Positions 1 through 64,000 of a stretch of 64,000 nt of DNA are shown here, piece after piece; within the stretch, counting starts at the first letter, position 1; every line of letters begins with the position of its first letter. The notes beneath the pieces were generated by a model, which was not told the origin of the DNA, searched no databases, and worked only from the letters and a program-made list of their open reading frames with translations. Where the stretch lies: assembly GCA_902560065.1 (NCBI GenBank), contig CACEKG010000002.1:26396-90395 (forward strand), written 5' to 3'. The stretch comes from an uncultured Bacteroidota bacterium (lineage in GTDB: Bacteria; Bacteroidota; Bacteroidia; Flavobacteriales; Flavobacteriaceae). The position numbers and the translations under genes are program-made.

Positions 1-1
1 T

Positions 2-196
2 GAAAATTCAAATTATTTAAATAGATTAGGTCTGTCCGGAAACCCTTCTAAAGAAGAAATAAAAAAAGCTTATAGAAGGCTAGCGAAAGAATACCATCCA
101 GATAAATTAGTTGGAGTTAATCAAACAATTAAAAAAATAGCTGAGGAAAAATTTAAAGAAATTAAAGAAGCATATGACTTTTTAATAGCTGTATAA
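2..196 (+). CDS. C-terminal part of a J-domain (DnaJ/DjlA-like) protein, 5' truncated by window edge
   Basis: Frame 2 reads [41 protein letters not shown]...[10 protein letters not shown]; contains the HPD motif and J-domain helices. Not in the ORF track because it lacks a start. Confidence 0.85.
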
Positions 197-198
197 TC

Positions 199-897
199 AT
201 GTCTAGAGAAGCAAAAATATTAATATTCAGTCTCGTTTTGTGTTATTCAATTTATAACCATCAAAATGATTCATCAATTTTTGATTGGGATACAGAAAAA
301 ACAGAAACTACAAAAGGAAAAAAGATTAACCCTGCTAATAATAAAAGAAATAAGCAGCCAACTAAAATTACGCCAGATCAAAAAGTAAACCCTGACTTAT
401 CACTTCCTAAAGAAATAAAAATACCTGAGTTAAAACTTTTAGATAAGCCGGATTTACCGGATTTATATTTACAACCTGTTAATGGATTTTCACCTTATGA
501 TAATTATTTTGGTAAAGGGCTTTATGATAATAGTACACGAAATAGTTTTAAAATCAAAAACTCTAATTCTACAGATGCTGTTGTGCTTCTTGTAAATGCT
601 TACTCAAATAAAAAAGTTAGAAATGAATTTATTAGAAGAGGTGAGACATTTGAAATGACTGGTGTGCCTCATGGCACATACTATTTGGAATGGGCCTCTG
701 GAACAAACTGGAGTCCTAAATTAAAGGTTGGAAGACTTACTGGGGGCTTTCAAAGAAATGCGTCTTTTACTAGAACTAGAGATAGAAATGATTGGATGAA
801 AGTCGACGGATACAAGATATGGACCGTTACACTTTACTCGGTTGAAGGTGGAGATGTAGAATCAGAAAGTTTATCAGCAAGTGAATTTGGAAATTAA
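199..897 (+). CDS. hypothetical protein with N-terminal hydrophobic segment
   Basis: 232-aa ORF starting 2 nt after the J-domain stop; no family recognised. Confidence 0.6.
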   Translation: MSREAKILIFSLVLCYSIYNHQNDSSIFDWDTEKTETTKGKKINPANNKRNKQPTKITPDQKVNPDLSLPKEIKIPELKLLDKPDLPDLYLQPVNGFSPYDNYFGKGLYDNSTRNSFKIKNSNSTDAVVLLVNAYSNKKVRNEFIRRGETFEMTGVPHGTYYLEWASGTNWSPKLKVGRLTGGFQRNASFTRTRDRNDWMKVDGYKIWTVTLYSVEGGDVESESLSASEFGN

Positions 898-965
898 AAC
901 AGTCAACTGTTTTTGACTATTCTATCAACTTACTTGTTAAAGTTCATTAACGAATATTATAATTG

Positions 966-995
966 CCCTCTAATTAACTTTAGGGGGTTTTTTTT
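966..995 (+). terminator. rho-independent terminator (copy A of a repeated element)
   Basis: CCCTCTAA-TTAACT-TTAGGGGG (8-bp stem with G-U pairs) followed by T8. Confidence 0.75.
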
Positions 996-1020
996 ATCTT
1001 TAGTTTCAAATACAAACAAA

Positions 1021-2325
1021 ATTAAAAAGCTATTACTAATATTATTTGTTAGTTATCTTTCTTTTGGGCAGACTAAAGAAGAAATGGAATTGTGTCTTGC
1101 TATTCAAGGAAGTAGTTTTTATTCAGATACAGAAGCAGAAAATGCTCTTGACAAAATCTTATCTGTTGTTAGTCTTGCAAAAAATTTTAGCCTTGTACCT
1201 TGTGACAACATTAATAATGCATTTGCAACTTCTTATAAAGGAGAAAGATTTATTCTGTATGATAAAGCGTTTATGAAAAAAATTAATTTAAGAACTAATG
1301 ATTGGTCAAATCTGACAATACTTGCTCACGAAGTAGGTCATCATTTAAATAATCACGCTGTTGATTTAGCATTGTACAAAATGGTTGAACCTAAAACTTT
1401 AGCAAAAAAAAGAAAACAGGAATTAGAAGCTGATGAATTTTCAGGATTTATAATGGCAAAATTAGGAGCAAGTTTAAATCAAGTTAAGGACGCAATAGCT
1501 TTAATATCTTCTGATAAAGATGATACATATTCTACTCACCCATCTAAAAGTAAAAGAATGATTGCGTTAACTAATGGATGGAAAAGAGGTGAAACTGAAA
1601 AAAATATAACTGATAAGAAATACGAAAAAAATGAAATAAGAAATTTTGAAAATAAAGCTGAAATAAAAAATTATTGGAATGAAAGTTATGATAAGTATGG
1701 ATATTGGTTTCGAACACAAAAAAAAGATATTTTAAAAAATTATATAGAATGGACTTCTCACTCATATGGTCAAATAATTGGTAATTCTCAATATTTTAAT
1801 CAAGCTCCTGTTTTAACAATAAATCATAAATATCAAGTTTATATAGAATCCAATTTTTTAAAAGAATTTCTGCATAATAGAAAAAAACTTACTAAAAAAG
1901 TTGTTCAAACACATTTTTATAAAGGTGTGGAAAAGAAAAAATATGGAAGTCCTTTTGCAAAATTTGGTTCTGTAGATTTAAAAATAATCTTGATTGACTC
2001 TGATGATAATCATTTATTTTCAGAAGAATATAGAGCATACCCTCCAAATATTATCTCTAAAGAGAAATTATTTATAACTGATAAAATAAATCAAGAATTA
2101 TTAAATGAAACAGATAAAATTTTAATCCTTTACGGTAAATATTATCCTCCATTTATTTCAGGAAGAGAAGTTTTTGTAACAAAAGATTATTTAGAAATTG
2201 AAGAAATTGGGAGTAATTCATTTTTTGAATATAAAGTTGGAGAGGATTCTTTAAAATCCTTTTCAGAAGAATTTGTAACTCCAAATATGTTTGATAAAAT
2301 GATAAATTTTCTATTTTATAATTAA
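1021..2325 (+). CDS. M48-like zinc metallopeptidase, secreted; probable ATT start
   Basis: HEVGHHLNNH (HEXXH) plus downstream ELEADEF; signal-peptide-like KKLLLILFVSYLSFGQ. The ORF call from 913 runs through the terminator at 966-995, so the start must be later; ATT at 1021 aligns with the ATG of the 6892 gene leader. Confidence 0.75.
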   Translation: MKKLLLILFVSYLSFGQTKEEMELCLAIQGSSFYSDTEAENALDKILSVVSLAKNFSLVPCDNINNAFATSYKGERFILYDKAFMKKINLRTNDWSNLTILAHEVGHHLNNHAVDLALYKMVEPKTLAKKRKQELEADEFSGFIMAKLGASLNQVKDAIALISSDKDDTYSTHPSKSKRMIALTNGWKRGETEKNITDKKYEKNEIRNFENKAEIKNYWNESYDKYGYWFRTQKKDILKNYIEWTSHSYGQIIGNSQYFNQAPVLTINHKYQVYIESNFLKEFLHNRKKLTKKVVQTHFYKGVEKKKYGSPFAKFGSVDLKIILIDSDDNHLFSEEYRAYPPNIISKEKLFITDKINQELLNETDKILILYGKYYPPFISGREVFVTKDYLEIEEIGSNSFFEYKVGEDSLKSFSEEFVTPNMFDKMINFLFYN

Positions 2326-2433
2326 AAGACCAATGCAACTAACCCACATCCCTCTAATTAACTTTATGGCTTTTTTTGTAAATTCAATATGAAAAAAAGA
2401 TATTTCATATGAGAATTTTTTAGAATGAAATAC

Positions 2434-2466
2434 ACCGAAAATACAGCGAAAATACAGTGAAAATAA
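2434..2466. repeat. three copies of an 11-bp tandem repeat (approx. ACCGAAAATAC)
   Basis: accgaaaatac agcgaaaatac agtgaaaataa read directly. Confidence 0.6.
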
Positions 2467-2538
2467 GATCTCTAACTAATTTACAAACTAAATACAGGTG
2501 TCTTTAGATAATAAATAAAACTTAAAACTTTATTTATA

Positions 2539-2919
2539 ATGAAAAAAATCATATTAACCCTTATAACTATTTCCTCATTAAATTTATTTTCACAACAAGA
2601 TTTAAAAGATTTTGAAGGATTATGGACAAGTGGAGATACTAATTTTATTACTGTTTTTACTCACAATGATGTTGAAAACAAATTATCAGTTCATACATTT
2701 AGTTTTATAAGCAATAGTGAAGTAATAGAAACTATTGTAAAAGCTAATGATACTATTGTTAAAACAAAAACAATAAACCCAAGAAATGGTTGGGAAGTTA
2801 CAACAGATTACAAATTATTAACCAAAGGTACAATGTTAGCTTTGTTTGAAGGAGATACTAATATTAAATCTTTATTTTATAAAGGAAACTTTAATACAGA
2901 CAATAGAAATAAAGAATAA
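2539..2919 (+). CDS. hypothetical secreted protein
   Basis: MKKIILTLITISSLNLFSQ signal peptide; 126 aa. Confidence 0.65.
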   Translation: MKKIILTLITISSLNLFSQQDLKDFEGLWTSGDTNFITVFTHNDVENKLSVHTFSFISNSEVIETIVKANDTIVKTKTINPRNGWEVTTDYKLLTKGTMLALFEGDTNIKSLFYKGNFNTDNRNKE

Positions 2920-2983
2920 AAGCCTTATAGAATTAATCTCATCATATTTTCTTAAATTTAGTTTCTATATAATAATTAGAATT

Positions 2984-3526
2984 ATGTCTGACGAAAAAAT
3001 AACATTAGGAATTTATGGAGAAGCAATTGATGAAATTGAGAAGCATAAAGTGCCTTATATAGTCATTAATATTTCAAAGGATGAATTAGAAAAAAAACTT
3101 GAATACTTTAGAGATATTGATGATGTGCTTGAAGATTGGGATTACGGAGGTTCTGTGGATGGAGATTTAAAATTGCTTGAAGTAAATCCAGAAGTAGGCG
3201 ACAGATTTTTCCATGAAAACGACACATATGGTGAAATTATATCTGTTGACAGAGCTTCGTGGGCAACTGGCACATTGACTATAATGAATGTTATAGTTAA
3301 AAATTGTTTTACTACAAAATATATAGAAGAACTCTATATAAACAGAGATACAGGAGAGGAATATGATTCATCAAAAGTAGTTGAACTTTACAATGAGGAA
3401 TTTCCTGATGACGAAATAGAAAGTGTTGATGAAATTGAATGGGGAATTGAGTCTGGGGGTGGTATTAATTATTACAGAATAGAGGATTATAATCGAAAAG
3501 AAGTAATTGAAAATTCTTTTGAATAA
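2984..3526 (+). CDS. hypothetical acidic protein
   Basis: Internal ATG (MSDEKITLGIYGEAIDEIEKHK...) is a better start than the ORF call at 2846, which overlaps the preceding gene. Confidence 0.6.
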   Translation: MSDEKITLGIYGEAIDEIEKHKVPYIVINISKDELEKKLEYFRDIDDVLEDWDYGGSVDGDLKLLEVNPEVGDRFFHENDTYGEIISVDRASWATGTLTIMNVIVKNCFTTKYIEELYINRDTGEEYDSSKVVELYNEEFPDDEIESVDEIEWGIESGGGINYYRIEDYNRKEVIENSFE

Positions 3527-3571
3527 AAATTAGAATTAATGGAGTGGAAATACAAAACTAATCCATTTATA

Positions 3572-4324
3572 TTATGAAATTAAATTACGTTTAATCTTTT
3601 GCCCTAACTCCGACTTATTTTTAAATGGTTGAAAAGGAGTATTTTGAGCACTACCCCATATAAGGTTTGTTTTATAATCGAATATTTTAATCTCATAGTG
3701 GTCAATATAATAATTAGATTTTTTCCCTACCTTATTTTCAATATGATTAATAAAATTTAAGTCAAATAGTTTTAGATATTCTTTACTCAATGATACTAAT
3801 ATTAAATCAGGTTTTAAATAATAAATTAAACTTTTCCATAAATTGAAACCCTCTTCAAAAATTGATTTTTTTTGAATGTCGTTTAGTTTTGACCAAGTTG
3901 GATTTGTAGCAAGAGGTGAGCAAATATCAGTATGTAATGAGGTGTCCTTAAATTTATAAGAATTATAGTAGCAACATTCCATACCATTGAGAATAGGGAT
4001 AAATCCCTTTTTTGATTTACCAGAAATTCCAAACCAATTTGTATACGGTTTATTTTCAAAGTAATTATTTAATGACTTCTCTAAAGTTATTAGGTCTCCT
4101 TTATATTCTGGGAATCTGAAAAATGATGGTCTATCATCTTTACTTTTCTTAAATTCAATATCCGATGGATTTAAAGCAGCTGTAACAACTTTAAATTTTG
4201 ATTTTAAGTATAATTCAATGTTGCCAAAATAAAGAATAGGAAGGCTTGGTTTAATAACAAAATCAAAATTTTTATACTTATCATAGTACTCAATTGAAGA
4301 TTTAAATAATTCCTTTTTGGTCAT
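3572..4324 (-). CDS. hypothetical protein, possibly uracil-DNA-glycosylase-superfamily-like
   Basis: 250 aa; 'KVVTAALNPSD' and 'SPLATNPTWSKL' loosely resemble UDG-superfamily motif positions; weak. Confidence 0.5.
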   Translation of the reverse strand: MTKKELFKSSIEYYDKYKNFDFVIKPSLPILYFGNIELYLKSKFKVVTAALNPSDIEFKKSKDDRPSFFRFPEYKGDLITLEKSLNNYFENKPYTNWFGISGKSKKGFIPILNGMECCYYNSYKFKDTSLHTDICSPLATNPTWSKLNDIQKKSIFEEGFNLWKSLIYYLKPDLILVSLSKEYLKLFDLNFINHIENKVGKKSNYYIDHYEIKIFDYKTNLIWGSAQNTPFQPFKNKSELGQKIKRNLIS

Positions 4325-4378
4325 TATTTTAATTATGATTTTAAAAGTAATTCTTATCTTATTAAAAATATCACTTAT

Positions 4379-4948
4379 ATGAATTATATTTTAATATTTG
4401 CTGGCGTTGTAATAGGTGTAATTTTGGTATTGTATTTAATTGGGAAATTTGATCCTGAAATTAAAGCTCAAAAAGCTGATTTTGATTCTAAAAGTAAAGC
4501 GCAAAGTGATGATGTTGTGGATGAAATATTGACTGAATTTGAAACTAAAACAAAAAAAGAGCAACTTAAAAGGCTTCAAGCTGTAAAAGAAAAAAAAGAA
4601 ATAAAGAAGAAAGTTTCCAAATCAAAAAAACATGTAATTACTGAAGAAAATAAGCCTTGGATTAAAGTAGTAGATATGCGCGTTCAAGCGATGCCGATGG
4701 ATTTTATAAAACAACTTGGATATACCATTGACAGCTTAGGTCATGACCACTTTCAGGAATATAAAAATAATGAATTTCGTGTACCTAAAGAGGATCGAGA
4801 AGAAGTAGCATTGGGCAGATTGCAAGGTTTAAAAAGTATTCGAGATTATATCCAAACCAAGGGTACTAATGCACAAAAGTTTCACCTTGACGCATCAATA
4901 AAAGGAGCTGCGCTTTATGCATCTTCATTAGGGATAGATATTGATTAA
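4379..4948 (+). CDS. membrane-anchored hypothetical protein with charged coiled region
   Basis: N-terminal TM (ILIFAGVVIGVILVLYLIG) then Lys/Glu-rich segment. Confidence 0.6.
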   Translation: MNYILIFAGVVIGVILVLYLIGKFDPEIKAQKADFDSKSKAQSDDVVDEILTEFETKTKKEQLKRLQAVKEKKEIKKKVSKSKKHVITEENKPWIKVVDMRVQAMPMDFIKQLGYTIDSLGHDHFQEYKNNEFRVPKEDREEVALGRLQGLKSIRDYIQTKGTNAQKFHLDASIKGAALYASSLGIDID

Positions 4949-4979
4949 TAAAATATTACTGTATTATTAATTTAGAATT

Positions 4980-6833
4980 ATGGGAATATTTGATTTTTTT
5001 AAAAGTAATCCGACTAATAAATGTAATGTCTGTGGACAAGTAATAGATAATTCCTTTCAAACTTGTTACGAATGTTCTAATAAATTTAAAGAAAAGATAG
5101 AGTCTGAAGGAAACTTCAAAGATGGTATACAAGAAGCAGTGAAAACCTATCATGAAAATGGTCAATTAGAATCTGAAGGAAACTATAAGAATGGCAAAAA
5201 AGAAGGGTTATGGAAAGTCTATTATGAAAATGGTAAATTAAAAGGTGAAGGAAACTATAAGAATGGCAAAGAAGAAGGGTTAACTAAAATCTATTATGAA
5301 AATGGTCAATTAAATTCTGAAGCAAACGTCAAAAATGGCAAACAAGAAGGGTTATGGAAATTCTATCATGAAAACGGTCAATTAATACATGAAGGAAACT
5401 TCAAAGATGGCAAAAAAGAAGCAGTAAAAACCTATCATGAAAATGGTCAATTAAGATTTGAAAGAAGCTTCAAAGATGATAAATTAGAAGGATTAAAGAA
5501 AGCCTATTATGAAAACGGTCAATTAAAACGAAAAATAAACTATAAAAATGGTAAAGAGAACGGATTATATGAAGTCTATTCTAAAAACGGTCAATTACAT
5601 TATCAAGGAAACTATAAGAATGGCAAAGAAGAGGGATTATGTAAATTATATCATAAAAACGGTCAATTAGAATATGAAAATAAATTAAAAGATGGCAAAG
5701 AAGAGGGATTAGTGAAAACCTATTATGAAAATGGTCAATTAAGAAAAGAAGGAAACTATAAGAATGGCAAAGAAGAGGGATTAATGAAAATCTATCATGA
5801 GAATGGTCAATTAGCAAATGAAGGGATATATAAAAATGGTTTAGAAGAGGGGTTAACTAAAATCTATTATAAAAATGGTCAATTAAGAAAAGAAGGAAAC
5901 TATAAGAATGGCGAAGAAGAAGGATTATGGAAATTCTATTATGAAAACGGTCAATTAAAAAATGAAGGAAACTATAAGAATGGCGAAGAAGAAGGATTAT
6001 GGAAATCCTATAATGAAAATGGTCAATTAGAAGGAGAACATAAATACAAAAATGAAGCCCAAGAGGAAGTCGAGGGAAAAAACGAAAAAATGCTTCATAC
6101 TATCTATCCAAAATTAAAAGGAATAGACTTTAGTAAAGTTAAGTTTGGTGCTTCTGGTAATAGTGCTGCAGAATTTTTTGCTTCTGATATTGATGGAGAT
6201 TGGCATTATGCACAATCTCAAATGATAATGATATTCAAAGCATTCTCTAAAGATAAATTTGAATCAGAGTTAAAATTATTACTTGACCAAAATGAAATAA
6301 ATTTTGATAACAAAATAGAAAAAACAGAATTTTTTGCTGAACATTGGAAAGGAGATGGGTTTCAGATAGAGCACCCTGTAATGGAAGGTATTGATGTAAT
6401 AATTATTACAAATGAAGATGTTGTACCTGAGGATTCTTTAAATTTAAAACAAACTGATTTAGCACCTGAAGTGAAACTGCCAACTGGTTATGAGAATATT
6501 GGTATTGAAAATGTATATGACGGCTCAACGTTTCTAAAGGCAAATCAAGGACAACTTTCATTAAATATTCCTTTATTATTTAAAGATAATGATGACAGCT
6601 CTCATTATATTCTTATAGGTATATCTACTTTAACTCTTGCTAAAAGAATTATTGATGACATAATAGAAAAAAATTATGGCAAACAGCATTTTAAAAAATT
6701 AGATGAAAAAGAGGGTTGGCAATATATATTTGCTAATAAGTTTTTTACAATAGGATTTTTATCAAAATATAATTGTGTAAGAATAAATATGCTACATAAT
6801 CTTGTTGATATAAGTCAAGATAGTAGTAATTAG
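4980..6833 (+). CDS. zinc-ribbon / MORN-variant (YwqK-like) repeat protein with unknown C-terminal domain
   Basis: N-terminal CNVCG...CYECS double CxxC, about 13 repeats of 'EGNYKNGKEEGLWKxYYENGQL', then ~250-aa unassigned domain. Confidence 0.85.
   Translation: MGIFDFFKSNPTNKCNVCGQVIDNSFQTCYECSNKFKEKIESEGNFKDGIQEAVKTYHENGQLESEGNYKNGKKEGLWKVYYENGKLKGEGNYKNGKEEGLTKIYYENGQLNSEANVKNGKQEGLWKFYHENGQLIHEGNFKDGKKEAVKTYHENGQLRFERSFKDDKLEGLKKAYYENGQLKRKINYKNGKENGLYEVYSKNGQLHYQGNYKNGKEEGLCKLYHKNGQLEYENKLKDGKEEGLVKTYYENGQLRKEGNYKNGKEEGLMKIYHENGQLANEGIYKNGLEEGLTKIYYKNGQLRKEGNYKNGEEEGLWKFYYENGQLKNEGNYKNGEEEGLWKSYNENGQLEGEHKYKNEAQEEVEGKNEKMLHTIYPKLKGIDFSKVKFGASGNSAAEFFASDIDGDWHYAQSQMIMIFKAFSKDKFESELKLLLDQNEINFDNKIEKTEFFAEHWKGDGFQIEHPVMEGIDVIIITNEDVVPEDSLNLKQTDLAPEVKLPTGYENIGIENVYDGSTFLKANQGQLSLNIPLLFKDNDDSSHYILIGISTLTLAKRIIDDIIEKNYGKQHFKKLDEKEGWQYIFANKFFTIGFLSKYNCVRINMLHNLVDISQDSSN
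5101..6060 (+). repeat. 72-bp (24-aa) intragenic tandem repeat array, about 13 units
   Basis: Repeated ggaaactataagaatggcaaagaagagggatta...tatgaaaatggtcaatta; two units (1 and 5) are 23 aa. Confidence 0.85.
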
Positions 6834-6891
6834 TTCCAATTATAAATACCCAAACCGATTTTTTTTATCTTTAGTTTCAAATACAGACAAA

Positions 6892-7440
6892 ATGAAAAAA
6901 CTATTATTAATACTATTAATTTTTCCTCTATCTATTTTTTCACAAGTTCAGCAGAATAATGTACAAGTAAATTTAAACAATCAAAAAAGTTCTGCCGAAA
7001 TTATTAATGAAGGGCGTCAAACAGCAATAAATAGAGCAAAAGCAATGGATAAGGCATCAACTATTATTAAGATACCTGTAACGGTTGATTTTAATAACTA
7101 TACTCATATTGCTTTAGTAGGAGTTGATTATTGGGTGAGAGGATGGGGAATAAGAAACCACAAAGGGGCATATAAAAAAGTAAAAGAATTACTTTCGTAC
7201 TCTTTTTTAGAAATTATAAACCCTGCAGAAGAAGATAAAAAGAAATTTAAAGAAAATCCGATGTTTTTAAGACGTATTAAAGACCCTAATTGGTTATATG
7301 TTTACTATAAAGACGAATTTGTAGGTGTTAATACTGTTTCGAGTTTAGTAATAAGAGATTCAAAAAATAAAATTCTTTATTCTGCTATTCATACAAATAC
7401 CACTTCAGCAGAAATATTCTCTCCTTTAACCGATTTTTAA
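6892..7440 (+). CDS. hypothetical secreted protein
   Basis: MKKLLLILLIFPLSIFSQ signal peptide; 182 aa; followed by terminator. Confidence 0.7.
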   Translation: MKKLLLILLIFPLSIFSQVQQNNVQVNLNNQKSSAEIINEGRQTAINRAKAMDKASTIIKIPVTVDFNNYTHIALVGVDYWVRGWGIRNHKGAYKKVKELLSYSFLEIINPAEEDKKKFKENPMFLRRIKDPNWLYVYYKDEFVGVNTVSSLVIRDSKNKILYSAIHTNTTSAEIFSPLTDF

Positions 7441-7465
7441 AGTTCATTAAAGAATATTACAATTT

Positions 7466-7493
7466 CCCTCTAATTAACTTTAGGGGGTTTTTT
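7466..7493 (+). terminator. rho-independent terminator (copy C of the repeated element)
   Basis: CCCTCTAATTAACTTTAGGGGGTTTTTT, same hairpin as 966-995. Confidence 0.75.
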
Positions 7494-7507
7494 ATTTCTC
7501 AAAATCC

Positions 7508-7570
7508 AACGAATCGAACACCTATAAAAAAGGGTCAGAATTAAACGAATTAAACACCTATAAAAAAGGG
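7508..7570. repeat. 36-bp direct repeat, about 1.75 copies
   Basis: aacgaatcgaacacctataaaaaaggg at 7508 and aacgaattaaacacctataaaaaaggg at 7544. Confidence 0.7.
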
Positions 7571-7731
7571 AATTTTTTTAGTACAATGAAACAGGTAATA
7601 TGAATGGTTTATTTTCCTTTAATAGTATAATATTTGCGGTGTGTTTGTACGGATTTGTGTACGAAAGTTGGCTTAGACCTTATAATTATTAGTTTTAATA
7701 AATAATTGTCGAATATATGGAGTTGTAACCA

Positions 7732-8373
7732 TTAGTAAAACATACATCCTTCAGATACAATTATTTCGCCTGTGTCAACAAAATCTTTTGAATAATCTTT
7801 TTCAGAAGGACTGAATATAAATGTTTGATCTATTTCGCTTGTGTCAACTAAATCTTCAGAATTATTATTTTTGATTTTATTACTAGAAAAATGAAGTAAG
7901 CTGTCAATTACTTCATATTTATAACTTATAGTATATTCAACTTCTTCATTAAAACCATAATAATCATAATCAAACCAAAAAAGATCCCACTCATCTTTTT
8001 TGATTCTTATATTCCATTTTATTCCATCGTAGGTTGTTTCACCTAATTTCCATCCGTCACAATATGAAGTAGTATTATCAATATTAAAGAAAGATATAAA
8101 ATAGTTGCTGTTTGAAAATTTTATATCTGAAAAGTCACTGTAATAATTTTCTACATCTTCCCAGATTGTCCCGTCATATTTATCTAAAAATCGACAAAAT
8201 TTTCTTCCCAACCCTCCATTACAGTATGATAAACGTGATCCGTCAAGAAAATAGTACTGTAATCCTTGTGCATCTATTGCAGCGTTTTTTCTTTCATACC
8301 AATGTTGGGTTATTTCGCTTTTCATACAAGAAAACGTAACAATGAATAAAAAGAGTAAAAGTATTTTTTTCAC
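7732..8373 (-). CDS. lipoprotein, paralog 1 of 3 (GTG start)
   Basis: VKKILLLFLFIVTFSC lipobox; ends DTGEIIVSEGCMFY. GTG start 1 nt after upstream paralog stop. Confidence 0.75.
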   Translation of the reverse strand: MKKILLLFLFIVTFSCMKSEITQHWYERKNAAIDAQGLQYYFLDGSRLSYCNGGLGRKFCRFLDKYDGTIWEDVENYYSDFSDIKFSNSNYFISFFNIDNTTSYCDGWKLGETTYDGIKWNIRIKKDEWDLFWFDYDYYGFNEEVEYTISYKYEVIDSLLHFSSNKIKNNNSEDLVDTSEIDQTFIFSPSEKDYSKDFVDTGEIIVSEGCMFY

Positions 8374-8374
8374 T

Positions 8375-9031
8375 TTAATAAAACATACATCCATCGGATA
8401 CAATTATTTCGCCTGTATCAACTAAATCTTTTGAATAATTTTTTTCAGAAGGACTGAAAATAAATGTTTGATCTATTTCGCTTGTGTCAACTAAATCTTC
8501 AGTATTATTTTTTTTAATTTTAGTACGTGAAAAATGAAGTAAACCGTCTATTACTTCATATTTATAACTTATGGTATATTCAATTTCTTCACTAAACCCA
8601 TAATACTCATAATCAAACCACAAAATATCCAACTCATCTTTTTTGAACCTTATATATGATTTTATTCCGTCGTTGATTGTTTCACCTAATTTCCATCCAT
8701 CACAATATGAAGCAGTATTATCAAGATTAAAGAAGGATATAAAATAAGGACCATCCTTAAAGTTTGAGAATTTTATATCAGAAAAATCACTATAATAATT
8801 TTCATCATCTGCCCAGATTGTTCCATTATGATTATACAAAAATGCACAACCCTTTGATCCCCAACCAGGAGCACAGCCAACTCCAGTAGCTGAATTTCCT
8901 TTACTAAAATAAAGTTGTAATCCATTTGGAAGTCTCCTATCACTTTTATTTTCATACCAATGTTGGGTTATTTCGCTTTTCATACAAGAAAACGTAACAA
9001 AGAATAAAAAGAGTAAAAGTATTTTTTTCAT
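8375..9031 (-). CDS. lipoprotein, paralog 2 of 3
   Basis: MKKILLLFLFFVTFSC lipobox; near-identical flanks to paralogs 1 and 3, divergent central segment. Confidence 0.75.
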   Translation of the reverse strand: MKKILLLFLFFVTFSCMKSEITQHWYENKSDRRLPNGLQLYFSKGNSATGVGCAPGWGSKGCAFLYNHNGTIWADDENYYSDFSDIKFSNFKDGPYFISFFNLDNTASYCDGWKLGETINDGIKSYIRFKKDELDILWFDYEYYGFSEEIEYTISYKYEVIDGLLHFSRTKIKKNNTEDLVDTSEIDQTFIFSPSEKNYSKDLVDTGEIIVSDGCMFY

Positions 9032-9032
9032 T

Positions 9033-9662
9033 TTAATAAAACATACATCCTTCGGATACAATTATTTCACCTGTATCAACTAAATCTTTTGAATAATTTT
9101 TTTCAGAAGGAGTGAAAATAAATGTTTCGATTTTGTCAACTAAATCTTTAGCATTATATTTTTTGAATTTAGTACTTGAAAAATTGAGCAAACCATCAAT
9201 TACTTCATATTTATAACTTATAGTATATTCAACTTCTTCACTAAAACCATAATAATCATAATCAAACCAAAAAAGATCCCACTCATCTCTTTTGATTCTT
9301 ATATTCCATTTTATTCCATCGTAGGTTGTTTCACCTACTTTCCACCCTTCACAATATGATGCAGTATTATCAAGATTAAAGAAAGATATAAAATAGGGAT
9401 TATTTGAAAATTTTATATCAGAAAAGTCGCTGTAATAATTTTCTGCATCTGCCCAAATCGTCCCATCATATTTATCTAAAAATCGACAAAATTTTCGTGA
9501 ATTCCCATTACAATAATCTAAACGTGATTGATCAAGAAAATAATACACTAATCCCTGAGCATCTACTGCAGCATTTTTGTTTTCATACCAATGTTGGGTT
9601 ATTTCGCTTTTCATACAAGAAAACAAACCAAAAAATAAAATAAGTAAAAGAAACTTTTTCAT
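9033..9662 (-). CDS. lipoprotein, paralog 3 of 3
   Basis: MKKFLLLILFFGLFSC lipobox; same family. Confidence 0.75.
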   Translation of the reverse strand: MKKFLLLILFFGLFSCMKSEITQHWYENKNAAVDAQGLVYYFLDQSRLDYCNGNSRKFCRFLDKYDGTIWADAENYYSDFSDIKFSNNPYFISFFNLDNTASYCEGWKVGETTYDGIKWNIRIKRDEWDLFWFDYDYYGFSEEVEYTISYKYEVIDGLLNFSSTKFKKYNAKDLVDKIETFIFTPSEKNYSKDLVDTGEIIVSEGCMFY

Positions 9663-9757
9663 TTATCTTAAATTAAAAAATAAATTTGTCCAAGCAAACT
9701 CCAATTTATTTTTATGAAGTTTTTTGTAAATTTAGTTTTAAATCAAAACAAATAAAA

Positions 9758-10165
9758 ATGAAAAAATATATTTTAACATTTATTTCAACTTTTTTTGCCA
9801 CTGGGGTAGTAGGTTCGATACTAGGTGTTCTTTACTATGGTCCAGAACAAGCAAAATTAAGTAAACTTTTCCCCCCTGGGATAGTAAATGAAATCCCAGA
9901 TCCTGTTTTTATGCTAATTAGTGGCATTGCATTAATGCTTTTAATGATAATTAGTTTTGATAAAATGGGAGTAAATAATTTGAAAAATGGTGCTGTTACT
10001 GGAGCTTGGTATGGAGCTTTAATTTTTACATTCTTTGGTTTTCAATTTATGGGGTTAGTTAATATTGTTACAGTAGAATTTGTTTTAATTGATATCTCTA
10101 TTTCTACAGTGATTGGAGCTTTTCAAGGTGCTGTAATTGGTTGGTCTCTTCGAAAATTTGGATAA
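9758..10165 (+). CDS. small multi-pass membrane protein
   Basis: Internal ATG MKKYILTFISTFFATGVVGSILGVLYYG...; four hydrophobic segments. Confidence 0.65.
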   Translation: MKKYILTFISTFFATGVVGSILGVLYYGPEQAKLSKLFPPGIVNEIPDPVFMLISGIALMLLMIISFDKMGVNNLKNGAVTGAWYGALIFTFFGFQFMGLVNIVTVEFVLIDISISTVIGAFQGAVIGWSLRKFG

Positions 10166-10359
10166 TTATTTCATATATTAATAACATATAATTTTTATTC
10201 TGAAGAACATTCTTTCTAAATAGATGAAAACAGAAACTAAAAGGTGATTTAAAGATTGACATTATAATAGTTGAGTAATTCTCGAATTCTATGATGCTAA
10301 AAATTAGGGGGTAGGGTTCCCTTTAATTGTATGATATATAAAATTAAAAACCATTAGTA

Positions 10360-12528
10360 TTGATAAAAGTTACAAAACTTCACTTAATTTATATAATATC
10401 CTTATTGATATTAGGCTGTGACAATGGAATCTCTTTAGTAGATTCTCCAGAAACAATAGAAACAAATAGACATTACATTAGTAATAGATTTCCTTTACAG
10501 CCAAGTAAATTAATAAAACTTCCGATAGGTTCAATTAAACCTGAAGGGTGGCTTCTAGAATATTTTAATAGACAAAAAAAAGGTCTTACTGGTAGTTTGG
10601 GAGAAATTAGTGCCTGGTTAGATAAAAAGGATAATGCTTGGCTATCTAAAGATGGAAAAGGCAAATGGGGATGGGAAGAAGTACCATACTGGTTAAAAGG
10701 CTATGCTAATATCGGTTATATTACTGAAGATAAAGAAATTATTGATGAAGCTAAAATTTGGATTGAAGCAGCATTAGACAGTCAAAGAGAAAACGGGTTT
10801 TTTGGACCAAATTTTGCATGGGAAAGCTACATCGCAGATGAAGATAGAACTAATGAATTGGAGACTACAAAAAGAAAAGCAATTGATTTCTGGCCAAACA
10901 TGATAATGTTATATTGTCTTCAATCATATTACGAATACTCTAAAGATGATAGAGTTATTGAGTTGATGACAAAATATTTCAAATTTCAATTTGATATTGA
11001 AGAAAAAGATTTATTATCAAATGATCACTACTGGGCTCGTATTAGAGGAGGAGATAACCTTCATAGTGTCATTTGGCTTTACAATCGTACTGGTGATAAA
11101 TGGTTACTATCTTTGGCTGAAAAAATATACAGGAAAACAGCGCCTTGGGCTAGTAGAGGTCATAAACTTGAGGAAATTAAAAATTGGAAGGGAATAAGAG
11201 AAGGGTTTGATTGGCCAATATGGTTTTCGGATTTGATTGATTGGCATAATGTCAATATTGCACAAGGTTTTAGAACGCCCGCTCAGTATTATTTATTAAA
11301 CGGGGATAAAAAATATTTAAATGCTACTTACGATAATTTCAATATTGTTAGAGATCATTTTGGACAAGTTCCCGGAGGAATGTATGGTTCAGATGAAAAC
11401 TGTAGACCTGGTTATGATGATCCTAGGCAAGCAATTGAGCTTTGTGGTATAGTTGAACACATGAATTCTGATGAACATCTACTTAGAATAACTGGTGATA
11501 CTTTTTGGGCTGATCATATAGAAAATATTGCATTTAATTCATTCCCTGCAACTGTTTCTCCAGACTTTAAAGCAGTTAGATATTTAACAAGTCCAAATAT
11601 GGTAGTAAGTGATTCTGAAAGTCATTCTCCAGGCATTCAACAAACGGGACCATTTTTAAACTTTAATCCATTTAGTTCAAGATGCTGTCAACACAATCAT
11701 ACTCAGGGATGGCCATATTTTACTGAAAATTTATGGATGGCTACTCCAGATAATGGTATAGCTGCAGTCATTTATTCACCTTCAAAAGTTAATGCTAAGG
11801 TTGGAGATAACACAAATGTTTCAATCACAAACAAAACAAATTATCCATTTAGCGATAATTTAATTTTTGAAATAAAAACAGATAAATCTGATAATTTTCC
11901 AATTTATTTCAGAATACCCTCCTGGTCAAAAAAGTCAACAATAATAATAAATGGGAAAAGAATTAATACTCCAATTAAAGCAAGTAAATTTTTAAAGATA
12001 AATCGAAAATGGTCTAATGGTGATATTGTTAAAATTGTTTTTCCAAAAAATATTTCTGTAAAAAGATGGGTAAAAAATCACAATAGTGCGAGTGTAAATT
12101 ATGGTCCTTTGACTTTTTCATTAAATATTAAAGAAAAATATGTTGAAAAACCAAGTGAAAAAAATGCTATACGTGATTCAAGGTGGCAAAAAAATGTTGA
12201 CAAGAAAATGTGGCCTACCTATGAAATATATCCAGGGTCTAATTGGAACTATGGATTAATTTTAGACAAAAATTCAAATTATTCGTTTGAAGTGATAAAA
12301 AGAGATTGGCCAAAAAATAATTTTCCTTTTACAAATAAATCCACCCCAATTCTAATTAGAGCTAAAGCAAGAAAAATTCCAGAATGGAAGATTGATAAAA
12401 CAACTGGTTTGGTTGGAGAATTAATGGATAGTCCAGTCGAATCAAATGAGATAGATGAGATGATTGAACTGGTTCCTATGGGTGGTTCTAGATTAAGAAT
12501 ATCATCATTTCCAGTAATTAAAAACTAG
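10360..12528 (+). CDS. glycoside hydrolase family 127 / DUF1680-type (beta-L-arabinofuranosidase-like) lipoprotein
   Basis: TTG start; LLILGC lipobox; HNVNIAQGFRTPAQYYLL, GMYGSDENCRPGYDDPRQAIELCGIVE, RCCQHNHTQGWPYF (Cys-pair region) typical of GH127. Confidence 0.8.
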   Translation: MIKVTKLHLIYIISLLILGCDNGISLVDSPETIETNRHYISNRFPLQPSKLIKLPIGSIKPEGWLLEYFNRQKKGLTGSLGEISAWLDKKDNAWLSKDGKGKWGWEEVPYWLKGYANIGYITEDKEIIDEAKIWIEAALDSQRENGFFGPNFAWESYIADEDRTNELETTKRKAIDFWPNMIMLYCLQSYYEYSKDDRVIELMTKYFKFQFDIEEKDLLSNDHYWARIRGGDNLHSVIWLYNRTGDKWLLSLAEKIYRKTAPWASRGHKLEEIKNWKGIREGFDWPIWFSDLIDWHNVNIAQGFRTPAQYYLLNGDKKYLNATYDNFNIVRDHFGQVPGGMYGSDENCRPGYDDPRQAIELCGIVEHMNSDEHLLRITGDTFWADHIENIAFNSFPATVSPDFKAVRYLTSPNMVVSDSESHSPGIQQTGPFLNFNPFSSRCCQHNHTQGWPYFTENLWMATPDNGIAAVIYSPSKVNAKVGDNTNVSITNKTNYPFSDNLIFEIKTDKSDNFPIYFRIPSWSKKSTIIINGKRINTPIKASKFLKINRKWSNGDIVKIVFPKNISVKRWVKNHNSASVNYGPLTFSLNIKEKYVEKPSEKNAIRDSRWQKNVDKKMWPTYEIYPGSNWNYGLILDKNSNYSFEVIKRDWPKNNFPFTNKSTPILIRAKARKIPEWKIDKTTGLVGELMDSPVESNEIDEMIELVPMGGSRLRISSFPVIKN

Positions 12529-12590
12529 ACTTTCAAAATTGTCAAATATATAAAACTGAAATATTTATATTTGATTAACTAATATTGACT

Positions 12591-12624
12591 TTGTATCAAT
12601 TGTTACTATAAATATATATATTTG
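12591..12624 (+). promoter_or_regulatory. putative flavobacterial promoter (TTG-N23-TATATTTG)
   Basis: TTG at 12591-12593 and TAnnTTTG-type TATATTTG at 12617-12624, directly before ATG 12631. Confidence 0.45.
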
Positions 12625-12630
12625 TGACCT

Positions 12631-14667
12631 ATGAAAAACAAACTAATAATTTTACTATCGTTATCTTTTATTACAATTGGATTTTCTCAGGATAGAACCA
12701 TTATTTCTGATTTAGAAAACCTAACTCTTGATGTTGGTCAAGTTTTTAAGCCAAACTCTAAAGTGATTAATTTTGATGGAAGTCAGGGTGATTGTGAAAG
12801 ATTAATCTATTATAACAAAAAAGGTGTTTTTAGTTCAGCTAAATCAATAATATTTGACAGGTCTAAAGGAACTCTAAAAGCAAATGACCCAGGAACTCAT
12901 GAAATAGTTGCTGTATGCATTAACTCAGGAGGTAAAAGATTGACAAAAACATTTTATGTAAATGTCAATTACCCAAAAGTTAAAGAAGTAAAACTTTCTC
13001 TTAGTGATGACAATATATTTGTTGGAAATTATATTCCGCTTGTTTATGAAATAACCGATGAACTTAATACTAAAAGAATAATTGATTATTGGAGTTATGA
13101 TGTAGCTTCAAAATACTTTTCTGAAGTTGAGGTTTCTTTAACTTCAAGTAATGATAAAATTCAAATTGATAAATCAAATAATATTTTAGCTCTTGAAGAA
13201 GGTAGTTCTTCGGTAGTTGCAACATTTGATGGAATTTCAGGTATGATAGATTTAAAAATTAAAAAAAATCCAGTTGCAAAGTTAATTTTAAAGTCTGATG
13301 CAGATAAATCGAGATCTGGAGACGTGATAAATTTTGATGCAATTGCATATAATAAAAAAGGTGAAGAAATTGATGACATAAATGTAGATTTTTCATTTAC
13401 AGGGAAGTCATTTGATAAAAGTAATTCTGCTTCAGGATTAATTTTAGAAGATGGAAGATTTGTAGGTGATGTTCCTGGGAAATATATTATTTCTGCAAAA
13501 GTTGGAAATGTAACAACTTCAAAAATCGTTAACATTTTCCCTAGAAACGTAAAACGAGAAATTAAAAAAGTTGGAACAGGTCTTGTCAACGACAAACATA
13601 CATCTGATTTCTGGGTTTTTGAAGGAGATGATGGACGCGATTATGCAGTTACAGGAACATGGGGTGCTGATGGAAAAGCCTATTTTTGGGATGTTACAAA
13701 TCCAGGAAATTTAAAAAAGATTGATAGTGTTCAAGTTGATGCAAGAACTGTAAATGACGTTAAAGTTTCTCAAAATGGAAAAATTTGTGTTATAAGTCGT
13801 GAAGGGGCTTCTAATCGAAAAAATGGTATGATATTAATTGATGTAACTAACCCTAGAGATGTAAAAATTATTTCAGAATATACTAAAAATCTGACGGGAG
13901 GAGTACATAATGTATTCATTGACAACAATCATGTATATGCATTAAGTAACGGTGAAAGATATTATATAATTAATATTGATGACCCCTATAATCCAAAAGA
14001 AGTTGGAATGTTTGAAGTAGGTAAAGAAGGTCAATCTATTCATGATGTATGGATTGAGGATGGTATAGCATATTCCTCTAATTGGAGAGATGGTGTATAT
14101 CTAGTTGATGTGGGAAATGGAATAGTAGGAGGCTCTCCTTCTAACCCGGTTGCTTTTGGAAATTATTCCTATGCTACTGGAGCTCACCATGCAACATTTC
14201 CATATAAAAGTAGTTCAACTGGAAAGTTTTATACTGTGTTAGGAGATGAAATTTTTCCAAATGGCGTTAATCCCAATGGAACAAATGAAACTGCTGGATT
14301 TCTTCATTTTGTAGATTTTACAGATTTAAATAATCCAGTTGAAGTTGCAAGGTATGAACTTCCAACCCATGGATCTCACAATTATTGGATTGAAGATGAC
14401 ATCTTATATGTTGCAATGTATACTGGTGGTATACGAATTGTGGATATAAGTGGTGACTTATTAGGAGATCTTTATAAACAAGGTCGAGAAATAGGCTACT
14501 TGCTAACAGGCAGTCCAGATGGTTATATTCCTAATGATACAATGGTTTGGGGAACTCAACTTTATAAAGGACATGTTTTTTATTCTGATTTTAATACAGG
14601 ACTGGGAGCAGCTAAAGTTTCACAAGAAAAGCCTGATAATAGTAAAACAAATCAATATCTAGATTAA
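12631..14667 (+). CDS. secreted Ig-like (Big_2-type) / LVIVD-repeat protein
   Basis: Signal peptide; Ig-like N-terminal part; repeated 'VYLVDVGN', 'IRIVDISGD', 'FVDFTDLNNPVEVARY' LVIVD-type blades. Confidence 0.7.
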   Translation: MKNKLIILLSLSFITIGFSQDRTIISDLENLTLDVGQVFKPNSKVINFDGSQGDCERLIYYNKKGVFSSAKSIIFDRSKGTLKANDPGTHEIVAVCINSGGKRLTKTFYVNVNYPKVKEVKLSLSDDNIFVGNYIPLVYEITDELNTKRIIDYWSYDVASKYFSEVEVSLTSSNDKIQIDKSNNILALEEGSSSVVATFDGISGMIDLKIKKNPVAKLILKSDADKSRSGDVINFDAIAYNKKGEEIDDINVDFSFTGKSFDKSNSASGLILEDGRFVGDVPGKYIISAKVGNVTTSKIVNIFPRNVKREIKKVGTGLVNDKHTSDFWVFEGDDGRDYAVTGTWGADGKAYFWDVTNPGNLKKIDSVQVDARTVNDVKVSQNGKICVISREGASNRKNGMILIDVTNPRDVKIISEYTKNLTGGVHNVFIDNNHVYALSNGERYYIINIDDPYNPKEVGMFEVGKEGQSIHDVWIEDGIAYSSNWRDGVYLVDVGNGIVGGSPSNPVAFGNYSYATGAHHATFPYKSSSTGKFYTVLGDEIFPNGVNPNGTNETAGFLHFVDFTDLNNPVEVARYELPTHGSHNYWIEDDILYVAMYTGGIRIVDISGDLLGDLYKQGREIGYLLTGSPDGYIPNDTMVWGTQLYKGHVFYSDFNTGLGAAKVSQEKPDNSKTNQYLD

Positions 14668-14723
14668 CTATTAACGATTTTTAAACTTTGAAATCTAATC
14701 CATTTTTAATTATCTTTTAAGTT

Positions 14724-15875
14724 ATGTTAGCCTTTTCTAAAATCTCATATCCATATAAATTTCTACTAATTTTTTTAGTATCTAACATTATTAACTCACA
14801 AAACTATTATTTATATGTTGCTTCCGAATCAGACGATACAGTTTCTCTTTTGAAATTTGACGGAAAATACATTGAGGAAAAAGAAAGAATTAGTGTTGGT
14901 ATATATCCTACAGAAATTGAGGGCCCTCATGGTATTACAATTGATCCAAATGGAAAATATTGGTACCTTACTCTAGCCCATGGAAATCCTTATGGAAAAC
15001 TGCTAAAATATTCAACCCAAACAAATGAAGTAATAGATGAAACAACTCTTGGTCTATTTCCCGCTTCAATGCAAATTTCAAAAGTTACTGGTTTTTTATA
15101 CTGTGTAAACTTTAACTTACATGGGAACATGAAACCATCTACTGTTTCAGTAGTAGATGCTGAAACTATGACCGAAATTACTCAAATTAAAACTGGGAGT
15201 ATGCCTCATGGCTCAAGGGTTTCTAATGATGGGTTAAAACAATATTCTGTTGCAATGATGTCAGGAGAATTATTTGAAATAGATGCATTATCACTTAATG
15301 TTTCAAGAAAACTTAGTCTTGATAATCATTCAAAAATGGATCATTCAAAAATGGATCATTCAAAAATGGATCATTCAAAAATGGATCATTCAAAAATGGA
15401 TCATGATAAAATTAATATCAGTAAAATGGTCCACTCAGAAATTAAACCAACTTGGGTCATTCCTCACCCTAAAGAAAATTTTCTTTATATCGCTGGAAAT
15501 GGTTCAGATGAAATTATTGAAGTAGATATTGATAAATGGAAAATTTCTAAAAGAATCAAAGCAGAAAAAGGTCCTTATAATGTGGAAATTTCACCTGATG
15601 GAAAATATATGCTTGCGACATTAAAAAGTAGTGGGTACACAGCAATTTGGAACTTAAAAAATGGTTCTTTGATAAATAAAATAAAGAATTCAACTTCGGT
15701 TCCACATGGAATAGCGATTTCCGCTGACAGTAAATTTGCTTTTGTTTCTGTAGAGGGAATAGGAGGTGAACCTGGAATTGTTGATGTTATTGACCTTAAT
15801 AAAAAAACTTTAGTTGATAACGTTAAAATTGGCAAACAAGCAGGAGGTATTGCTTTTTGGAAAAAAGAACCTTAA
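14724..15875 (+). CDS. secreted YncE/Lvp-like beta-propeller protein with His/Met-rich repeat insert
   Basis: YVASESDDTVSLLKF, GPHGITIDPNGKYWY, PYNVEISPDGKYMLAT, PHGIAISADSKFAFVSVEG; insert HSKMDHSKMDHSKMDHSKMDHSKMDHDK. Confidence 0.8.
   Translation: MLAFSKISYPYKFLLIFLVSNIINSQNYYLYVASESDDTVSLLKFDGKYIEEKERISVGIYPTEIEGPHGITIDPNGKYWYLTLAHGNPYGKLLKYSTQTNEVIDETTLGLFPASMQISKVTGFLYCVNFNLHGNMKPSTVSVVDAETMTEITQIKTGSMPHGSRVSNDGLKQYSVAMMSGELFEIDALSLNVSRKLSLDNHSKMDHSKMDHSKMDHSKMDHSKMDHDKINISKMVHSEIKPTWVIPHPKENFLYIAGNGSDEIIEVDIDKWKISKRIKAEKGPYNVEISPDGKYMLATLKSSGYTAIWNLKNGSLINKIKNSTSVPHGIAISADSKFAFVSVEGIGGEPGIVDVIDLNKKTLVDNVKIGKQAGGIAFWKKEP
15327..15401 (+). repeat. 15-bp tandem repeat (cattcaaaaatggat) x5
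   Basis: Five identical units read directly, encoding HSKMD. Confidence 0.95.
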
Positions 15876-15879
15876 TCAT

Positions 15880-16344
15880 ATGAAAAAACTTTTAACATTA
15901 ATCATTATAATTCCTTGTATTTCGATAGCTCAGTGGAACTATGGCAACACTTCAAAAGGAAAAGGAGTTTATGCAAATGGGAAAATTGAATTTAGAGAAT
16001 TTGAAGATTTTGAATTTAAATTAGTAAAATATAAGGATGTTGATATAGATTTTTCAATTAGCAGTGAATATTTCAAAGAAAGTTCAGGATACTACTATGT
16101 GGTATTAAGAGTCTTAGACAAAAATTTTAGAGTATTAGAGTTTGAAACTGTGGACGGTAATTATAAAATTTTAGAATTAAAAGATATAGCCAAAAATGAC
16201 AAATACAAAGTTGAGGATTTTTTAAAAATTTTTAGAAAAGATATTAGTTGTATTGTTACAATAAAAAATAATAATAAAATAATTCAAGGATTTAGTTCTT
16301 TAGAGGGAGGTCTTCAAGCAATAAATTATGTGTTAATGAAATAA
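15880..16344 (+). CDS. hypothetical secreted protein
   Basis: Internal ATG MKKLLTLIIIIPCISIAQWNYGN... with signal peptide; upstream ORF start overlaps previous gene. Confidence 0.65.
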   Translation: MKKLLTLIIIIPCISIAQWNYGNTSKGKGVYANGKIEFREFEDFEFKLVKYKDVDIDFSISSEYFKESSGYYYVVLRVLDKNFRVLEFETVDGNYKILELKDIAKNDKYKVEDFLKIFRKDISCIVTIKNNNKIIQGFSSLEGGLQAINYVLMK

Positions 16345-16352
16345 AAACACAT

Positions 16353-16454
16353 ATGAAGAAAATAATTATTATAATAGTTGTATTTTTTCTGTTATACCTT
16401 TGGGCTGAATTAGGTGTTGGTATTTTCTTCCAAGATTCCTGGGGAGGAGACTAA
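16353..16454 (+). CDS. 33-aa hydrophobic small protein
   Basis: MKKIIIIIVVFFLLYLWAELGVGIFFQDSWGGD*; not in the ORF track because of length. Confidence 0.45.
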   Translation: MKKIIIIIVVFFLLYLWAELGVGIFFQDSWGGD

Positions 16455-16471
16455 AATTAGTATCCATTTTT

Positions 16472-17434
16472 ATGAATATTAAATTTTTTATTGGTCCTAT
16501 GTCAAAAAATGTTGTTGATTCAATTATAGAGTTTCAAAAATCAACAAATCATAAAATAGGATTAATACCCAGTCGAAGACAAATAGAATTTAATGGTGGT
16601 TATTGTAACAATTGGACAACTGAACAATTTTCAATTTATGCTAAAGATATTAAACTAAAAAGAGATCATTCCGGCCCAGGACAAGGTTATATTGATGATG
16701 ATGGATATGAATCACTAAAATTTGACAGTAAATACATGGATATAATTCACATAGATCCATGGAAAAAATATCCCTCTTACAATAATGGTCTGAAATGGAC
16801 TATAGAAATGATTAAATTTTGTGTTAATATTAATCCTAAAATTGAATTTGAAGTTGGAACAGAACAAAGTATCAGACCCTTTAACACATCTGAACTAGAT
16901 AAACTTGTTCTAGATTTAAAACATAATTTAAACAATTTAGAATTTAAACAAATTAAGTATTTAGTAATCCAATCTGGAACTTCGCTTTCTTCAACATTTA
17001 ATACTGGAATATATGACCAAGAAAAATTAGTTTCTATGATAAAAGTTGCAAAAAAACATAATTTAAAATCTAAGGAACACAATGGAGATTATATTCCTGA
17101 AAAATTAATCAGGGAAAAGATGAAATTAGGATTAGACTCAATAAACATTGCTCCAGAATTTGGTCTTATTGAAACTCAAACTTATTTGGATGAAATTAAA
17201 AGTTCCAAAATTCTAAATCGATTATGGGAAATATGTTATAACTCTAACCGCTGGAAAAAATGGGTTAATAAAAATTTCGACCCTTTGTATGAGAAAGTCC
17301 AATTGATTAAAATCTGCGGACATTATGTTTTATCAAGTAAAGAATTTCAAAATGAAGTAAAATCTCATTTTCCAAATATTGACGGTATAATAAAATCAAG
17401 AATTAAAAGTAAATTAAACTCTCTATGTAATTAG
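16472..17434 (+). CDS. GatZ/KbaZ-like (tagatose-bisphosphate aldolase non-catalytic subunit-like) TIM-barrel protein
   Basis: IGLIPSRRQIEFNGGYCNNWT, RDHSGPGQG, IIHIDPWKK, FEVGTEQ are arranged as in GatZ-family proteins; divergent. Confidence 0.5.
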   Translation: MNIKFFIGPMSKNVVDSIIEFQKSTNHKIGLIPSRRQIEFNGGYCNNWTTEQFSIYAKDIKLKRDHSGPGQGYIDDDGYESLKFDSKYMDIIHIDPWKKYPSYNNGLKWTIEMIKFCVNINPKIEFEVGTEQSIRPFNTSELDKLVLDLKHNLNNLEFKQIKYLVIQSGTSLSSTFNTGIYDQEKLVSMIKVAKKHNLKSKEHNGDYIPEKLIREKMKLGLDSINIAPEFGLIETQTYLDEIKSSKILNRLWEICYNSNRWKKWVNKNFDPLYEKVQLIKICGHYVLSSKEFQNEVKSHFPNIDGIIKSRIKSKLNSLCN

Positions 17435-17439
17435 GTAAT

Positions 17440-17604
17440 ATGAATTTTATATACAAATACAGATTTTTTTTCTTAATAATTACTGGAACTATTCTACTTT
17501 ATTTTGATTATGGTAATCTTTCTGCAGTTTTTTTTGTTTTAGGAGTAGTTTCAATTTGGAGATATTATATTGACAATAATGAAAAGTGGAAAAAAAAAGA
17601 ATAA
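17440..17604 (+). CDS. 54-aa small membrane protein
   Basis: MNFIYKYRFFFLIITGTILLYFDYGNLSAVFFVLGVVSIWRYYIDNNEKWKKKE*. Confidence 0.45.
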   Translation: MNFIYKYRFFFLIITGTILLYFDYGNLSAVFFVLGVVSIWRYYIDNNEKWKKKE

Positions 17605-17633
17605 AACTTTAATAATTAACTAAATTTATATTT

Positions 17634-18074
17634 ATGAAAAAAGTATTTTCTATTCCATTATTAATTATCGGTTATACAATGATAGTTCTGGGTGTTAGAT
17701 GGATGATTGTTGATGAGCCATGGATGCTTGATCAAGTTGCAAATGAAGAAAGGTTAAATATGACTTTTGATCAATTATTTAGTTATGAAATAAATAATAC
17801 TCTTCCTGATTATCTTAAACAGATATATCGTTTTTTTGGGTTATGGGTAACTATTATTGGTCTTTTTATTACTTCACTTTCAAGGGAGAATATTTCAAAA
17901 GATTCTATAATTAGAATTATAATTCTTATATGTGTTGGTATAATGTGTTACTCAGGATTAATTCTTGTTCATGTGTGGATACCTAGTTCTCCTTTTTTAT
18001 ATTTAGCTTACGGAATGATATTATTACATCTTGTTTCAGTTTATGGGCATATAAATTTCAATAAAAAAACTTAA
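17634..18074 (+). CDS. multi-pass membrane protein
   Basis: 146 aa with four predicted hydrophobic segments. Confidence 0.65.
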   Translation: MKKVFSIPLLIIGYTMIVLGVRWMIVDEPWMLDQVANEERLNMTFDQLFSYEINNTLPDYLKQIYRFFGLWVTIIGLFITSLSRENISKDSIIRIIILICVGIMCYSGLILVHVWIPSSPFLYLAYGMILLHLVSVYGHINFNKKT

Positions 18075-18091
18075 TTATATTTTTAACAATC

Positions 18092-18694
18092 TTAACTGTA
18101 AATCCTAAAAACCTGTCCATTTTGTTCCCCATTAATAACTTTTTCATAAAGCTCAGCTAAATTTTGCATTTTAACAATTTCGTATCCGGGAAAATAATCT
18201 TTGTACTTTACTGCAGAATCTTCCACTAAACCAGGAGAAACAACATTTACTCTTATATTATTTTCCATCTCCAAGGAAGCTGCTTTTACAAAACTGTGAA
18301 TCCCTCCATTTACAAGAGCAGCACTAGTAGTCATTTTAACAGGATTATCTGCTAAAATTCCAGTAGTAAGTGTTATTGATCCTCCATGATTCATATAATT
18401 ACGTCCAATCTTTACAAGATTAACCTGACCCATTAGTTTATTTTTAATACCCTTATAATAATCTTCTTCAGTTAAATCTTTAAATGGGGCCCAAACAGCT
18501 TCTCCTGCTATAGAAATTACAGCATCAAAATCATTATTGTTTTCAAATAAATTTTTAATTGAATCACTATCTGATAAATCAATTTTTAAATCTCCACTAT
18601 TTCTTCCAGCTGTTATAATTTTATTTTTAGTTGAAAGAAAAGTAGAAACTTTTTTGCCAATAGTTCCATTTCCTCCAATAATTAAAATCTTCAT
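18092..18694 (-). CDS. short-chain dehydrogenase/reductase family protein
   Basis: GGNGTIGKK nucleotide-binding motif, DAVISIAG, VNVVSPGLV. Confidence 0.85.
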   Translation of the reverse strand: MKILIIGGNGTIGKKVSTFLSTKNKIITAGRNSGDLKIDLSDSDSIKNLFENNNDFDAVISIAGEAVWAPFKDLTEEDYYKGIKNKLMGQVNLVKIGRNYMNHGGSITLTTGILADNPVKMTTSAALVNGGIHSFVKAASLEMENNIRVNVVSPGLVEDSAVKYKDYFPGYEIVKMQNLAELYEKVINGEQNGQVFRIYS

Positions 18695-18792
18695 AATTTT
18701 TTTTTATAAAAGTAGAGTTATAAATTTATAACTTTTAAAAGTATTAAATCTCAAATTCAAAAAACAAACTTTTAATTTTAATTTAATCAATT

Positions 18793-18966
18793 ATGTTAAA
18801 AAAATCAGATTATATTCTTTTAGGTGCAGCTTTTTTTAGTTTCTGTCTTTCAGTTTGGTTATGGTTTTCAGGACAGAAAGAAGAAGGATTATATGTCGGT
18901 ATATGGGTTCCATCTATTTTAGCTGCTGGGGGCTATATAAAGCAAATAATTAACAATCAGAAATAA
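18793..18966 (+). CDS. 57-aa small membrane protein
   Basis: MLKKSDYILLGAAFFSFCLSVWLWFSGQKEEGLYVGIWVPSILAAGGYIKQIINNQK*. Confidence 0.55.
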   Translation: MLKKSDYILLGAAFFSFCLSVWLWFSGQKEEGLYVGIWVPSILAAGGYIKQIINNQK

Positions 18967-19139
18967 TGAGTCTTATTGTAATATTTATTTTTGGTGTTGT
19001 TATTTTTGGTGCAGTTATTTTATCTTTTTTCCTGGGATTTTCAGAAAATAAATCGAAAACAAATAAGACTAATCAAGTTGATCCAATAGACTATGATGGA
19101 AGTGGAAACTGGAGCAGAATTCCTCCAAAAAAAAAGTAA
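18966..19139 (+). CDS. 57-aa small membrane-anchored protein
   Basis: TAATG overlap with the preceding ORF; MSLIVIFIFGVVIFGAVILSFFLGFSENKSKTNKTNQVDPIDYDGSGNWSRIPPKKK*. Confidence 0.5.
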   Translation: MSLIVIFIFGVVIFGAVILSFFLGFSENKSKTNKTNQVDPIDYDGSGNWSRIPPKKK

Positions 19140-19151
19140 TACTTTACTTAA

Positions 19152-19640
19152 ATGATTTTACCTGTGTCTTATGAAATAAAAATTAATTCTTCGAAAGAAA
19201 AATTATGGGATCTAATTTCATCTCCTGGACATTTAAATCTTTTTCATCCATTTTGTAAGAAAAACAATGTAATAGATTGGAATAAAAATGGAAAAAAAGA
19301 TATTCTTATTTATTTAAATGGTTTAAAATACATTAGAGAATTTTATAAATGGGATGAAGATTATGGCTATAGTTTATTAATTGGTAAAGAAAATGGCGAA
19401 AAATCTAAAGTTGAATGGAAAATATTATCAAGAAACAATAAAGTGTTTCTAAATATCAAAGTATTTCCATATATCTTTCATAATAAAAACAAACTGGTTT
19501 ATCTTTTTTATTATTACTTTTTCATAAAACCTATGCTAAAAAAATATCTAAGTTCTGTATTAAGAGGTATAAATTGGTATTTAAAAAACAAAAAACCAGT
19601 ACCCAAAAATAAATTTGGAAAACATTCCTGGTTTTCTTAG
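19152..19640 (+). CDS. SRPBCC-like protein
   Basis: VSYEIKINSSKEKLWDLISSPGHLNLFHPFCKKN typical N-terminus of SRPBCC/START-like fold. Confidence 0.65.
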   Translation: MILPVSYEIKINSSKEKLWDLISSPGHLNLFHPFCKKNNVIDWNKNGKKDILIYLNGLKYIREFYKWDEDYGYSLLIGKENGEKSKVEWKILSRNNKVFLNIKVFPYIFHNKNKLVYLFYYYFFIKPMLKKYLSSVLRGINWYLKNKKPVPKNKFGKHSWFS

Positions 19641-19648
19641 TTAAAAAA

Positions 19649-21304
19649 CTATCTCGATTTATATACTCTAGTTTCCCATGGACGGATTTTATTTTGATTT
19701 TTAACATTTTCATAATTTAAAATAACTAAATTATAATTGAGAGTAATTTTTTTTTCTAATCCTAAATATTTTTCACTAAAATTATGAATAATTAAAAATT
19801 CATTGTTTTCATCCCATCTTTTATATACGAATAAATATGGATGATTGGGTTCTAAATCTTTGTAGTTTCCATATACTAATGTCGCGTTCAATTTTCGAAA
19901 AGAAATTATTCTTTTATAATAATTTAATATAGAGTTTGAATCCTTTAATTGAGATGAAACATTTATATTCTTATAATTTTTATTTACTGGAATCCAAGGA
20001 TCTCCAATTGTAAAACCTGAATTTCTTTTCAAGTTCCATTGCATTGGTGTTCGAGAATTATCTCTGCTTTGTAAATGTACTGCATTTAAAAATTCGGACA
20101 TATTTTCTCCATTAATACTAGCTTCTTTCCAAGCATTAAGTGTTTCAATATCATTATAAAAATCTATAGAAGGATAAGAAACATTTGTCATTCCAATTTC
20201 ATCTCCCTGATATATATATGGAGTGCCTCTTAAAGTCATAATAAGAGTGATCAATAATTTAGCAGATTCTACTCGATATTCCTTATCATTTCCAAAACGA
20301 GATACAATTCTAGAAAAATCATGATTACCCAAAAAAATACTATTCCAACCATTATTTGCTAGCAAATTATCCCATTTAGTAAAAATTTCTTTAAATCGAA
20401 TAAAATTTAAAGGTATTGGGTCATATTTTCCTTTAGGTCCAAAATCAATTGTTAAGTGATCAAAATGAAAGATCATATTTAACTCTTTTTCATTTTCAGC
20501 AACATAATTGAGTCCATTTTTCAAATTTATTCCAGGACCTTCTCCAACTGTAACTATATCATATTTTGAAAGAACTTCTCTATTCATTTCTTTTAAAAAT
20601 TCATGAACTCTTGGTCCATTAGCATAAAATTTTTCCATCACATCTTTAAAAGACATATTATCAGGAGTGTTTTTAAAAGCTATTCTTTTAGAAATTAAAG
20701 AAATTACATCCATACGAAAACCATCTATACCCTTTGAGAGCCAAAAATCTATAATAGAATATATTTCTTTTCTTACTTTAGGATTTTCCCAATTTAAATC
20801 AGGTTGATTCTTAGTATATAAGTGAAGAAAAAACTCCTCTGTTTTATTATTCCATTTCCAAACTCTTCCTCCAAAAACTGATCTCCAGTTGTTTGGAAAT
20901 TCATTAATTTTTCCATCCTTCCAGATATAATAATCATGATAAGGATTAAGTTTACTTTTTTTAGCCTCTTTAAACCAATTATGTTGATCTGATGTGTGAT
21001 TAACAACTAAATCCATAATTATTTTTAGTCCTTTTAAATGAACTTTTTCAATTAATTCATCTAAAGCTTTATTTCCACCAAAATCTTTATTGATTTCTTT
21101 ATAATTAGATATATCATAACCATTATCAATACCTGGAGAATCATAAATGGGACAAATCCAAATTATATCTACTCCTAATGATTTTATATAATCTAACTTT
21201 TCTATTATTCCATTAATATCTCCTATACCATTTCCTGAGGAATCTTTAAAAGAACGAGGATAAATTTGATAAACAATGGATTCTTTCCACCAACTCTTTT
21301 TCAC
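19649..21304 (-). CDS. GH13 alpha-glucosidase (oligo-1,6-glucosidase type)
   Basis: WWKESIVYQIYPRSFKDSSGNGIGDINGI, DLVVNHTSDQHNWF, GFRMDVI, TVGEGPG, GNHDFSR. Confidence 0.93.
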   Translation of the reverse strand: MKKSWWKESIVYQIYPRSFKDSSGNGIGDINGIIEKLDYIKSLGVDIIWICPIYDSPGIDNGYDISNYKEINKDFGGNKALDELIEKVHLKGLKIIMDLVVNHTSDQHNWFKEAKKSKLNPYHDYYIWKDGKINEFPNNWRSVFGGRVWKWNNKTEEFFLHLYTKNQPDLNWENPKVRKEIYSIIDFWLSKGIDGFRMDVISLISKRIAFKNTPDNMSFKDVMEKFYANGPRVHEFLKEMNREVLSKYDIVTVGEGPGINLKNGLNYVAENEKELNMIFHFDHLTIDFGPKGKYDPIPLNFIRFKEIFTKWDNLLANNGWNSIFLGNHDFSRIVSRFGNDKEYRVESAKLLITLIMTLRGTPYIYQGDEIGMTNVSYPSIDFYNDIETLNAWKEASINGENMSEFLNAVHLQSRDNSRTPMQWNLKRNSGFTIGDPWIPVNKNYKNINVSSQLKDSNSILNYYKRIISFRKLNATLVYGNYKDLEPNHPYLFVYKRWDENNEFLIIHNFSEKYLGLEKKITLNYNLVILNYENVKNQNKIRPWETRVYKSR

Positions 21305-21307
21305 GGT

Positions 21308-22885
21308 CTATACTTTAAATAAAACAATAAAAATAGTGACTATACATATTAATAAAACAAATGCCCAAACCTTGTAATCATTATACCATTTTGAATAATC
21401 ATTGTCTTGGTTAATTAATTTAGCATTATATGTGAATTGAGAGATTATTTCATCACTAGGAGGTGGCTTTAAATTACTAAGGAAAATGAAAATTAAAGTT
21501 GAAAAGGCAACTACAATTCCAGCGTTTATTGTAAAGTGGATTGACCATAGATCAAACTGTTGTAAAATAAATAATGATAACCCTAATAATGTTCCTATAA
21601 TTAAAGTCATAAATGCTCCATATGCGTTTCCTTTTTTATAAAAAACACCAACTAAAAAAAGAACTACAATTGGTGGGACAAAAATTGTATACATTTGTTG
21701 AAGATATACCCATATTCCACCAAAATACTGAATCATTGGAGCCCAAAGAGCTGCAATAATCATTAAAACAAAAGTCGAAATACGACCATATTTAAGAATA
21801 TCAGTAGGAGTTAAGTTTTTTATATTTGGTTTTATAAAATCAATAACAACAAGAGTTGAAGAAGAATTTAATGTTGAATCAACACTTGACATAATCGCTG
21901 AAATTAATCCTGCTAAAACTAAACCTACCAAACCTATAGGTAAAGCTTTAACAACAATAGTAGGAAAAACCATGTCTGGATTATCAATACCTGAATAAAT
22001 ACTGATTGCCATAGCTCCAGGTATTACCATAATAAATAATGGAATTAGTTTTAAAAAACCTCCTAAAAGAACACCCCAACGAGCATTTTTTATATCCTTA
22101 GCTCCTAATACTCTTTGAACTATATATTGATTAGTAGACCAATACCAAAATCCTAATAAAGGAGCTCCTAAAAATAATCCTGGCCATGGTAAAGTGCTAT
22201 CATTAATAGGTCGATAAATTGAAAAATGACCTTCTGGAGCTGCAGCAATCATTTTTTCAATTGAAAAGTCAATTTTTTCAAAAAGTATATAGGTTAAAAT
22301 TGTACTTCCTGTTATTAAGACTATAGCTTGTAAAGTATCTGTATAAACTACAGCTTTAAGCCCACCAAAAGCAGTATAAATTCCTGCAATGAAAGCTAAT
22401 ACGATAGTTGTTTGCCAGATTATAAGATTTGGAAAAAATGTTTTCAATACAATTGCTCCAGCATAAAGTCCTCCCGCAGTTTCAACCAATATACTTGTAA
22501 GTATAGTTACTATCGAGAAAAATACTTGAGAGCGTCTATCAAATCGTTTTCCTAGAAATTCAGGAATTGTAGTAATTTTTGAATTCAGATATAGCGGAAC
22601 AAAAATCAATGCTGCTATAATTAAAGGAATCCCTGAAATCCACTCATATACAGATTGAACAATTCCACTTGAGTATGCCGCTCCAGTGAGTCCAACAATA
22701 GTTGTGCTTGAAATATTTGAAGCAAATAAGGATAATCCTATAACTCCCCATGTAAGACTTCTGCCTCCTAAAAAAAGATCCTCTCCAGTACTTGTTTTTC
22801 TAGCTACCCAAAACCCTAGAAATAAAACTATAAAAAAATAAAAAACAATTATCCATAAATCAATTGAACTAATTTGAGTCTCCAT
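21308..22885 (-). CDS. sodium:solute symporter (SSS family, SGLT-like sugar transporter)
   Basis: GRSLTWGVIGLSLFASNISSTTIVGLTGAAY and 13-14 TM pattern. Confidence 0.9.
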   Translation of the reverse strand: METQISSIDLWIIVFYFFIVLFLGFWVARKTSTGEDLFLGGRSLTWGVIGLSLFASNISSTTIVGLTGAAYSSGIVQSVYEWISGIPLIIAALIFVPLYLNSKITTIPEFLGKRFDRRSQVFFSIVTILTSILVETAGGLYAGAIVLKTFFPNLIIWQTTIVLAFIAGIYTAFGGLKAVVYTDTLQAIVLITGSTILTYILFEKIDFSIEKMIAAAPEGHFSIYRPINDSTLPWPGLFLGAPLLGFWYWSTNQYIVQRVLGAKDIKNARWGVLLGGFLKLIPLFIMVIPGAMAISIYSGIDNPDMVFPTIVVKALPIGLVGLVLAGLISAIMSSVDSTLNSSSTLVVIDFIKPNIKNLTPTDILKYGRISTFVLMIIAALWAPMIQYFGGIWVYLQQMYTIFVPPIVVLFLVGVFYKKGNAYGAFMTLIIGTLLGLSLFILQQFDLWSIHFTINAGIVVAFSTLIFIFLSNLKPPPSDEIISQFTYNAKLINQDNDYSKWYNDYKVWAFVLLICIVTIFIVLFKV

Positions 22886-22946
22886 AAAATTTTAAAAATC
22901 TTTTTTAAGATAATCAAATAATAATATTATGTATTAATTTTATCAT

Positions 22947-23273
22947 ATGGATTCTGATATAATTGCTCTTATTTCTGTATTATTTTGTGAAATGATTTTT
23001 GTAATAATTGCTTATACCATTAATGAAAAAAATGCCAAATATTTACTCTCTGGATATAACACAATGTCAAAAGAAGACCAAAAAAAATTTGATCTAAAAA
23101 ACTATCTAATATTTTTTAAAAAATTTTTTCTTAACCTAACACTATATTCCGCTTTAATTTTTCTTTTATTCTATATTCTCTATGATGGGATAACTGCATC
23201 ACTTATTTGGTGTATTTCAATATTTATCCCAATGCCATATATGATATACAAAGGAAATAAATTTAAAAAATGA
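22947..23273 (+). CDS. DUF3784-like membrane protein
   Basis: NEKNAKYLLSGYNTMSKEDQKKFD signature. Confidence 0.7.
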   Translation: MDSDIIALISVLFCEMIFVIIAYTINEKNAKYLLSGYNTMSKEDQKKFDLKNYLIFFKKFFLNLTLYSALIFLLFYILYDGITASLIWCISIFIPMPYMIYKGNKFKK

Positions 23274-23884
23274 AAAGAAAGCTTCCTGTAGATGTTTTTA
23301 GTGATTGGGCTATAAATGGAAAAGATGTGGGTATGGAAAAAAATCATAAGTTCTCAGTAGATAATATGATTAAATTTTCAATAAAAAAGCTAGATTATTT
23401 TACTTTTTTAGATGCTGGCTGTGGAAATGGTTGGGTTGTACGGAAAGTATCAAAACTAAATAAATGCATCAAATCTATCGGAATTGATGGATCTCAAAAA
23501 ATGATTGAAAAAGCAAAATCTATTGATAAAAAAAATAAATACTACTGTGAAGATTTACTTGATTGGAAACCGAAAAATAAAATTGATTTAGTTCACTCAA
23601 TGGAAGTTTTTTATTACTTCAAAAACCCTAAAAAACTTATAAAGCATATTTATTCATCATGGTTAAAAAAAAATTCAAGACTTATAATGGGGATAGATTA
23701 TTATTACGAAAATAAAATCTCACACTCATGGCCAAATGAATGTGGAATATCAATAATGAGTCTTTTTTCTGAAAAAAAATGGGAAAATTTCTTTTTTGAA
23801 GTTGGATTTAAAGAAATTAAAACTTGGAAGGTTGGAGAAACAAAAAAATGGAGAGGAACTTTAGTAATAACTGGAATCAAATAA
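23270..23884 (+). CDS. class I SAM-dependent methyltransferase
   Basis: FLDAGCGNGWVVRKVS, GIDGSQKMIEKAK. Confidence 0.85.
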   Translation: MKRKLPVDVFSDWAINGKDVGMEKNHKFSVDNMIKFSIKKLDYFTFLDAGCGNGWVVRKVSKLNKCIKSIGIDGSQKMIEKAKSIDKKNKYYCEDLLDWKPKNKIDLVHSMEVFYYFKNPKKLIKHIYSSWLKKNSRLIMGIDYYYENKISHSWPNECGISIMSLFSEKKWENFFFEVGFKEIKTWKVGETKKWRGTLVITGIK

Positions 23885-23904
23885 TAAAATATTTAATCAT
23901 ATAA

Positions 23905-23912
23905 TACATTTG
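23905..23912 (+). promoter_or_regulatory. putative -7 promoter element TACATTTG
   Basis: Matches TAnnTTTG upstream of ATG 23949. Confidence 0.35.
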
Positions 23913-23948
23913 AAATTTAAACGTTTAAAAAACTAAATAAAAAAAGCT

Positions 23949-24464
23949 ATGTTTTATAATTATAAACTTTTACTTTCATTTTTATTGATATTTTCATTTA
24001 ATTTTTTGCAGGGTCAAAAAATTTTATTTGACTCTCTTACATACAAAATGCCTATTAAAAATGCAAAAGCTTATATTAAAACAAATAAAAAGAAATATAA
24101 AAACTTTTCTTTAGGGAAAGGAACTTCGTATTCTATAAGAAATAACTCGCTTGTTGAAAAAAATGAAGAACTTGTAGAAGTATCATTTTGGAGTAAAAAA
24201 AATCTTAATCTAAAACAAGCAGAAGAATATTTAGTTTCAACAAAAGCATTTTTGGAATCGAAAAATTATAAAGTTGTTTACTCTCAAGAAAATTGGTCAA
24301 AACCATTATTAATGAACAAAAACAAACCTTGTATTAGGTTTGTTGATGAAAATAAAAATGTTGTTCTTGCCATGGAACCAAGAGGTCAAGGAAGTGTTTA
24401 CAATGTCTTTTTAACTTACTACAATTTTGATTGGTTTATTAATCAAGCAAAAGGAACTAATTAA
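23949..24464 (+). CDS. hypothetical secreted protein
   Basis: Signal peptide LLLSFLLIFSFNFLQGQ; no family recognised. Confidence 0.65.
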   Translation: MFYNYKLLLSFLLIFSFNFLQGQKILFDSLTYKMPIKNAKAYIKTNKKKYKNFSLGKGTSYSIRNNSLVEKNEELVEVSFWSKKNLNLKQAEEYLVSTKAFLESKNYKVVYSQENWSKPLLMNKNKPCIRFVDENKNVVLAMEPRGQGSVYNVFLTYYNFDWFINQAKGTN

Positions 24465-24466
24465 TT

Positions 24467-25402
24467 CTATAAATCTATATTAATACCTAAACCAAAGATT
24501 TCTCTAATTTGCAGCTTTTTTATTAAGTCATCATCGTAAATAAAATGAATAATTAAATTACTGGATATCTTATCATTAACCTTGAATCTAAAATCCATAT
24601 TCCAATCAATATCTATATTTTTTGTTTTCTCTAAATAATTAATATAAGTGTTAAATTTATTCTCTAAAGTAATATTAGTCACTAAATTAAATTTTATGTT
24701 TCCTGTAACTGAAGCTCCAAAAAAGAACTTACTTACTTTATTTGGATCCACACCAAAATATTTTTGATCTTCAGTTAAATTCTTTGTATAACTAGAATTA
24801 ACCATAATAACTCGAGCTGCAAGAGGTGACATATTAATCCAATAAATTGGTTCTTTTTTTATATATAAACCAAAGCCCCCTTGAATAATTGCTGGTGAGA
24901 AAAATTCTGATATTTTTTCTCGATTAAATTCTTCACCTGAAGTTAATGGATAATTATAACCTGGTCTTAATTGTGTCTTGAGGTTTACATAAACAGAATA
25001 ACTTGATAATCTATTTATTTGCTTTCCAATTAATGAATTAATTTCTATTCTATCATCTGTTTTTTTGGTATAATCATTTCCTTTAATATAAGTTGCTCCA
25101 AGAGATAACAAGAAATTTGTATCCCAAATTAATCCATTTCTATCGGAATAATTATAATTATAATCCATTCCAAATAAACCTGTAATAGAACTTTCTCCTC
25201 CTGAAATCCAATTGGAAAAATAGGCCTGATTTAGAGTAAATCTAGTATTGCCATAAAATTTTGATCTTTTTCCTCCCAATTCTGATTGAATTATTGCCCC
25301 AAAGGGAATTGAATCCATCATCATTTCATTTTCCTGACTAAATAATAATGAACATGAAAAAGTTAAAACTGTAATAAAAAAAATAAATTTTGATCTGATC
25401 AT
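24467..25402 (-). CDS. DUF3078-family outer-membrane-like protein
   Basis: FTLNQAYFSNWISGGESSITGLFGMDYNYNY signature. Confidence 0.8.
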   Translation of the reverse strand: MIRSKFIFFITVLTFSCSLLFSQENEMMMDSIPFGAIIQSELGGKRSKFYGNTRFTLNQAYFSNWISGGESSITGLFGMDYNYNYSDRNGLIWDTNFLLSLGATYIKGNDYTKKTDDRIEINSLIGKQINRLSSYSVYVNLKTQLRPGYNYPLTSGEEFNREKISEFFSPAIIQGGFGLYIKKEPIYWINMSPLAARVIMVNSSYTKNLTEDQKYFGVDPNKVSKFFFGASVTGNIKFNLVTNITLENKFNTYINYLEKTKNIDIDWNMDFRFKVNDKISSNLIIHFIYDDDLIKKLQIREIFGLGINIDL

Positions 25403-25414
25403 TAAAATAATTTT

Positions 25415-26836
25415 TTAATTCTTAATTAATCCTATAGGTCTTACTTCACTTCCTTTAATACCTTTTAAACTATTCCCTAAAATTAAACTAATAGAATCTG
25501 ATATCTTATCAATTTTTTTTACAATATTAGGATATAAATCCACAACATTCTTTTTTTCTTTAGGATCATTAATCAAATTATATAACTCTGGAGAATTTAT
25601 ATAATTAGTCTCATATTTTATTGGTGTTCCATCAGATTTACCTTTTTTTCCATTTAAGCTTCTGTATGAATGACTTAAATAATATTTCCAGTCTTTGTGT
25701 CTGATTGCATGTAATTCATTTTCTCTATAATAAAAAAATAAATTTTCATGAGGAGATTTATATGTTTTTCCAGTCAATAATGGAACTAAAGATTTTCCAT
25801 CTATTTTATGCTTTACATTATCACTCTTTGAAAACTCTTTTATAGTTGGCAACCAATCAATCCCCATAACTGGAGCATCAATAATAGTATTAGGTTTTAT
25901 ATTCTTTGGAAAAGAGATAATAGCAGGAACTCTATTACCTCCTTCCCAACATGTCCCTTTACCTTCTCTGTAAATTCCAGGTGAACCTGAATGTGTACCA
26001 TATGACAACCAAGGCCCATTATCTGATGTAAAAATTATTACTGTATTATTTACCAAATTATTTTTCTTTAAAACATCATAAATTCTTCCAAAAGAAAAAT
26101 CAATTTCATTTATTACATCTCCATAAATTCCCCTTGCTTGAGTGCCTAAAAAATTATTCTTAGCAAAAAGAGGGACATGAGGTTGAGGATGAGGGATATA
26201 TAGAAAAAAAGGAGTTTTCTTATTTTTTTCTATAAAATTTATTGCTCTATCTGTTATAGCTTCAGTTAAAAATGATTGATCCTCAATTGTTTTCAGTATA
26301 TTTTCATTTTCATATAATTTTAAATCATCAAAATTAAAAATTGTTCCTTGTTCGGGGTGATATGGCCACATATCATTAGAATATAAAATTCCATAAAACT
26401 CATCAAAACCATGTCTTGTTGGAAAAAATTCTGGAGCATCACCTAAATGCCATTTTCCAAAAATTCCAGTAGAATATCCCTTGTCTTTTAACATTTCAGC
26501 AATTGTAGTTTCTTGAATATTAATCCCTTTTTTTGAATTAGGCATAAATGCACCATAAATGCTAATCCTGTCTGAATATGATCCAGTTAAAATAGATGCC
26601 CTTGAAGCAGAACATACTGGTTGAGTTGCATAATAGGAAGTAAATCTTGCTCCTTGTGAAGCTAAAAAATCAATATTTGGAGTTAAAATATCATCAGCTC
26701 CATAAACCCCTAAATCACCATAGCCTTGATCATCTGTTAAAATAAAAATAATATTTGGAGGCGTAAATATTTCATTTCTACATGAGAAAAGAAAAAAGAT
26801 TAGAAAGATTAAACTAATATATTTTTTAAAAAACAT
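25415..26836 (-). CDS. sulfatase (arylsulfatase family), lipoprotein
   Basis: NIIFILTDDQGYGDLGVYG, CSASRASILTG (CxAxR formylglycine motif), FGKWHLG; MFFKKYISLIFLIFFLFSC lipobox, so start set at 26836. Confidence 0.92.
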   Translation of the reverse strand: MFFKKYISLIFLIFFLFSCRNEIFTPPNIIFILTDDQGYGDLGVYGADDILTPNIDFLASQGARFTSYYATQPVCSASRASILTGSYSDRISIYGAFMPNSKKGINIQETTIAEMLKDKGYSTGIFGKWHLGDAPEFFPTRHGFDEFYGILYSNDMWPYHPEQGTIFNFDDLKLYENENILKTIEDQSFLTEAITDRAINFIEKNKKTPFFLYIPHPQPHVPLFAKNNFLGTQARGIYGDVINEIDFSFGRIYDVLKKNNLVNNTVIIFTSDNGPWLSYGTHSGSPGIYREGKGTCWEGGNRVPAIISFPKNIKPNTIIDAPVMGIDWLPTIKEFSKSDNVKHKIDGKSLVPLLTGKTYKSPHENLFFYYRENELHAIRHKDWKYYLSHSYRSLNGKKGKSDGTPIKYETNYINSPELYNLINDPKEKKNVVDLYPNIVKKIDKISDSISLILGNSLKGIKGSEVRPIGLIKN

Positions 26837-26882
26837 AAAATATTTTAAAGAAAGGGCAAATTTAATAAATGAATTACAAAAA

Positions 26883-27326
26883 TTATTTTGAGACTGATGT
26901 GTGATCACTAATTATAAACCATTTTTCATTTTCTTTTTTCCATATTAAAGAAAAAAAACCTTTACTATCGCCTATTTTTCTTTTTAAATAAAAACTTCCT
27001 TGCATTTGAATTATATGTTCGCTTAGTTTTTGGAAATTTATAATTTTAAATTTTAAATTTCCCATTAAAGTCCTATTAGAATAATTATTTAAATATCTTT
27101 TTTTTGTTTCTTCCCAACCATATATAGATCCACTTGATCCAGTAAATACTATTTTGTCAGATTTTAAATACCCTTCCATAAATTTATTTATATTTCCCTC
27201 ATTCCATGCATCCTCCTGAAATTTTAAAACCTTAACAATCGAAATAGAATCTTTTAAACTAATCCTAGTCTGACCACAAACTGAAAATGTTAATAATAAA
27301 AAAATTAGAAATTTATAATTAGTCAA
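26883..27326 (-). CDS. DUF4440 / NTF2-like secreted protein
   Basis: FQEDAWNEGNINKFMEGYLKSDKIVFTGSSG...WFIISDHTS. Confidence 0.75.
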   Translation of the reverse strand: MTNYKFLIFLLLTFSVCGQTRISLKDSISIVKVLKFQEDAWNEGNINKFMEGYLKSDKIVFTGSSGSIYGWEETKKRYLNNYSNRTLMGNLKFKIINFQKLSEHIIQMQGSFYLKRKIGDSKGFFSLIWKKENEKWFIISDHTSVSK

Positions 27327-27341
27327 AAGTTTGTTTTTAAG

Positions 27342-29270
27342 TTAAAAATGATATCTTTTAAATGCTTCAATTGCTTCATAATCTGAAAGACCTAAATTCC
27401 TATACTTTTTTGCAGTTTCTGCATTTCTTTGCTCTGCTCTAACCCAAAATTCTCTTTGGTCATTTCCTTGATACATCACTCCATCTTTTTGAGATTGATG
27501 GAAAAAAATTGCATTTCTTTTTCTTAAAACTTGATCTGGACTCATAGGGACAGCCATATCAATTTCATAAGTTTCCCATTCATGCCAAGCACCTCTATAT
27601 AACCAAACCCAACAATCCTTCATAAAAGGTTCTTTTTTTAAACTTTTAATAGCCTTAAAAATTATTTCTAAACAAACTCTGTGAGTTCCATGAGGATCTG
27701 CTAAATCACCTGCAGCATAAATTTGATGAGGTTTTATTTTTTTAATTAAATTTTTAGTTATTTCAATATCATTTCTAGAAATTGGATTTTTTGATACAGT
27801 TCCCGTTTCATAGAATGGAAGATTCAAAAAATGAACCTGATTATCAGGAATTCCAATATATCTTGTAGCTCCAAGTGACTCTCTTTTTCTTATAGAGCTC
27901 TTAAGTTTTCTTATTATATTTGGATCAGGATTTTTATTTCCTTTAGATTTAAACTTATTGATTATTTCCTCGTATTCCTTTTTAATTTTGTCGGGGAACA
28001 TATCATGAGTTACTTCTAAAAACTTAGATGCATCTTCATTTGAAACGGCAATATTTCCAGAAGTTTGGTAGGCAACATTAACTTCATTTCCATGAGAAAC
28101 TAATCTGTCAAAAGTTCCCCCCATTGATATTACATCATCATCTGGATGAGGACTAAAAATTATTACTTTTTTTGGATGAGGAGATTTCCTTTCAGGTCTT
28201 TTTGAATCATCTGAATCAGGTTTTCCCCCTGGCCATCCTGTAATTGTATGTTGTAATTTATTAAACATTTTAATGTTTAAATCATAACTAGATCCACTTG
28301 CATTCAATAAATCAACCATTCCATTTTCTTTATAATCACTATCAGTTAATTTTAATATTGACTTACCAGTTTTTTCACAAAGCCAAATAACAGCTCTTGC
28401 ACTATTTTCTATATTCCATTCATATGCCCCAACTAACCATGGAGTTTTAACTCGAGTTAATTCTGAAGAAGATTCATTATCTAAAACTAAAGTTGTATTC
28501 TTATGATGTTGCAAATATGATGTAGGAATTAAAGATGTAGTTTTTCCTTCTATTGCTTTTTTTAGAATTAAAGCTTTATTTGATCCCCATGCCATTAAAA
28601 TTATTCTTTTAGCACCTAAAATAGTTTGAATACCCATTGTTATTGCTTCTCTTGGAACATTTTCAATTCCTTGAAAAGATTTTGCAGCATCAAAACGTGT
28701 TACATCATCTAACTTAACTAACCTAGTTTGAGAATTAAAATGAGAACCTGGTTCATTAAAACCTATATGCCCTGTTCTACCTATTCCCAAAATTTGAAGA
28801 TCTATTCCCCCAGCCTTAATGATTTTTTTTTCATAATCATTACATGATTTTCTAACTTTTTCAAATGAAATTTCACCATTTGGAATGTTAATATTTTCTT
28901 TGGGTATATCAATATGATTAAATAAATTCTCATTCATGAAATAATCATAACTGTTAATATCGTTTTTACTTAATGGAAAATACTCATCTAAATTAAAAGT
29001 AATTACATTTTTAAAACTAAGTCCTTCTTCTTTATGCATTCTAATTAATTCTCTATAAACACTTAAAGGCGAAGAACCTGTTGCTAAACCTAAAACACAA
29101 TTCTTTTTTTGAGATTGTTTTTCCTTAATAAGTTGAGCAATAGAAAGAGCTATAGATAATGATCCCTCATCAGAATTATTATAAATAATATTATGAAGTT
29201 TTTCAAATCTAGTTTCTTCAAAACTTCCTGGAGGTTTATATTTTATAACCTTACTTTTATTTTGATTCAT
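27342..29270 (-). CDS. nagB: glucosamine-6-phosphate deaminase fused to PIG-L/LmbE-like deacetylase domain
   Basis: N-terminal GLATGSSPLSVYRELIRMH, FNLDEYFPL, GIGRTGHIGFNEPG; C-terminal IIFSPHPDDDVISMGGT. Confidence 0.93.
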   Translation of the reverse strand: MNQNKSKVIKYKPPGSFEETRFEKLHNIIYNNSDEGSLSIALSIAQLIKEKQSQKKNCVLGLATGSSPLSVYRELIRMHKEEGLSFKNVITFNLDEYFPLSKNDINSYDYFMNENLFNHIDIPKENINIPNGEISFEKVRKSCNDYEKKIIKAGGIDLQILGIGRTGHIGFNEPGSHFNSQTRLVKLDDVTRFDAAKSFQGIENVPREAITMGIQTILGAKRIILMAWGSNKALILKKAIEGKTTSLIPTSYLQHHKNTTLVLDNESSSELTRVKTPWLVGAYEWNIENSARAVIWLCEKTGKSILKLTDSDYKENGMVDLLNASGSSYDLNIKMFNKLQHTITGWPGGKPDSDDSKRPERKSPHPKKVIIFSPHPDDDVISMGGTFDRLVSHGNEVNVAYQTSGNIAVSNEDASKFLEVTHDMFPDKIKKEYEEIINKFKSKGNKNPDPNIIRKLKSSIRKRESLGATRYIGIPDNQVHFLNLPFYETGTVSKNPISRNDIEITKNLIKKIKPHQIYAAGDLADPHGTHRVCLEIIFKAIKSLKKEPFMKDCWVWLYRGAWHEWETYEIDMAVPMSPDQVLRKRNAIFFHQSQKDGVMYQGNDQREFWVRAEQRNAETAKKYRNLGLSDYEAIEAFKRYHF

Positions 29271-29478
29271 TATTTATAAAAATGATTTTAATTAAGCAAA
29301 GATAAACATATCTTAAATTCATTTATTTCTTTAGTTAATTTCATTTTTTAAAATAAAAAAATCAAATTATTTAATCTTAACAAAATCTAATAAATTTTTG
29401 AAAATTATATACTTTAAGAAATTATATTTACCATTAATTTATATTGAAAATTACACATGTAAATTAATAATTAAAAGC

Positions 29479-30414
29479 ATGGAGAGACTTGAAACATTAA
29501 TTATTGGAAGTGGACCTGCAGGATATACAGCTGCTATATATGCCGCTAGAGCTGATTTAAAACCAGTACTATATACAGGGTTAGAACCTGGAGGGCAATT
29601 AACAACAACAACCGATGTTGATAATTTTCCTGGATACCCTAAAGGGATAGATGGTCCTACAATGATGATTCAACTTAAAGAGCAAGCCGAAAGGTTTGGA
29701 ACAGATGTAAGAATTGGTCATGTTAAAAATGTGAAACTTTCTAAAAAAATTGGAAAACTGCATAAAGTTATTATTGAAGATGGATCTGAAATAGAAACAA
29801 AAACAATAATTATAAGTACTGGTGCAACTGCAAAATATCTTGGTTTAGAAAGTGAACAAAGATTAATTGGTGGTGGTGTGTCTGCATGTGCTGTATGTGA
29901 TGGCTTTTTTTATAAAAATCAAGAAGTTGCTGTAGTTGGTGGTGGCGATACTGCTGCAGAAGAAGCAACTTATTTGTCTAAAATATGCTCTAAAGTAACA
30001 ATGCTTGTAAGAAAAGATAAAATGCGGGCATCCAAAGCAATGCAAAATAGAGTATTTAAATCAAAAAATATTATTCTAAAGTTTAATTCTGAAATTGACG
30101 AAGTTCTTGGAGAAAATGTTGTTGAAGGTTTAAGAATAATAAATAATGTTACAAAAAAGAAAGATGAAATTTCCATTTCTGGTCTCTTTATTGCAATAGG
30201 GCACAAACCTAATACTGAAATTTTTAATGATCAATTAGAAATGGATGATCTGGGTTATATAATTACAAAAGGAAAAACTACAAAAACTAACATTCCCGGA
30301 GTTTTTGCTTCAGGAGATGTTCAAGATAAAGAATATCGTCAAGCAATAACTGCAGCTGGAACTGGTTGTATGGCTGCACTAGATGCTGAGAGATATCTTC
30401 AAAAATTAAATTAA
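29479..30414 (+). CDS. trxB: thioredoxin-disulfide reductase
   Basis: LIIGSGPAGYTAAIYAARA, CAVCDG redox motif, GDVQDKEYRQAITAAGTGCMAALDAERYL. Confidence 0.95.
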   Translation: MERLETLIIGSGPAGYTAAIYAARADLKPVLYTGLEPGGQLTTTTDVDNFPGYPKGIDGPTMMIQLKEQAERFGTDVRIGHVKNVKLSKKIGKLHKVIIEDGSEIETKTIIISTGATAKYLGLESEQRLIGGGVSACAVCDGFFYKNQEVAVVGGGDTAAEEATYLSKICSKVTMLVRKDKMRASKAMQNRVFKSKNIILKFNSEIDEVLGENVVEGLRIINNVTKKKDEISISGLFIAIGHKPNTEIFNDQLEMDDLGYIITKGKTTKTNIPGVFASGDVQDKEYRQAITAAGTGCMAALDAERYLQKLN

Positions 30415-31463
30415 TTTTTATATAATTCTTTATATCTATTAATAGAAATTTCCTTGTAAAATTCTTTATTATCTGATGTATATTCATACAACCATTTTGA
30501 TAATAGGGGAGCTAACATAAGACCTCTAGTTCCTAATCCATTATATAATATTAAGTTTTCATATTTTGGATGTCGACCTAAAATTGGCCTCCTATCTTTA
30601 ACAACAGGTCTAAAACCAATTTTATGATCAATTACTTCAAAGGGAACTGAAATAAAAGAATTAAGTTTAGATAATAAAAAGTTATATCCTTTTTTTGTTT
30701 TTTTTAGTGATTTATCATTAAAATCATATGTTGAACCTACCCAAAAAAATTTTTTCTCAAGAGGAATAATATAAATTGAGGATTTTAAAATGTAATTACT
30801 TGATAATTTCGGTGATTTAATTATTAAATATTCTCCTTTTAAGCTTTCAATCGGCAAATAATTAAAAAAAATGTTATTTTTTATTCCTACTCCTTCACAG
30901 AAAACAATTTTTTTTGATTTGAAATTTCCATATTTTACATATTGTTTAAAAATTTCCAGTTTTTTATAATCAAATTTTTTATTGATAAAATTATTTTTTG
31001 TAAGATTAAATTTAAAAGTATCTAATAATAATTTTGGATAAATTTTAGCTGTATTTTTTACGATTCCATAACCATTTTTTAATAAAATAGGATAATTACC
31101 TTCATTGATAACTTGATGATCTAAATAATTTTCAAGGGATTTTAAACCACTTGCTACAATCCAATCATTTTGTTCTTGTTTTCTTGAAAAGTATCTGTGA
31201 ATCATAATTTTGTCAAAAACTTTTACATTATATTCATTTTCAAATTCAACATAAAATTTCTTTGCAAATTTTAAAAAATCAGATCCTTTCCATGAAATAG
31301 TATATCGTTTTAAAATTGTTGGATTTAAAACTGCACCTGATTGGAAAGTAGAATTTGTTTCAGGTTTATCAATAATTACAAAATCTTTCTTTTCTTTAAT
31401 AAGCTTAAATGCAAAAGATAAACCAGCTATTCCATAACCTACGATTATGTAATCTATCATCAT
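30411..31463 (-). CDS. FAD-dependent oxidoreductase (DAO/GlyOx-like)
   Basis: DYIIVGYGIAGLSFAFKLI; C-terminal GFRPVVKDRRPILGRHP...YNGLGTRGLMLAP. Confidence 0.85.
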   Translation of the reverse strand: MMIDYIIVGYGIAGLSFAFKLIKEKKDFVIIDKPETNSTFQSGAVLNPTILKRYTISWKGSDFLKFAKKFYVEFENEYNVKVFDKIMIHRYFSRKQEQNDWIVASGLKSLENYLDHQVINEGNYPILLKNGYGIVKNTAKIYPKLLLDTFKFNLTKNNFINKKFDYKKLEIFKQYVKYGNFKSKKIVFCEGVGIKNNIFFNYLPIESLKGEYLIIKSPKLSSNYILKSSIYIIPLEKKFFWVGSTYDFNDKSLKKTKKGYNFLLSKLNSFISVPFEVIDHKIGFRPVVKDRRPILGRHPKYENLILYNGLGTRGLMLAPLLSKWLYEYTSDNKEFYKEISINRYKELYKN

Positions 31464-31492
31464 TGATTAAATTAGAAATAATAATGTAAAAA

Positions 31493-31519
31493 AAAACGCT
31501 ACTTTAAAAGTAGCGTTTT
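31493..31519 (-). terminator. rho-independent terminator after gldN
   Basis: AAAACGCTACT-TTAAA-AGTAGCGTTTT, 11-bp perfect stem; T-run on minus strand. Confidence 0.9.
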
Positions 31520-31534
31520 AAAATTTGATTAAAA

Positions 31535-32458
31535 TTAGTTATTCCACTGATCTTGTTCAAAATCACGTATAACTGATTTAATTCTTTCTGATTCTAGAAG
31601 TTGCCTAAGAGCATCCTCATACATATAATCTTTAACCTGTCTATCTTCATATACATTTTCTTCCTTATATATAGTTGCATTAAATCTTCTAGAATTTAAC
31701 ATATGATCAAAACTTACAGGCTGAGATGAATTTTTAATATTAAATACTTTATTTTCATTTAATACCTTTCTTGCATCAGGAAACCAAACCCAAAACAGAG
31801 GGTTAAAGTTTTCAGGATCAGCTTTTGCAGTTTTATCACTGAAAGTAGAAATATCTGCAGCTACTGGAGCAATTGCTAAAAGCCTATATTTCAACTCTCC
31901 TAATCTCTTATTAAAATACCATGTTCCTTTAACAAAATACTGTTCAATGTCATCAGATTCCATGAGATTAGTATCATAATCATCTTCAACTAAAAAATCC
32001 TCTGTTATCTCACCTGCATTTAATCTTTCTCTTGCATCTTCAGAAATATCTCTACTTACGAGTCTATCACCTAATTCAACTAATGTTATTTTCTCTGTAA
32101 AATAATCGTCATTATAAATCTCTTTTATTTCACCACTTTTAATTCCATCAATAATTATTCTCCAAAGAGATTTTCTGTTTTCTGATAACATACCATTAGC
32201 CACTGTAGGATAATAATAAGGAAAATTAATTCTTTCATCTAAATCAATTTTCTCCCAAATTGTTTTAGACCACATGACATCACGATCTTCCACAAAACCA
32301 TAGGCAATAGGTGTCTCATCATCCGCTTCTAGTTGTTGTTCATTTGGAATTCCTATTTCCTGAGGAACCTTAGCGTTTAAAAGATTTGCTTGGGAAAACG
32401 AATATTTAAAAGAAAACAATAATAAAAAACTAAAAAGATAGATGATAAAATTTTTCAT
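31535..32458 (-). CDS. gldN: gliding motility / type IX secretion protein GldN
   Basis: IAYGFVEDRDVMWSKTIWEKIDLDERINFPYYYP; position after gldM. Confidence 0.95.
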   Translation of the reverse strand: MKNFIIYLFSFLLLFSFKYSFSQANLLNAKVPQEIGIPNEQQLEADDETPIAYGFVEDRDVMWSKTIWEKIDLDERINFPYYYPTVANGMLSENRKSLWRIIIDGIKSGEIKEIYNDDYFTEKITLVELGDRLVSRDISEDARERLNAGEITEDFLVEDDYDTNLMESDDIEQYFVKGTWYFNKRLGELKYRLLAIAPVAADISTFSDKTAKADPENFNPLFWVWFPDARKVLNENKVFNIKNSSQPVSFDHMLNSRRFNATIYKEENVYEDRQVKDYMYEDALRQLLESERIKSVIRDFEQDQWNN

Positions 32459-32469
32459 GACAATAAATT

Positions 32470-34047
32470 TTAATTTATAGTAATAGAAATTGGCGATGGA
32501 TTTTGTAATCTATATTTGGATCCTGTTATAGCAGTTTTAATATCTGTTATAATAATTGTTTGCCCAGCTTTTATTCTTCTCAAAGAATTTACTGCCTTTG
32601 AATTCAGTCTATTACCTTTGATAACCATACTTGGCATTCCAGGAGCTCTAAATCTGAATTCAGTAACTTTAACAGGTAAGTCAAAATCAAAATCAACAAG
32701 TCTAGCTTCAACCCTTCCTTTTTCTAAACTAGTTTTCGGTAAGCCAAAAGCCCCATCTTTACCTCTAAAAAATCCTGTTGGCTTTGGAATTTCTTTAATT
32801 CTAAATTTTGATACGGAAGAAACTCTTTTACCATCTGGAAGAGTTCCAGAAACATTTATTTTTACTTCTCTTCCTTTTTGAGGTGACAACATGTATTTAC
32901 TTCCTCTGACTCTTTTTAAACCTGGAGCGCTTGCTCTAACCTTACTATCTATAATTCCAGGAATAGATATTGTAATTGGATTATCAACACCTCTATAAAC
33001 AACATTCATCTTATCAGCAGAAATAACTGCTGAATTAGGTTTAGAAATTGTTGTAAAAGTTTGATTTACACTAATCTTAGACTCCTCACCATCATTAAGA
33101 AAAACAAGATCACCAGTTAAAGTATGATCCCCAGGTCTTCCTGCGTCTACTTTTAACTTAATTCCTCCTGGTATAAGTTCATACTGTTTATCTGTCAACT
33201 CATTACCATCAAGACTTATCTTTACACTGTTTGGGTTTTGGGCACCTCCTTTTCTTCCTAAAATAACACTTCCATCAAAAATTTCTCCAGAATAATAAGC
33301 CCCTTTTTCAGTTTTTAATAAAGTAATATAATTAGATTCATTAACTCCGGTCTCTAATTCCATTTCTTTACCCATAAGAGTTGTAAGAACATCTGTTTCA
33401 GTTTGTCGAATATCATTTTGAAGCATGGTAAGTTTTGCTAATGAAGAAATCAAAGGAAATCCTTCATAGTTCCATGCTAACCAAGGTTGGTCCTGATTAT
33501 CTTTGTTTTTAACATTGCTGTTTTGATCTCCAGTAAAAAACCTAGCCTCAACAACTTCTATAGATTTTGGATACTGACTTCCAAAAACTTGAATAACTTG
33601 CATTTTATAATCATTTATTTGATTAACAAACTCATCTCCCCTTTGAGAAACTCCATCAGGCCCAAAAAAAACAGAATTTAATTGATCTCCTTTGTCCATC
33701 TGTTGAAACTCTATTAATTCGGGATCCTTTTCTTTTTGTTGCTCAGTTATTTCATTTTTAATTTTCGATACTAAATCATATAACTTATCTGATTCCTGCT
33801 TTATTCTTTGAGCAGTTCTATTGTGTCCTAACCACTTACCTTCTTTATCATCAGCGTTAGTTTTTACTTTTTCGTACAATATTTCATTAGTTTCAGCTAA
33901 TCTAGCATTAGCATCTTTAATCTTATAAAACATTTGACCAAAGCCCGCTAAAACTTCTTTACTCACATTTAAAGCAAGCATTGTAATAAAAACCAGATAC
34001 ATCAAACTAATTAGTTTCTGTCTGGGTGTTTCTTTAGCTCCTGCCAT
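32470..34047 (-). CDS. gldM: gliding motility / type IX secretion protein GldM
   Basis: MAGAKETPRQKLISLMYLVFITMLALNVSKEVL. Confidence 0.96.
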   Translation of the reverse strand: MAGAKETPRQKLISLMYLVFITMLALNVSKEVLAGFGQMFYKIKDANARLAETNEILYEKVKTNADDKEGKWLGHNRTAQRIKQESDKLYDLVSKIKNEITEQQKEKDPELIEFQQMDKGDQLNSVFFGPDGVSQRGDEFVNQINDYKMQVIQVFGSQYPKSIEVVEARFFTGDQNSNVKNKDNQDQPWLAWNYEGFPLISSLAKLTMLQNDIRQTETDVLTTLMGKEMELETGVNESNYITLLKTEKGAYYSGEIFDGSVILGRKGGAQNPNSVKISLDGNELTDKQYELIPGGIKLKVDAGRPGDHTLTGDLVFLNDGEESKISVNQTFTTISKPNSAVISADKMNVVYRGVDNPITISIPGIIDSKVRASAPGLKRVRGSKYMLSPQKGREVKINVSGTLPDGKRVSSVSKFRIKEIPKPTGFFRGKDGAFGLPKTSLEKGRVEARLVDFDFDLPVKVTEFRFRAPGMPSMVIKGNRLNSKAVNSLRRIKAGQTIIITDIKTAITGSKYRLQNPSPISITIN

Positions 34048-34050
34048 TTT

Positions 34051-34698
34051 TTATTTTTTTTCCATTGCATTTAACATTCCACTATACACTTGATTTAATG
34101 AAGCTAAATTTGCATTCATACTATCCATTTGAGCTTTAAGCTTTCTTGCATTACTAGCCAGTTTCTCGTTAAACTCAGAATTTCCTTGCGCAGAATTAAT
34201 TTGCTCTTGATATTTAGAATTAAGTTCTTCCATTTGAGCTGCTGCTTTAGACATCTTTTCAGCATAAGCTTCTGATGCAGAAACAGCATTTGTAGCTGGA
34301 TTAAGTGCTTGTGCAGATGACTCAAGATCTTTAATGCTTTTAGTTAGTCTATTCATTAATTGAACATCAAGCTTAGCTTCAGCCATTAATGCGTCAATTT
34401 TTGATGATAATCCAGGACCTCCTCCAGATGATTTAGCTGGGCCTCCTCCATTTTTAACTTTTTTTACATAATCATCATGCTCCTCATGAATTTCACCAGT
34501 AGCAAGTGCAGAAGCAGTAAAAATGAGTGCTTCAGTTCCAAGACCTATTCCAAGAACAAGTCCTCCAGTTATAGGGCCAAATTCTAAGTGAAGAATCTTG
34601 AATAATGCTCCAATAATTACAACTGCTCCTCCTAATCCGAAAAGCATATGCATAATTAATTTACCTCTTAGTCTTTTTTGTAATGATTTATCGTCCAT
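34051..34698 (-). CDS. gldL: gliding motility / type IX secretion protein GldL
   Basis: GLGGAVVIIGALFKILHLEFGPITGGLVLGIGLGTEALIF. Confidence 0.96.
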   Translation of the reverse strand: MDDKSLQKRLRGKLIMHMLFGLGGAVVIIGALFKILHLEFGPITGGLVLGIGLGTEALIFTASALATGEIHEEHDDYVKKVKNGGGPAKSSGGGPGLSSKIDALMAEAKLDVQLMNRLTKSIKDLESSAQALNPATNAVSASEAYAEKMSKAAAQMEELNSKYQEQINSAQGNSEFNEKLASNARKLKAQMDSMNANLASLNQVYSGMLNAMEKK

Positions 34699-34750
34699 TT
34701 TATTTGTTATTTTTTATTTCCTAAATATAAAAATTATTAAGTGTTTTTTT

Positions 34751-36130
34751 TTATTTTATTTTAACTTTTTGTGAACCTAAATAATCTTGTACTGTTCTAA
34801 AGCCAATGAAACTTCTAGAAGTATCAGCATATTCGTAATCTCTTGAGCTTACTCGAAGAAAATATGCAACATCTTTCCATGATCCACCTCTAATAACTTT
34901 TCTTTGTTCATTTTCAAAAGACATATTTGGATTTAGTGTTGCTACATAATCATATGCTCCAGAATCATAAGAAGAATTAGTCCATTCTGCTACATTTCCA
35001 GCCATATTGTATAAATTATAATCATTAGGGAGATAAGACTTTGCCTCAACAGTATAAACCGCTTGATCTGAAGCATAATCACCTCTCAAAGGTTTAAAGT
35101 TAGCTAAAAAACATGCTCTATCATTAAGAAGATAAGGTGATCCCCAAGGATATGTCCCAGAAGGTATTCCTCCTCTAGCTGCATATTCCCATTCACCTTC
35201 ATTAGGTAATCTAAACCTACTTACTGTATGTTTACCTTTTGATCTTTGATAACCATTTTTAAAATTAGTTCTCCAATTACAAAATGCAACAGCTTGTTTC
35301 CAAGAAACCCCAACTACAGGATAATCTTGATATGCAGGATGAGAAAAATAATCATTATGCATAGGTTCATTGTAAGAATAAATAAAATCTTTAATCCAAA
35401 CCGTGGTATCTGGATAGATTTGAATTTCTTCCTTTTTAATAAATGGTGTTCTGTCAATAAATTGTTGTCTATTTCTTTTAGACTCAGCAGCTGCACCTTC
35501 AGCATCAAACCATGTGTAAGCGTAAATAAGTTTAGTAACATCAAGCTTCATTTCTCCATTATACCATAATTCCGGAGGTAAATAAAGAGAATCCATAACC
35601 TCTGCATAAGCTTGATCAACATAATCTTCAGTCTCCCATGATAAATCAGCATCCCAGTTTAAAGGTCTTCCAGCATATGGATCTTCACTTACATCATAAT
35701 AATTTTGTTTCATGTACTTTTGAAATTCATTTAAATCAGATGTATCAGCATCTTGAAAAGCAAATTCTCCTATACCCTCAGGATTAGGTTCTCCACCTTC
35801 ATCTCTTTCTGCAGCTTTTCTTGCTAACATTGCAAGAGCAATAGAATCCTTTACCCAATATACAAACTGTCTGTATTCACTATTAGTAATTTCAGTTTCA
35901 TCCATGTAAAAAGATGGAACAGTAACTGTTTTTGCTGGAGCATTTTGAGTTTGAGCTTGATCTTCGTCAGACTTACCCATAATATATGCACCACCTTCAA
36001 TTAAAGTCATTCCATAAGGCTTTTCACCAAACCACTTTTTTTGTTTAACACCAATTAACTCACCTCTGTTTTTATTTCCACATGAAAATAAAACACAAGA
36101 AGTAATGATTAATAAAAATACTTTTTTCAT
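34751..36130 (-). CDS. gldK: gliding motility / type IX secretion lipoprotein GldK
   Basis: FGE-sulfatase-like fold, lipobox ITSCVLFSC, gldKLMN context; start reset to MKKVFLL at 36130. Confidence 0.94.
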   Translation of the reverse strand: MKKVFLLIITSCVLFSCGNKNRGELIGVKQKKWFGEKPYGMTLIEGGAYIMGKSDEDQAQTQNAPAKTVTVPSFYMDETEITNSEYRQFVYWVKDSIALAMLARKAAERDEGGEPNPEGIGEFAFQDADTSDLNEFQKYMKQNYYDVSEDPYAGRPLNWDADLSWETEDYVDQAYAEVMDSLYLPPELWYNGEMKLDVTKLIYAYTWFDAEGAAAESKRNRQQFIDRTPFIKKEEIQIYPDTTVWIKDFIYSYNEPMHNDYFSHPAYQDYPVVGVSWKQAVAFCNWRTNFKNGYQRSKGKHTVSRFRLPNEGEWEYAARGGIPSGTYPWGSPYLLNDRACFLANFKPLRGDYASDQAVYTVEAKSYLPNDYNLYNMAGNVAEWTNSSYDSGAYDYVATLNPNMSFENEQRKVIRGGSWKDVAYFLRVSSRDYEYADTSRSFIGFRTVQDYLGSQKVKIK

Positions 36131-36241
36131 TAAAAAATTGTTCAATAATATAGTATGCAATAAACGATTCAGCATAAAACTAACTATTTTTTATTCATAA
36201 CATAATTAAACACAACACAAATATTTTTTAAAAAGACTATT

Positions 36242-37393
36242 TTAGTGTAACCTTTTTATGGCATTGAACCATCTTTCAGGTATCTTATCTTTCATAGCCT
36301 CTTCATAATCTTGCTCCGTGCAAGGTAATAACGTAGAAGTTTTAAATTTATTATTTGTTATATTATCATTTATTAATTCCATCCACCATCTTTGACTCAT
36401 ATTGCTTTTATAAAAAACAATTTCTCTGTCAGATAAATTAACATTATATTTTATAAAACCTTCATTTATATTAACGGGAAATTCATTATACCTATATTGA
36501 ACTCCTTCAATAAAATACCAAACTATTTGTGCTAATAATTGATTAAATATTGAATTAGACCATCCTAACTCATACAGACCTAAAAAAGAAACTTTATCAC
36601 TAATACCAGCATATCTAGATAAAGCACAAATAGTCCTACTATCAATCCCGTTAGGAGTTGAGTTAATTTCTCCATTAGCTTGCCATGACAAACATTTCAT
36701 ATCAAAACCTACTATATCCGCATCTCTAAAAATTGGTTCTACTTGTTTTACATCATATAATACATCTCCTAAACTAATAGAATCAAAATATAATCTATCC
36801 ATTAAATCTTTTTCCTCTTGTGCACAATAATAGTTTTGATATCCAATATTTGTATAATTATTTAGAAAATTTGGTTGTTCCATAATAATTTTGCTCATAT
36901 AAGATCTACCAGAAATTAATTCTTCATCTTGAGAAAAATCATATGAACGATCAACTGAAACAATGTTTACTAATTGTTTTTTTGATTGAAAAGACCTATA
37001 TGCAGGATAAATTAAGTCATGACTTCCGCCTAATACTAAAGGTATTACATTAAATTTTTGGAGAAAAATAATTATTTCTTTTAATGCAGAATAGGTGTCC
37101 TCAACTGTTTCTCCATTTTCTAAATTTCCTAAATCAATTATATTAATATTCCAGTTTCCTGGATACAAAGAATAAAAAGCACTTCTGAAATCATTCAATT
37201 CATTTTTTTCCATTTTATAGAAACTATTTCTGCTTTCAAAAACACCCATTATTGCAATCGAAAATTGCTTTAAATCAGGTAATCCTTCTTTTTTATTATA
37301 AATTTTAATGTTTTTTCCAATAATTTGTTTTGGAAGAGAAGAAATTTGATGGTATTGATTTATATCAACTGGATTTAAAAAATCTTCAATCAT
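36242..37393 (-). CDS. ureohydrolase-family protein (formimidoylglutamase/arginase-like)
   Basis: PLVLGGSHDLIYPAYRSF; DADIVGFDMKCLS; start reset to MIEDFLNPV to avoid topA overlap. Confidence 0.8.
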   Translation of the reverse strand: MIEDFLNPVDINQYHQISSLPKQIIGKNIKIYNKKEGLPDLKQFSIAIMGVFESRNSFYKMEKNELNDFRSAFYSLYPGNWNINIIDLGNLENGETVEDTYSALKEIIIFLQKFNVIPLVLGGSHDLIYPAYRSFQSKKQLVNIVSVDRSYDFSQDEELISGRSYMSKIIMEQPNFLNNYTNIGYQNYYCAQEEKDLMDRLYFDSISLGDVLYDVKQVEPIFRDADIVGFDMKCLSWQANGEINSTPNGIDSRTICALSRYAGISDKVSFLGLYELGWSNSIFNQLLAQIVWYFIEGVQYRYNEFPVNINEGFIKYNVNLSDREIVFYKSNMSQRWWMELINDNITNNKFKTSTLLPCTEQDYEEAMKDKIPERWFNAIKRLH

Positions 37394-37403
37394 ACTAATA
37401 TAT

Positions 37404-39854
37404 TTATTTTTTAGATTTTTTACCAAGGTAACCCTCAGCATCCTCTTTAGTCAACTTTTGGGTATCAATATCTTTAGAAAGTTGAATTCTTTTTTTCCCT
37501 TTAATAATTACTGATCTTCCCCATCTAGCTTTTTCAACTCTAATTCCCAAATCTTTCCAATCATGAATTATTTTATCTTTATCCTTCTGAATTCTTTCCT
37601 TAATTAAATCTTCAATTTGATTTTTTTGCAAATTCTCAAAATCATATGATTTATTGACATTAATAAATAGTCCATTCCATTTTAAGAATGGACCAAATCT
37701 ACCAATCCCTTTTGCCACAGGAAGATTATCATATACATGAATTGGAGCATCTGCTTTTCTTTTTTCCTCAATTAATTTAATTGCACCATCAATATTTATT
37801 GAATATGGAGACAAATCTTTTGGAATAGAAATAAAAGTTTTATCAAATTTTAAGTAAGGACCATATCTCCCATTATTAACAGAGACTTCATTATCTTCAT
37901 AAGAACCTATTATTCTAGGAAATTCAAATAATCTTAATGCTTCTTCAAATGTAATGGTTTCTAATTGTTGATTATTAGTTAAGCTTGCATAAACAGGATT
38001 CTTGTCGTCAGTTAATTCTCCTAATTGAGCAATTGGACCAAACTTACCTAGTCTAACTTTTAGTAACCTTCCAGTTTTAGGATCATTTCCTAGTATTCTC
38101 TCACCTGATTCTCTCTTTGCATTTTTTTTGACATCTTCGACATTTGAATGAAAATTTTTATAAAAATTATCAATCATTTGAGTCCAGTCTTTAGAACCTT
38201 TAGCAATATCATCAAAACTTTGTTCTACCTGTGCTGTAAAGTTAAAATCCAAAATAGATTCAAAATTTGAAACTAAAAAATCATTAACAATAATTCCAAT
38301 ATCAGTAGGGATTAATTTTCCTTTGTCACTTCCAGTAAGTTCAGATAACTTTTTTTCTGAGATATTAAGATCTTGAAGTTCTAATTCTAAAAAACTTCTT
38401 TTTAAACCCTCAAAACTGCCTTTTTCTATATATCCTCTATTTTGAATTGTTGAAATAGTAGGTGCATAAGTAGAGGGTCTACCTATCCCCAATTCTTCTA
38501 ATTTTTTTACTAAAGAAGCTTCTGAAAATCTATATGGTGGTCTAGAAAATCTCTGCCTAGAGGTTATTTTTTTTCTAATTAAACTATCACCCTTATTTAC
38601 AACTGGCAATAATCCTTTGCTATTTTCTTCTTCTTCATCTTTTCCTTCTAAATAAACTTTTAAAAATCCATCAAAAATTATTACCTCTCCATCTGCTAAA
38701 AATTTCTGAGAAAATTTATTAGATAAAATTTCAATTTGTGTTTTTTCAATTTTGGCCTCAGCCATTTGAGATGAAACAGTTCTTCTCCATATTAAGTCGT
38801 ATAAACGACTCTGATCATAATCAGAAGAAATAGTGGCTTTAGAGAAATCCGTAGGTCGGACTGCTTCATGAGCTTCTTGAGCTCCTTTAGATTTTGATTT
38901 ATAACTTCTTAAAGACAAATATTCACTACCATATAAAGACTTAATTTCATTAGCAATACTATTTTTTGCTTCATTAGAAATATTTACACTATCAGTTCTC
39001 ATGTAAGTAATTAATCCTGCTTCATACAATCTTTGAGCAACATTCATTGTTTTGCTTACAGAAAAAGAAAGTTTTCTTGATGCTTCTTGCTGAAGTGTAG
39101 AAGTTGTAAAAGGAGGAGATGGCATTTTTTTGGATGGTTTTTTTAGAATTGAATTAACCTTATAGTTAGCATTCTTATTTATTTCTAAAAAATTTTTAAT
39201 CAGATTCAAATCACTGAAATCCTCATTTAAACGAGCTAATATATGTTTCCCGTCATTTGTAATAAATTTAGCTTGAGTTTTAAAACTTTGTATGGGAACA
39301 AAATTTTTAATTGACCTTTCTCTTTCCACAATTAATCTAACGGCAACTGATTGAACCCTTCCCGCAGATAAACCCCCTTTTACTTTTTTCCATAAAACAG
39401 GAGATAATTCATATCCTACAAGTCTATCTAAAACCCTCCTTGCTTGCTGGGCATTAACTAAATTATCATTTATAGCTCTAGGCTCTTCAATCGCTCTTTT
39501 TATGGCTTTTTCAGTTATTTCTGAAAAAACTATTCTACGAGAGTTCTGTTGATTTAAATTTAAATTATTAGATAAATGCCATGCTATTGCCTCCCCCTCT
39601 CTATCTTCATCACTAGCAAGCCAAACAATTTTTGCTTTTTTAGAAAGTTTTTTTAATTCACTAACAATTTTTTTCTTTTCAGATGAAATTATATATTTTG
39701 GAATAAAATCCTTGTCAACATCAACTCCTAATTCATTTGAAGGCAGATCTGATATATGTCCATAACAAGAAGCTACTTTATAATCCTTACCTAAAATTTT
39801 TTCTATTGTTTTTGCTTTTGTTGCAGACTCTACAATTACTAAATTTTTAGACAT
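37404..39854 (-). CDS. topA: DNA topoisomerase I
   Basis: LVIVESATKAKTIEKILG, LASDEDREGEAIAWHL, LITYMRTDSVNIS, GIGRPSTYAPTISTIQ. Confidence 0.97.
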   Translation of the reverse strand: MSKNLVIVESATKAKTIEKILGKDYKVASCYGHISDLPSNELGVDVDKDFIPKYIISSEKKKIVSELKKLSKKAKIVWLASDEDREGEAIAWHLSNNLNLNQQNSRRIVFSEITEKAIKRAIEEPRAINDNLVNAQQARRVLDRLVGYELSPVLWKKVKGGLSAGRVQSVAVRLIVERERSIKNFVPIQSFKTQAKFITNDGKHILARLNEDFSDLNLIKNFLEINKNANYKVNSILKKPSKKMPSPPFTTSTLQQEASRKLSFSVSKTMNVAQRLYEAGLITYMRTDSVNISNEAKNSIANEIKSLYGSEYLSLRSYKSKSKGAQEAHEAVRPTDFSKATISSDYDQSRLYDLIWRRTVSSQMAEAKIEKTQIEILSNKFSQKFLADGEVIIFDGFLKVYLEGKDEEEENSKGLLPVVNKGDSLIRKKITSRQRFSRPPYRFSEASLVKKLEELGIGRPSTYAPTISTIQNRGYIEKGSFEGLKRSFLELELQDLNISEKKLSELTGSDKGKLIPTDIGIIVNDFLVSNFESILDFNFTAQVEQSFDDIAKGSKDWTQMIDNFYKNFHSNVEDVKKNAKRESGERILGNDPKTGRLLKVRLGKFGPIAQLGELTDDKNPVYASLTNNQQLETITFEEALRLFEFPRIIGSYEDNEVSVNNGRYGPYLKFDKTFISIPKDLSPYSINIDGAIKLIEEKRKADAPIHVYDNLPVAKGIGRFGPFLKWNGLFINVNKSYDFENLQKNQIEDLIKERIQKDKDKIIHDWKDLGIRVEKARWGRSVIIKGKKRIQLSKDIDTQKLTKEDAEGYLGKKSKK

Positions 39855-39965
39855 ATCTTAAAAAATTTCTGGACAAAAATAGTTAAGTTTTTTTTTAACG
39901 TTAAAATTTTTAACTTTTTAAAATAAATAAGAATAAAATTTTAACTAAAAAAAAGAACCTTAATT

Positions 39966-41663
39966 TTGAATAAATATAATGTTTTGAAGAAAATTATTCC
40001 AATTCTTAAATGGCTTCCAAATTATAAAAAAAAGAATTTATATTATGATTTTTTTGCTGGAATAAATGTTGGTATCTTATTAATTCCTCAAGGAATGGCT
40101 TATGCTTTAATTGCAGGTTTACCTCCTATTTATGGTCTTTACGCAGCCTTAATACCTCAAATTGTATATGCTATTCTTGGGACATCCAGGCAATTATCAG
40201 TAGGGCCAGTAGCTATTGATTCTTTAATTGTAGCTTCAGGCCTAGGAATAATTTCAATTTTAAGCCCAGAACAGTATATATTAATGGCTATTTCATTAGC
40301 ATTCATTGTAGGATCGTTTCAAATTTTAATGGCATTATTTAGATTTAGTTTTATTGCTATCCTCTTGAGTAAACCACTAATAAATGGGTTTATCTCAGCT
40401 CTCGCAATTATAATTGGTTTTAGTCAATTAAAGTATTTACTTGGAATAAATATATCACAAACTAGTTTAATTCAAAATATTTTAATTGATATATTTAATA
40501 ATATAAATCAAATTAATATATCAACATTATTACTTGGTTTATCTTCAATTTTAATAATATTTTTTTTTAAAAAATTCAGACCTAAATTCCCAATATATTT
40601 TACGGTATTAATTTTAGGTACATTTGTATCTTATATTTTTAACTTAAATAAATTAGGAATTGAAGTTGTAGAAAATATTCCAAAAGGACTACCAGAATTT
40701 AAAATTCCTGTCTTAAACTATGATGTTTTTTTTGACCTTTTTAATGTTGGAATAACATTAGCCATTCTAGGTTATATCCATGCTATTTCAATAGCGAAAA
40801 AATTAGAAGAAAAACATAATTATTATAAAATAGATGCTAATCAAGAACTTTTTGCAATTGGAATGTCAAATATAATAGGTTCACTTTTTCAATCTTATCC
40901 TGTAACCGGGGGTCTTTCAAGATCAGCAGTAAATGATGAGTCCGGAGCTGTTTCTGGAATTTCAGCTATTATTAGTTCTTTGGTAGTTGGTCTAATAATT
41001 ATTTTTTTTACATCCTATCTTTTTTATTTACCAAAAGCAATATTGTCTTCAATAATTATTGTAGCTGTTATTAATCTTTTTGATTATAAATTTCCTCAAA
41101 AATTATTTTCAAACTTTAAAGACGAATTTTTTTTACTATTAATTACTTTTTTTACAACAATTTTTTTCGGAATTATAGAAGGCATAATTTTAGGATTCTT
41201 TATTTCTACACTAATAATTATATCAAAATTTAATAAATCCGGTCCTTCGATAAATTATAAGATTAAATATTTATTAAATTCTAAGAGTATTATATGTATA
41301 TCAGAAAAAAAATTTAAGAAAAGTAATGTTCTAATTTTAGAATTAAAAGGTCAACTTTTCTTTGGAAACTTAAATTATTTAAAATCATTCATTGATAAGC
41401 AAAACATTTATAATTCTTTTTTTAAAACATTAATTCTTGATATTGAAAATTTATATAATATTGACAGCTCAGGATCAGAACTACTTTGTCAAATAATTAA
41501 AAAGCTTAACAATAAAAAAATTAGAGTCATAATCTCTGGTTTTAAAAAAAGCAAAAAAGGTTTTAAATTTGAAAATAATTTAATTAGAAGCATTAAAAAG
41601 AAAAATATCTTTTTTTCAATTGATAAAGTTTTAGATCAATTGAACGTACAAAATAAATTTTAA
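39966..41663 (+). CDS. SulP-family anion transporter with STAS domain
   Basis: LLIPQGMAYALIAGLPPIYGLYAALIPQIVYAILGTSRQLSVGPVAI; C-terminal STAS segment; TTG start. Confidence 0.92.
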   Translation: MNKYNVLKKIIPILKWLPNYKKKNLYYDFFAGINVGILLIPQGMAYALIAGLPPIYGLYAALIPQIVYAILGTSRQLSVGPVAIDSLIVASGLGIISILSPEQYILMAISLAFIVGSFQILMALFRFSFIAILLSKPLINGFISALAIIIGFSQLKYLLGINISQTSLIQNILIDIFNNINQINISTLLLGLSSILIIFFFKKFRPKFPIYFTVLILGTFVSYIFNLNKLGIEVVENIPKGLPEFKIPVLNYDVFFDLFNVGITLAILGYIHAISIAKKLEEKHNYYKIDANQELFAIGMSNIIGSLFQSYPVTGGLSRSAVNDESGAVSGISAIISSLVVGLIIIFFTSYLFYLPKAILSSIIIVAVINLFDYKFPQKLFSNFKDEFFLLLITFFTTIFFGIIEGIILGFFISTLIIISKFNKSGPSINYKIKYLLNSKSIICISEKKFKKSNVLILELKGQLFFGNLNYLKSFIDKQNIYNSFFKTLILDIENLYNIDSSGSELLCQIIKKLNNKKIRVIISGFKKSKKGFKFENNLIRSIKKKNIFFSIDKVLDQLNVQNKF

Positions 41664-43063
41664 TGATAATTGAACAAATATATACAGAATGCTTATCTCA
41701 AGCCTCTTACTATATCGAAAGTAATGGGGAGGCTGCAATAATTGATCCTCTTCGAGAAATAGACTCTTATATAGAAAAAGCAAAAAAAAATAATGTTAAA
41801 ATTAAATATATATTCGAAACACATTTCCATGCTGATTTTGTTAGTGGGCATTTAAGTCTTTCAAAATCTACCGGAGCCCCAATTATTTTTGGACCAACTT
41901 CAAAAACATCATTTAAATCTATTATTGCAAAAGATGGCGAAGTTTTTAAGCTAGGATCTATCAAAATTAAAGCTTTACATACACCAGGTCATACAATGGA
42001 AAGTACAACATATCTTCTTATAAACTCTAAAGGTAAAAATCATGCGATTTTTACTGGAGATACTTTATTTCTCGGGGATGTTGGGAGGCCTGATTTATCT
42101 CAAAAGTCATCAAAAATAAAAAATGAAGACTTAGCCGCTATTTTATATGAAAGCATTACAAATAAAATAATTCCATTATCTGATGATATAATTGTTTATC
42201 CTGCACATGGTGCTGGTTCAGCATGTGGAAAAAATCTTTCAGAAAAAACTTTTGGAACTCTTGGAGAGCAAAAAAGAACAAACTATGCATTAAGACCTAA
42301 TATTAAAAAACGAGAATTTATTAAAGAAGTTCTTGAAGGTTTAGATTCTGCACCAAAATATTTTAACCAAAATGTAAAGTTAAATAAAGAAGGTTATCAA
42401 GATATCAATGATATTATAGAAAAAAGAAAAAAAGCATTAACACCGACTGAATTTGAAATCAAATTAAAAAAATTTAGCGCAATAATTCTTGATGTTAGAA
42501 GTAAAGATGAATTTTCAAAAGCTCATATACCAGGTTCAATTTTTATTGGCTTAAATGGAAGTTTTGCGCCATGGGTAGGAACTATTTTGCAAGATGTCAA
42601 AAAAGCAATACTAATTGTCAGCCCAAATGGAAGAGAAAAAGAAACTATTGAAAGATTAGCTAGGGTTGGATTTGATAATTCACTTGGTTTTTTAAAAGGA
42701 GGAATAAATAGTTGGATTTCAAGTGGAAGAATAGTTGAGGAAATTAAAACAATTAATGTTTTTGATTTTGAAAAAATTTATAAAAAAAATGATTTACTTA
42801 TTTATGATGTTAGAAAGAAAGATGAATTTTATACTGAAAGTATTAGTAATGCAATTAATTTACCATTAAATAATATCCAAAAAAACATTAACGAATTTTC
42901 AAAAAAAGATGAATTTTATATTCATTGTAAAACTGGTTATAGAAGTGTAATTGCATCTTCATATCTTAAGTTAAATGGATTTGAAAAAATTGTGAATATT
43001 AAATCTGGATTTGAGGGTATTAAAAAAACAAACATTGAAATTAATAGTCTTATCTCAGTATAG
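41663..43063 (+). CDS. persulfide dioxygenase (MBL fold) with two C-terminal rhodanese domains, CstB-like
   Basis: THFHADFVSGH, HTPGHTMESTTY, TGDTLFLGDVGRPDL; first rhodanese loop LIVSPNGRE lacks Cys, second IHCKTGYRS has Cys. Confidence 0.9.
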   Translation: MIIEQIYTECLSQASYYIESNGEAAIIDPLREIDSYIEKAKKNNVKIKYIFETHFHADFVSGHLSLSKSTGAPIIFGPTSKTSFKSIIAKDGEVFKLGSIKIKALHTPGHTMESTTYLLINSKGKNHAIFTGDTLFLGDVGRPDLSQKSSKIKNEDLAAILYESITNKIIPLSDDIIVYPAHGAGSACGKNLSEKTFGTLGEQKRTNYALRPNIKKREFIKEVLEGLDSAPKYFNQNVKLNKEGYQDINDIIEKRKKALTPTEFEIKLKKFSAIILDVRSKDEFSKAHIPGSIFIGLNGSFAPWVGTILQDVKKAILIVSPNGREKETIERLARVGFDNSLGFLKGGINSWISSGRIVEEIKTINVFDFEKIYKKNDLLIYDVRKKDEFYTESISNAINLPLNNIQKNINEFSKKDEFYIHCKTGYRSVIASSYLKLNGFEKIVNIKSGFEGIKKTNIEINSLISV

Positions 43064-43069
43064 ATTTAA

Positions 43070-44167
43070 TCAATCCTCATCCCATAAAACTGTTTTACCT
43101 TGATTTGAAGATTTTAGTGCTAAATCCAAAATTCTTGATACTATTAGATTATTTTCTATAGAATATAAAGAAAATGGTTTTAGTTTATAATTTTCTTTAA
43201 CTACTTTGTAAAGTAATAAAAAAGGATCTTTTCTTTCAGAACTTATTTTTGGTGGATTAATTTTCTTTAAAGAGTTATATTCTCTTTTGATGAATTCCAT
43301 TTTTTTATTATTTATAGCATTAATATAACCTTTATCACCATAAATTTGCATATCTTTTCTATTATAAGGCCAATTCCATGAGGCATTAATAATTACTTTT
43401 TTCTTTTCATAATTTAATATTATTGTCGTATCATCGTCAACCAATGGATATTTTTCTTTTTTTATTGATTTAGCTATACAACTAACAGATAAAGGCTTTT
43501 CTCCATCTAAGAGCCATGTTGATATATTAGCTCCATAACATCCAAAGTCAGTTAATGCTCCTCCACCATTTAAAACAGGATCGGTTAACCATTTTAAAAA
43601 CTCTGATGTACAACCAATCTCTATAGGGCCTTGATGTCCAGTATTGAAAACTAATTTATTTAAACTCCCAATTTTCCCATTATCAATTAATGTTTTTGAG
43701 TGATAAGTCGATTCATACCACGAAGTTTCATAATTCACTAACAAACTAATATTATATTTTTTAGCTATAGAAGCCATCTCTTTTGCAATTTCATAATTAA
43801 CTGAAAGAGGTTTTTCAACCATTATGTGAATACCTTTTGGCGCAAAAAACTTAACAACTTTTAAATGATCATATGTTGAGTTAAAAGCAGTAACTGCATC
43901 AATTTTTCTTTTATTATATAAATCATTCATCGAGTCAAAAAAAATGGAATCTGGCAAATTGTAACTTTTTTTATATCTATTAATAGAATTGATATTTTTC
44001 TCAACAATTCCAACAATTTTTACATTTTCAGACTTATAATTAAGAATCCAATTAACATGATCATGAACAAGTCCAATTACTCCAAGATTTAATTTGTCTT
44101 GACCATAACTAAAATGAATAAATATAAAAGATATTAAAGAAATTATATATAATTTGTTTTTTTCCAT
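43070..44167 (-). CDS. Gfo/Idh/MocA-family oxidoreductase with signal peptide
   Basis: KLNLGVIGLVHDHVNWI, HIMVEKPLSVNYEIAKEM, GGGALTDFGCYG. Confidence 0.88.
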   Translation of the reverse strand: MEKNKLYIISLISFIFIHFSYGQDKLNLGVIGLVHDHVNWILNYKSENVKIVGIVEKNINSINRYKKSYNLPDSIFFDSMNDLYNKRKIDAVTAFNSTYDHLKVVKFFAPKGIHIMVEKPLSVNYEIAKEMASIAKKYNISLLVNYETSWYESTYHSKTLIDNGKIGSLNKLVFNTGHQGPIEIGCTSEFLKWLTDPVLNGGGALTDFGCYGANISTWLLDGEKPLSVSCIAKSIKKEKYPLVDDDTTIILNYEKKKVIINASWNWPYNRKDMQIYGDKGYINAINNKKMEFIKREYNSLKKINPPKISSERKDPFLLLYKVVKENYKLKPFSLYSIENNLIVSRILDLALKSSNQGKTVLWDED

Positions 44168-44231
44168 TTAGCTTAATTAAATTGCGCTTATAAATATATG
44201 TAATCTTAAATTGTTACTAATAAAATAGAAA

Positions 44232-45011
44232 ATGACTAAAAAAATTTTAATTATTATTTCTATTCTTTTCTTTACTCAGGCAAACTGCCAATTTAAAGGA
44301 AAAAAAATATTAGCAATATTTTCCCATCCTGATGATGAGCAGACAATTGCTCCAATTCTAGTTAAGTACGCTGATCTAGGTGTTTCAGTTGATTTAGTGA
44401 TTTGTACTGATGGACGTTATGGAGTAAATCAATATAATAATTTCAAAGCAGGAGAAGAATTAGTTGAAATAAGAAAAAATGAAATGAAATGTGCTGCAAA
44501 TAAATTAGGAGTTAATTTAATTCATCTTAACTATCATGATCAGCTAAAAGCTAGGGAAGGTTTTGATGGGCATATTCCTCACGTTAGAAAATTAATTTTG
44601 GAATTAAAAGAGTTAATTGAATTAAGTGAGCCCGATGTGATTATCACATGGGGACCAGATGGCGGAACTAATCATTTAGACCATAGGTTAGTAAGTACAT
44701 CCGTAACCCAAGTATTTTTATCTAAAGAATGGAATAAAGAAATTTCATTATACTATTATGGAACACCAAATCATTTTATAAAAGATAAAAAAAATCAAAC
44801 TTTAAGAGGACAAGAAAAAAAATATTTAACAACTGAAATTTCATTTAACGATAATCATTTTAAAACTGCATATGATGCTTTACTCTGTCATGAGAGTCAG
44901 TATCCTAAAGAAATTATAGAAAAACTAAGAAGAGAAAGAAAATCAAATGGTAACATAGTTTACCTTAGAAAATTTGTGTTTCCTTCAACTATTGAAAAAT
45001 CCTTATTCTAG
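44232..45011 (+). CDS. secreted PIG-L/LmbE-family deacetylase
   Basis: ILAIFSHPDDEQTIAPILVKY; TWGPDGGTNHLDHRLVS. Confidence 0.88.
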   Translation: MTKKILIIISILFFTQANCQFKGKKILAIFSHPDDEQTIAPILVKYADLGVSVDLVICTDGRYGVNQYNNFKAGEELVEIRKNEMKCAANKLGVNLIHLNYHDQLKAREGFDGHIPHVRKLILELKELIELSEPDVIITWGPDGGTNHLDHRLVSTSVTQVFLSKEWNKEISLYYYGTPNHFIKDKKNQTLRGQEKKYLTTEISFNDNHFKTAYDALLCHESQYPKEIIEKLRRERKSNGNIVYLRKFVFPSTIEKSLF

Positions 45012-45034
45012 ATAATTTTATTTGAATTAATTTT

Positions 45035-45060
45035 AAAAACCCGACATAATGTCAGTTTTT
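45035..45060 (+). terminator. probable terminator upstream of miaB
   Basis: AAAAAC-CC-GACATAATGTC-A-GTTTTT inverted repeat with one asymmetric internal loop. Confidence 0.5.
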
Positions 45061-45071
45061 AGTTTTGTTTG

Positions 45072-45079
45072 TATATTTG
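45072..45079 (+). promoter_or_regulatory. putative -7 promoter element TATATTTG of miaB
   Basis: Matches TAnnTTTG, directly after the terminator and inside the ORF-track call at 45069. Confidence 0.45.
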
Positions 45080-45098
45080 TGTAATTTTTAAAAAACAG

Positions 45099-46571
45099 TT
45101 GAATAACTCAAAAGAAATATTATTAAAAAATCCATATAAGCATAATGGAACAATTACAAGTACTGTATTAAAAAAAACAAGTTCAAAATTTACCAAAAAA
45201 GCTTATATAGAGTCATACGGATGTCAAATGAATTTTTCAGATTCAGAAGTTGTTGCTTCTATATTATCTAGCAATGATTATGAAATAACTTCTAAACCTG
45301 AAGATGCATCTCTAATTTTAATAAACACATGCTCAATTAGAGATAAAGCTGAACAAAGAATAAGAAAAAGATTAAATGATTTTAATCATTTAAAAAAAAA
45401 TAATTCCAAAATTAAAATTGGGGTTTTAGGTTGTATGGCTGAGAGAGTCAAACACAAGTTTCTAGAAGAAGAAAAAATTGTTGATATTGTTGTCGGCCCT
45501 GACTCTTATAAGGATCTTCCTAATTTAATTGAAAAAGCAAAAAATAATATAGAAGCTGTAAATGTTATTTTATCTAAGAATGAAACATATGGAAATATAT
45601 CCCCAATTAGAATTAATTCAAATAATATTAGTGCATTTGTGTCAATTACTAGAGGATGTGACAATATGTGTACCTTTTGTGTAGTTCCATTTACAAGAGG
45701 TAGAGAAAGAAGTAGAGATCCAAATAGTATTATTAATGAAATTTACTCTTTAGAAAAGAAAGGGTTTAAAGAATTAACTCTTTTAGGACAAAATGTTGAT
45801 AGTTATTTATGGTATGGAGGCGGATTAAAAAAAGATTTTTCAAATGCTTCAGACCTACAAAAAAAAACTTCTATTTCTTTTGATAAACTTCTTAAATTAA
45901 TTGCTGAAACTTTTCCTAAAATGAGAATTAGATTTTCTACATCTAATCCTCAGGACATGACAACAGAAGTTATAAAAATAATGATGTTATATGAAAATAT
46001 TTGTAAGCATATTCATCTTCCTTTTCAATCCGGAAGTAATAGAATTCTTAAAAAAATGAATAGGTTATATACTAGAGAAGAATATATAGCTTTAATAAAA
46101 AAAATAAGAAAATTAATTCCTGATTGCGGTATATCTCATGATATAATTACTGGGTTTCCTAGTGAGAATGAAAAAGATCATGAAGATACTTTAAGTTTAA
46201 TGGAATATGTAAAATATGATTTTGGCTATATGTTTGCTTATTCTGAAAGACCTGGAACTTTAGCCTCAAGAAAATATGAAGACAATGTAAGTTTAACAAT
46301 AAAGAAGAGAAGATTAACAGAAATAATTAATCTTCAGCAAAAACATTCTCACATAAGAATGAAGAGCTTTATTGGAAAAACAATCTGTGTTCTTGTTGAA
46401 AAAAATTCAAAAAAATCAGACTTAAAATGGAGTGGAAGAACTACTCAAAATACAGTTGTAGTTTTTGAAAAAAAGAATTTTAAAATTGGTGATTTTGTTG
46501 ATGTTAAAATTAAAGATTGTACTTCTGGAACTTTACTAGGTGATGCAATTTCATATTCTAAATCTATATAA
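45099..46571 (+). CDS. miaB: tRNA-2-methylthio-N6-dimethylallyladenosine synthase
   Basis: YIESYGCQMNFSDSE, TRGCDNMCTFCVVPFTRGRERSR, LPFQSGSNRILKKMNRLYTREEY; start placed at TTG 45099. Confidence 0.94.
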   Translation: MNNSKEILLKNPYKHNGTITSTVLKKTSSKFTKKAYIESYGCQMNFSDSEVVASILSSNDYEITSKPEDASLILINTCSIRDKAEQRIRKRLNDFNHLKKNNSKIKIGVLGCMAERVKHKFLEEEKIVDIVVGPDSYKDLPNLIEKAKNNIEAVNVILSKNETYGNISPIRINSNNISAFVSITRGCDNMCTFCVVPFTRGRERSRDPNSIINEIYSLEKKGFKELTLLGQNVDSYLWYGGGLKKDFSNASDLQKKTSISFDKLLKLIAETFPKMRIRFSTSNPQDMTTEVIKIMMLYENICKHIHLPFQSGSNRILKKMNRLYTREEYIALIKKIRKLIPDCGISHDIITGFPSENEKDHEDTLSLMEYVKYDFGYMFAYSERPGTLASRKYEDNVSLTIKKRRLTEIINLQQKHSHIRMKSFIGKTICVLVEKNSKKSDLKWSGRTTQNTVVVFEKKNFKIGDFVDVKIKDCTSGTLLGDAISYSKSI

Positions 46572-46574
46572 AGA

Positions 46575-47861
46575 ATGGATTCTCTTCAAAATATAAAACA
46601 ACGTTTTGGAATTATTGGAAACAATATTAGCTTAAATAGAGCTCTTGAAAAATCTTTAAGAGTTGCCGAAACTGATATATCTGTCCTGGTTGTGGGAGAA
46701 AGTGGAGTAGGAAAAGAAAATATCCCTCGTATAATTCATCAATATTCTCACAGAAAACATTCAAAATATATAGCTGTTAATTGTGGGGCAATTCCTGAAG
46801 GCACTATTGACAGTGAACTTTTTGGTCACGAGAAAGGAGCCTTTACTGGCGCTACCCAATCTAGAGATGGTTATTTCCAAGTTGCAGATGGTGGTACTAT
46901 ATTTTTAGATGAAGTTGGAGAGCTTCCATTATCTACTCAGGTAAGACTTCTTAGAGTATTAGAGTCAGGTGAATTTTTAAAAGTGGGATCTTCTAAAGTT
47001 CAGAAATCTAATCTTAGAATTGTTGCTGCCACAAATTTAAATATTCCAGAAGCTATTCAAAAAGGAAAATTTAGAGAAGATCTTTATTATAGATTAAGTA
47101 CAGTTGAAATCTTAATTCCTCCACTTAGGAATAGAAAAGAAGATATTCCATTATTATTTAGAAAATTTGCTTCTGATTTTGCTCAGAAATATAAAATGCC
47201 AACCTTACGGCTTAATGAAAATACTGAGAAAATTCTCACTAATTACAGATGGAGTGGAAATATAAGACAATTAAGGAATGTTGCAGAACAACTATCTGTA
47301 CTTGAAAAAAATAGAGAAATTAGTCCTGAGCTAATTAAATCTTATCTTCCTAATTCAAACTCTCAGCTTCCTGCAATTTTTGAAAAAGAAACTAAAGGAA
47401 GTGATTTCTCGTCTGAAAGAGAAATTTTATACAAAGTTTTATTTGATATGAAAAATGATTTGAATGATTTAAAAAAAATTACCCATGACTTAATTAATGA
47501 TGAAAATATTGACTCTATCCACAAAAAAAATAAAGCTATTATAAAAAAAATGTATCAGGAAAATGATGAAATAAAGGATGAAGATTTTAAAAATGAAAAA
47601 AAATCATTTGAAGCAGTACCTCTAGATACTAATAAAAATAATTTAAAAGATAAAGTTGAAAAAGATAAATATGAATATGCTGAAACAATTATTGAAGAGG
47701 AAACCTTATCTCTATTAGAGAAAGAGATTGAAATGATTAAAAGGGCTCTTTCAAGAAGTAAAGGTAGACGAAAACTAGCTGCAAAAGAACTTGGGATATC
47801 GGAAAGAACTTTATATAGAAAAATTAAGCAATTTGATTTAAATAAAAACATTAATGAATAG
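46575..47861 (+). CDS. sigma-54-dependent transcriptional activator, AAA+ and HTH domains, no receiver domain
   Basis: GESGVGKENIPRIIH, NCGAIPEGTIDSELFGHEKGAFTGA, FLDEVGELPLSTQVRLLRVLE; C-terminal Fis-type HTH. Confidence 0.92.
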   Translation: MDSLQNIKQRFGIIGNNISLNRALEKSLRVAETDISVLVVGESGVGKENIPRIIHQYSHRKHSKYIAVNCGAIPEGTIDSELFGHEKGAFTGATQSRDGYFQVADGGTIFLDEVGELPLSTQVRLLRVLESGEFLKVGSSKVQKSNLRIVAATNLNIPEAIQKGKFREDLYYRLSTVEILIPPLRNRKEDIPLLFRKFASDFAQKYKMPTLRLNENTEKILTNYRWSGNIRQLRNVAEQLSVLEKNREISPELIKSYLPNSNSQLPAIFEKETKGSDFSSEREILYKVLFDMKNDLNDLKKITHDLINDENIDSIHKKNKAIIKKMYQENDEIKDEDFKNEKKSFEAVPLDTNKNNLKDKVEKDKYEYAETIIEEETLSLLEKEIEMIKRALSRSKGRRKLAAKELGISERTLYRKIKQFDLNKNINE

Positions 47862-48372
47862 AATCAAAATATTATTTTTAATAACATATTTTTTAATTCA
47901 AAATGGATGTGGAATCTACTCTTTTACTGGAGCATCTATTCCTGCTGGCACAAATACCTTTCAGGTTAACTACTTTGAAAATATGGCTGGAAACAGACCT
48001 GGGTCAACAGTTGAGCCAGGGCTTGATAGAGATTTTACAATTGCTTTACAAGATTTAATTTTAAATCGAACAAATTTAAGTTTAGTAAATCAAGGAGGTG
48101 ATTTAATTTATGAAGGAGAAATTACAGAATATAGTGTGACCCCAATGTCTGCAACTGCAGAAATCACAGCTGCTCAAAACAGATTAAAAATAAGTATTTC
48201 TTTAAGATATTTTAATAAAAAAAAGGAGGAAGATGACTTTAAAAGAAGTTATTCTTTCTTTTATGATTTTCCAGCAGAACAACAAGTTTTTGAAGTAAAA
48301 GACAATGCTCATGAGGAAATTTTTGATCGTATCACACAAGATATTTTTAATGACACTCTAGCTAAATGGTAG
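47854..48372 (+). CDS. lptE: LptE-family lipoprotein
   Basis: QNGCGIYSFTGASIPAGTNTFQVNYFENMAGNRPGSTVEPGLDRDF; typical Bacteroidota LptE. Confidence 0.85.
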   Translation: MNRIKILFLITYFLIQNGCGIYSFTGASIPAGTNTFQVNYFENMAGNRPGSTVEPGLDRDFTIALQDLILNRTNLSLVNQGGDLIYEGEITEYSVTPMSATAEITAAQNRLKISISLRYFNKKKEEDDFKRSYSFFYDFPAEQQVFEVKDNAHEEIFDRITQDIFNDTLAKW

Positions 48373-48374
48373 TG

Positions 48375-49001
48375 ATGAACAAAATAGAATATGAAAAATT
48401 TATTGATGATTTTGATCCCAATTCTGAGGAAAATATTCAAAAACTTGAAAATTTAATCAAAGATTACCCTTACTTCTTACAACCAAAATTATATTACCTC
48501 AAAATTTTAAATGATAAAAAATCAAAAAAGTATGATTCTGAATTAAAAAAAACAGCTATTAGTATATATGATAGGTCTTGGCTTTTTGACTGGATTAATT
48601 TACCATGGGAAACGAAAAAAGACAATAATAAGACTATTGAAAAAGATGTTTCGATAAAAATGAATTTTATAGATTGGATAAATTATATAGAAAAAAATAA
48701 AGTTGATATTAATTTATCAGAATCTTTAGATAAAAAATTTGATTTAATTGAAACTTTTTTAAATAATCCCTCAAAAATTGAAAAAGAAGATCATAATAGG
48801 AATCAAAAAGATATTAGTGTTGAAACTATTACATCTGAAAATGAATTAATGACTGAAACACTAGCAAAAATATATTTAAAGCAAAAAAAATATAAAAAAG
48901 CAAAAGACGCATTTAAGATTTTGTCCTTGAAATATCCAGAAAAAAATGCTTTCTTTGCAAACCAAATAAAAAAAATTAAAAAATTAGAAAATAAAAAATG
49001 A
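48375..49001 (+). CDS. hypothetical protein between lptE and secG
   Basis: MNKIEYEKFIDDFD; TPR-like C-terminus (AKIYLKQKKYKKAKDAFKILSLKYPEK). Confidence 0.7.
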   Translation: MNKIEYEKFIDDFDPNSEENIQKLENLIKDYPYFLQPKLYYLKILNDKKSKKYDSELKKTAISIYDRSWLFDWINLPWETKKDNNKTIEKDVSIKMNFIDWINYIEKNKVDINLSESLDKKFDLIETFLNNPSKIEKEDHNRNQKDISVETITSENELMTETLAKIYLKQKKYKKAKDAFKILSLKYPEKNAFFANQIKKIKKLENKK

Positions 49002-49351
49002 GTACATTTTCAATTTTTATTGCCTTAATAATAATCGTTTGCTTTTTATTAGTATTAGTAGTAATGGTCCAAAATCCTAAAGGAGGTGGTCTTTCTTCCT
49101 CTTTTGGCGGAGGTGGCTCTCAGCAAATGGGTGGTGTTCAAAAAACAACTGATTTTTTAGATAAGAGTACTTGGATTCTTGCTATTCTTCTTCTTGTATT
49201 AATTTTAATATCGAATGCCACTATTACAGAAAATATTGAATCAAATGAATCAAAACTTTTAGACGGTAACTCTGTTGAACAGGTTCCTGAATCAATACCT
49301 GAGATTATTCCAAATCAAATTCCTGAACTACCTATAGAAGATGGCAATTAA
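48998..49351 (+). CDS. secG: preprotein translocase subunit SecG
   Basis: MVQNPKGGGLSSSFGGGGSQQMGGVQKTTDFLDKSTW. Confidence 0.94.
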   Translation: MSTFSIFIALIIIVCFLLVLVVMVQNPKGGGLSSSFGGGGSQQMGGVQKTTDFLDKSTWILAILLLVLILISNATITENIESNESKLLDGNSVEQVPESIPEIIPNQIPELPIEDGN

Positions 49352-49459
49352 TGTTTTTGTACTATTTATATGACATGCTGGCATTTTTTATATAAAATTT
49401 TATGAAATTATTCTAATGGCATAGTTTATGAAAATAAATAAATTAAAAAAATAAATATC

Positions 49460-49738
49460 ATGAGTAAATTAAATATTAAACCTTTAGCAGATAGAGTGCT
49501 AATAGAACCTGCTGCTGCTGAAACAAAAACTTCTTCTGGTATTATCATTCCTGATTCTGCAAAAGAAAAACCACAAAAAGGAACTGTTGTTGCTGTAGGT
49601 AAAGGGACTAAAGAAAATCCCATTACTGTAAAAGTTGGAGATCAAGTTTTATATGGTAAATATGCCGGAACTGAGCTTCAACATGAAGGATCGGACTACC
49701 TAATAATGAAAGAAAGCGACATTCTCGCTATTGTTTAA
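49460..49738 (+). CDS. groES: co-chaperonin GroES
   Basis: [43 protein letters not shown]. Confidence 0.97.
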
Positions 49739-49742
49739 ATAA

Positions 49743-51395
<1,653 letters not shown>

Positions 51396-51415
51396 ATTAA
51401 TTTTATCTACAATAC

Positions 51416-51445
51416 AAAAAAATCCGCATAATTGCGGATTTTTTT
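51416..51445. terminator. bidirectional rho-independent terminator
   Basis: AAAAA-AATCCGCA-TAAT-TGCGGATT-TTTTT between convergent groEL and the HMA gene. Confidence 0.92.
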
Positions 51446-51797
51446 ATTTATTGTATTCAATTTTTCTTTCATATAAACAGCAAATGGGTAATTGATTATA
51501 AAATTCATCAGAAGCCATAAATAAAGGAGTATCGTGACCAACATCTGAAATGGATTTCTGGATTGAATCCAATGAATTTTTTTTTGAGTTATAAATTAAA
51601 GTTAATTGATTTGAAGGTATATCCCATGAAGCAAATTTAACTCCCTTAGAAAGTAAAGCTGCATTCTCAATTCTTTTTTTACACATAATACAGTTTCCAG
51701 TTACTTCAAATTGAACTTTATTATTTTTCTCATTTATCTCCTGACATGAAAGAATAAAAGGAAAAGAAATTAAAAATATTAAAATTGTTTTTTTCAT
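51444..51797 (-). CDS. secreted heavy-metal-associated (HMA) domain protein
   Basis: VTGNCIMCKKRIENAALLSKGVKFASWD (GNCxxC). Confidence 0.85.
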   Translation of the reverse strand: MKKTILIFLISFPFILSCQEINEKNNKVQFEVTGNCIMCKKRIENAALLSKGVKFASWDIPSNQLTLIYNSKKNSLDSIQKSISDVGHDTPLFMASDEFYNQLPICCLYERKIEYNK

Positions 51798-51806
51798 TTT
51801 GTAAAA

Positions 51807-54029
51807 TTATAAATTCCATCTTAATCCAATGTATATCATCCTACCAAAAATTGGAGCATAAATTTGACTAGTGTCAAAATCCGGTCCAAAAGGGTTTTCT
51901 GAATCTATTATAGGTGTTTTTTGAGTATAATTTCCTATGTTTTCAGATCCAAGATATAATTCTAAATTATAATCAATAGCTCTTGTTAACTGACTATTAA
52001 TTAAACTATAATTTGGAGAAAAATTGGAAGATGAAATTTCTTGATTAGAAAAATATCTTTGTTTTCCAATAAAATGATGAGTAAAATCATATCTCCACTG
52101 AGCTCCTTTTGTATTTCTTTCAGACTCAAATGATATATTTGAAAAAAACCGAGTTTTTGCAATCATTGGAACTCTTAAATATCCATTTATATACTCTGCC
52201 TTTACATCATAATCTTTATAAGCAAATCTGAGATTTATTAAATTTGATGGTGAATAATCAATTTCGATTTGAAAATTTTTAGATTGGCTTTCACCTTCTA
52301 AATTATAAAATGAAATTTTTCTAGATTCTTCCCAATCAACAATTACCTGATCATCAAATTTAGTTACATATCTTTCTATAAAAATATTAAAAGGTCTTTC
52401 AAATAATAAAAGTTTGTGATTAATTCCAAACCCATAGTTTAAAGCTTTTTCTGGTCTTAAACCATAAATACTACCACCATTATTTTTTATTTCTATTTGT
52501 CTGTTTGATCCAAACAAAGATTGATTTTCTGCAAAAATATTTGACACTTTTCTTCCAGTTCCCATTGAAAATCTTAATGATGTTTCTTTAAAAACAGAAT
52601 ACCTTAAATGAAATCTTGGAGTAATAAAAAATCCCATTCTATTATGATTATCAACTCTTAATCCAGCAATGAAATTTAAATCATCTAAATTATTATAATT
52701 ATATTCAAAAAAACCTCCTATTGAACTATCAATTCTATTATAATAAAAATTATCTATATCCTCATTATAATTATCACTTGAAAAATTAATTCCAGTTTTA
52801 AATTTATGTTTTGTATTACCAATTATTGAATTATAAACAAAATTTGTAAAAAAACTTTCATGATTAATATTATATACTCTATAACCATATGAACCCATTT
52901 GATCATGAAAATTATAAGAAACTTGAAGACCTAAACTTTGATAAGGTAATTCTGGTGAAACATAACCTAATTTCAATGAAGTATCTAATCTCTCTGTATT
53001 TACTTCGCTCCCCCAAATCAAAAACTTATTACTTATTTTTGGATCATAAAATTTACTTCCCATAAGTTTTTCATCCTTTAAAAATCTAAAACTTAAAAAA
53101 CTTATTATTCCCTTTTCATTATCAATAAACTGTAACCGGTTTAATACATTTATTTGTTCAGAAATTGGCAAGTCTAGAAAATTATCATTATTCGAATCTG
53201 TTTTTTTATCTCTCTTATTTCCGTGGATGTATACTCCATAAAAAAATTTATCAGATATTTTTTTATTTAAATGAGAATTAAACTCCAATCTACCATTAGC
53301 TGAGCTAAATAAATTTAAAAAAAATGGAAAATCAGAAAATGGCTTTTTTAATTCAGTATTAATTTGCCCTGTTATACTCTCAAATCCATTAGTTACGCTT
53401 CCAGATCCCTTAGATATTTGTATACTTTCTATCCAAGTCCCAGGAGTATAGGTTAATCCATAAAATTGAGAAGCTCCTCTAACTGATGGTATATTTTCTT
53501 CAGTTATTAAAATATAAGGGCTTTTTAAGCCTAGCATTTTAATTTGTTTTGTTCCAGTTAATGCATCTGCAAAATTAACATCAATAGACGGGTTAGTTTC
53601 AAAACTTTCAGACAAATTACAACAAGCAGCTTTCAAAAGTTCGGAACTATTAACATTGATTACATTTTGAGCCTGAAAAGATAATCGAGAAATAGTTTTT
53701 CTTTTTTCTAAAGTAACTTCATCAAGAGAGTTTGAATTATCAATTGTAAGAAAATGAACTATAAATTTATTGCTTTCACGGACTAATAAAGTATCATTTC
53801 TATATCCAATGTAACTAATAACTAGTTTATTTGAATCCAAGCTTGGTTTGATTGAAAACTTTCCCTTTTCATCAGTTATAACTCCATAACTTGTGTCTAA
53901 CCAATAAACATTTGCACCATAAAGTGCGGAAGTTTCAGTTCCTTCCTTGTATACAATTCTGCCTTCAATGTTATCTTGAGCGAAAGTACTGAGTATTGGT
54001 AAAAAAATTAAAAATAAATATCTATTCAT
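51807..54029 (-). CDS. TonB-dependent receptor with carboxypeptidase-like regulatory domain
   Basis: N-terminal GRIVYKEGTETSALYGANVYWLDTSYGVITDEKGKFSI, plug domain, C-terminal beta-barrel ending in W-N-L. Confidence 0.9.
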   Translation of the reverse strand: MNRYLFLIFLPILSTFAQDNIEGRIVYKEGTETSALYGANVYWLDTSYGVITDEKGKFSIKPSLDSNKLVISYIGYRNDTLLVRESNKFIVHFLTIDNSNSLDEVTLEKRKTISRLSFQAQNVINVNSSELLKAACCNLSESFETNPSIDVNFADALTGTKQIKMLGLKSPYILITEENIPSVRGASQFYGLTYTPGTWIESIQISKGSGSVTNGFESITGQINTELKKPFSDFPFFLNLFSSANGRLEFNSHLNKKISDKFFYGVYIHGNKRDKKTDSNNDNFLDLPISEQINVLNRLQFIDNEKGIISFLSFRFLKDEKLMGSKFYDPKISNKFLIWGSEVNTERLDTSLKLGYVSPELPYQSLGLQVSYNFHDQMGSYGYRVYNINHESFFTNFVYNSIIGNTKHKFKTGINFSSDNYNEDIDNFYYNRIDSSIGGFFEYNYNNLDDLNFIAGLRVDNHNRMGFFITPRFHLRYSVFKETSLRFSMGTGRKVSNIFAENQSLFGSNRQIEIKNNGGSIYGLRPEKALNYGFGINHKLLLFERPFNIFIERYVTKFDDQVIVDWEESRKISFYNLEGESQSKNFQIEIDYSPSNLINLRFAYKDYDVKAEYINGYLRVPMIAKTRFFSNISFESERNTKGAQWRYDFTHHFIGKQRYFSNQEISSSNFSPNYSLINSQLTRAIDYNLELYLGSENIGNYTQKTPIIDSENPFGPDFDTSQIYAPIFGRMIYIGLRWNL

Positions 54030-54076
54030 GTCTATATAATTTAAATGTTAAATGATTTTTCAAAAATCAAATGACA

Positions 54077-54499
54077 TTAACCATATAGCATAAATTGATT
54101 AAAAATTATGTAAAGATTTGATTCTGATTTAGGTGGAGGTTTCCAATTCAAACTATAATATAAAAAACTTCTAGGCTTTAAAGAAAAACAGTTATTTAGC
54201 AGAAAAGTAGCATCTGTTATTTTTTCAATTTTTTGATTTGAATTATACTTTTCAATATTATTATTTTGAACAAAAACTATTTGATCATCACAACAATCCT
54301 CTGGATTTACTTCAAAAGAGTCTTTCTTATCTTCCGAATAAGAAGAATGCATTTCACATACTTTCGGATCAGATAGAGATGAGATTTGATAAAGATTGTC
54401 TCCACAAAAATGAAAATTTAGAGACATTCCTATTTTTGAAGTCAAAAAAAGGAAGGAAAAAAAGTATATAAAATTATTTTTTAAACTCAAATTTTTCAT
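54077..54499 (-). CDS. HYC_CC_PP-type small protein
   Basis: NFHFCGDNLYQIS...CCDDQIVF, WKPPPKS pattern; adjacent to TonB receptor and HMA protein. Confidence 0.7.
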   Translation of the reverse strand: MKNLSLKNNFIYFFSFLFLTSKIGMSLNFHFCGDNLYQISSLSDPKVCEMHSSYSEDKKDSFEVNPEDCCDDQIVFVQNNNIEKYNSNQKIEKITDATFLLNNCFSLKPRSFLYYSLNWKPPPKSESNLYIIFNQFMLYG

Positions 54500-54591
54500 T
54501 TCTAGAAACAAAATTACAAAAACTCATACTTTAATTATAACAAATAATAAAATATTGAATTAAAAACATTTGTATTTTTTAATTTTACCAA

Positions 54592-55069
54592 ATGATTTTA
54601 ACAGAAAAAAAACTAATTATAAAAAAAGTTAATTCTATTTTATCAAATAAGGATCTTTGGGGGGGGGAAAATGTTTAAAATTTGTGATCTTATTAGAAAT
54701 AGTCTAAAAAAATACGATTGGGTAGGTTTTTATTTTTCTGATTTAGTAAATAAACAGTTAAAATTAGTTGCTTTTTCAGGTGACGAAACGGAACATACCA
54801 TAATTCCATTTGGAAGAGGTATTTGTGGTCAAGTAGCTAATTCGAATAAACCATTAATTGTTCCTGATGTAAAGTCGGAAAAAAATTACATATCCTGTAA
54901 CATAAATGTTAAATCAGAAATAGTAGTTCCCATATTAAAAAATAATATAAATATTGGACAAATTGATGTAGATTCAAATACCATAAATGCCTTCTCTGAT
55001 ATAGACAAAATATTTTTAGAAGAAATTTGTGAATTAGTCTCTAAAAATTATGTTTTAAATAATAATTAA
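54592..55069 (+). CDS. GAF-domain protein interrupted in frame by a G9 homopolymer near its 5' end
   Basis: ATG 54592 reads MILTEKKLIIKKVNSILSNKDLWGGENV* while the GAF body (MFKICDLIRNSLKKYDWVGFYFSD...) runs from 54671 in another frame; deleting one G joins them. Confidence 0.75.
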
Positions 55070-56592
55070 TGATAAAAAAGAAAATAAGATCCGCGTTAAT
55101 TTCAGTCTTTGACAAAGACAAACTAGAACCAATAATTCAAAAATTAAAAAAATTAAATGTTGAAATATATTCAACAGGGGGCACTCAAGATTTTATTAAG
55201 AATTTAGGATATGATGTTATTCCTGTTGAAGATATAACAAGTTACCCATCAATATTAGGTGGCAGAGTCAAAACACTTCATCCTAAAGTTTTTGGAGGAA
55301 TTTTAAATAGAGAAAATAATGAATTAGATCAAAGTGAATTAAAAAAATATAATATTCCTCAAATTGATCTTGTTATCGTCGATCTATATCCATTTGAAGA
55401 TACAATTAAGTCCAATGCCTCTGAAGAAGAAGTTATTGAAAAAATTGATATTGGTGGTATTGCTTTAATAAGAGCAGCTGCAAAAAACTTTAATGATGTC
55501 GTATGTATTTCCTCTAAAGACGATTACTCTAAATTATTTTCTCTGCTCGAGAGTAAGCAAGGTTATACAGATCTTAATGAAAGAAAAGAATTTGCTATAA
55601 ATGCATTTAATACTTCCTCTCATTATGACACCTCAATTTATAATTATTTTAATACTAAAAATACAAATTTGAAAGTAAGTTTAAAGAATCCAATTAATTT
55701 AAGATATGGAGAAAACCCTCATCAAAAAGGAAGTTTTTTTGGAAATTTAAATGATTATATTGAACAAGTTCATGGTAAAAACATTTCATACAACAACTTG
55801 CTAGACATAGATTCCGCAATAAATTTAATTTCAGAATTTCAGAAAGACCTACCTTCTTTTGGTATTTTTAAACATAATAATGCCTGTGGGTTTTCAGTAA
55901 GAAATAATCTAAAATTAGCTTATCTTGATTCATTGAAAGCCGACCCTATTTCTTCTTTTGGTGGAGTTCTAATTTCAAATAAAATAATCGATACTGAAAC
56001 TGCAATTGAAATAAATAAGTTGTTTTGTGAAATTTTAATTGCTCCAAAATATGAAGAGGAAGCTCTGCAAATTTTAAAAGAGAAAAAGAACAGAATAATA
56101 CTTATACAAAAGGAAAGTAATCTTCCAAAAAATGTTATTAGAAGTTGTCTAAATGGTTTTCTTAAACAAGAAAGAGATGTTTTAACTGACAAAAAATCTG
56201 ATTTAAAATATGTTACCAAATTAAGTCCTGACGACAAAACTATAACAGATTTAATTTTTGCATCTAAAATTTGTAAACATACTAAATCAAACACAATAGT
56301 TTTAGCAAAAAATCATCAATTAATAGCCTCTGGAACCGGTCAAACTTCAAGAGTTGATGCTTTAAATCAATCTATTGCTAAAGCTAAAAAATTTGGATTT
56401 GATTTAAATGGATCTGTAATGGCTAGTGATGCATTTTTTCCTTTTCCTGATTGTGTTGAAATTGCTCACAAAGCTGGAATAAAATCAATAATTCAACCAG
56501 GTGGATCAATTAAAGATCAGGATTCAATTGATTATTGTAACAAAAATAATTTATCAATGGTATTTACTGGAAATAGGCATTTTAAGCATTAA
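55069..56592 (+). CDS. purH: bifunctional AICAR formyltransferase / IMP cyclohydrolase
   Basis: RSALISVFDKDKLEPIIQKL, STGGTQDFIKNLG, LGGRVKTLHPKVFGGIL, LRYGENPHQKGSF. Confidence 0.97.
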   Translation: MIKKKIRSALISVFDKDKLEPIIQKLKKLNVEIYSTGGTQDFIKNLGYDVIPVEDITSYPSILGGRVKTLHPKVFGGILNRENNELDQSELKKYNIPQIDLVIVDLYPFEDTIKSNASEEEVIEKIDIGGIALIRAAAKNFNDVVCISSKDDYSKLFSLLESKQGYTDLNERKEFAINAFNTSSHYDTSIYNYFNTKNTNLKVSLKNPINLRYGENPHQKGSFFGNLNDYIEQVHGKNISYNNLLDIDSAINLISEFQKDLPSFGIFKHNNACGFSVRNNLKLAYLDSLKADPISSFGGVLISNKIIDTETAIEINKLFCEILIAPKYEEEALQILKEKKNRIILIQKESNLPKNVIRSCLNGFLKQERDVLTDKKSDLKYVTKLSPDDKTITDLIFASKICKHTKSNTIVLAKNHQLIASGTGQTSRVDALNQSIAKAKKFGFDLNGSVMASDAFFPFPDCVEIAHKAGIKSIIQPGGSIKDQDSIDYCNKNNLSMVFTGNRHFKH

Positions 56593-56626
56593 TTTTTTTA
56601 CATTTACAAAAATTTTAATTTAAAAA

Positions 56627-57646
56627 ATGGGATTTTTCACTGAAGAAATTGCTATAGATCTTGGGACTGCAAATACATTAATTATTCATAATGATAAGGT
56701 AGTTGTTGATAGTCCCTCAATTGTTGCACTTGATAGAACTACTAATAAGGTTATAGCTATAGGTCAAGAAGCAAATATGATGCAAGGTAAAACTCATGAA
56801 AACATTAGAACTGTAAGACCTCTTAAGGATGGTGTAATTGCAGATTTTAATGCTTCTGAGCAAATGATCAATATGTTAATCAAAAGTATTCCATCATTAA
56901 AAAGAAAGTTTTTTTCTCCTTCATTAAGAATGGTGATATGTATTCCCTCAGGTATAACAGAAGTTGAAATGAGAGCAGTTAAAGAGTCTGCAGAAAGAGT
57001 TAATGGTAAAGAAGTATATCTTATTCACGAACCCATGGCGGCAGCAATTGGAATTGGAATTGATATAATGCAGCCTAAAGGAAATATGATAGTGGACATT
57101 GGAGGAGGAACTACTGAAATTGCAGTTATAGCTCTTTCTGGTATTGTTTGTGATAAGTCTATTAAAATTGCTGGAGATGTGTTCACTAATGATATTGTAA
57201 ACTATATGAGAGGAAAACATAACTTATATGTTGGTGAAAGAACTGCTGAAAAAATAAAAATTATTGTTGGAAGTGTAATTGAAGAACTTGAAAATCCTCC
57301 TGATGATATGTCAGTTCAAGGAAGAGATCTTTTAACAGGAAAGCCAAAACAAATTACCATATCTCATAAAGAAATTGCCAAGGCACTAGATAAATCAATT
57401 ATAAGAATTGAAGACGCAATAATGGAAGCACTTTCCCAAACACCACCAGAATTAGCTGCTGACATATACAATACTGGTATTTATCTAGCTGGTGGAGGTG
57501 CTTTACTTCGAGGCTTAGATAAACGTCTATCTCTTAAAACTGATCTTCCAATATATGTTTCTGAAGACCCACTTCAAGCAGTTGTAAGAGGAACAGGAAT
57601 CGCATTAAAAAATGTAGAAAGATTCAAGACTGTACTTATTAAATAA
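56627..57646 (+). CDS. mreB: rod shape-determining protein MreB
   Basis: EEIAIDLGTANTLIIHNDKVVVDSPSIVALD, VDIGGGTTEIAVIALSGIV. Confidence 0.97.
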   Translation: MGFFTEEIAIDLGTANTLIIHNDKVVVDSPSIVALDRTTNKVIAIGQEANMMQGKTHENIRTVRPLKDGVIADFNASEQMINMLIKSIPSLKRKFFSPSLRMVICIPSGITEVEMRAVKESAERVNGKEVYLIHEPMAAAIGIGIDIMQPKGNMIVDIGGGTTEIAVIALSGIVCDKSIKIAGDVFTNDIVNYMRGKHNLYVGERTAEKIKIIVGSVIEELENPPDDMSVQGRDLLTGKPKQITISHKEIAKALDKSIIRIEDAIMEALSQTPPELAADIYNTGIYLAGGGALLRGLDKRLSLKTDLPIYVSEDPLQAVVRGTGIALKNVERFKTVLIK

Positions 57647-57653
57647 TTGAAAT

Positions 57654-58463
57654 ATGCAGCGAATAATTAATGCGCTTGCAAGGAATAAAAACACAGTTCT
57701 TTTTATTTTATTATTAATTATTTCTTTATACTTTTTAAATTCAAGAAGCTACTTTCATCAAACAAAGATTGCCAAATTAAGTCTATCAATATCAGGAATT
57801 CTAAATAATTTAAGTTCAAATATAATTCGATACTCAAATCTTAATAAAGAAAATAAACTCTTAATTCAAGAAAATTTAATTCTTAAATCAGATTTAATAA
57901 AAAATAAAAATATAGAGACTATTAAATCTAAAAAAGAAATATATTTTCCTTTTTCCTTAATCAACGCCAGAATTGTAAAAAACAATTACAACAAAAAAGA
58001 AAATTTTGTTATAATCAATAAAGGAAAAAAAGATGGTGTTAAAAAAGAAATGGGAGTTATAACTTCAAATGGTATTGTTGGAATAATTAATAATGTTAGT
58101 AAAAACTATTCAAGTATAATTTCGATTATAAATTCTAACATTAAAATTAATGCCAGAATTAAAAATACTAATTATTTTGGGGCTATCGGTTGGAGTGAAA
58201 AAAAAATAAATATAATGACTTTAGAAGATATTGTTTCAACTGCAAAAATTTCAATTGGAGATACAATAATTAGTGGAGGAATGTCATCATATTTTCCCTC
58301 AAATCTAGAAATTGGAAAAATAGTTACGCTGAAAAAAGAAAAAAATGAAGGCTATTATTCAATTGAGGTAGAATTATTCAATAATCCTAGTCAATGGGAA
58401 TATGTTTATGTAATTAAAAATATGGACATAATGGAAATAAATAACTTGGAGAAAAAAAATTAA
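57654..58463 (+). CDS. mreC: rod shape-determining protein MreC
   Basis: Downstream of mreB; NKGKKDGVKKEMGVITSNGIVGIINNVSKNYSSIISIIN. Confidence 0.93.
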   Translation: MQRIINALARNKNTVLFILLLIISLYFLNSRSYFHQTKIAKLSLSISGILNNLSSNIIRYSNLNKENKLLIQENLILKSDLIKNKNIETIKSKKEIYFPFSLINARIVKNNYNKKENFVIINKGKKDGVKKEMGVITSNGIVGIINNVSKNYSSIISIINSNIKINARIKNTNYFGAIGWSEKKINIMTLEDIVSTAKISIGDTIISGGMSSYFPSNLEIGKIVTLKKEKNEGYYSIEVELFNNPSQWEYVYVIKNMDIMEINNLEKKN

Positions 58464-58464
58464 A

Positions 58465-58962
58465 ATGATTAATGAAAATTTAAAAATATTTTTTCAATTT
58501 ATGTCATTAATATTAGCTCAAATAATTGTTCTTGATAATATTAATTTATTTGGGTTTTTAAATCCTATCATATATATATTATTTATTATAACATACAGGT
58601 TTGATCAAAATCAAACTCTATTTATTTTTCTGTCCTTCTTATTGGGGCTAACTATTGACCTACTAACTCAAAGTTCTGGAGCTAATACTATTTCTTGTTT
58701 AATCCTTAGTTATATAAGACCTTTTATCATTAACTTTTCTTTTAAAATTAATTCTGATATGCCAAAAGCTTATATAACTGATCCAAAAATCAGTAATCGG
58801 ATTTCCTATATTTTTAGTATAGTTTTAATTCACCACTTAATTTATTTTTCAGTTGTTTATTTTGATATTAATTCTATTATATTAATAATAAAATATACTT
58901 TTTTAACAACTATTTTCTCAATAATTTTAATTTGGACTTTAATTAGTTTTTACAAATCTTGA
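58465..58962 (+). CDS. mreD: rod shape-determining protein MreD
   Basis: Multi-TM, position between mreC and mrdA. Confidence 0.85.
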   Translation: MINENLKIFFQFMSLILAQIIVLDNINLFGFLNPIIYILFIITYRFDQNQTLFIFLSFLLGLTIDLLTQSSGANTISCLILSYIRPFIINFSFKINSDMPKAYITDPKISNRISYIFSIVLIHHLIYFSVVYFDINSIILIIKYTFLTTIFSIILIWTLISFYKS

Positions 58963-60827
58963 TGATTAAAAAGGAGTATTTATTGGCAATTTTTATTATT
59001 TCAATATCTCTCATTTATCTTTTTCAACTATTTAATCTTCAAATTTTCAATGATGATTATCAACTTTTATCAGAGAGTAATGCCATTTATAAAAAAACTA
59101 TTTATCCAGAAAGAGGATTAATCTATGATAGGAATAATAAATTAATTGTAGCAAACCAACCATCTTATGATTTAATGTTAATTCCTGAAAATCTTGAAGC
59201 TTTTGATACTCTAGAAATATGCTCAATTTTAAAAATTGATTCTAATTTATTATTAAAAAAAATAAATGAAGCAAAAAGTTTTTCAATAAAATTACCTTCA
59301 ATTATTCTCAGACAAATTACAAAAGAACAAAATGCTTTATTTCAAGAAAAAATATGGAAATATCCTGGATTCTTTATTCAAAAGAAATCTTTAAGAGATT
59401 ATAAAATTTCAATCGCTTCAAATTTGTTAGGATACATCAGTGAAGTTAATGAAAATGAAATAAATGATCAAAGTTATTATAATATAGGTGAATTAATTGG
59501 AAGACAAGGAATTGAAAAAAGTTATGAAAAAATTTTAAGAGGTAAAAAAGCTGTTAAATATTTTCAAAAAGATAGATTTAATAGAATAATTGGACCATAT
59601 AAAAATGGAATTTATGATACAGATGTAGAAATTCCTAAAAATATAACTTTAACAATAGATTCTGAACTTCAAAATTATGGTGAAAAGCTTATGCAAAATA
59701 AAAGAGGAGGCATTGTTGCAATTGAGCCAGATTCAGGAGAAGTCCTTGCACTAATTACTGCTCCTTCTTATGATTCTAATCTTTTAATAGGTAGAGATCG
59801 ATCTAAAAACTTTAAAACTCTTTTGAATGATACAATTAATAAACCTTTATTTGACAGAGGGCTTCAGGCAGAATATTCTCCTGGATCCCCATTCAAAACT
59901 CTAATTGCCTTAATCGGTTTACAAGAAAATATAATAAATAATAATACAAAATTTAAATGTGATGAGGGCCATTACTATGCTCCTGGAGCATTCATGGCTT
60001 GTCATAATAAAAAAGGAACATATAACAACTTATTAAGTGCAATATATAATTCATGTAATACATTTTTTGCCAAAACGTACAAAAATATTATTGATTCTAA
60101 AGAATCGCCATTTGAAGGAATGAATATGTGGAATTCTCATCTTAAAAGTTTTGGTTTAGGTGACTATTTAGGATATGATTTAAATATTGGAAGACCAGGT
60201 TTTATTCCAGACGGAAACTATTATAATTTCTGGTATCCTCAAAAAAATTGGGGATCTGTTACTACAATTTCAAATTCAATAGGTCAAGGTGAAATCTTGA
60301 CTACTCCTATTCAAATGGCAAACTTTACTAGTGCAATTGCTAATAGAGGCTATTATATCAAACCTCATTTTGTTAAAATAAAATCAAAAAAAATACATGA
60401 TTCCTTGTATCCTAAAAAAATGACTAGTATTGATCCCGAATTTTTTGAACCTGTAATTGAAGGTATGCATAAAGTTATAGAGGAAGGAACAGGAAAAATT
60501 GCAAAGATTCCTGGATTAGAAGTTTGTGGTAAAACCGGAACTGCTGAAAATTTTATTAAACTAAATGGGATAAAAACTCAACTAACGGACCATTCAATTT
60601 TTATTGCATTTGCCCCAAAGAAAAACCCTAAAATTGCCCTTGCTGTTTTTGTTGAAAATGGTTATTGGGGAAGTAGATGGGCTGCTCCAATTGCAAGTCT
60701 AATGATAGAAAAATATATGTTTTCGACAACAAAAAGAAAATGGCTTGAAAACAGAATGTTCAATGGTAGTTTGGAGTTTGAATATCAAAAACCTTTGACT
60801 AATAAATCTTTTAAAATAAATGAATAA
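58959..60827 (+). CDS. mrdA: penicillin-binding protein 2
   Basis: YPERGLIYDRNNKLIVANQPSYDL, AEYSPGSPFKT, CGKTGTAEN. Confidence 0.95.
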   Translation: MMIKKEYLLAIFIISISLIYLFQLFNLQIFNDDYQLLSESNAIYKKTIYPERGLIYDRNNKLIVANQPSYDLMLIPENLEAFDTLEICSILKIDSNLLLKKINEAKSFSIKLPSIILRQITKEQNALFQEKIWKYPGFFIQKKSLRDYKISIASNLLGYISEVNENEINDQSYYNIGELIGRQGIEKSYEKILRGKKAVKYFQKDRFNRIIGPYKNGIYDTDVEIPKNITLTIDSELQNYGEKLMQNKRGGIVAIEPDSGEVLALITAPSYDSNLLIGRDRSKNFKTLLNDTINKPLFDRGLQAEYSPGSPFKTLIALIGLQENIINNNTKFKCDEGHYYAPGAFMACHNKKGTYNNLLSAIYNSCNTFFAKTYKNIIDSKESPFEGMNMWNSHLKSFGLGDYLGYDLNIGRPGFIPDGNYYNFWYPQKNWGSVTTISNSIGQGEILTTPIQMANFTSAIANRGYYIKPHFVKIKSKKIHDSLYPKKMTSIDPEFFEPVIEGMHKVIEEGTGKIAKIPGLEVCGKTGTAENFIKLNGIKTQLTDHSIFIAFAPKKNPKIALAVFVENGYWGSRWAAPIASLMIEKYMFSTTKRKWLENRMFNGSLEFEYQKPLTNKSFKINE

Positions 60828-62073
60828 AGATTTATTATATAGAATAGATTGGATCACACTTATAATATATTTTTTATTAGTGTTATTTGGAATGATTAAT
60901 ATCTATTCAATATCCTATGAAAATATAGAATTATCAATCTATGACATAAATAATTCAATAGGAAAACAATTTTGGTTTTTTATTTTTTGTCTTCTTATAG
61001 GAATCCCAATAATTTTTTTAAAGCCAAGTTTTTTTGACAAAATTTCATTTTTAACATATATAGTTTGTATTGTTTTACTAGCTGGACTATTTGTTTTTGG
61101 ATCAACAATTAAAGGAATAACGGCATGGTATAAATTTGGTCCTATAAGTATGCAGCCTTCAGAATTTGCTAAAATAGCTGTTGCTTTAATAATTTCATCT
61201 TATTTAAGTTTTATTCAAAATGATATTAAAAATTATAAAACAATTTTAAAAATCGTTATTATTACTATTGTTCCATTAATTTTAATTCTTTTACAACCAG
61301 ATTTAGGAACAGCAATAATTTTTATAGCTATTATATTTGTTCTAATTAGAGAAGGGTTAAGTATAAATTTTTTTTTGAGTGGTATTTATGGAATAATTTT
61401 ATTTTTAACAACATTAATTATAAACCCTTTAAATACTAGTTTAATTCTAAGTTTTGGATTCATAATATTAATTTTCTTTTTGAGAAATAAAACTAAAAAA
61501 CTAAAAACTAATATTTACATTTTAACATTATTAATTTCAGTCATTTATTGCTTTTCTGTTAATTATATTTTTAATGAAGTTTTTGAACAAAGACATAGAG
61601 ATAGAATAAGTATTATAATAGGAAAAGAAGTAGATCCTCAAGGAATCGGTTATAATATTAATCAGTCAAAAATAGCTATAGGGTCAGGAGGTTTTTTAGG
61701 TAAAGGGTTTTTAAATGGAACCCAAACTAAAGGAAAATTTGTTCCAGAACAAGATACAGATTTCATATTTACAACCATTTCAGAAGAATGGGGATTTTTA
61801 GGATCCGCATCTGTGATTTTATTATTCAACTTTATGATTTTAAGAATAATATATAGAGCTGAAAAACACTCCAAAAAATTTAACAGGATTTTTTCGTATT
61901 GTTTTGCAAGTTTCTTAGGTTTTCATTTTATAATTAACATTGGTATGACTATAGGTTTAATTCCAACAATTGGAATACCTCTTCCCTATATTAGTTATGG
62001 TGGATCTAATCTTTTAACTTTTAGTATTTTTTTAATGATTTATCTTAATTTAGATGCTAATAGATTAAATTAG
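60820..62073 (+). CDS. rodA: rod shape-determining protein RodA
   Basis: SEDS family: AWYKFGPISMQPSEFAKIAV, LQPDLGTAIIF, PEQDTDFIFTTISEEWGFLG, GIPLPYISYGGSNLL. Confidence 0.95.
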   Translation: MNKDLLYRIDWITLIIYFLLVLFGMINIYSISYENIELSIYDINNSIGKQFWFFIFCLLIGIPIIFLKPSFFDKISFLTYIVCIVLLAGLFVFGSTIKGITAWYKFGPISMQPSEFAKIAVALIISSYLSFIQNDIKNYKTILKIVIITIVPLILILLQPDLGTAIIFIAIIFVLIREGLSINFFLSGIYGIILFLTTLIINPLNTSLILSFGFIILIFFLRNKTKKLKTNIYILTLLISVIYCFSVNYIFNEVFEQRHRDRISIIIGKEVDPQGIGYNINQSKIAIGSGGFLGKGFLNGTQTKGKFVPEQDTDFIFTTISEEWGFLGSASVILLFNFMILRIIYRAEKHSKKFNRIFSYCFASFLGFHFIINIGMTIGLIPTIGIPLPYISYGGSNLLTFSIFLMIYLNLDANRLN

Positions 62074-63128
62074 CTTCTTACATCAAAAGCATCTCTTAAA
62101 CTATTTCCTAAAATCATAAATGATAAGACTAAACTCATAATAGCCAAGCCAGGTAAAATTGCCAAATATTCTTTTCCAATTATAATGTATCTAAAATGAT
62201 CTTTAACCATACCTCCCCAACTTGGAATTGGGGGCTGAACTCCAATTCCTAAAAAACTTAAACCGCTTTCAATTAAAATAGCACTTGCAAAATTGGCAGC
62301 TGAAATAACAATTAATGGTCCTAACAAATTTGGTAATATATGATTTAACATAATTCTATAACTAGAAAATCCTAAAACTTGAGCAGATTGTATAAAAAGC
62401 TTTTCTTTTAAAGTCCTTACTTGACCTCTAACTAGTCTTGCAACTTCTACCCACATAGTTAATCCAACAGCAAAAAAAACTTGCCAATAACCTTTTCCCA
62501 AAGAAATAGTAATTGCTATAACTAATAATAAGGTTGGAATGGCCCAAAAAACATTAATTAACCACATTATAAAATTATCAAACCATCCTCCAAAATACCC
62601 TGAAGTTAATCCTATTAATATTCCTATAATTAATGAAATAATAACAGCAACAAATCCAATTGAAATTGAAACTCTAGAACCTATAATCATTCTACTTAAC
62701 ATGTCTCTTCCATATTTGTCCGTTCCAAAATAAAAAGTTACTTTATTTATATATTTTAATTCAAATTCCTTAATATCAATATCTTTTAAAATTTCAGTTA
62801 TATTGATTTCTTTCTTTTCCTTAGAAAATGATCCAACTTCTGAATAAAACAATTTGTTGTTTTCTATATTGTAATCCTTAACAAAAATCTCATTACTTAA
62901 AATGGGCAACTGATCAATTTTTAAATTTTGAGGAATTTTTATTTTAAAAGTCGAAAATCCAGGAGGTTTAGAATGAATTTTTAAATTCATTTGATTCGCA
63001 TTTGGCGATGAATCTGGAGAAATCCAATAAGCAAAAATTGAGATTAGAGTTATTATTAATATATAAACTAAACTTAAATAACCCCAATAATCCTTAAATA
63101 AATTTTTTATTGCAATTTTAAAATTCAA
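62070..63128 (-). CDS. ABC transporter permease (OppC/DppC-like)
   Basis: FGTDKYGRDMLSRMIIGSRVSISIGFVAV, IMLNHILPNLLGPLIV, SGLSFLGIGVQPPIPSWGGMV. Confidence 0.92.
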   Translation of the reverse strand: MNFKIAIKNLFKDYWGYLSLVYILIITLISIFAYWISPDSSPNANQMNLKIHSKPPGFSTFKIKIPQNLKIDQLPILSNEIFVKDYNIENNKLFYSEVGSFSKEKKEINITEILKDIDIKEFELKYINKVTFYFGTDKYGRDMLSRMIIGSRVSISIGFVAVIISLIIGILIGLTSGYFGGWFDNFIMWLINVFWAIPTLLLVIAITISLGKGYWQVFFAVGLTMWVEVARLVRGQVRTLKEKLFIQSAQVLGFSSYRIMLNHILPNLLGPLIVISAANFASAILIESGLSFLGIGVQPPIPSWGGMVKDHFRYIIIGKEYLAILPGLAIMSLVLSFMILGNSLRDAFDVRS

Positions 63129-63140
63129 ATTTGAAAAAAT

Positions 63141-64000
63141 TTATTTTTTATTATTAGCTATTTTATAATTATTTGATAGGCTTTTATTTAAATCTTTTAA
63201 AACTTCTATTGCTTCAGATACGTATAAATCTTTTTTCAAAGATTCTTGCCAACGTTCTCTTTTCTCTAATAAATCAGTTGGAATTGAATCTCCAATTTCA
63301 AATTCATTAACCCACTCAAAATCATAGGAAGATTCATATTCTTTTAGTTGTTCAAATCGCTTAGAATAAATATTATCTTCTTCTCTTTTTAAATTATATA
63401 CCTCATAATTTAAAGAATAAGAAAAATTCTCTTGTTGATTTTTTATCCACTTAGCTTGTTCGTCAATTAATTTAAAGTAATAATTATTACTTAATCTTTC
63501 TTTACTCTTTTTTAATGAATAGTCATAATTTAAATCTTTTTCCCAAGTAGTATAATCTGCAGGACTTATTTTATCCCATTTTAAAGGATTATCCTGATCT
63601 TTCTCACCTATTTCAACATATTTATATCTATTTGGAAAAATGATATCACTTTTGACACCTTCAAGTTGAGTTGAACCTCCATTTATTCTATAAAATTTAT
63701 CTGTAGTTACTTTTAATGCTCCTAAATCTCCATATGTATTACTTGATATAATTCTATTTAAATCAACCATATTTTGAACAGTACCTTTTCCAAATGTTTG
63801 TTTACTTCCAATTACAATTGCTCTTTTATAATCCTGAAGTGCTGCAGCAATAATTTCAGATGCAGATGCAGAAAACTCATTTACTAAAACTACTAAAGGA
63901 CCATCCCAAAAAATATTTGCATCAAAATCACTAAGAATCTCTTTTTTACCGCCTGTACTTTTAACTTGAACTACTGGCCCAGTTTTAATAAAAAAACCTG
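63141..64000 (-). CDS. S41 carboxy-terminal processing (tail-specific) protease, N-terminus outside window
   Basis: Frame is open beyond the ORF-track start at 63770: GPLVVLVNEFSASASEIIAAALQDYKRAIVIGSKQTFGKGTVQNMVDLNR (Ser/Lys catalytic motifs); C-terminal DUF3340-like tail. Confidence 0.92.
   Translation of the reverse strand, partial: GFFIKTGPVVQVKSTGGKKEILSDFDANIFWDGPLVVLVNEFSASASEIIAAALQDYKRAIVIGSKQTFGKGTVQNMVDLNRIISSNTYGDLGALKVTTDKFYRINGGSTQLEGVKSDIIFPNRYKYVEIGEKDQDNPLKWDKISPADYTTWEKDLNYDYSLKKSKERLSNNYYFKLIDEQAKWIKNQQENFSYSLNYEVYNLKREEDNIYSKRFEQLKEYESSYDFEWVNEFEIGDSIPTDLLEKRERWQESLKKDLYVSEAIEVLKDLNKSLSNNYKIANNKK

Follow-up and report, generated by a model that had tools for sequence, protein, structure and literature searches.

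Peptide repeats of the DHSKMDHSKM type occur in variable copy number in CopB, in CusB, in copper P1B ATPases and in CopA multicopper oxidases. In these oxidases, adaptors and transporters, the repeats serve as a tail or a linker. Met/His-rich loops are also present in the CueO-type proteins; CueO itself is a cupredoxin-fold oxidase. CopM and PcoE, both Met- and His-rich, bind copper and act in resistance, and in vitro CopM showed an interaction with nickel as well, which was ascribed to its many His residues (PMC4335983). The literature that we searched on YncE/LVIVD proteins and copper, on the literal repeat peptide and on the two-gene cassette described below contained nothing relevant and no described function.

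Here, we analyse a gene in which a repeat of this type is built into a beta-propeller. The gene lies in the window, i.e., the whole 64,000-nucleotide stretch of Flavobacteriaceae DNA under study. The larger finding is the protein family that carries the repeat, together with the core site of this family. In our estimate there is a probability of roughly 0.6 that the product is a copper-binding propeller in which strap and core act together.

The repeat array and the protein that carries it

The relevant features of the window are the following:

12631–14667, + strand: cassette partner, a 678-aa secreted protein with N-terminal Ig-like domains and a C-terminal LVIVD/choice-of-anchor-B-like propeller (weak TIGR04312 match, structure model)
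14724–15875, + strand: 383-aa secreted YVTN/YncE-like seven-bladed beta-propeller with His/Met strap (ORF, Pfam, AF2)
14928–15260, + strand: invariant His/Met of blades 1–3, namely H69, H86, H133, M149, M160, H162, M178 and M179 (69-sequence alignment, AF2)
15318–15446, + strand: entire His/Met/Asp-rich strap, residues 199–241 (DSSP and pLDDT; 69-sequence comparison of length and composition)
15327–15401, + strand: five identical 15-bp units, HSKMD x5, residues 202–226 (sequence, TRF)
15705–15707, + strand: codon of H328 (100% in 69 sequences)

The array consists of five perfect copies of the 15-bp unit CATTCAAAAATGGAT at 15327–15401 (+), as an earlier note on this DNA had claimed. They are in frame with the 383-codon ORF 14724–15875 (+), encoding (HSKMD)x5 followed by HDKINISKMVHS. 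TRF calls the array at 15325–15404 (period 15, 5.3 copies, match 100%, score 160), and the end coordinate given earlier, 15430, takes in a degenerate tail beyond the exact units. The pattern ATGGAYCAYNNNNNNATGGAYCAY has four overlapping matches in the assembled genome, all within this array, while the reversed control has none; the array is the sole one of its sort in the assembled genome. Its exact copy number is an assembly figure for an array span of 80 bp. As to the possibility, raised in the earlier note, of an assembly artefact that no homolog shares, 61 of 69 homologs carry a His/Met-rich insert. An artefact is unlikely because about 60 independent genomes have such a segment at the same point and because the array is only 80 bp long.

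The assignment to the YncE-like propellers, likewise made from the sequence of the window, agrees with both Pfam and structure prediction. The YNCE model (PF21783) scores 40.4 bits against a cut-off of 27.1 with the window protein and is matched by 30 of 34 relatives, and the AF2 model (pLDDT 85.5) has seven four-stranded blades and a signal-like hydrophobic N-terminal helix at residues 9–23. Cytochrom_D1 (41 bits) and the Lactonase propeller model also exceed their cut-offs with the window protein. The E. coli YncE equivalog was rejected (NF052280, 36.3 bits against 400 required). Modelling of the propeller, as had been proposed, locates the repeat in the loop between blades 3 and 4, which connects strand D of the former with strand A of the latter (AF2, DSSP). 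The pLDDT falls below 50 at strap residues 203–233, and the loop is predicted to be disordered or flexible.

Distribution of the family and variation of the strap

Among 84,980 species genomes scanned, 36 full-length relatives were detected (L013–L048), with 51–94% identity in the best segment. Of 396 genomes drawn from across the phylum, 44 contained the family according to a profile search. With the same kind of profile, no match at 1e-20 was obtained in two sets that had no positive control, 200 genomes from the phylum of genome G456 and 24 genomes from that of G451. The alignment used hereafter comprises 69 sequences from Bacteroidota and Rhodothermia-like genomes; the taxon labels of families f38, f50 and f52 are guesses from kinship and tree position.

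A strap was considered enriched when His and Met together numbered five or more in the loop between blades 3 and 4 (D3–A4). By this measure, 61 of the 69 sequences are enriched at the homologous position, and the label changes three times on the tree of the 69 sequences, against a mean of 7.7 for shuffled labels. The rows without enrichment are L048, L125–L127 (Rhodothermia-like) and L110, L121, L122 and L129 (family f38). The straps are about 5 to 70 residues long and span 6–72 positions. The composition also varies: DHSKM arrays are found in Roseivirga, L022 and L046, His/Met mixtures in L024 and L035, and mainly Met and Lys in L003, L023 and L028, while the short forms of L040–L044 read HHRNAMHHSK. 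The strap is not essential, since eight of the 69 sequences lack the enrichment and some straps (L003 and L023) are Lys/Met-rich with one His only. Overall, it is a variable accessory of the core, lost in several relatives.

Length changes and selection on the peptide

Perfect repeats had been predicted to change in length without frameshift, and the comparison with the closest congener (L013) bears this out: the two sequences are near-identical over the region except that exactly 30 bp, i.e., two whole units, are missing in frame from L013, which has three units against five in the window. Given that L013 is two units shorter and that its remaining units have point changes, the window array has recently been homogenised or expanded, and the length changes keep the frame. 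Tuning of the loop length, as proposed in the earlier note, would be a further and more tentative step.

The identity of the window units at the DNA level and the two-unit gap to the congener reflect slippage, and the loop is disordered in the AF2 model; the array could thus be a neutral minisatellite, without function, in a permissive loop. We consider this highly improbable, as relatives keep the peptide despite scrambled synonymous codons. In the more distant relative L025, seven identical DHSKM peptides have seven different DNA spellings, with Ser codons TCC, AGT, AGC, TCT and TCA, i.e., with switches between TCN and AGY. Since identical DHSKM peptides are written in differing synonymous codons in several relatives, the peptide is under selection and is not merely a slipped DNA repeat. 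The pooled within-array pN/pS is about 0.16, with synonymous changes near saturation, a value biased downward because the arrays were picked by motif. That different classes share the composition of this site, and that the same peptide is concentrated in copper proteins (see below), also argues against a functionless repeat, and the neutral reading is largely contradicted, by the codon data among others.

The same peptide in copper proteins

The genome scan also provided a comparison set that shares the repeat only (L049–L092), from which 40 reading frames were classified. Copper P-type ATPases account for 19 of them, CopB for 10, CopA-type multicopper oxidases for 4 and CusB for 3. The statement in the earlier note that MDHS-type repeats are known in copper-handling proteins is therefore well founded, as some 36 of the 40 unrelated proteins with the repeat belong to copper systems, and the MDHS-type repeat is common to the window protein and to known copper proteins. 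Judged from these sequences, the repeat elsewhere is mostly a copper-system peptide, which is not proof of binding in the window protein. On this basis we infer that the strap binds metal, a reading that is well supported. MDHSK arrays of at least 15 units are found in proteins of other phyla (L049, 4853–5998, and similar), showing how freely the repeat expands.

Strap and core might bind another metal in vivo (Zn, Ni or Ag). This is quite improbable, given that the other hosts of the peptide are copper systems and that one Met per unit and the MM pair of the core favour Cu(I)/Ag by established chemistry; on the other hand, His/Asp-rich peptides bind Zn and Ni. The interaction of CopM with nickel in vitro (PMC4335983) also counts for such a metal.

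The upstream partner and the gene neighbourhood

The partner gene ends 56 bp upstream of the strap gene, and a partner of 650–680 aa is found directly upstream in 35 of the 36 database loci (L013–L048), as well as in L095–L123. TIGR04312 gives 65.6 bits on the partner of the window, under the cut-off of 100, so that it resembles the choice-of-anchor-B/LVIVD proteins without qualifying as a member. Its model has a pLDDT of 83.7. In the window and L013–L047, His 426, 471, 520, 559 and 583 of the partner are invariant and D539/E540 are conserved; tandem duplicates of the partner are present in L026, L028, L032, L039, L047 and L132. Among other propellers, the partner model shows some likeness to 5hrm, a metal-dependent phosphotriesterase of Sphingobium (TMt 0.55, 15% identity); this is a lead only, and the partner sequence profile has no significant match to 5hrm (E 0.41).

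Beyond the partner, the neighbours vary among loci L013–L048, and no copper genes were seen beside the cassette among the neighbours read. A copper P-type ATPase was not found in the 66% of the genome that is assembled by completeness estimate. Elsewhere in the window, a 617-aa ORF (4980–6833) has a MORN-like repeat of 72 bp, or 24 aa (YENGQLKYEGNYKNGKEEGL), in about 12 copies, and two adjoining similar lipoprotein-like genes of about 210–230 aa (8375–9662, − strand) form an apparent tandem duplication, with three copies in L013.

An invariant His/Met core on the face of the strap

H69, H86, H133, H162, H328, M149, M160, M178 and M179 are 100% conserved in the 69 sequences, strap or none, and these core residues remain unchanged in the relatives that lack the strap. 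In the AF2 model, H69, H162 and H328 each mark the start of an inner strand (strand A), in blades 1, 3 and 6, respectively; H86, H133 and M178–M179 are in the B–C loops of blades 1–3, and M160 is in the D2–A3 loop. By propeller topology, all of the invariant His/Met would be located on the face of the D3–A4 strap except M149, which would be on the other face; the proposed geometry follows from the strand topology of the model and not from residue distances. With this invariant set on the strap's own face and a conserved two-gene cassette, the protein is not the "otherwise ordinary" propeller of the earlier description.

Solubility or protein–protein contact could also account for the conservation of the core His/Met. 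Furthermore, the strap could be a general metal or copper sponge serving in buffering or resistance, while the core residues have another role, e.g., the binding of the upstream partner or of a small molecule. The wide range of strap lengths is what a buffer would predict, the core is unaltered in the 8 of 69 sequences from which the strap is missing, and the Met/His-rich CopM and PcoE bind copper in resistance (PMC4335983). We nevertheless regard a sponge with an independent core as unlikely, because it leaves unexplained why His and Met, and not other residues, are invariant on the strap's face, and because a role in resistance predicts copper-gene neighbours, none of which were seen.

Proposed function

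The preferred reading remains that strap and core bind copper together. Since a strap made of a copper-system peptide adjoins an invariant His/Met cluster, these proteins probably constitute an undescribed copper-binding family. The product would be a secreted (periplasmic or surface-side) copper-binding beta-propeller, in which H69, H162 and H328 would line the channel mouth and, with H86, H133, M160 and M178–M179 of the top-face loops, form a metal site, most likely for copper. The disordered MDHSK strap on the same face, lengthening or shortening by whole 15-bp units, would collect or buffer Cu(I)/Cu(II) and hold copper at the mouth of the core site, from which transfer to the core may follow. 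The strap protein may act jointly with the upstream propeller.

If this is true, marine Flavobacteriia, Cytophagia and Rhodothermia-like bacteria would possess a family of cuproproteins that is widespread yet unannotated, and a copper-capture peptide would have found a further use as a strap between blades whose length changes by 15-bp units. As natural versions with and without the strap exist on one conserved core, the role of the strap is directly testable.

An enzymatic role for the strap protein is less probable than copper binding. A distant relative (L130 in genome G311, 7399–10161; 23%) keeps H69, H162, MM178–179 and H328 and is devoid of H86, H133 and the strap. It has an N-terminal CX4CH haem-type segment (PSCyt1 19 bits, just below the cut-off of 22) and is followed by a cytochrome c554-like multihaem gene. 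The fusion and its neighbour, a lead from one locus, hint at redox chemistry. It is conceivable, albeit doubtful, that the cassette is a redox enzyme system of Bacteroidota that depends on copper and has so far gone undescribed. The strap propeller would then have, at its channel mouth, a His5/Met-rich copper site loaded by its own MDHSK strap and would act with a second His-rich propeller; the haem-c-fused relative would be the electron-transfer version of the system.

Comparison with known systems

NosZ, including the clade III L-NosZ (He et al. 2025, as cited in PMC13122619), is a seven-bladed propeller with His at some inner-strand starts, as in the strap family. The L-NosZ model matches the strap protein at about 64 bits, and NosZ structures are among the fold matches (TMq about 0.67–0.70). 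However, membership in the nitrous oxide reductase group, e.g., in clade III L-NosZ, has a very small probability and was ruled out by score, domain content and His pattern. The score of 64.1 bits (54.7 in the genome search) is far under the cut-off of 700, and the same model also matches ordinary propellers encoded by E. coli and B. subtilis. The CuA/cupredoxin domain (CxxxCxxxH-type motif, present in L136/L137) is absent, the 383-aa protein ending at the last propeller strand. Measured against the seven-His pattern of CuZ, just three of the seven inner strands of the strap family start with His (H69, H162 and H328), wrong in both number and position. The L-NosZ-like protein in L136 reaches 576 bits and has the C-terminal cupredoxin domain; NosZ-type proteins in G451 and G455 have a C-terminal cupredoxin-like domain and His at nearly every inner-strand start. 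The Cytophagales genome of L022 encodes, together with its strap protein, a 661-aa NosZ-type protein (L137, 4972–6954) with DDAHHPELSQTDG and a CuA-like C-terminus.

The YVTN/YncE-like propellers 1l0q and 3vgz share the fold and the blade motif. 1l0q, the nearest solved YVTN relative and best PDB match (E 1.4e-18, TM 0.72), has no strap and has residues other than His at the PHG positions aligned with H162 and H328, whereas the window family has both. The beta subunit of hydrazine synthase (5c2v) is similar in its propeller (68.8 bits, E 3e-18) and is also a fold match, but it does not share the conserved His of the strap family in the aligned stretch. With the CueO-type loops, to which no sequence relation is claimed, the strap would share its way of working, that of a mobile stretch of Met and His covering the copper site of a periplasmic protein. 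Finally, unlike the repeats of CopA, CopB, CusB and the P1B ATPases, those of the window family make up an inter-blade loop inside a propeller that has its own invariant His/Met set.
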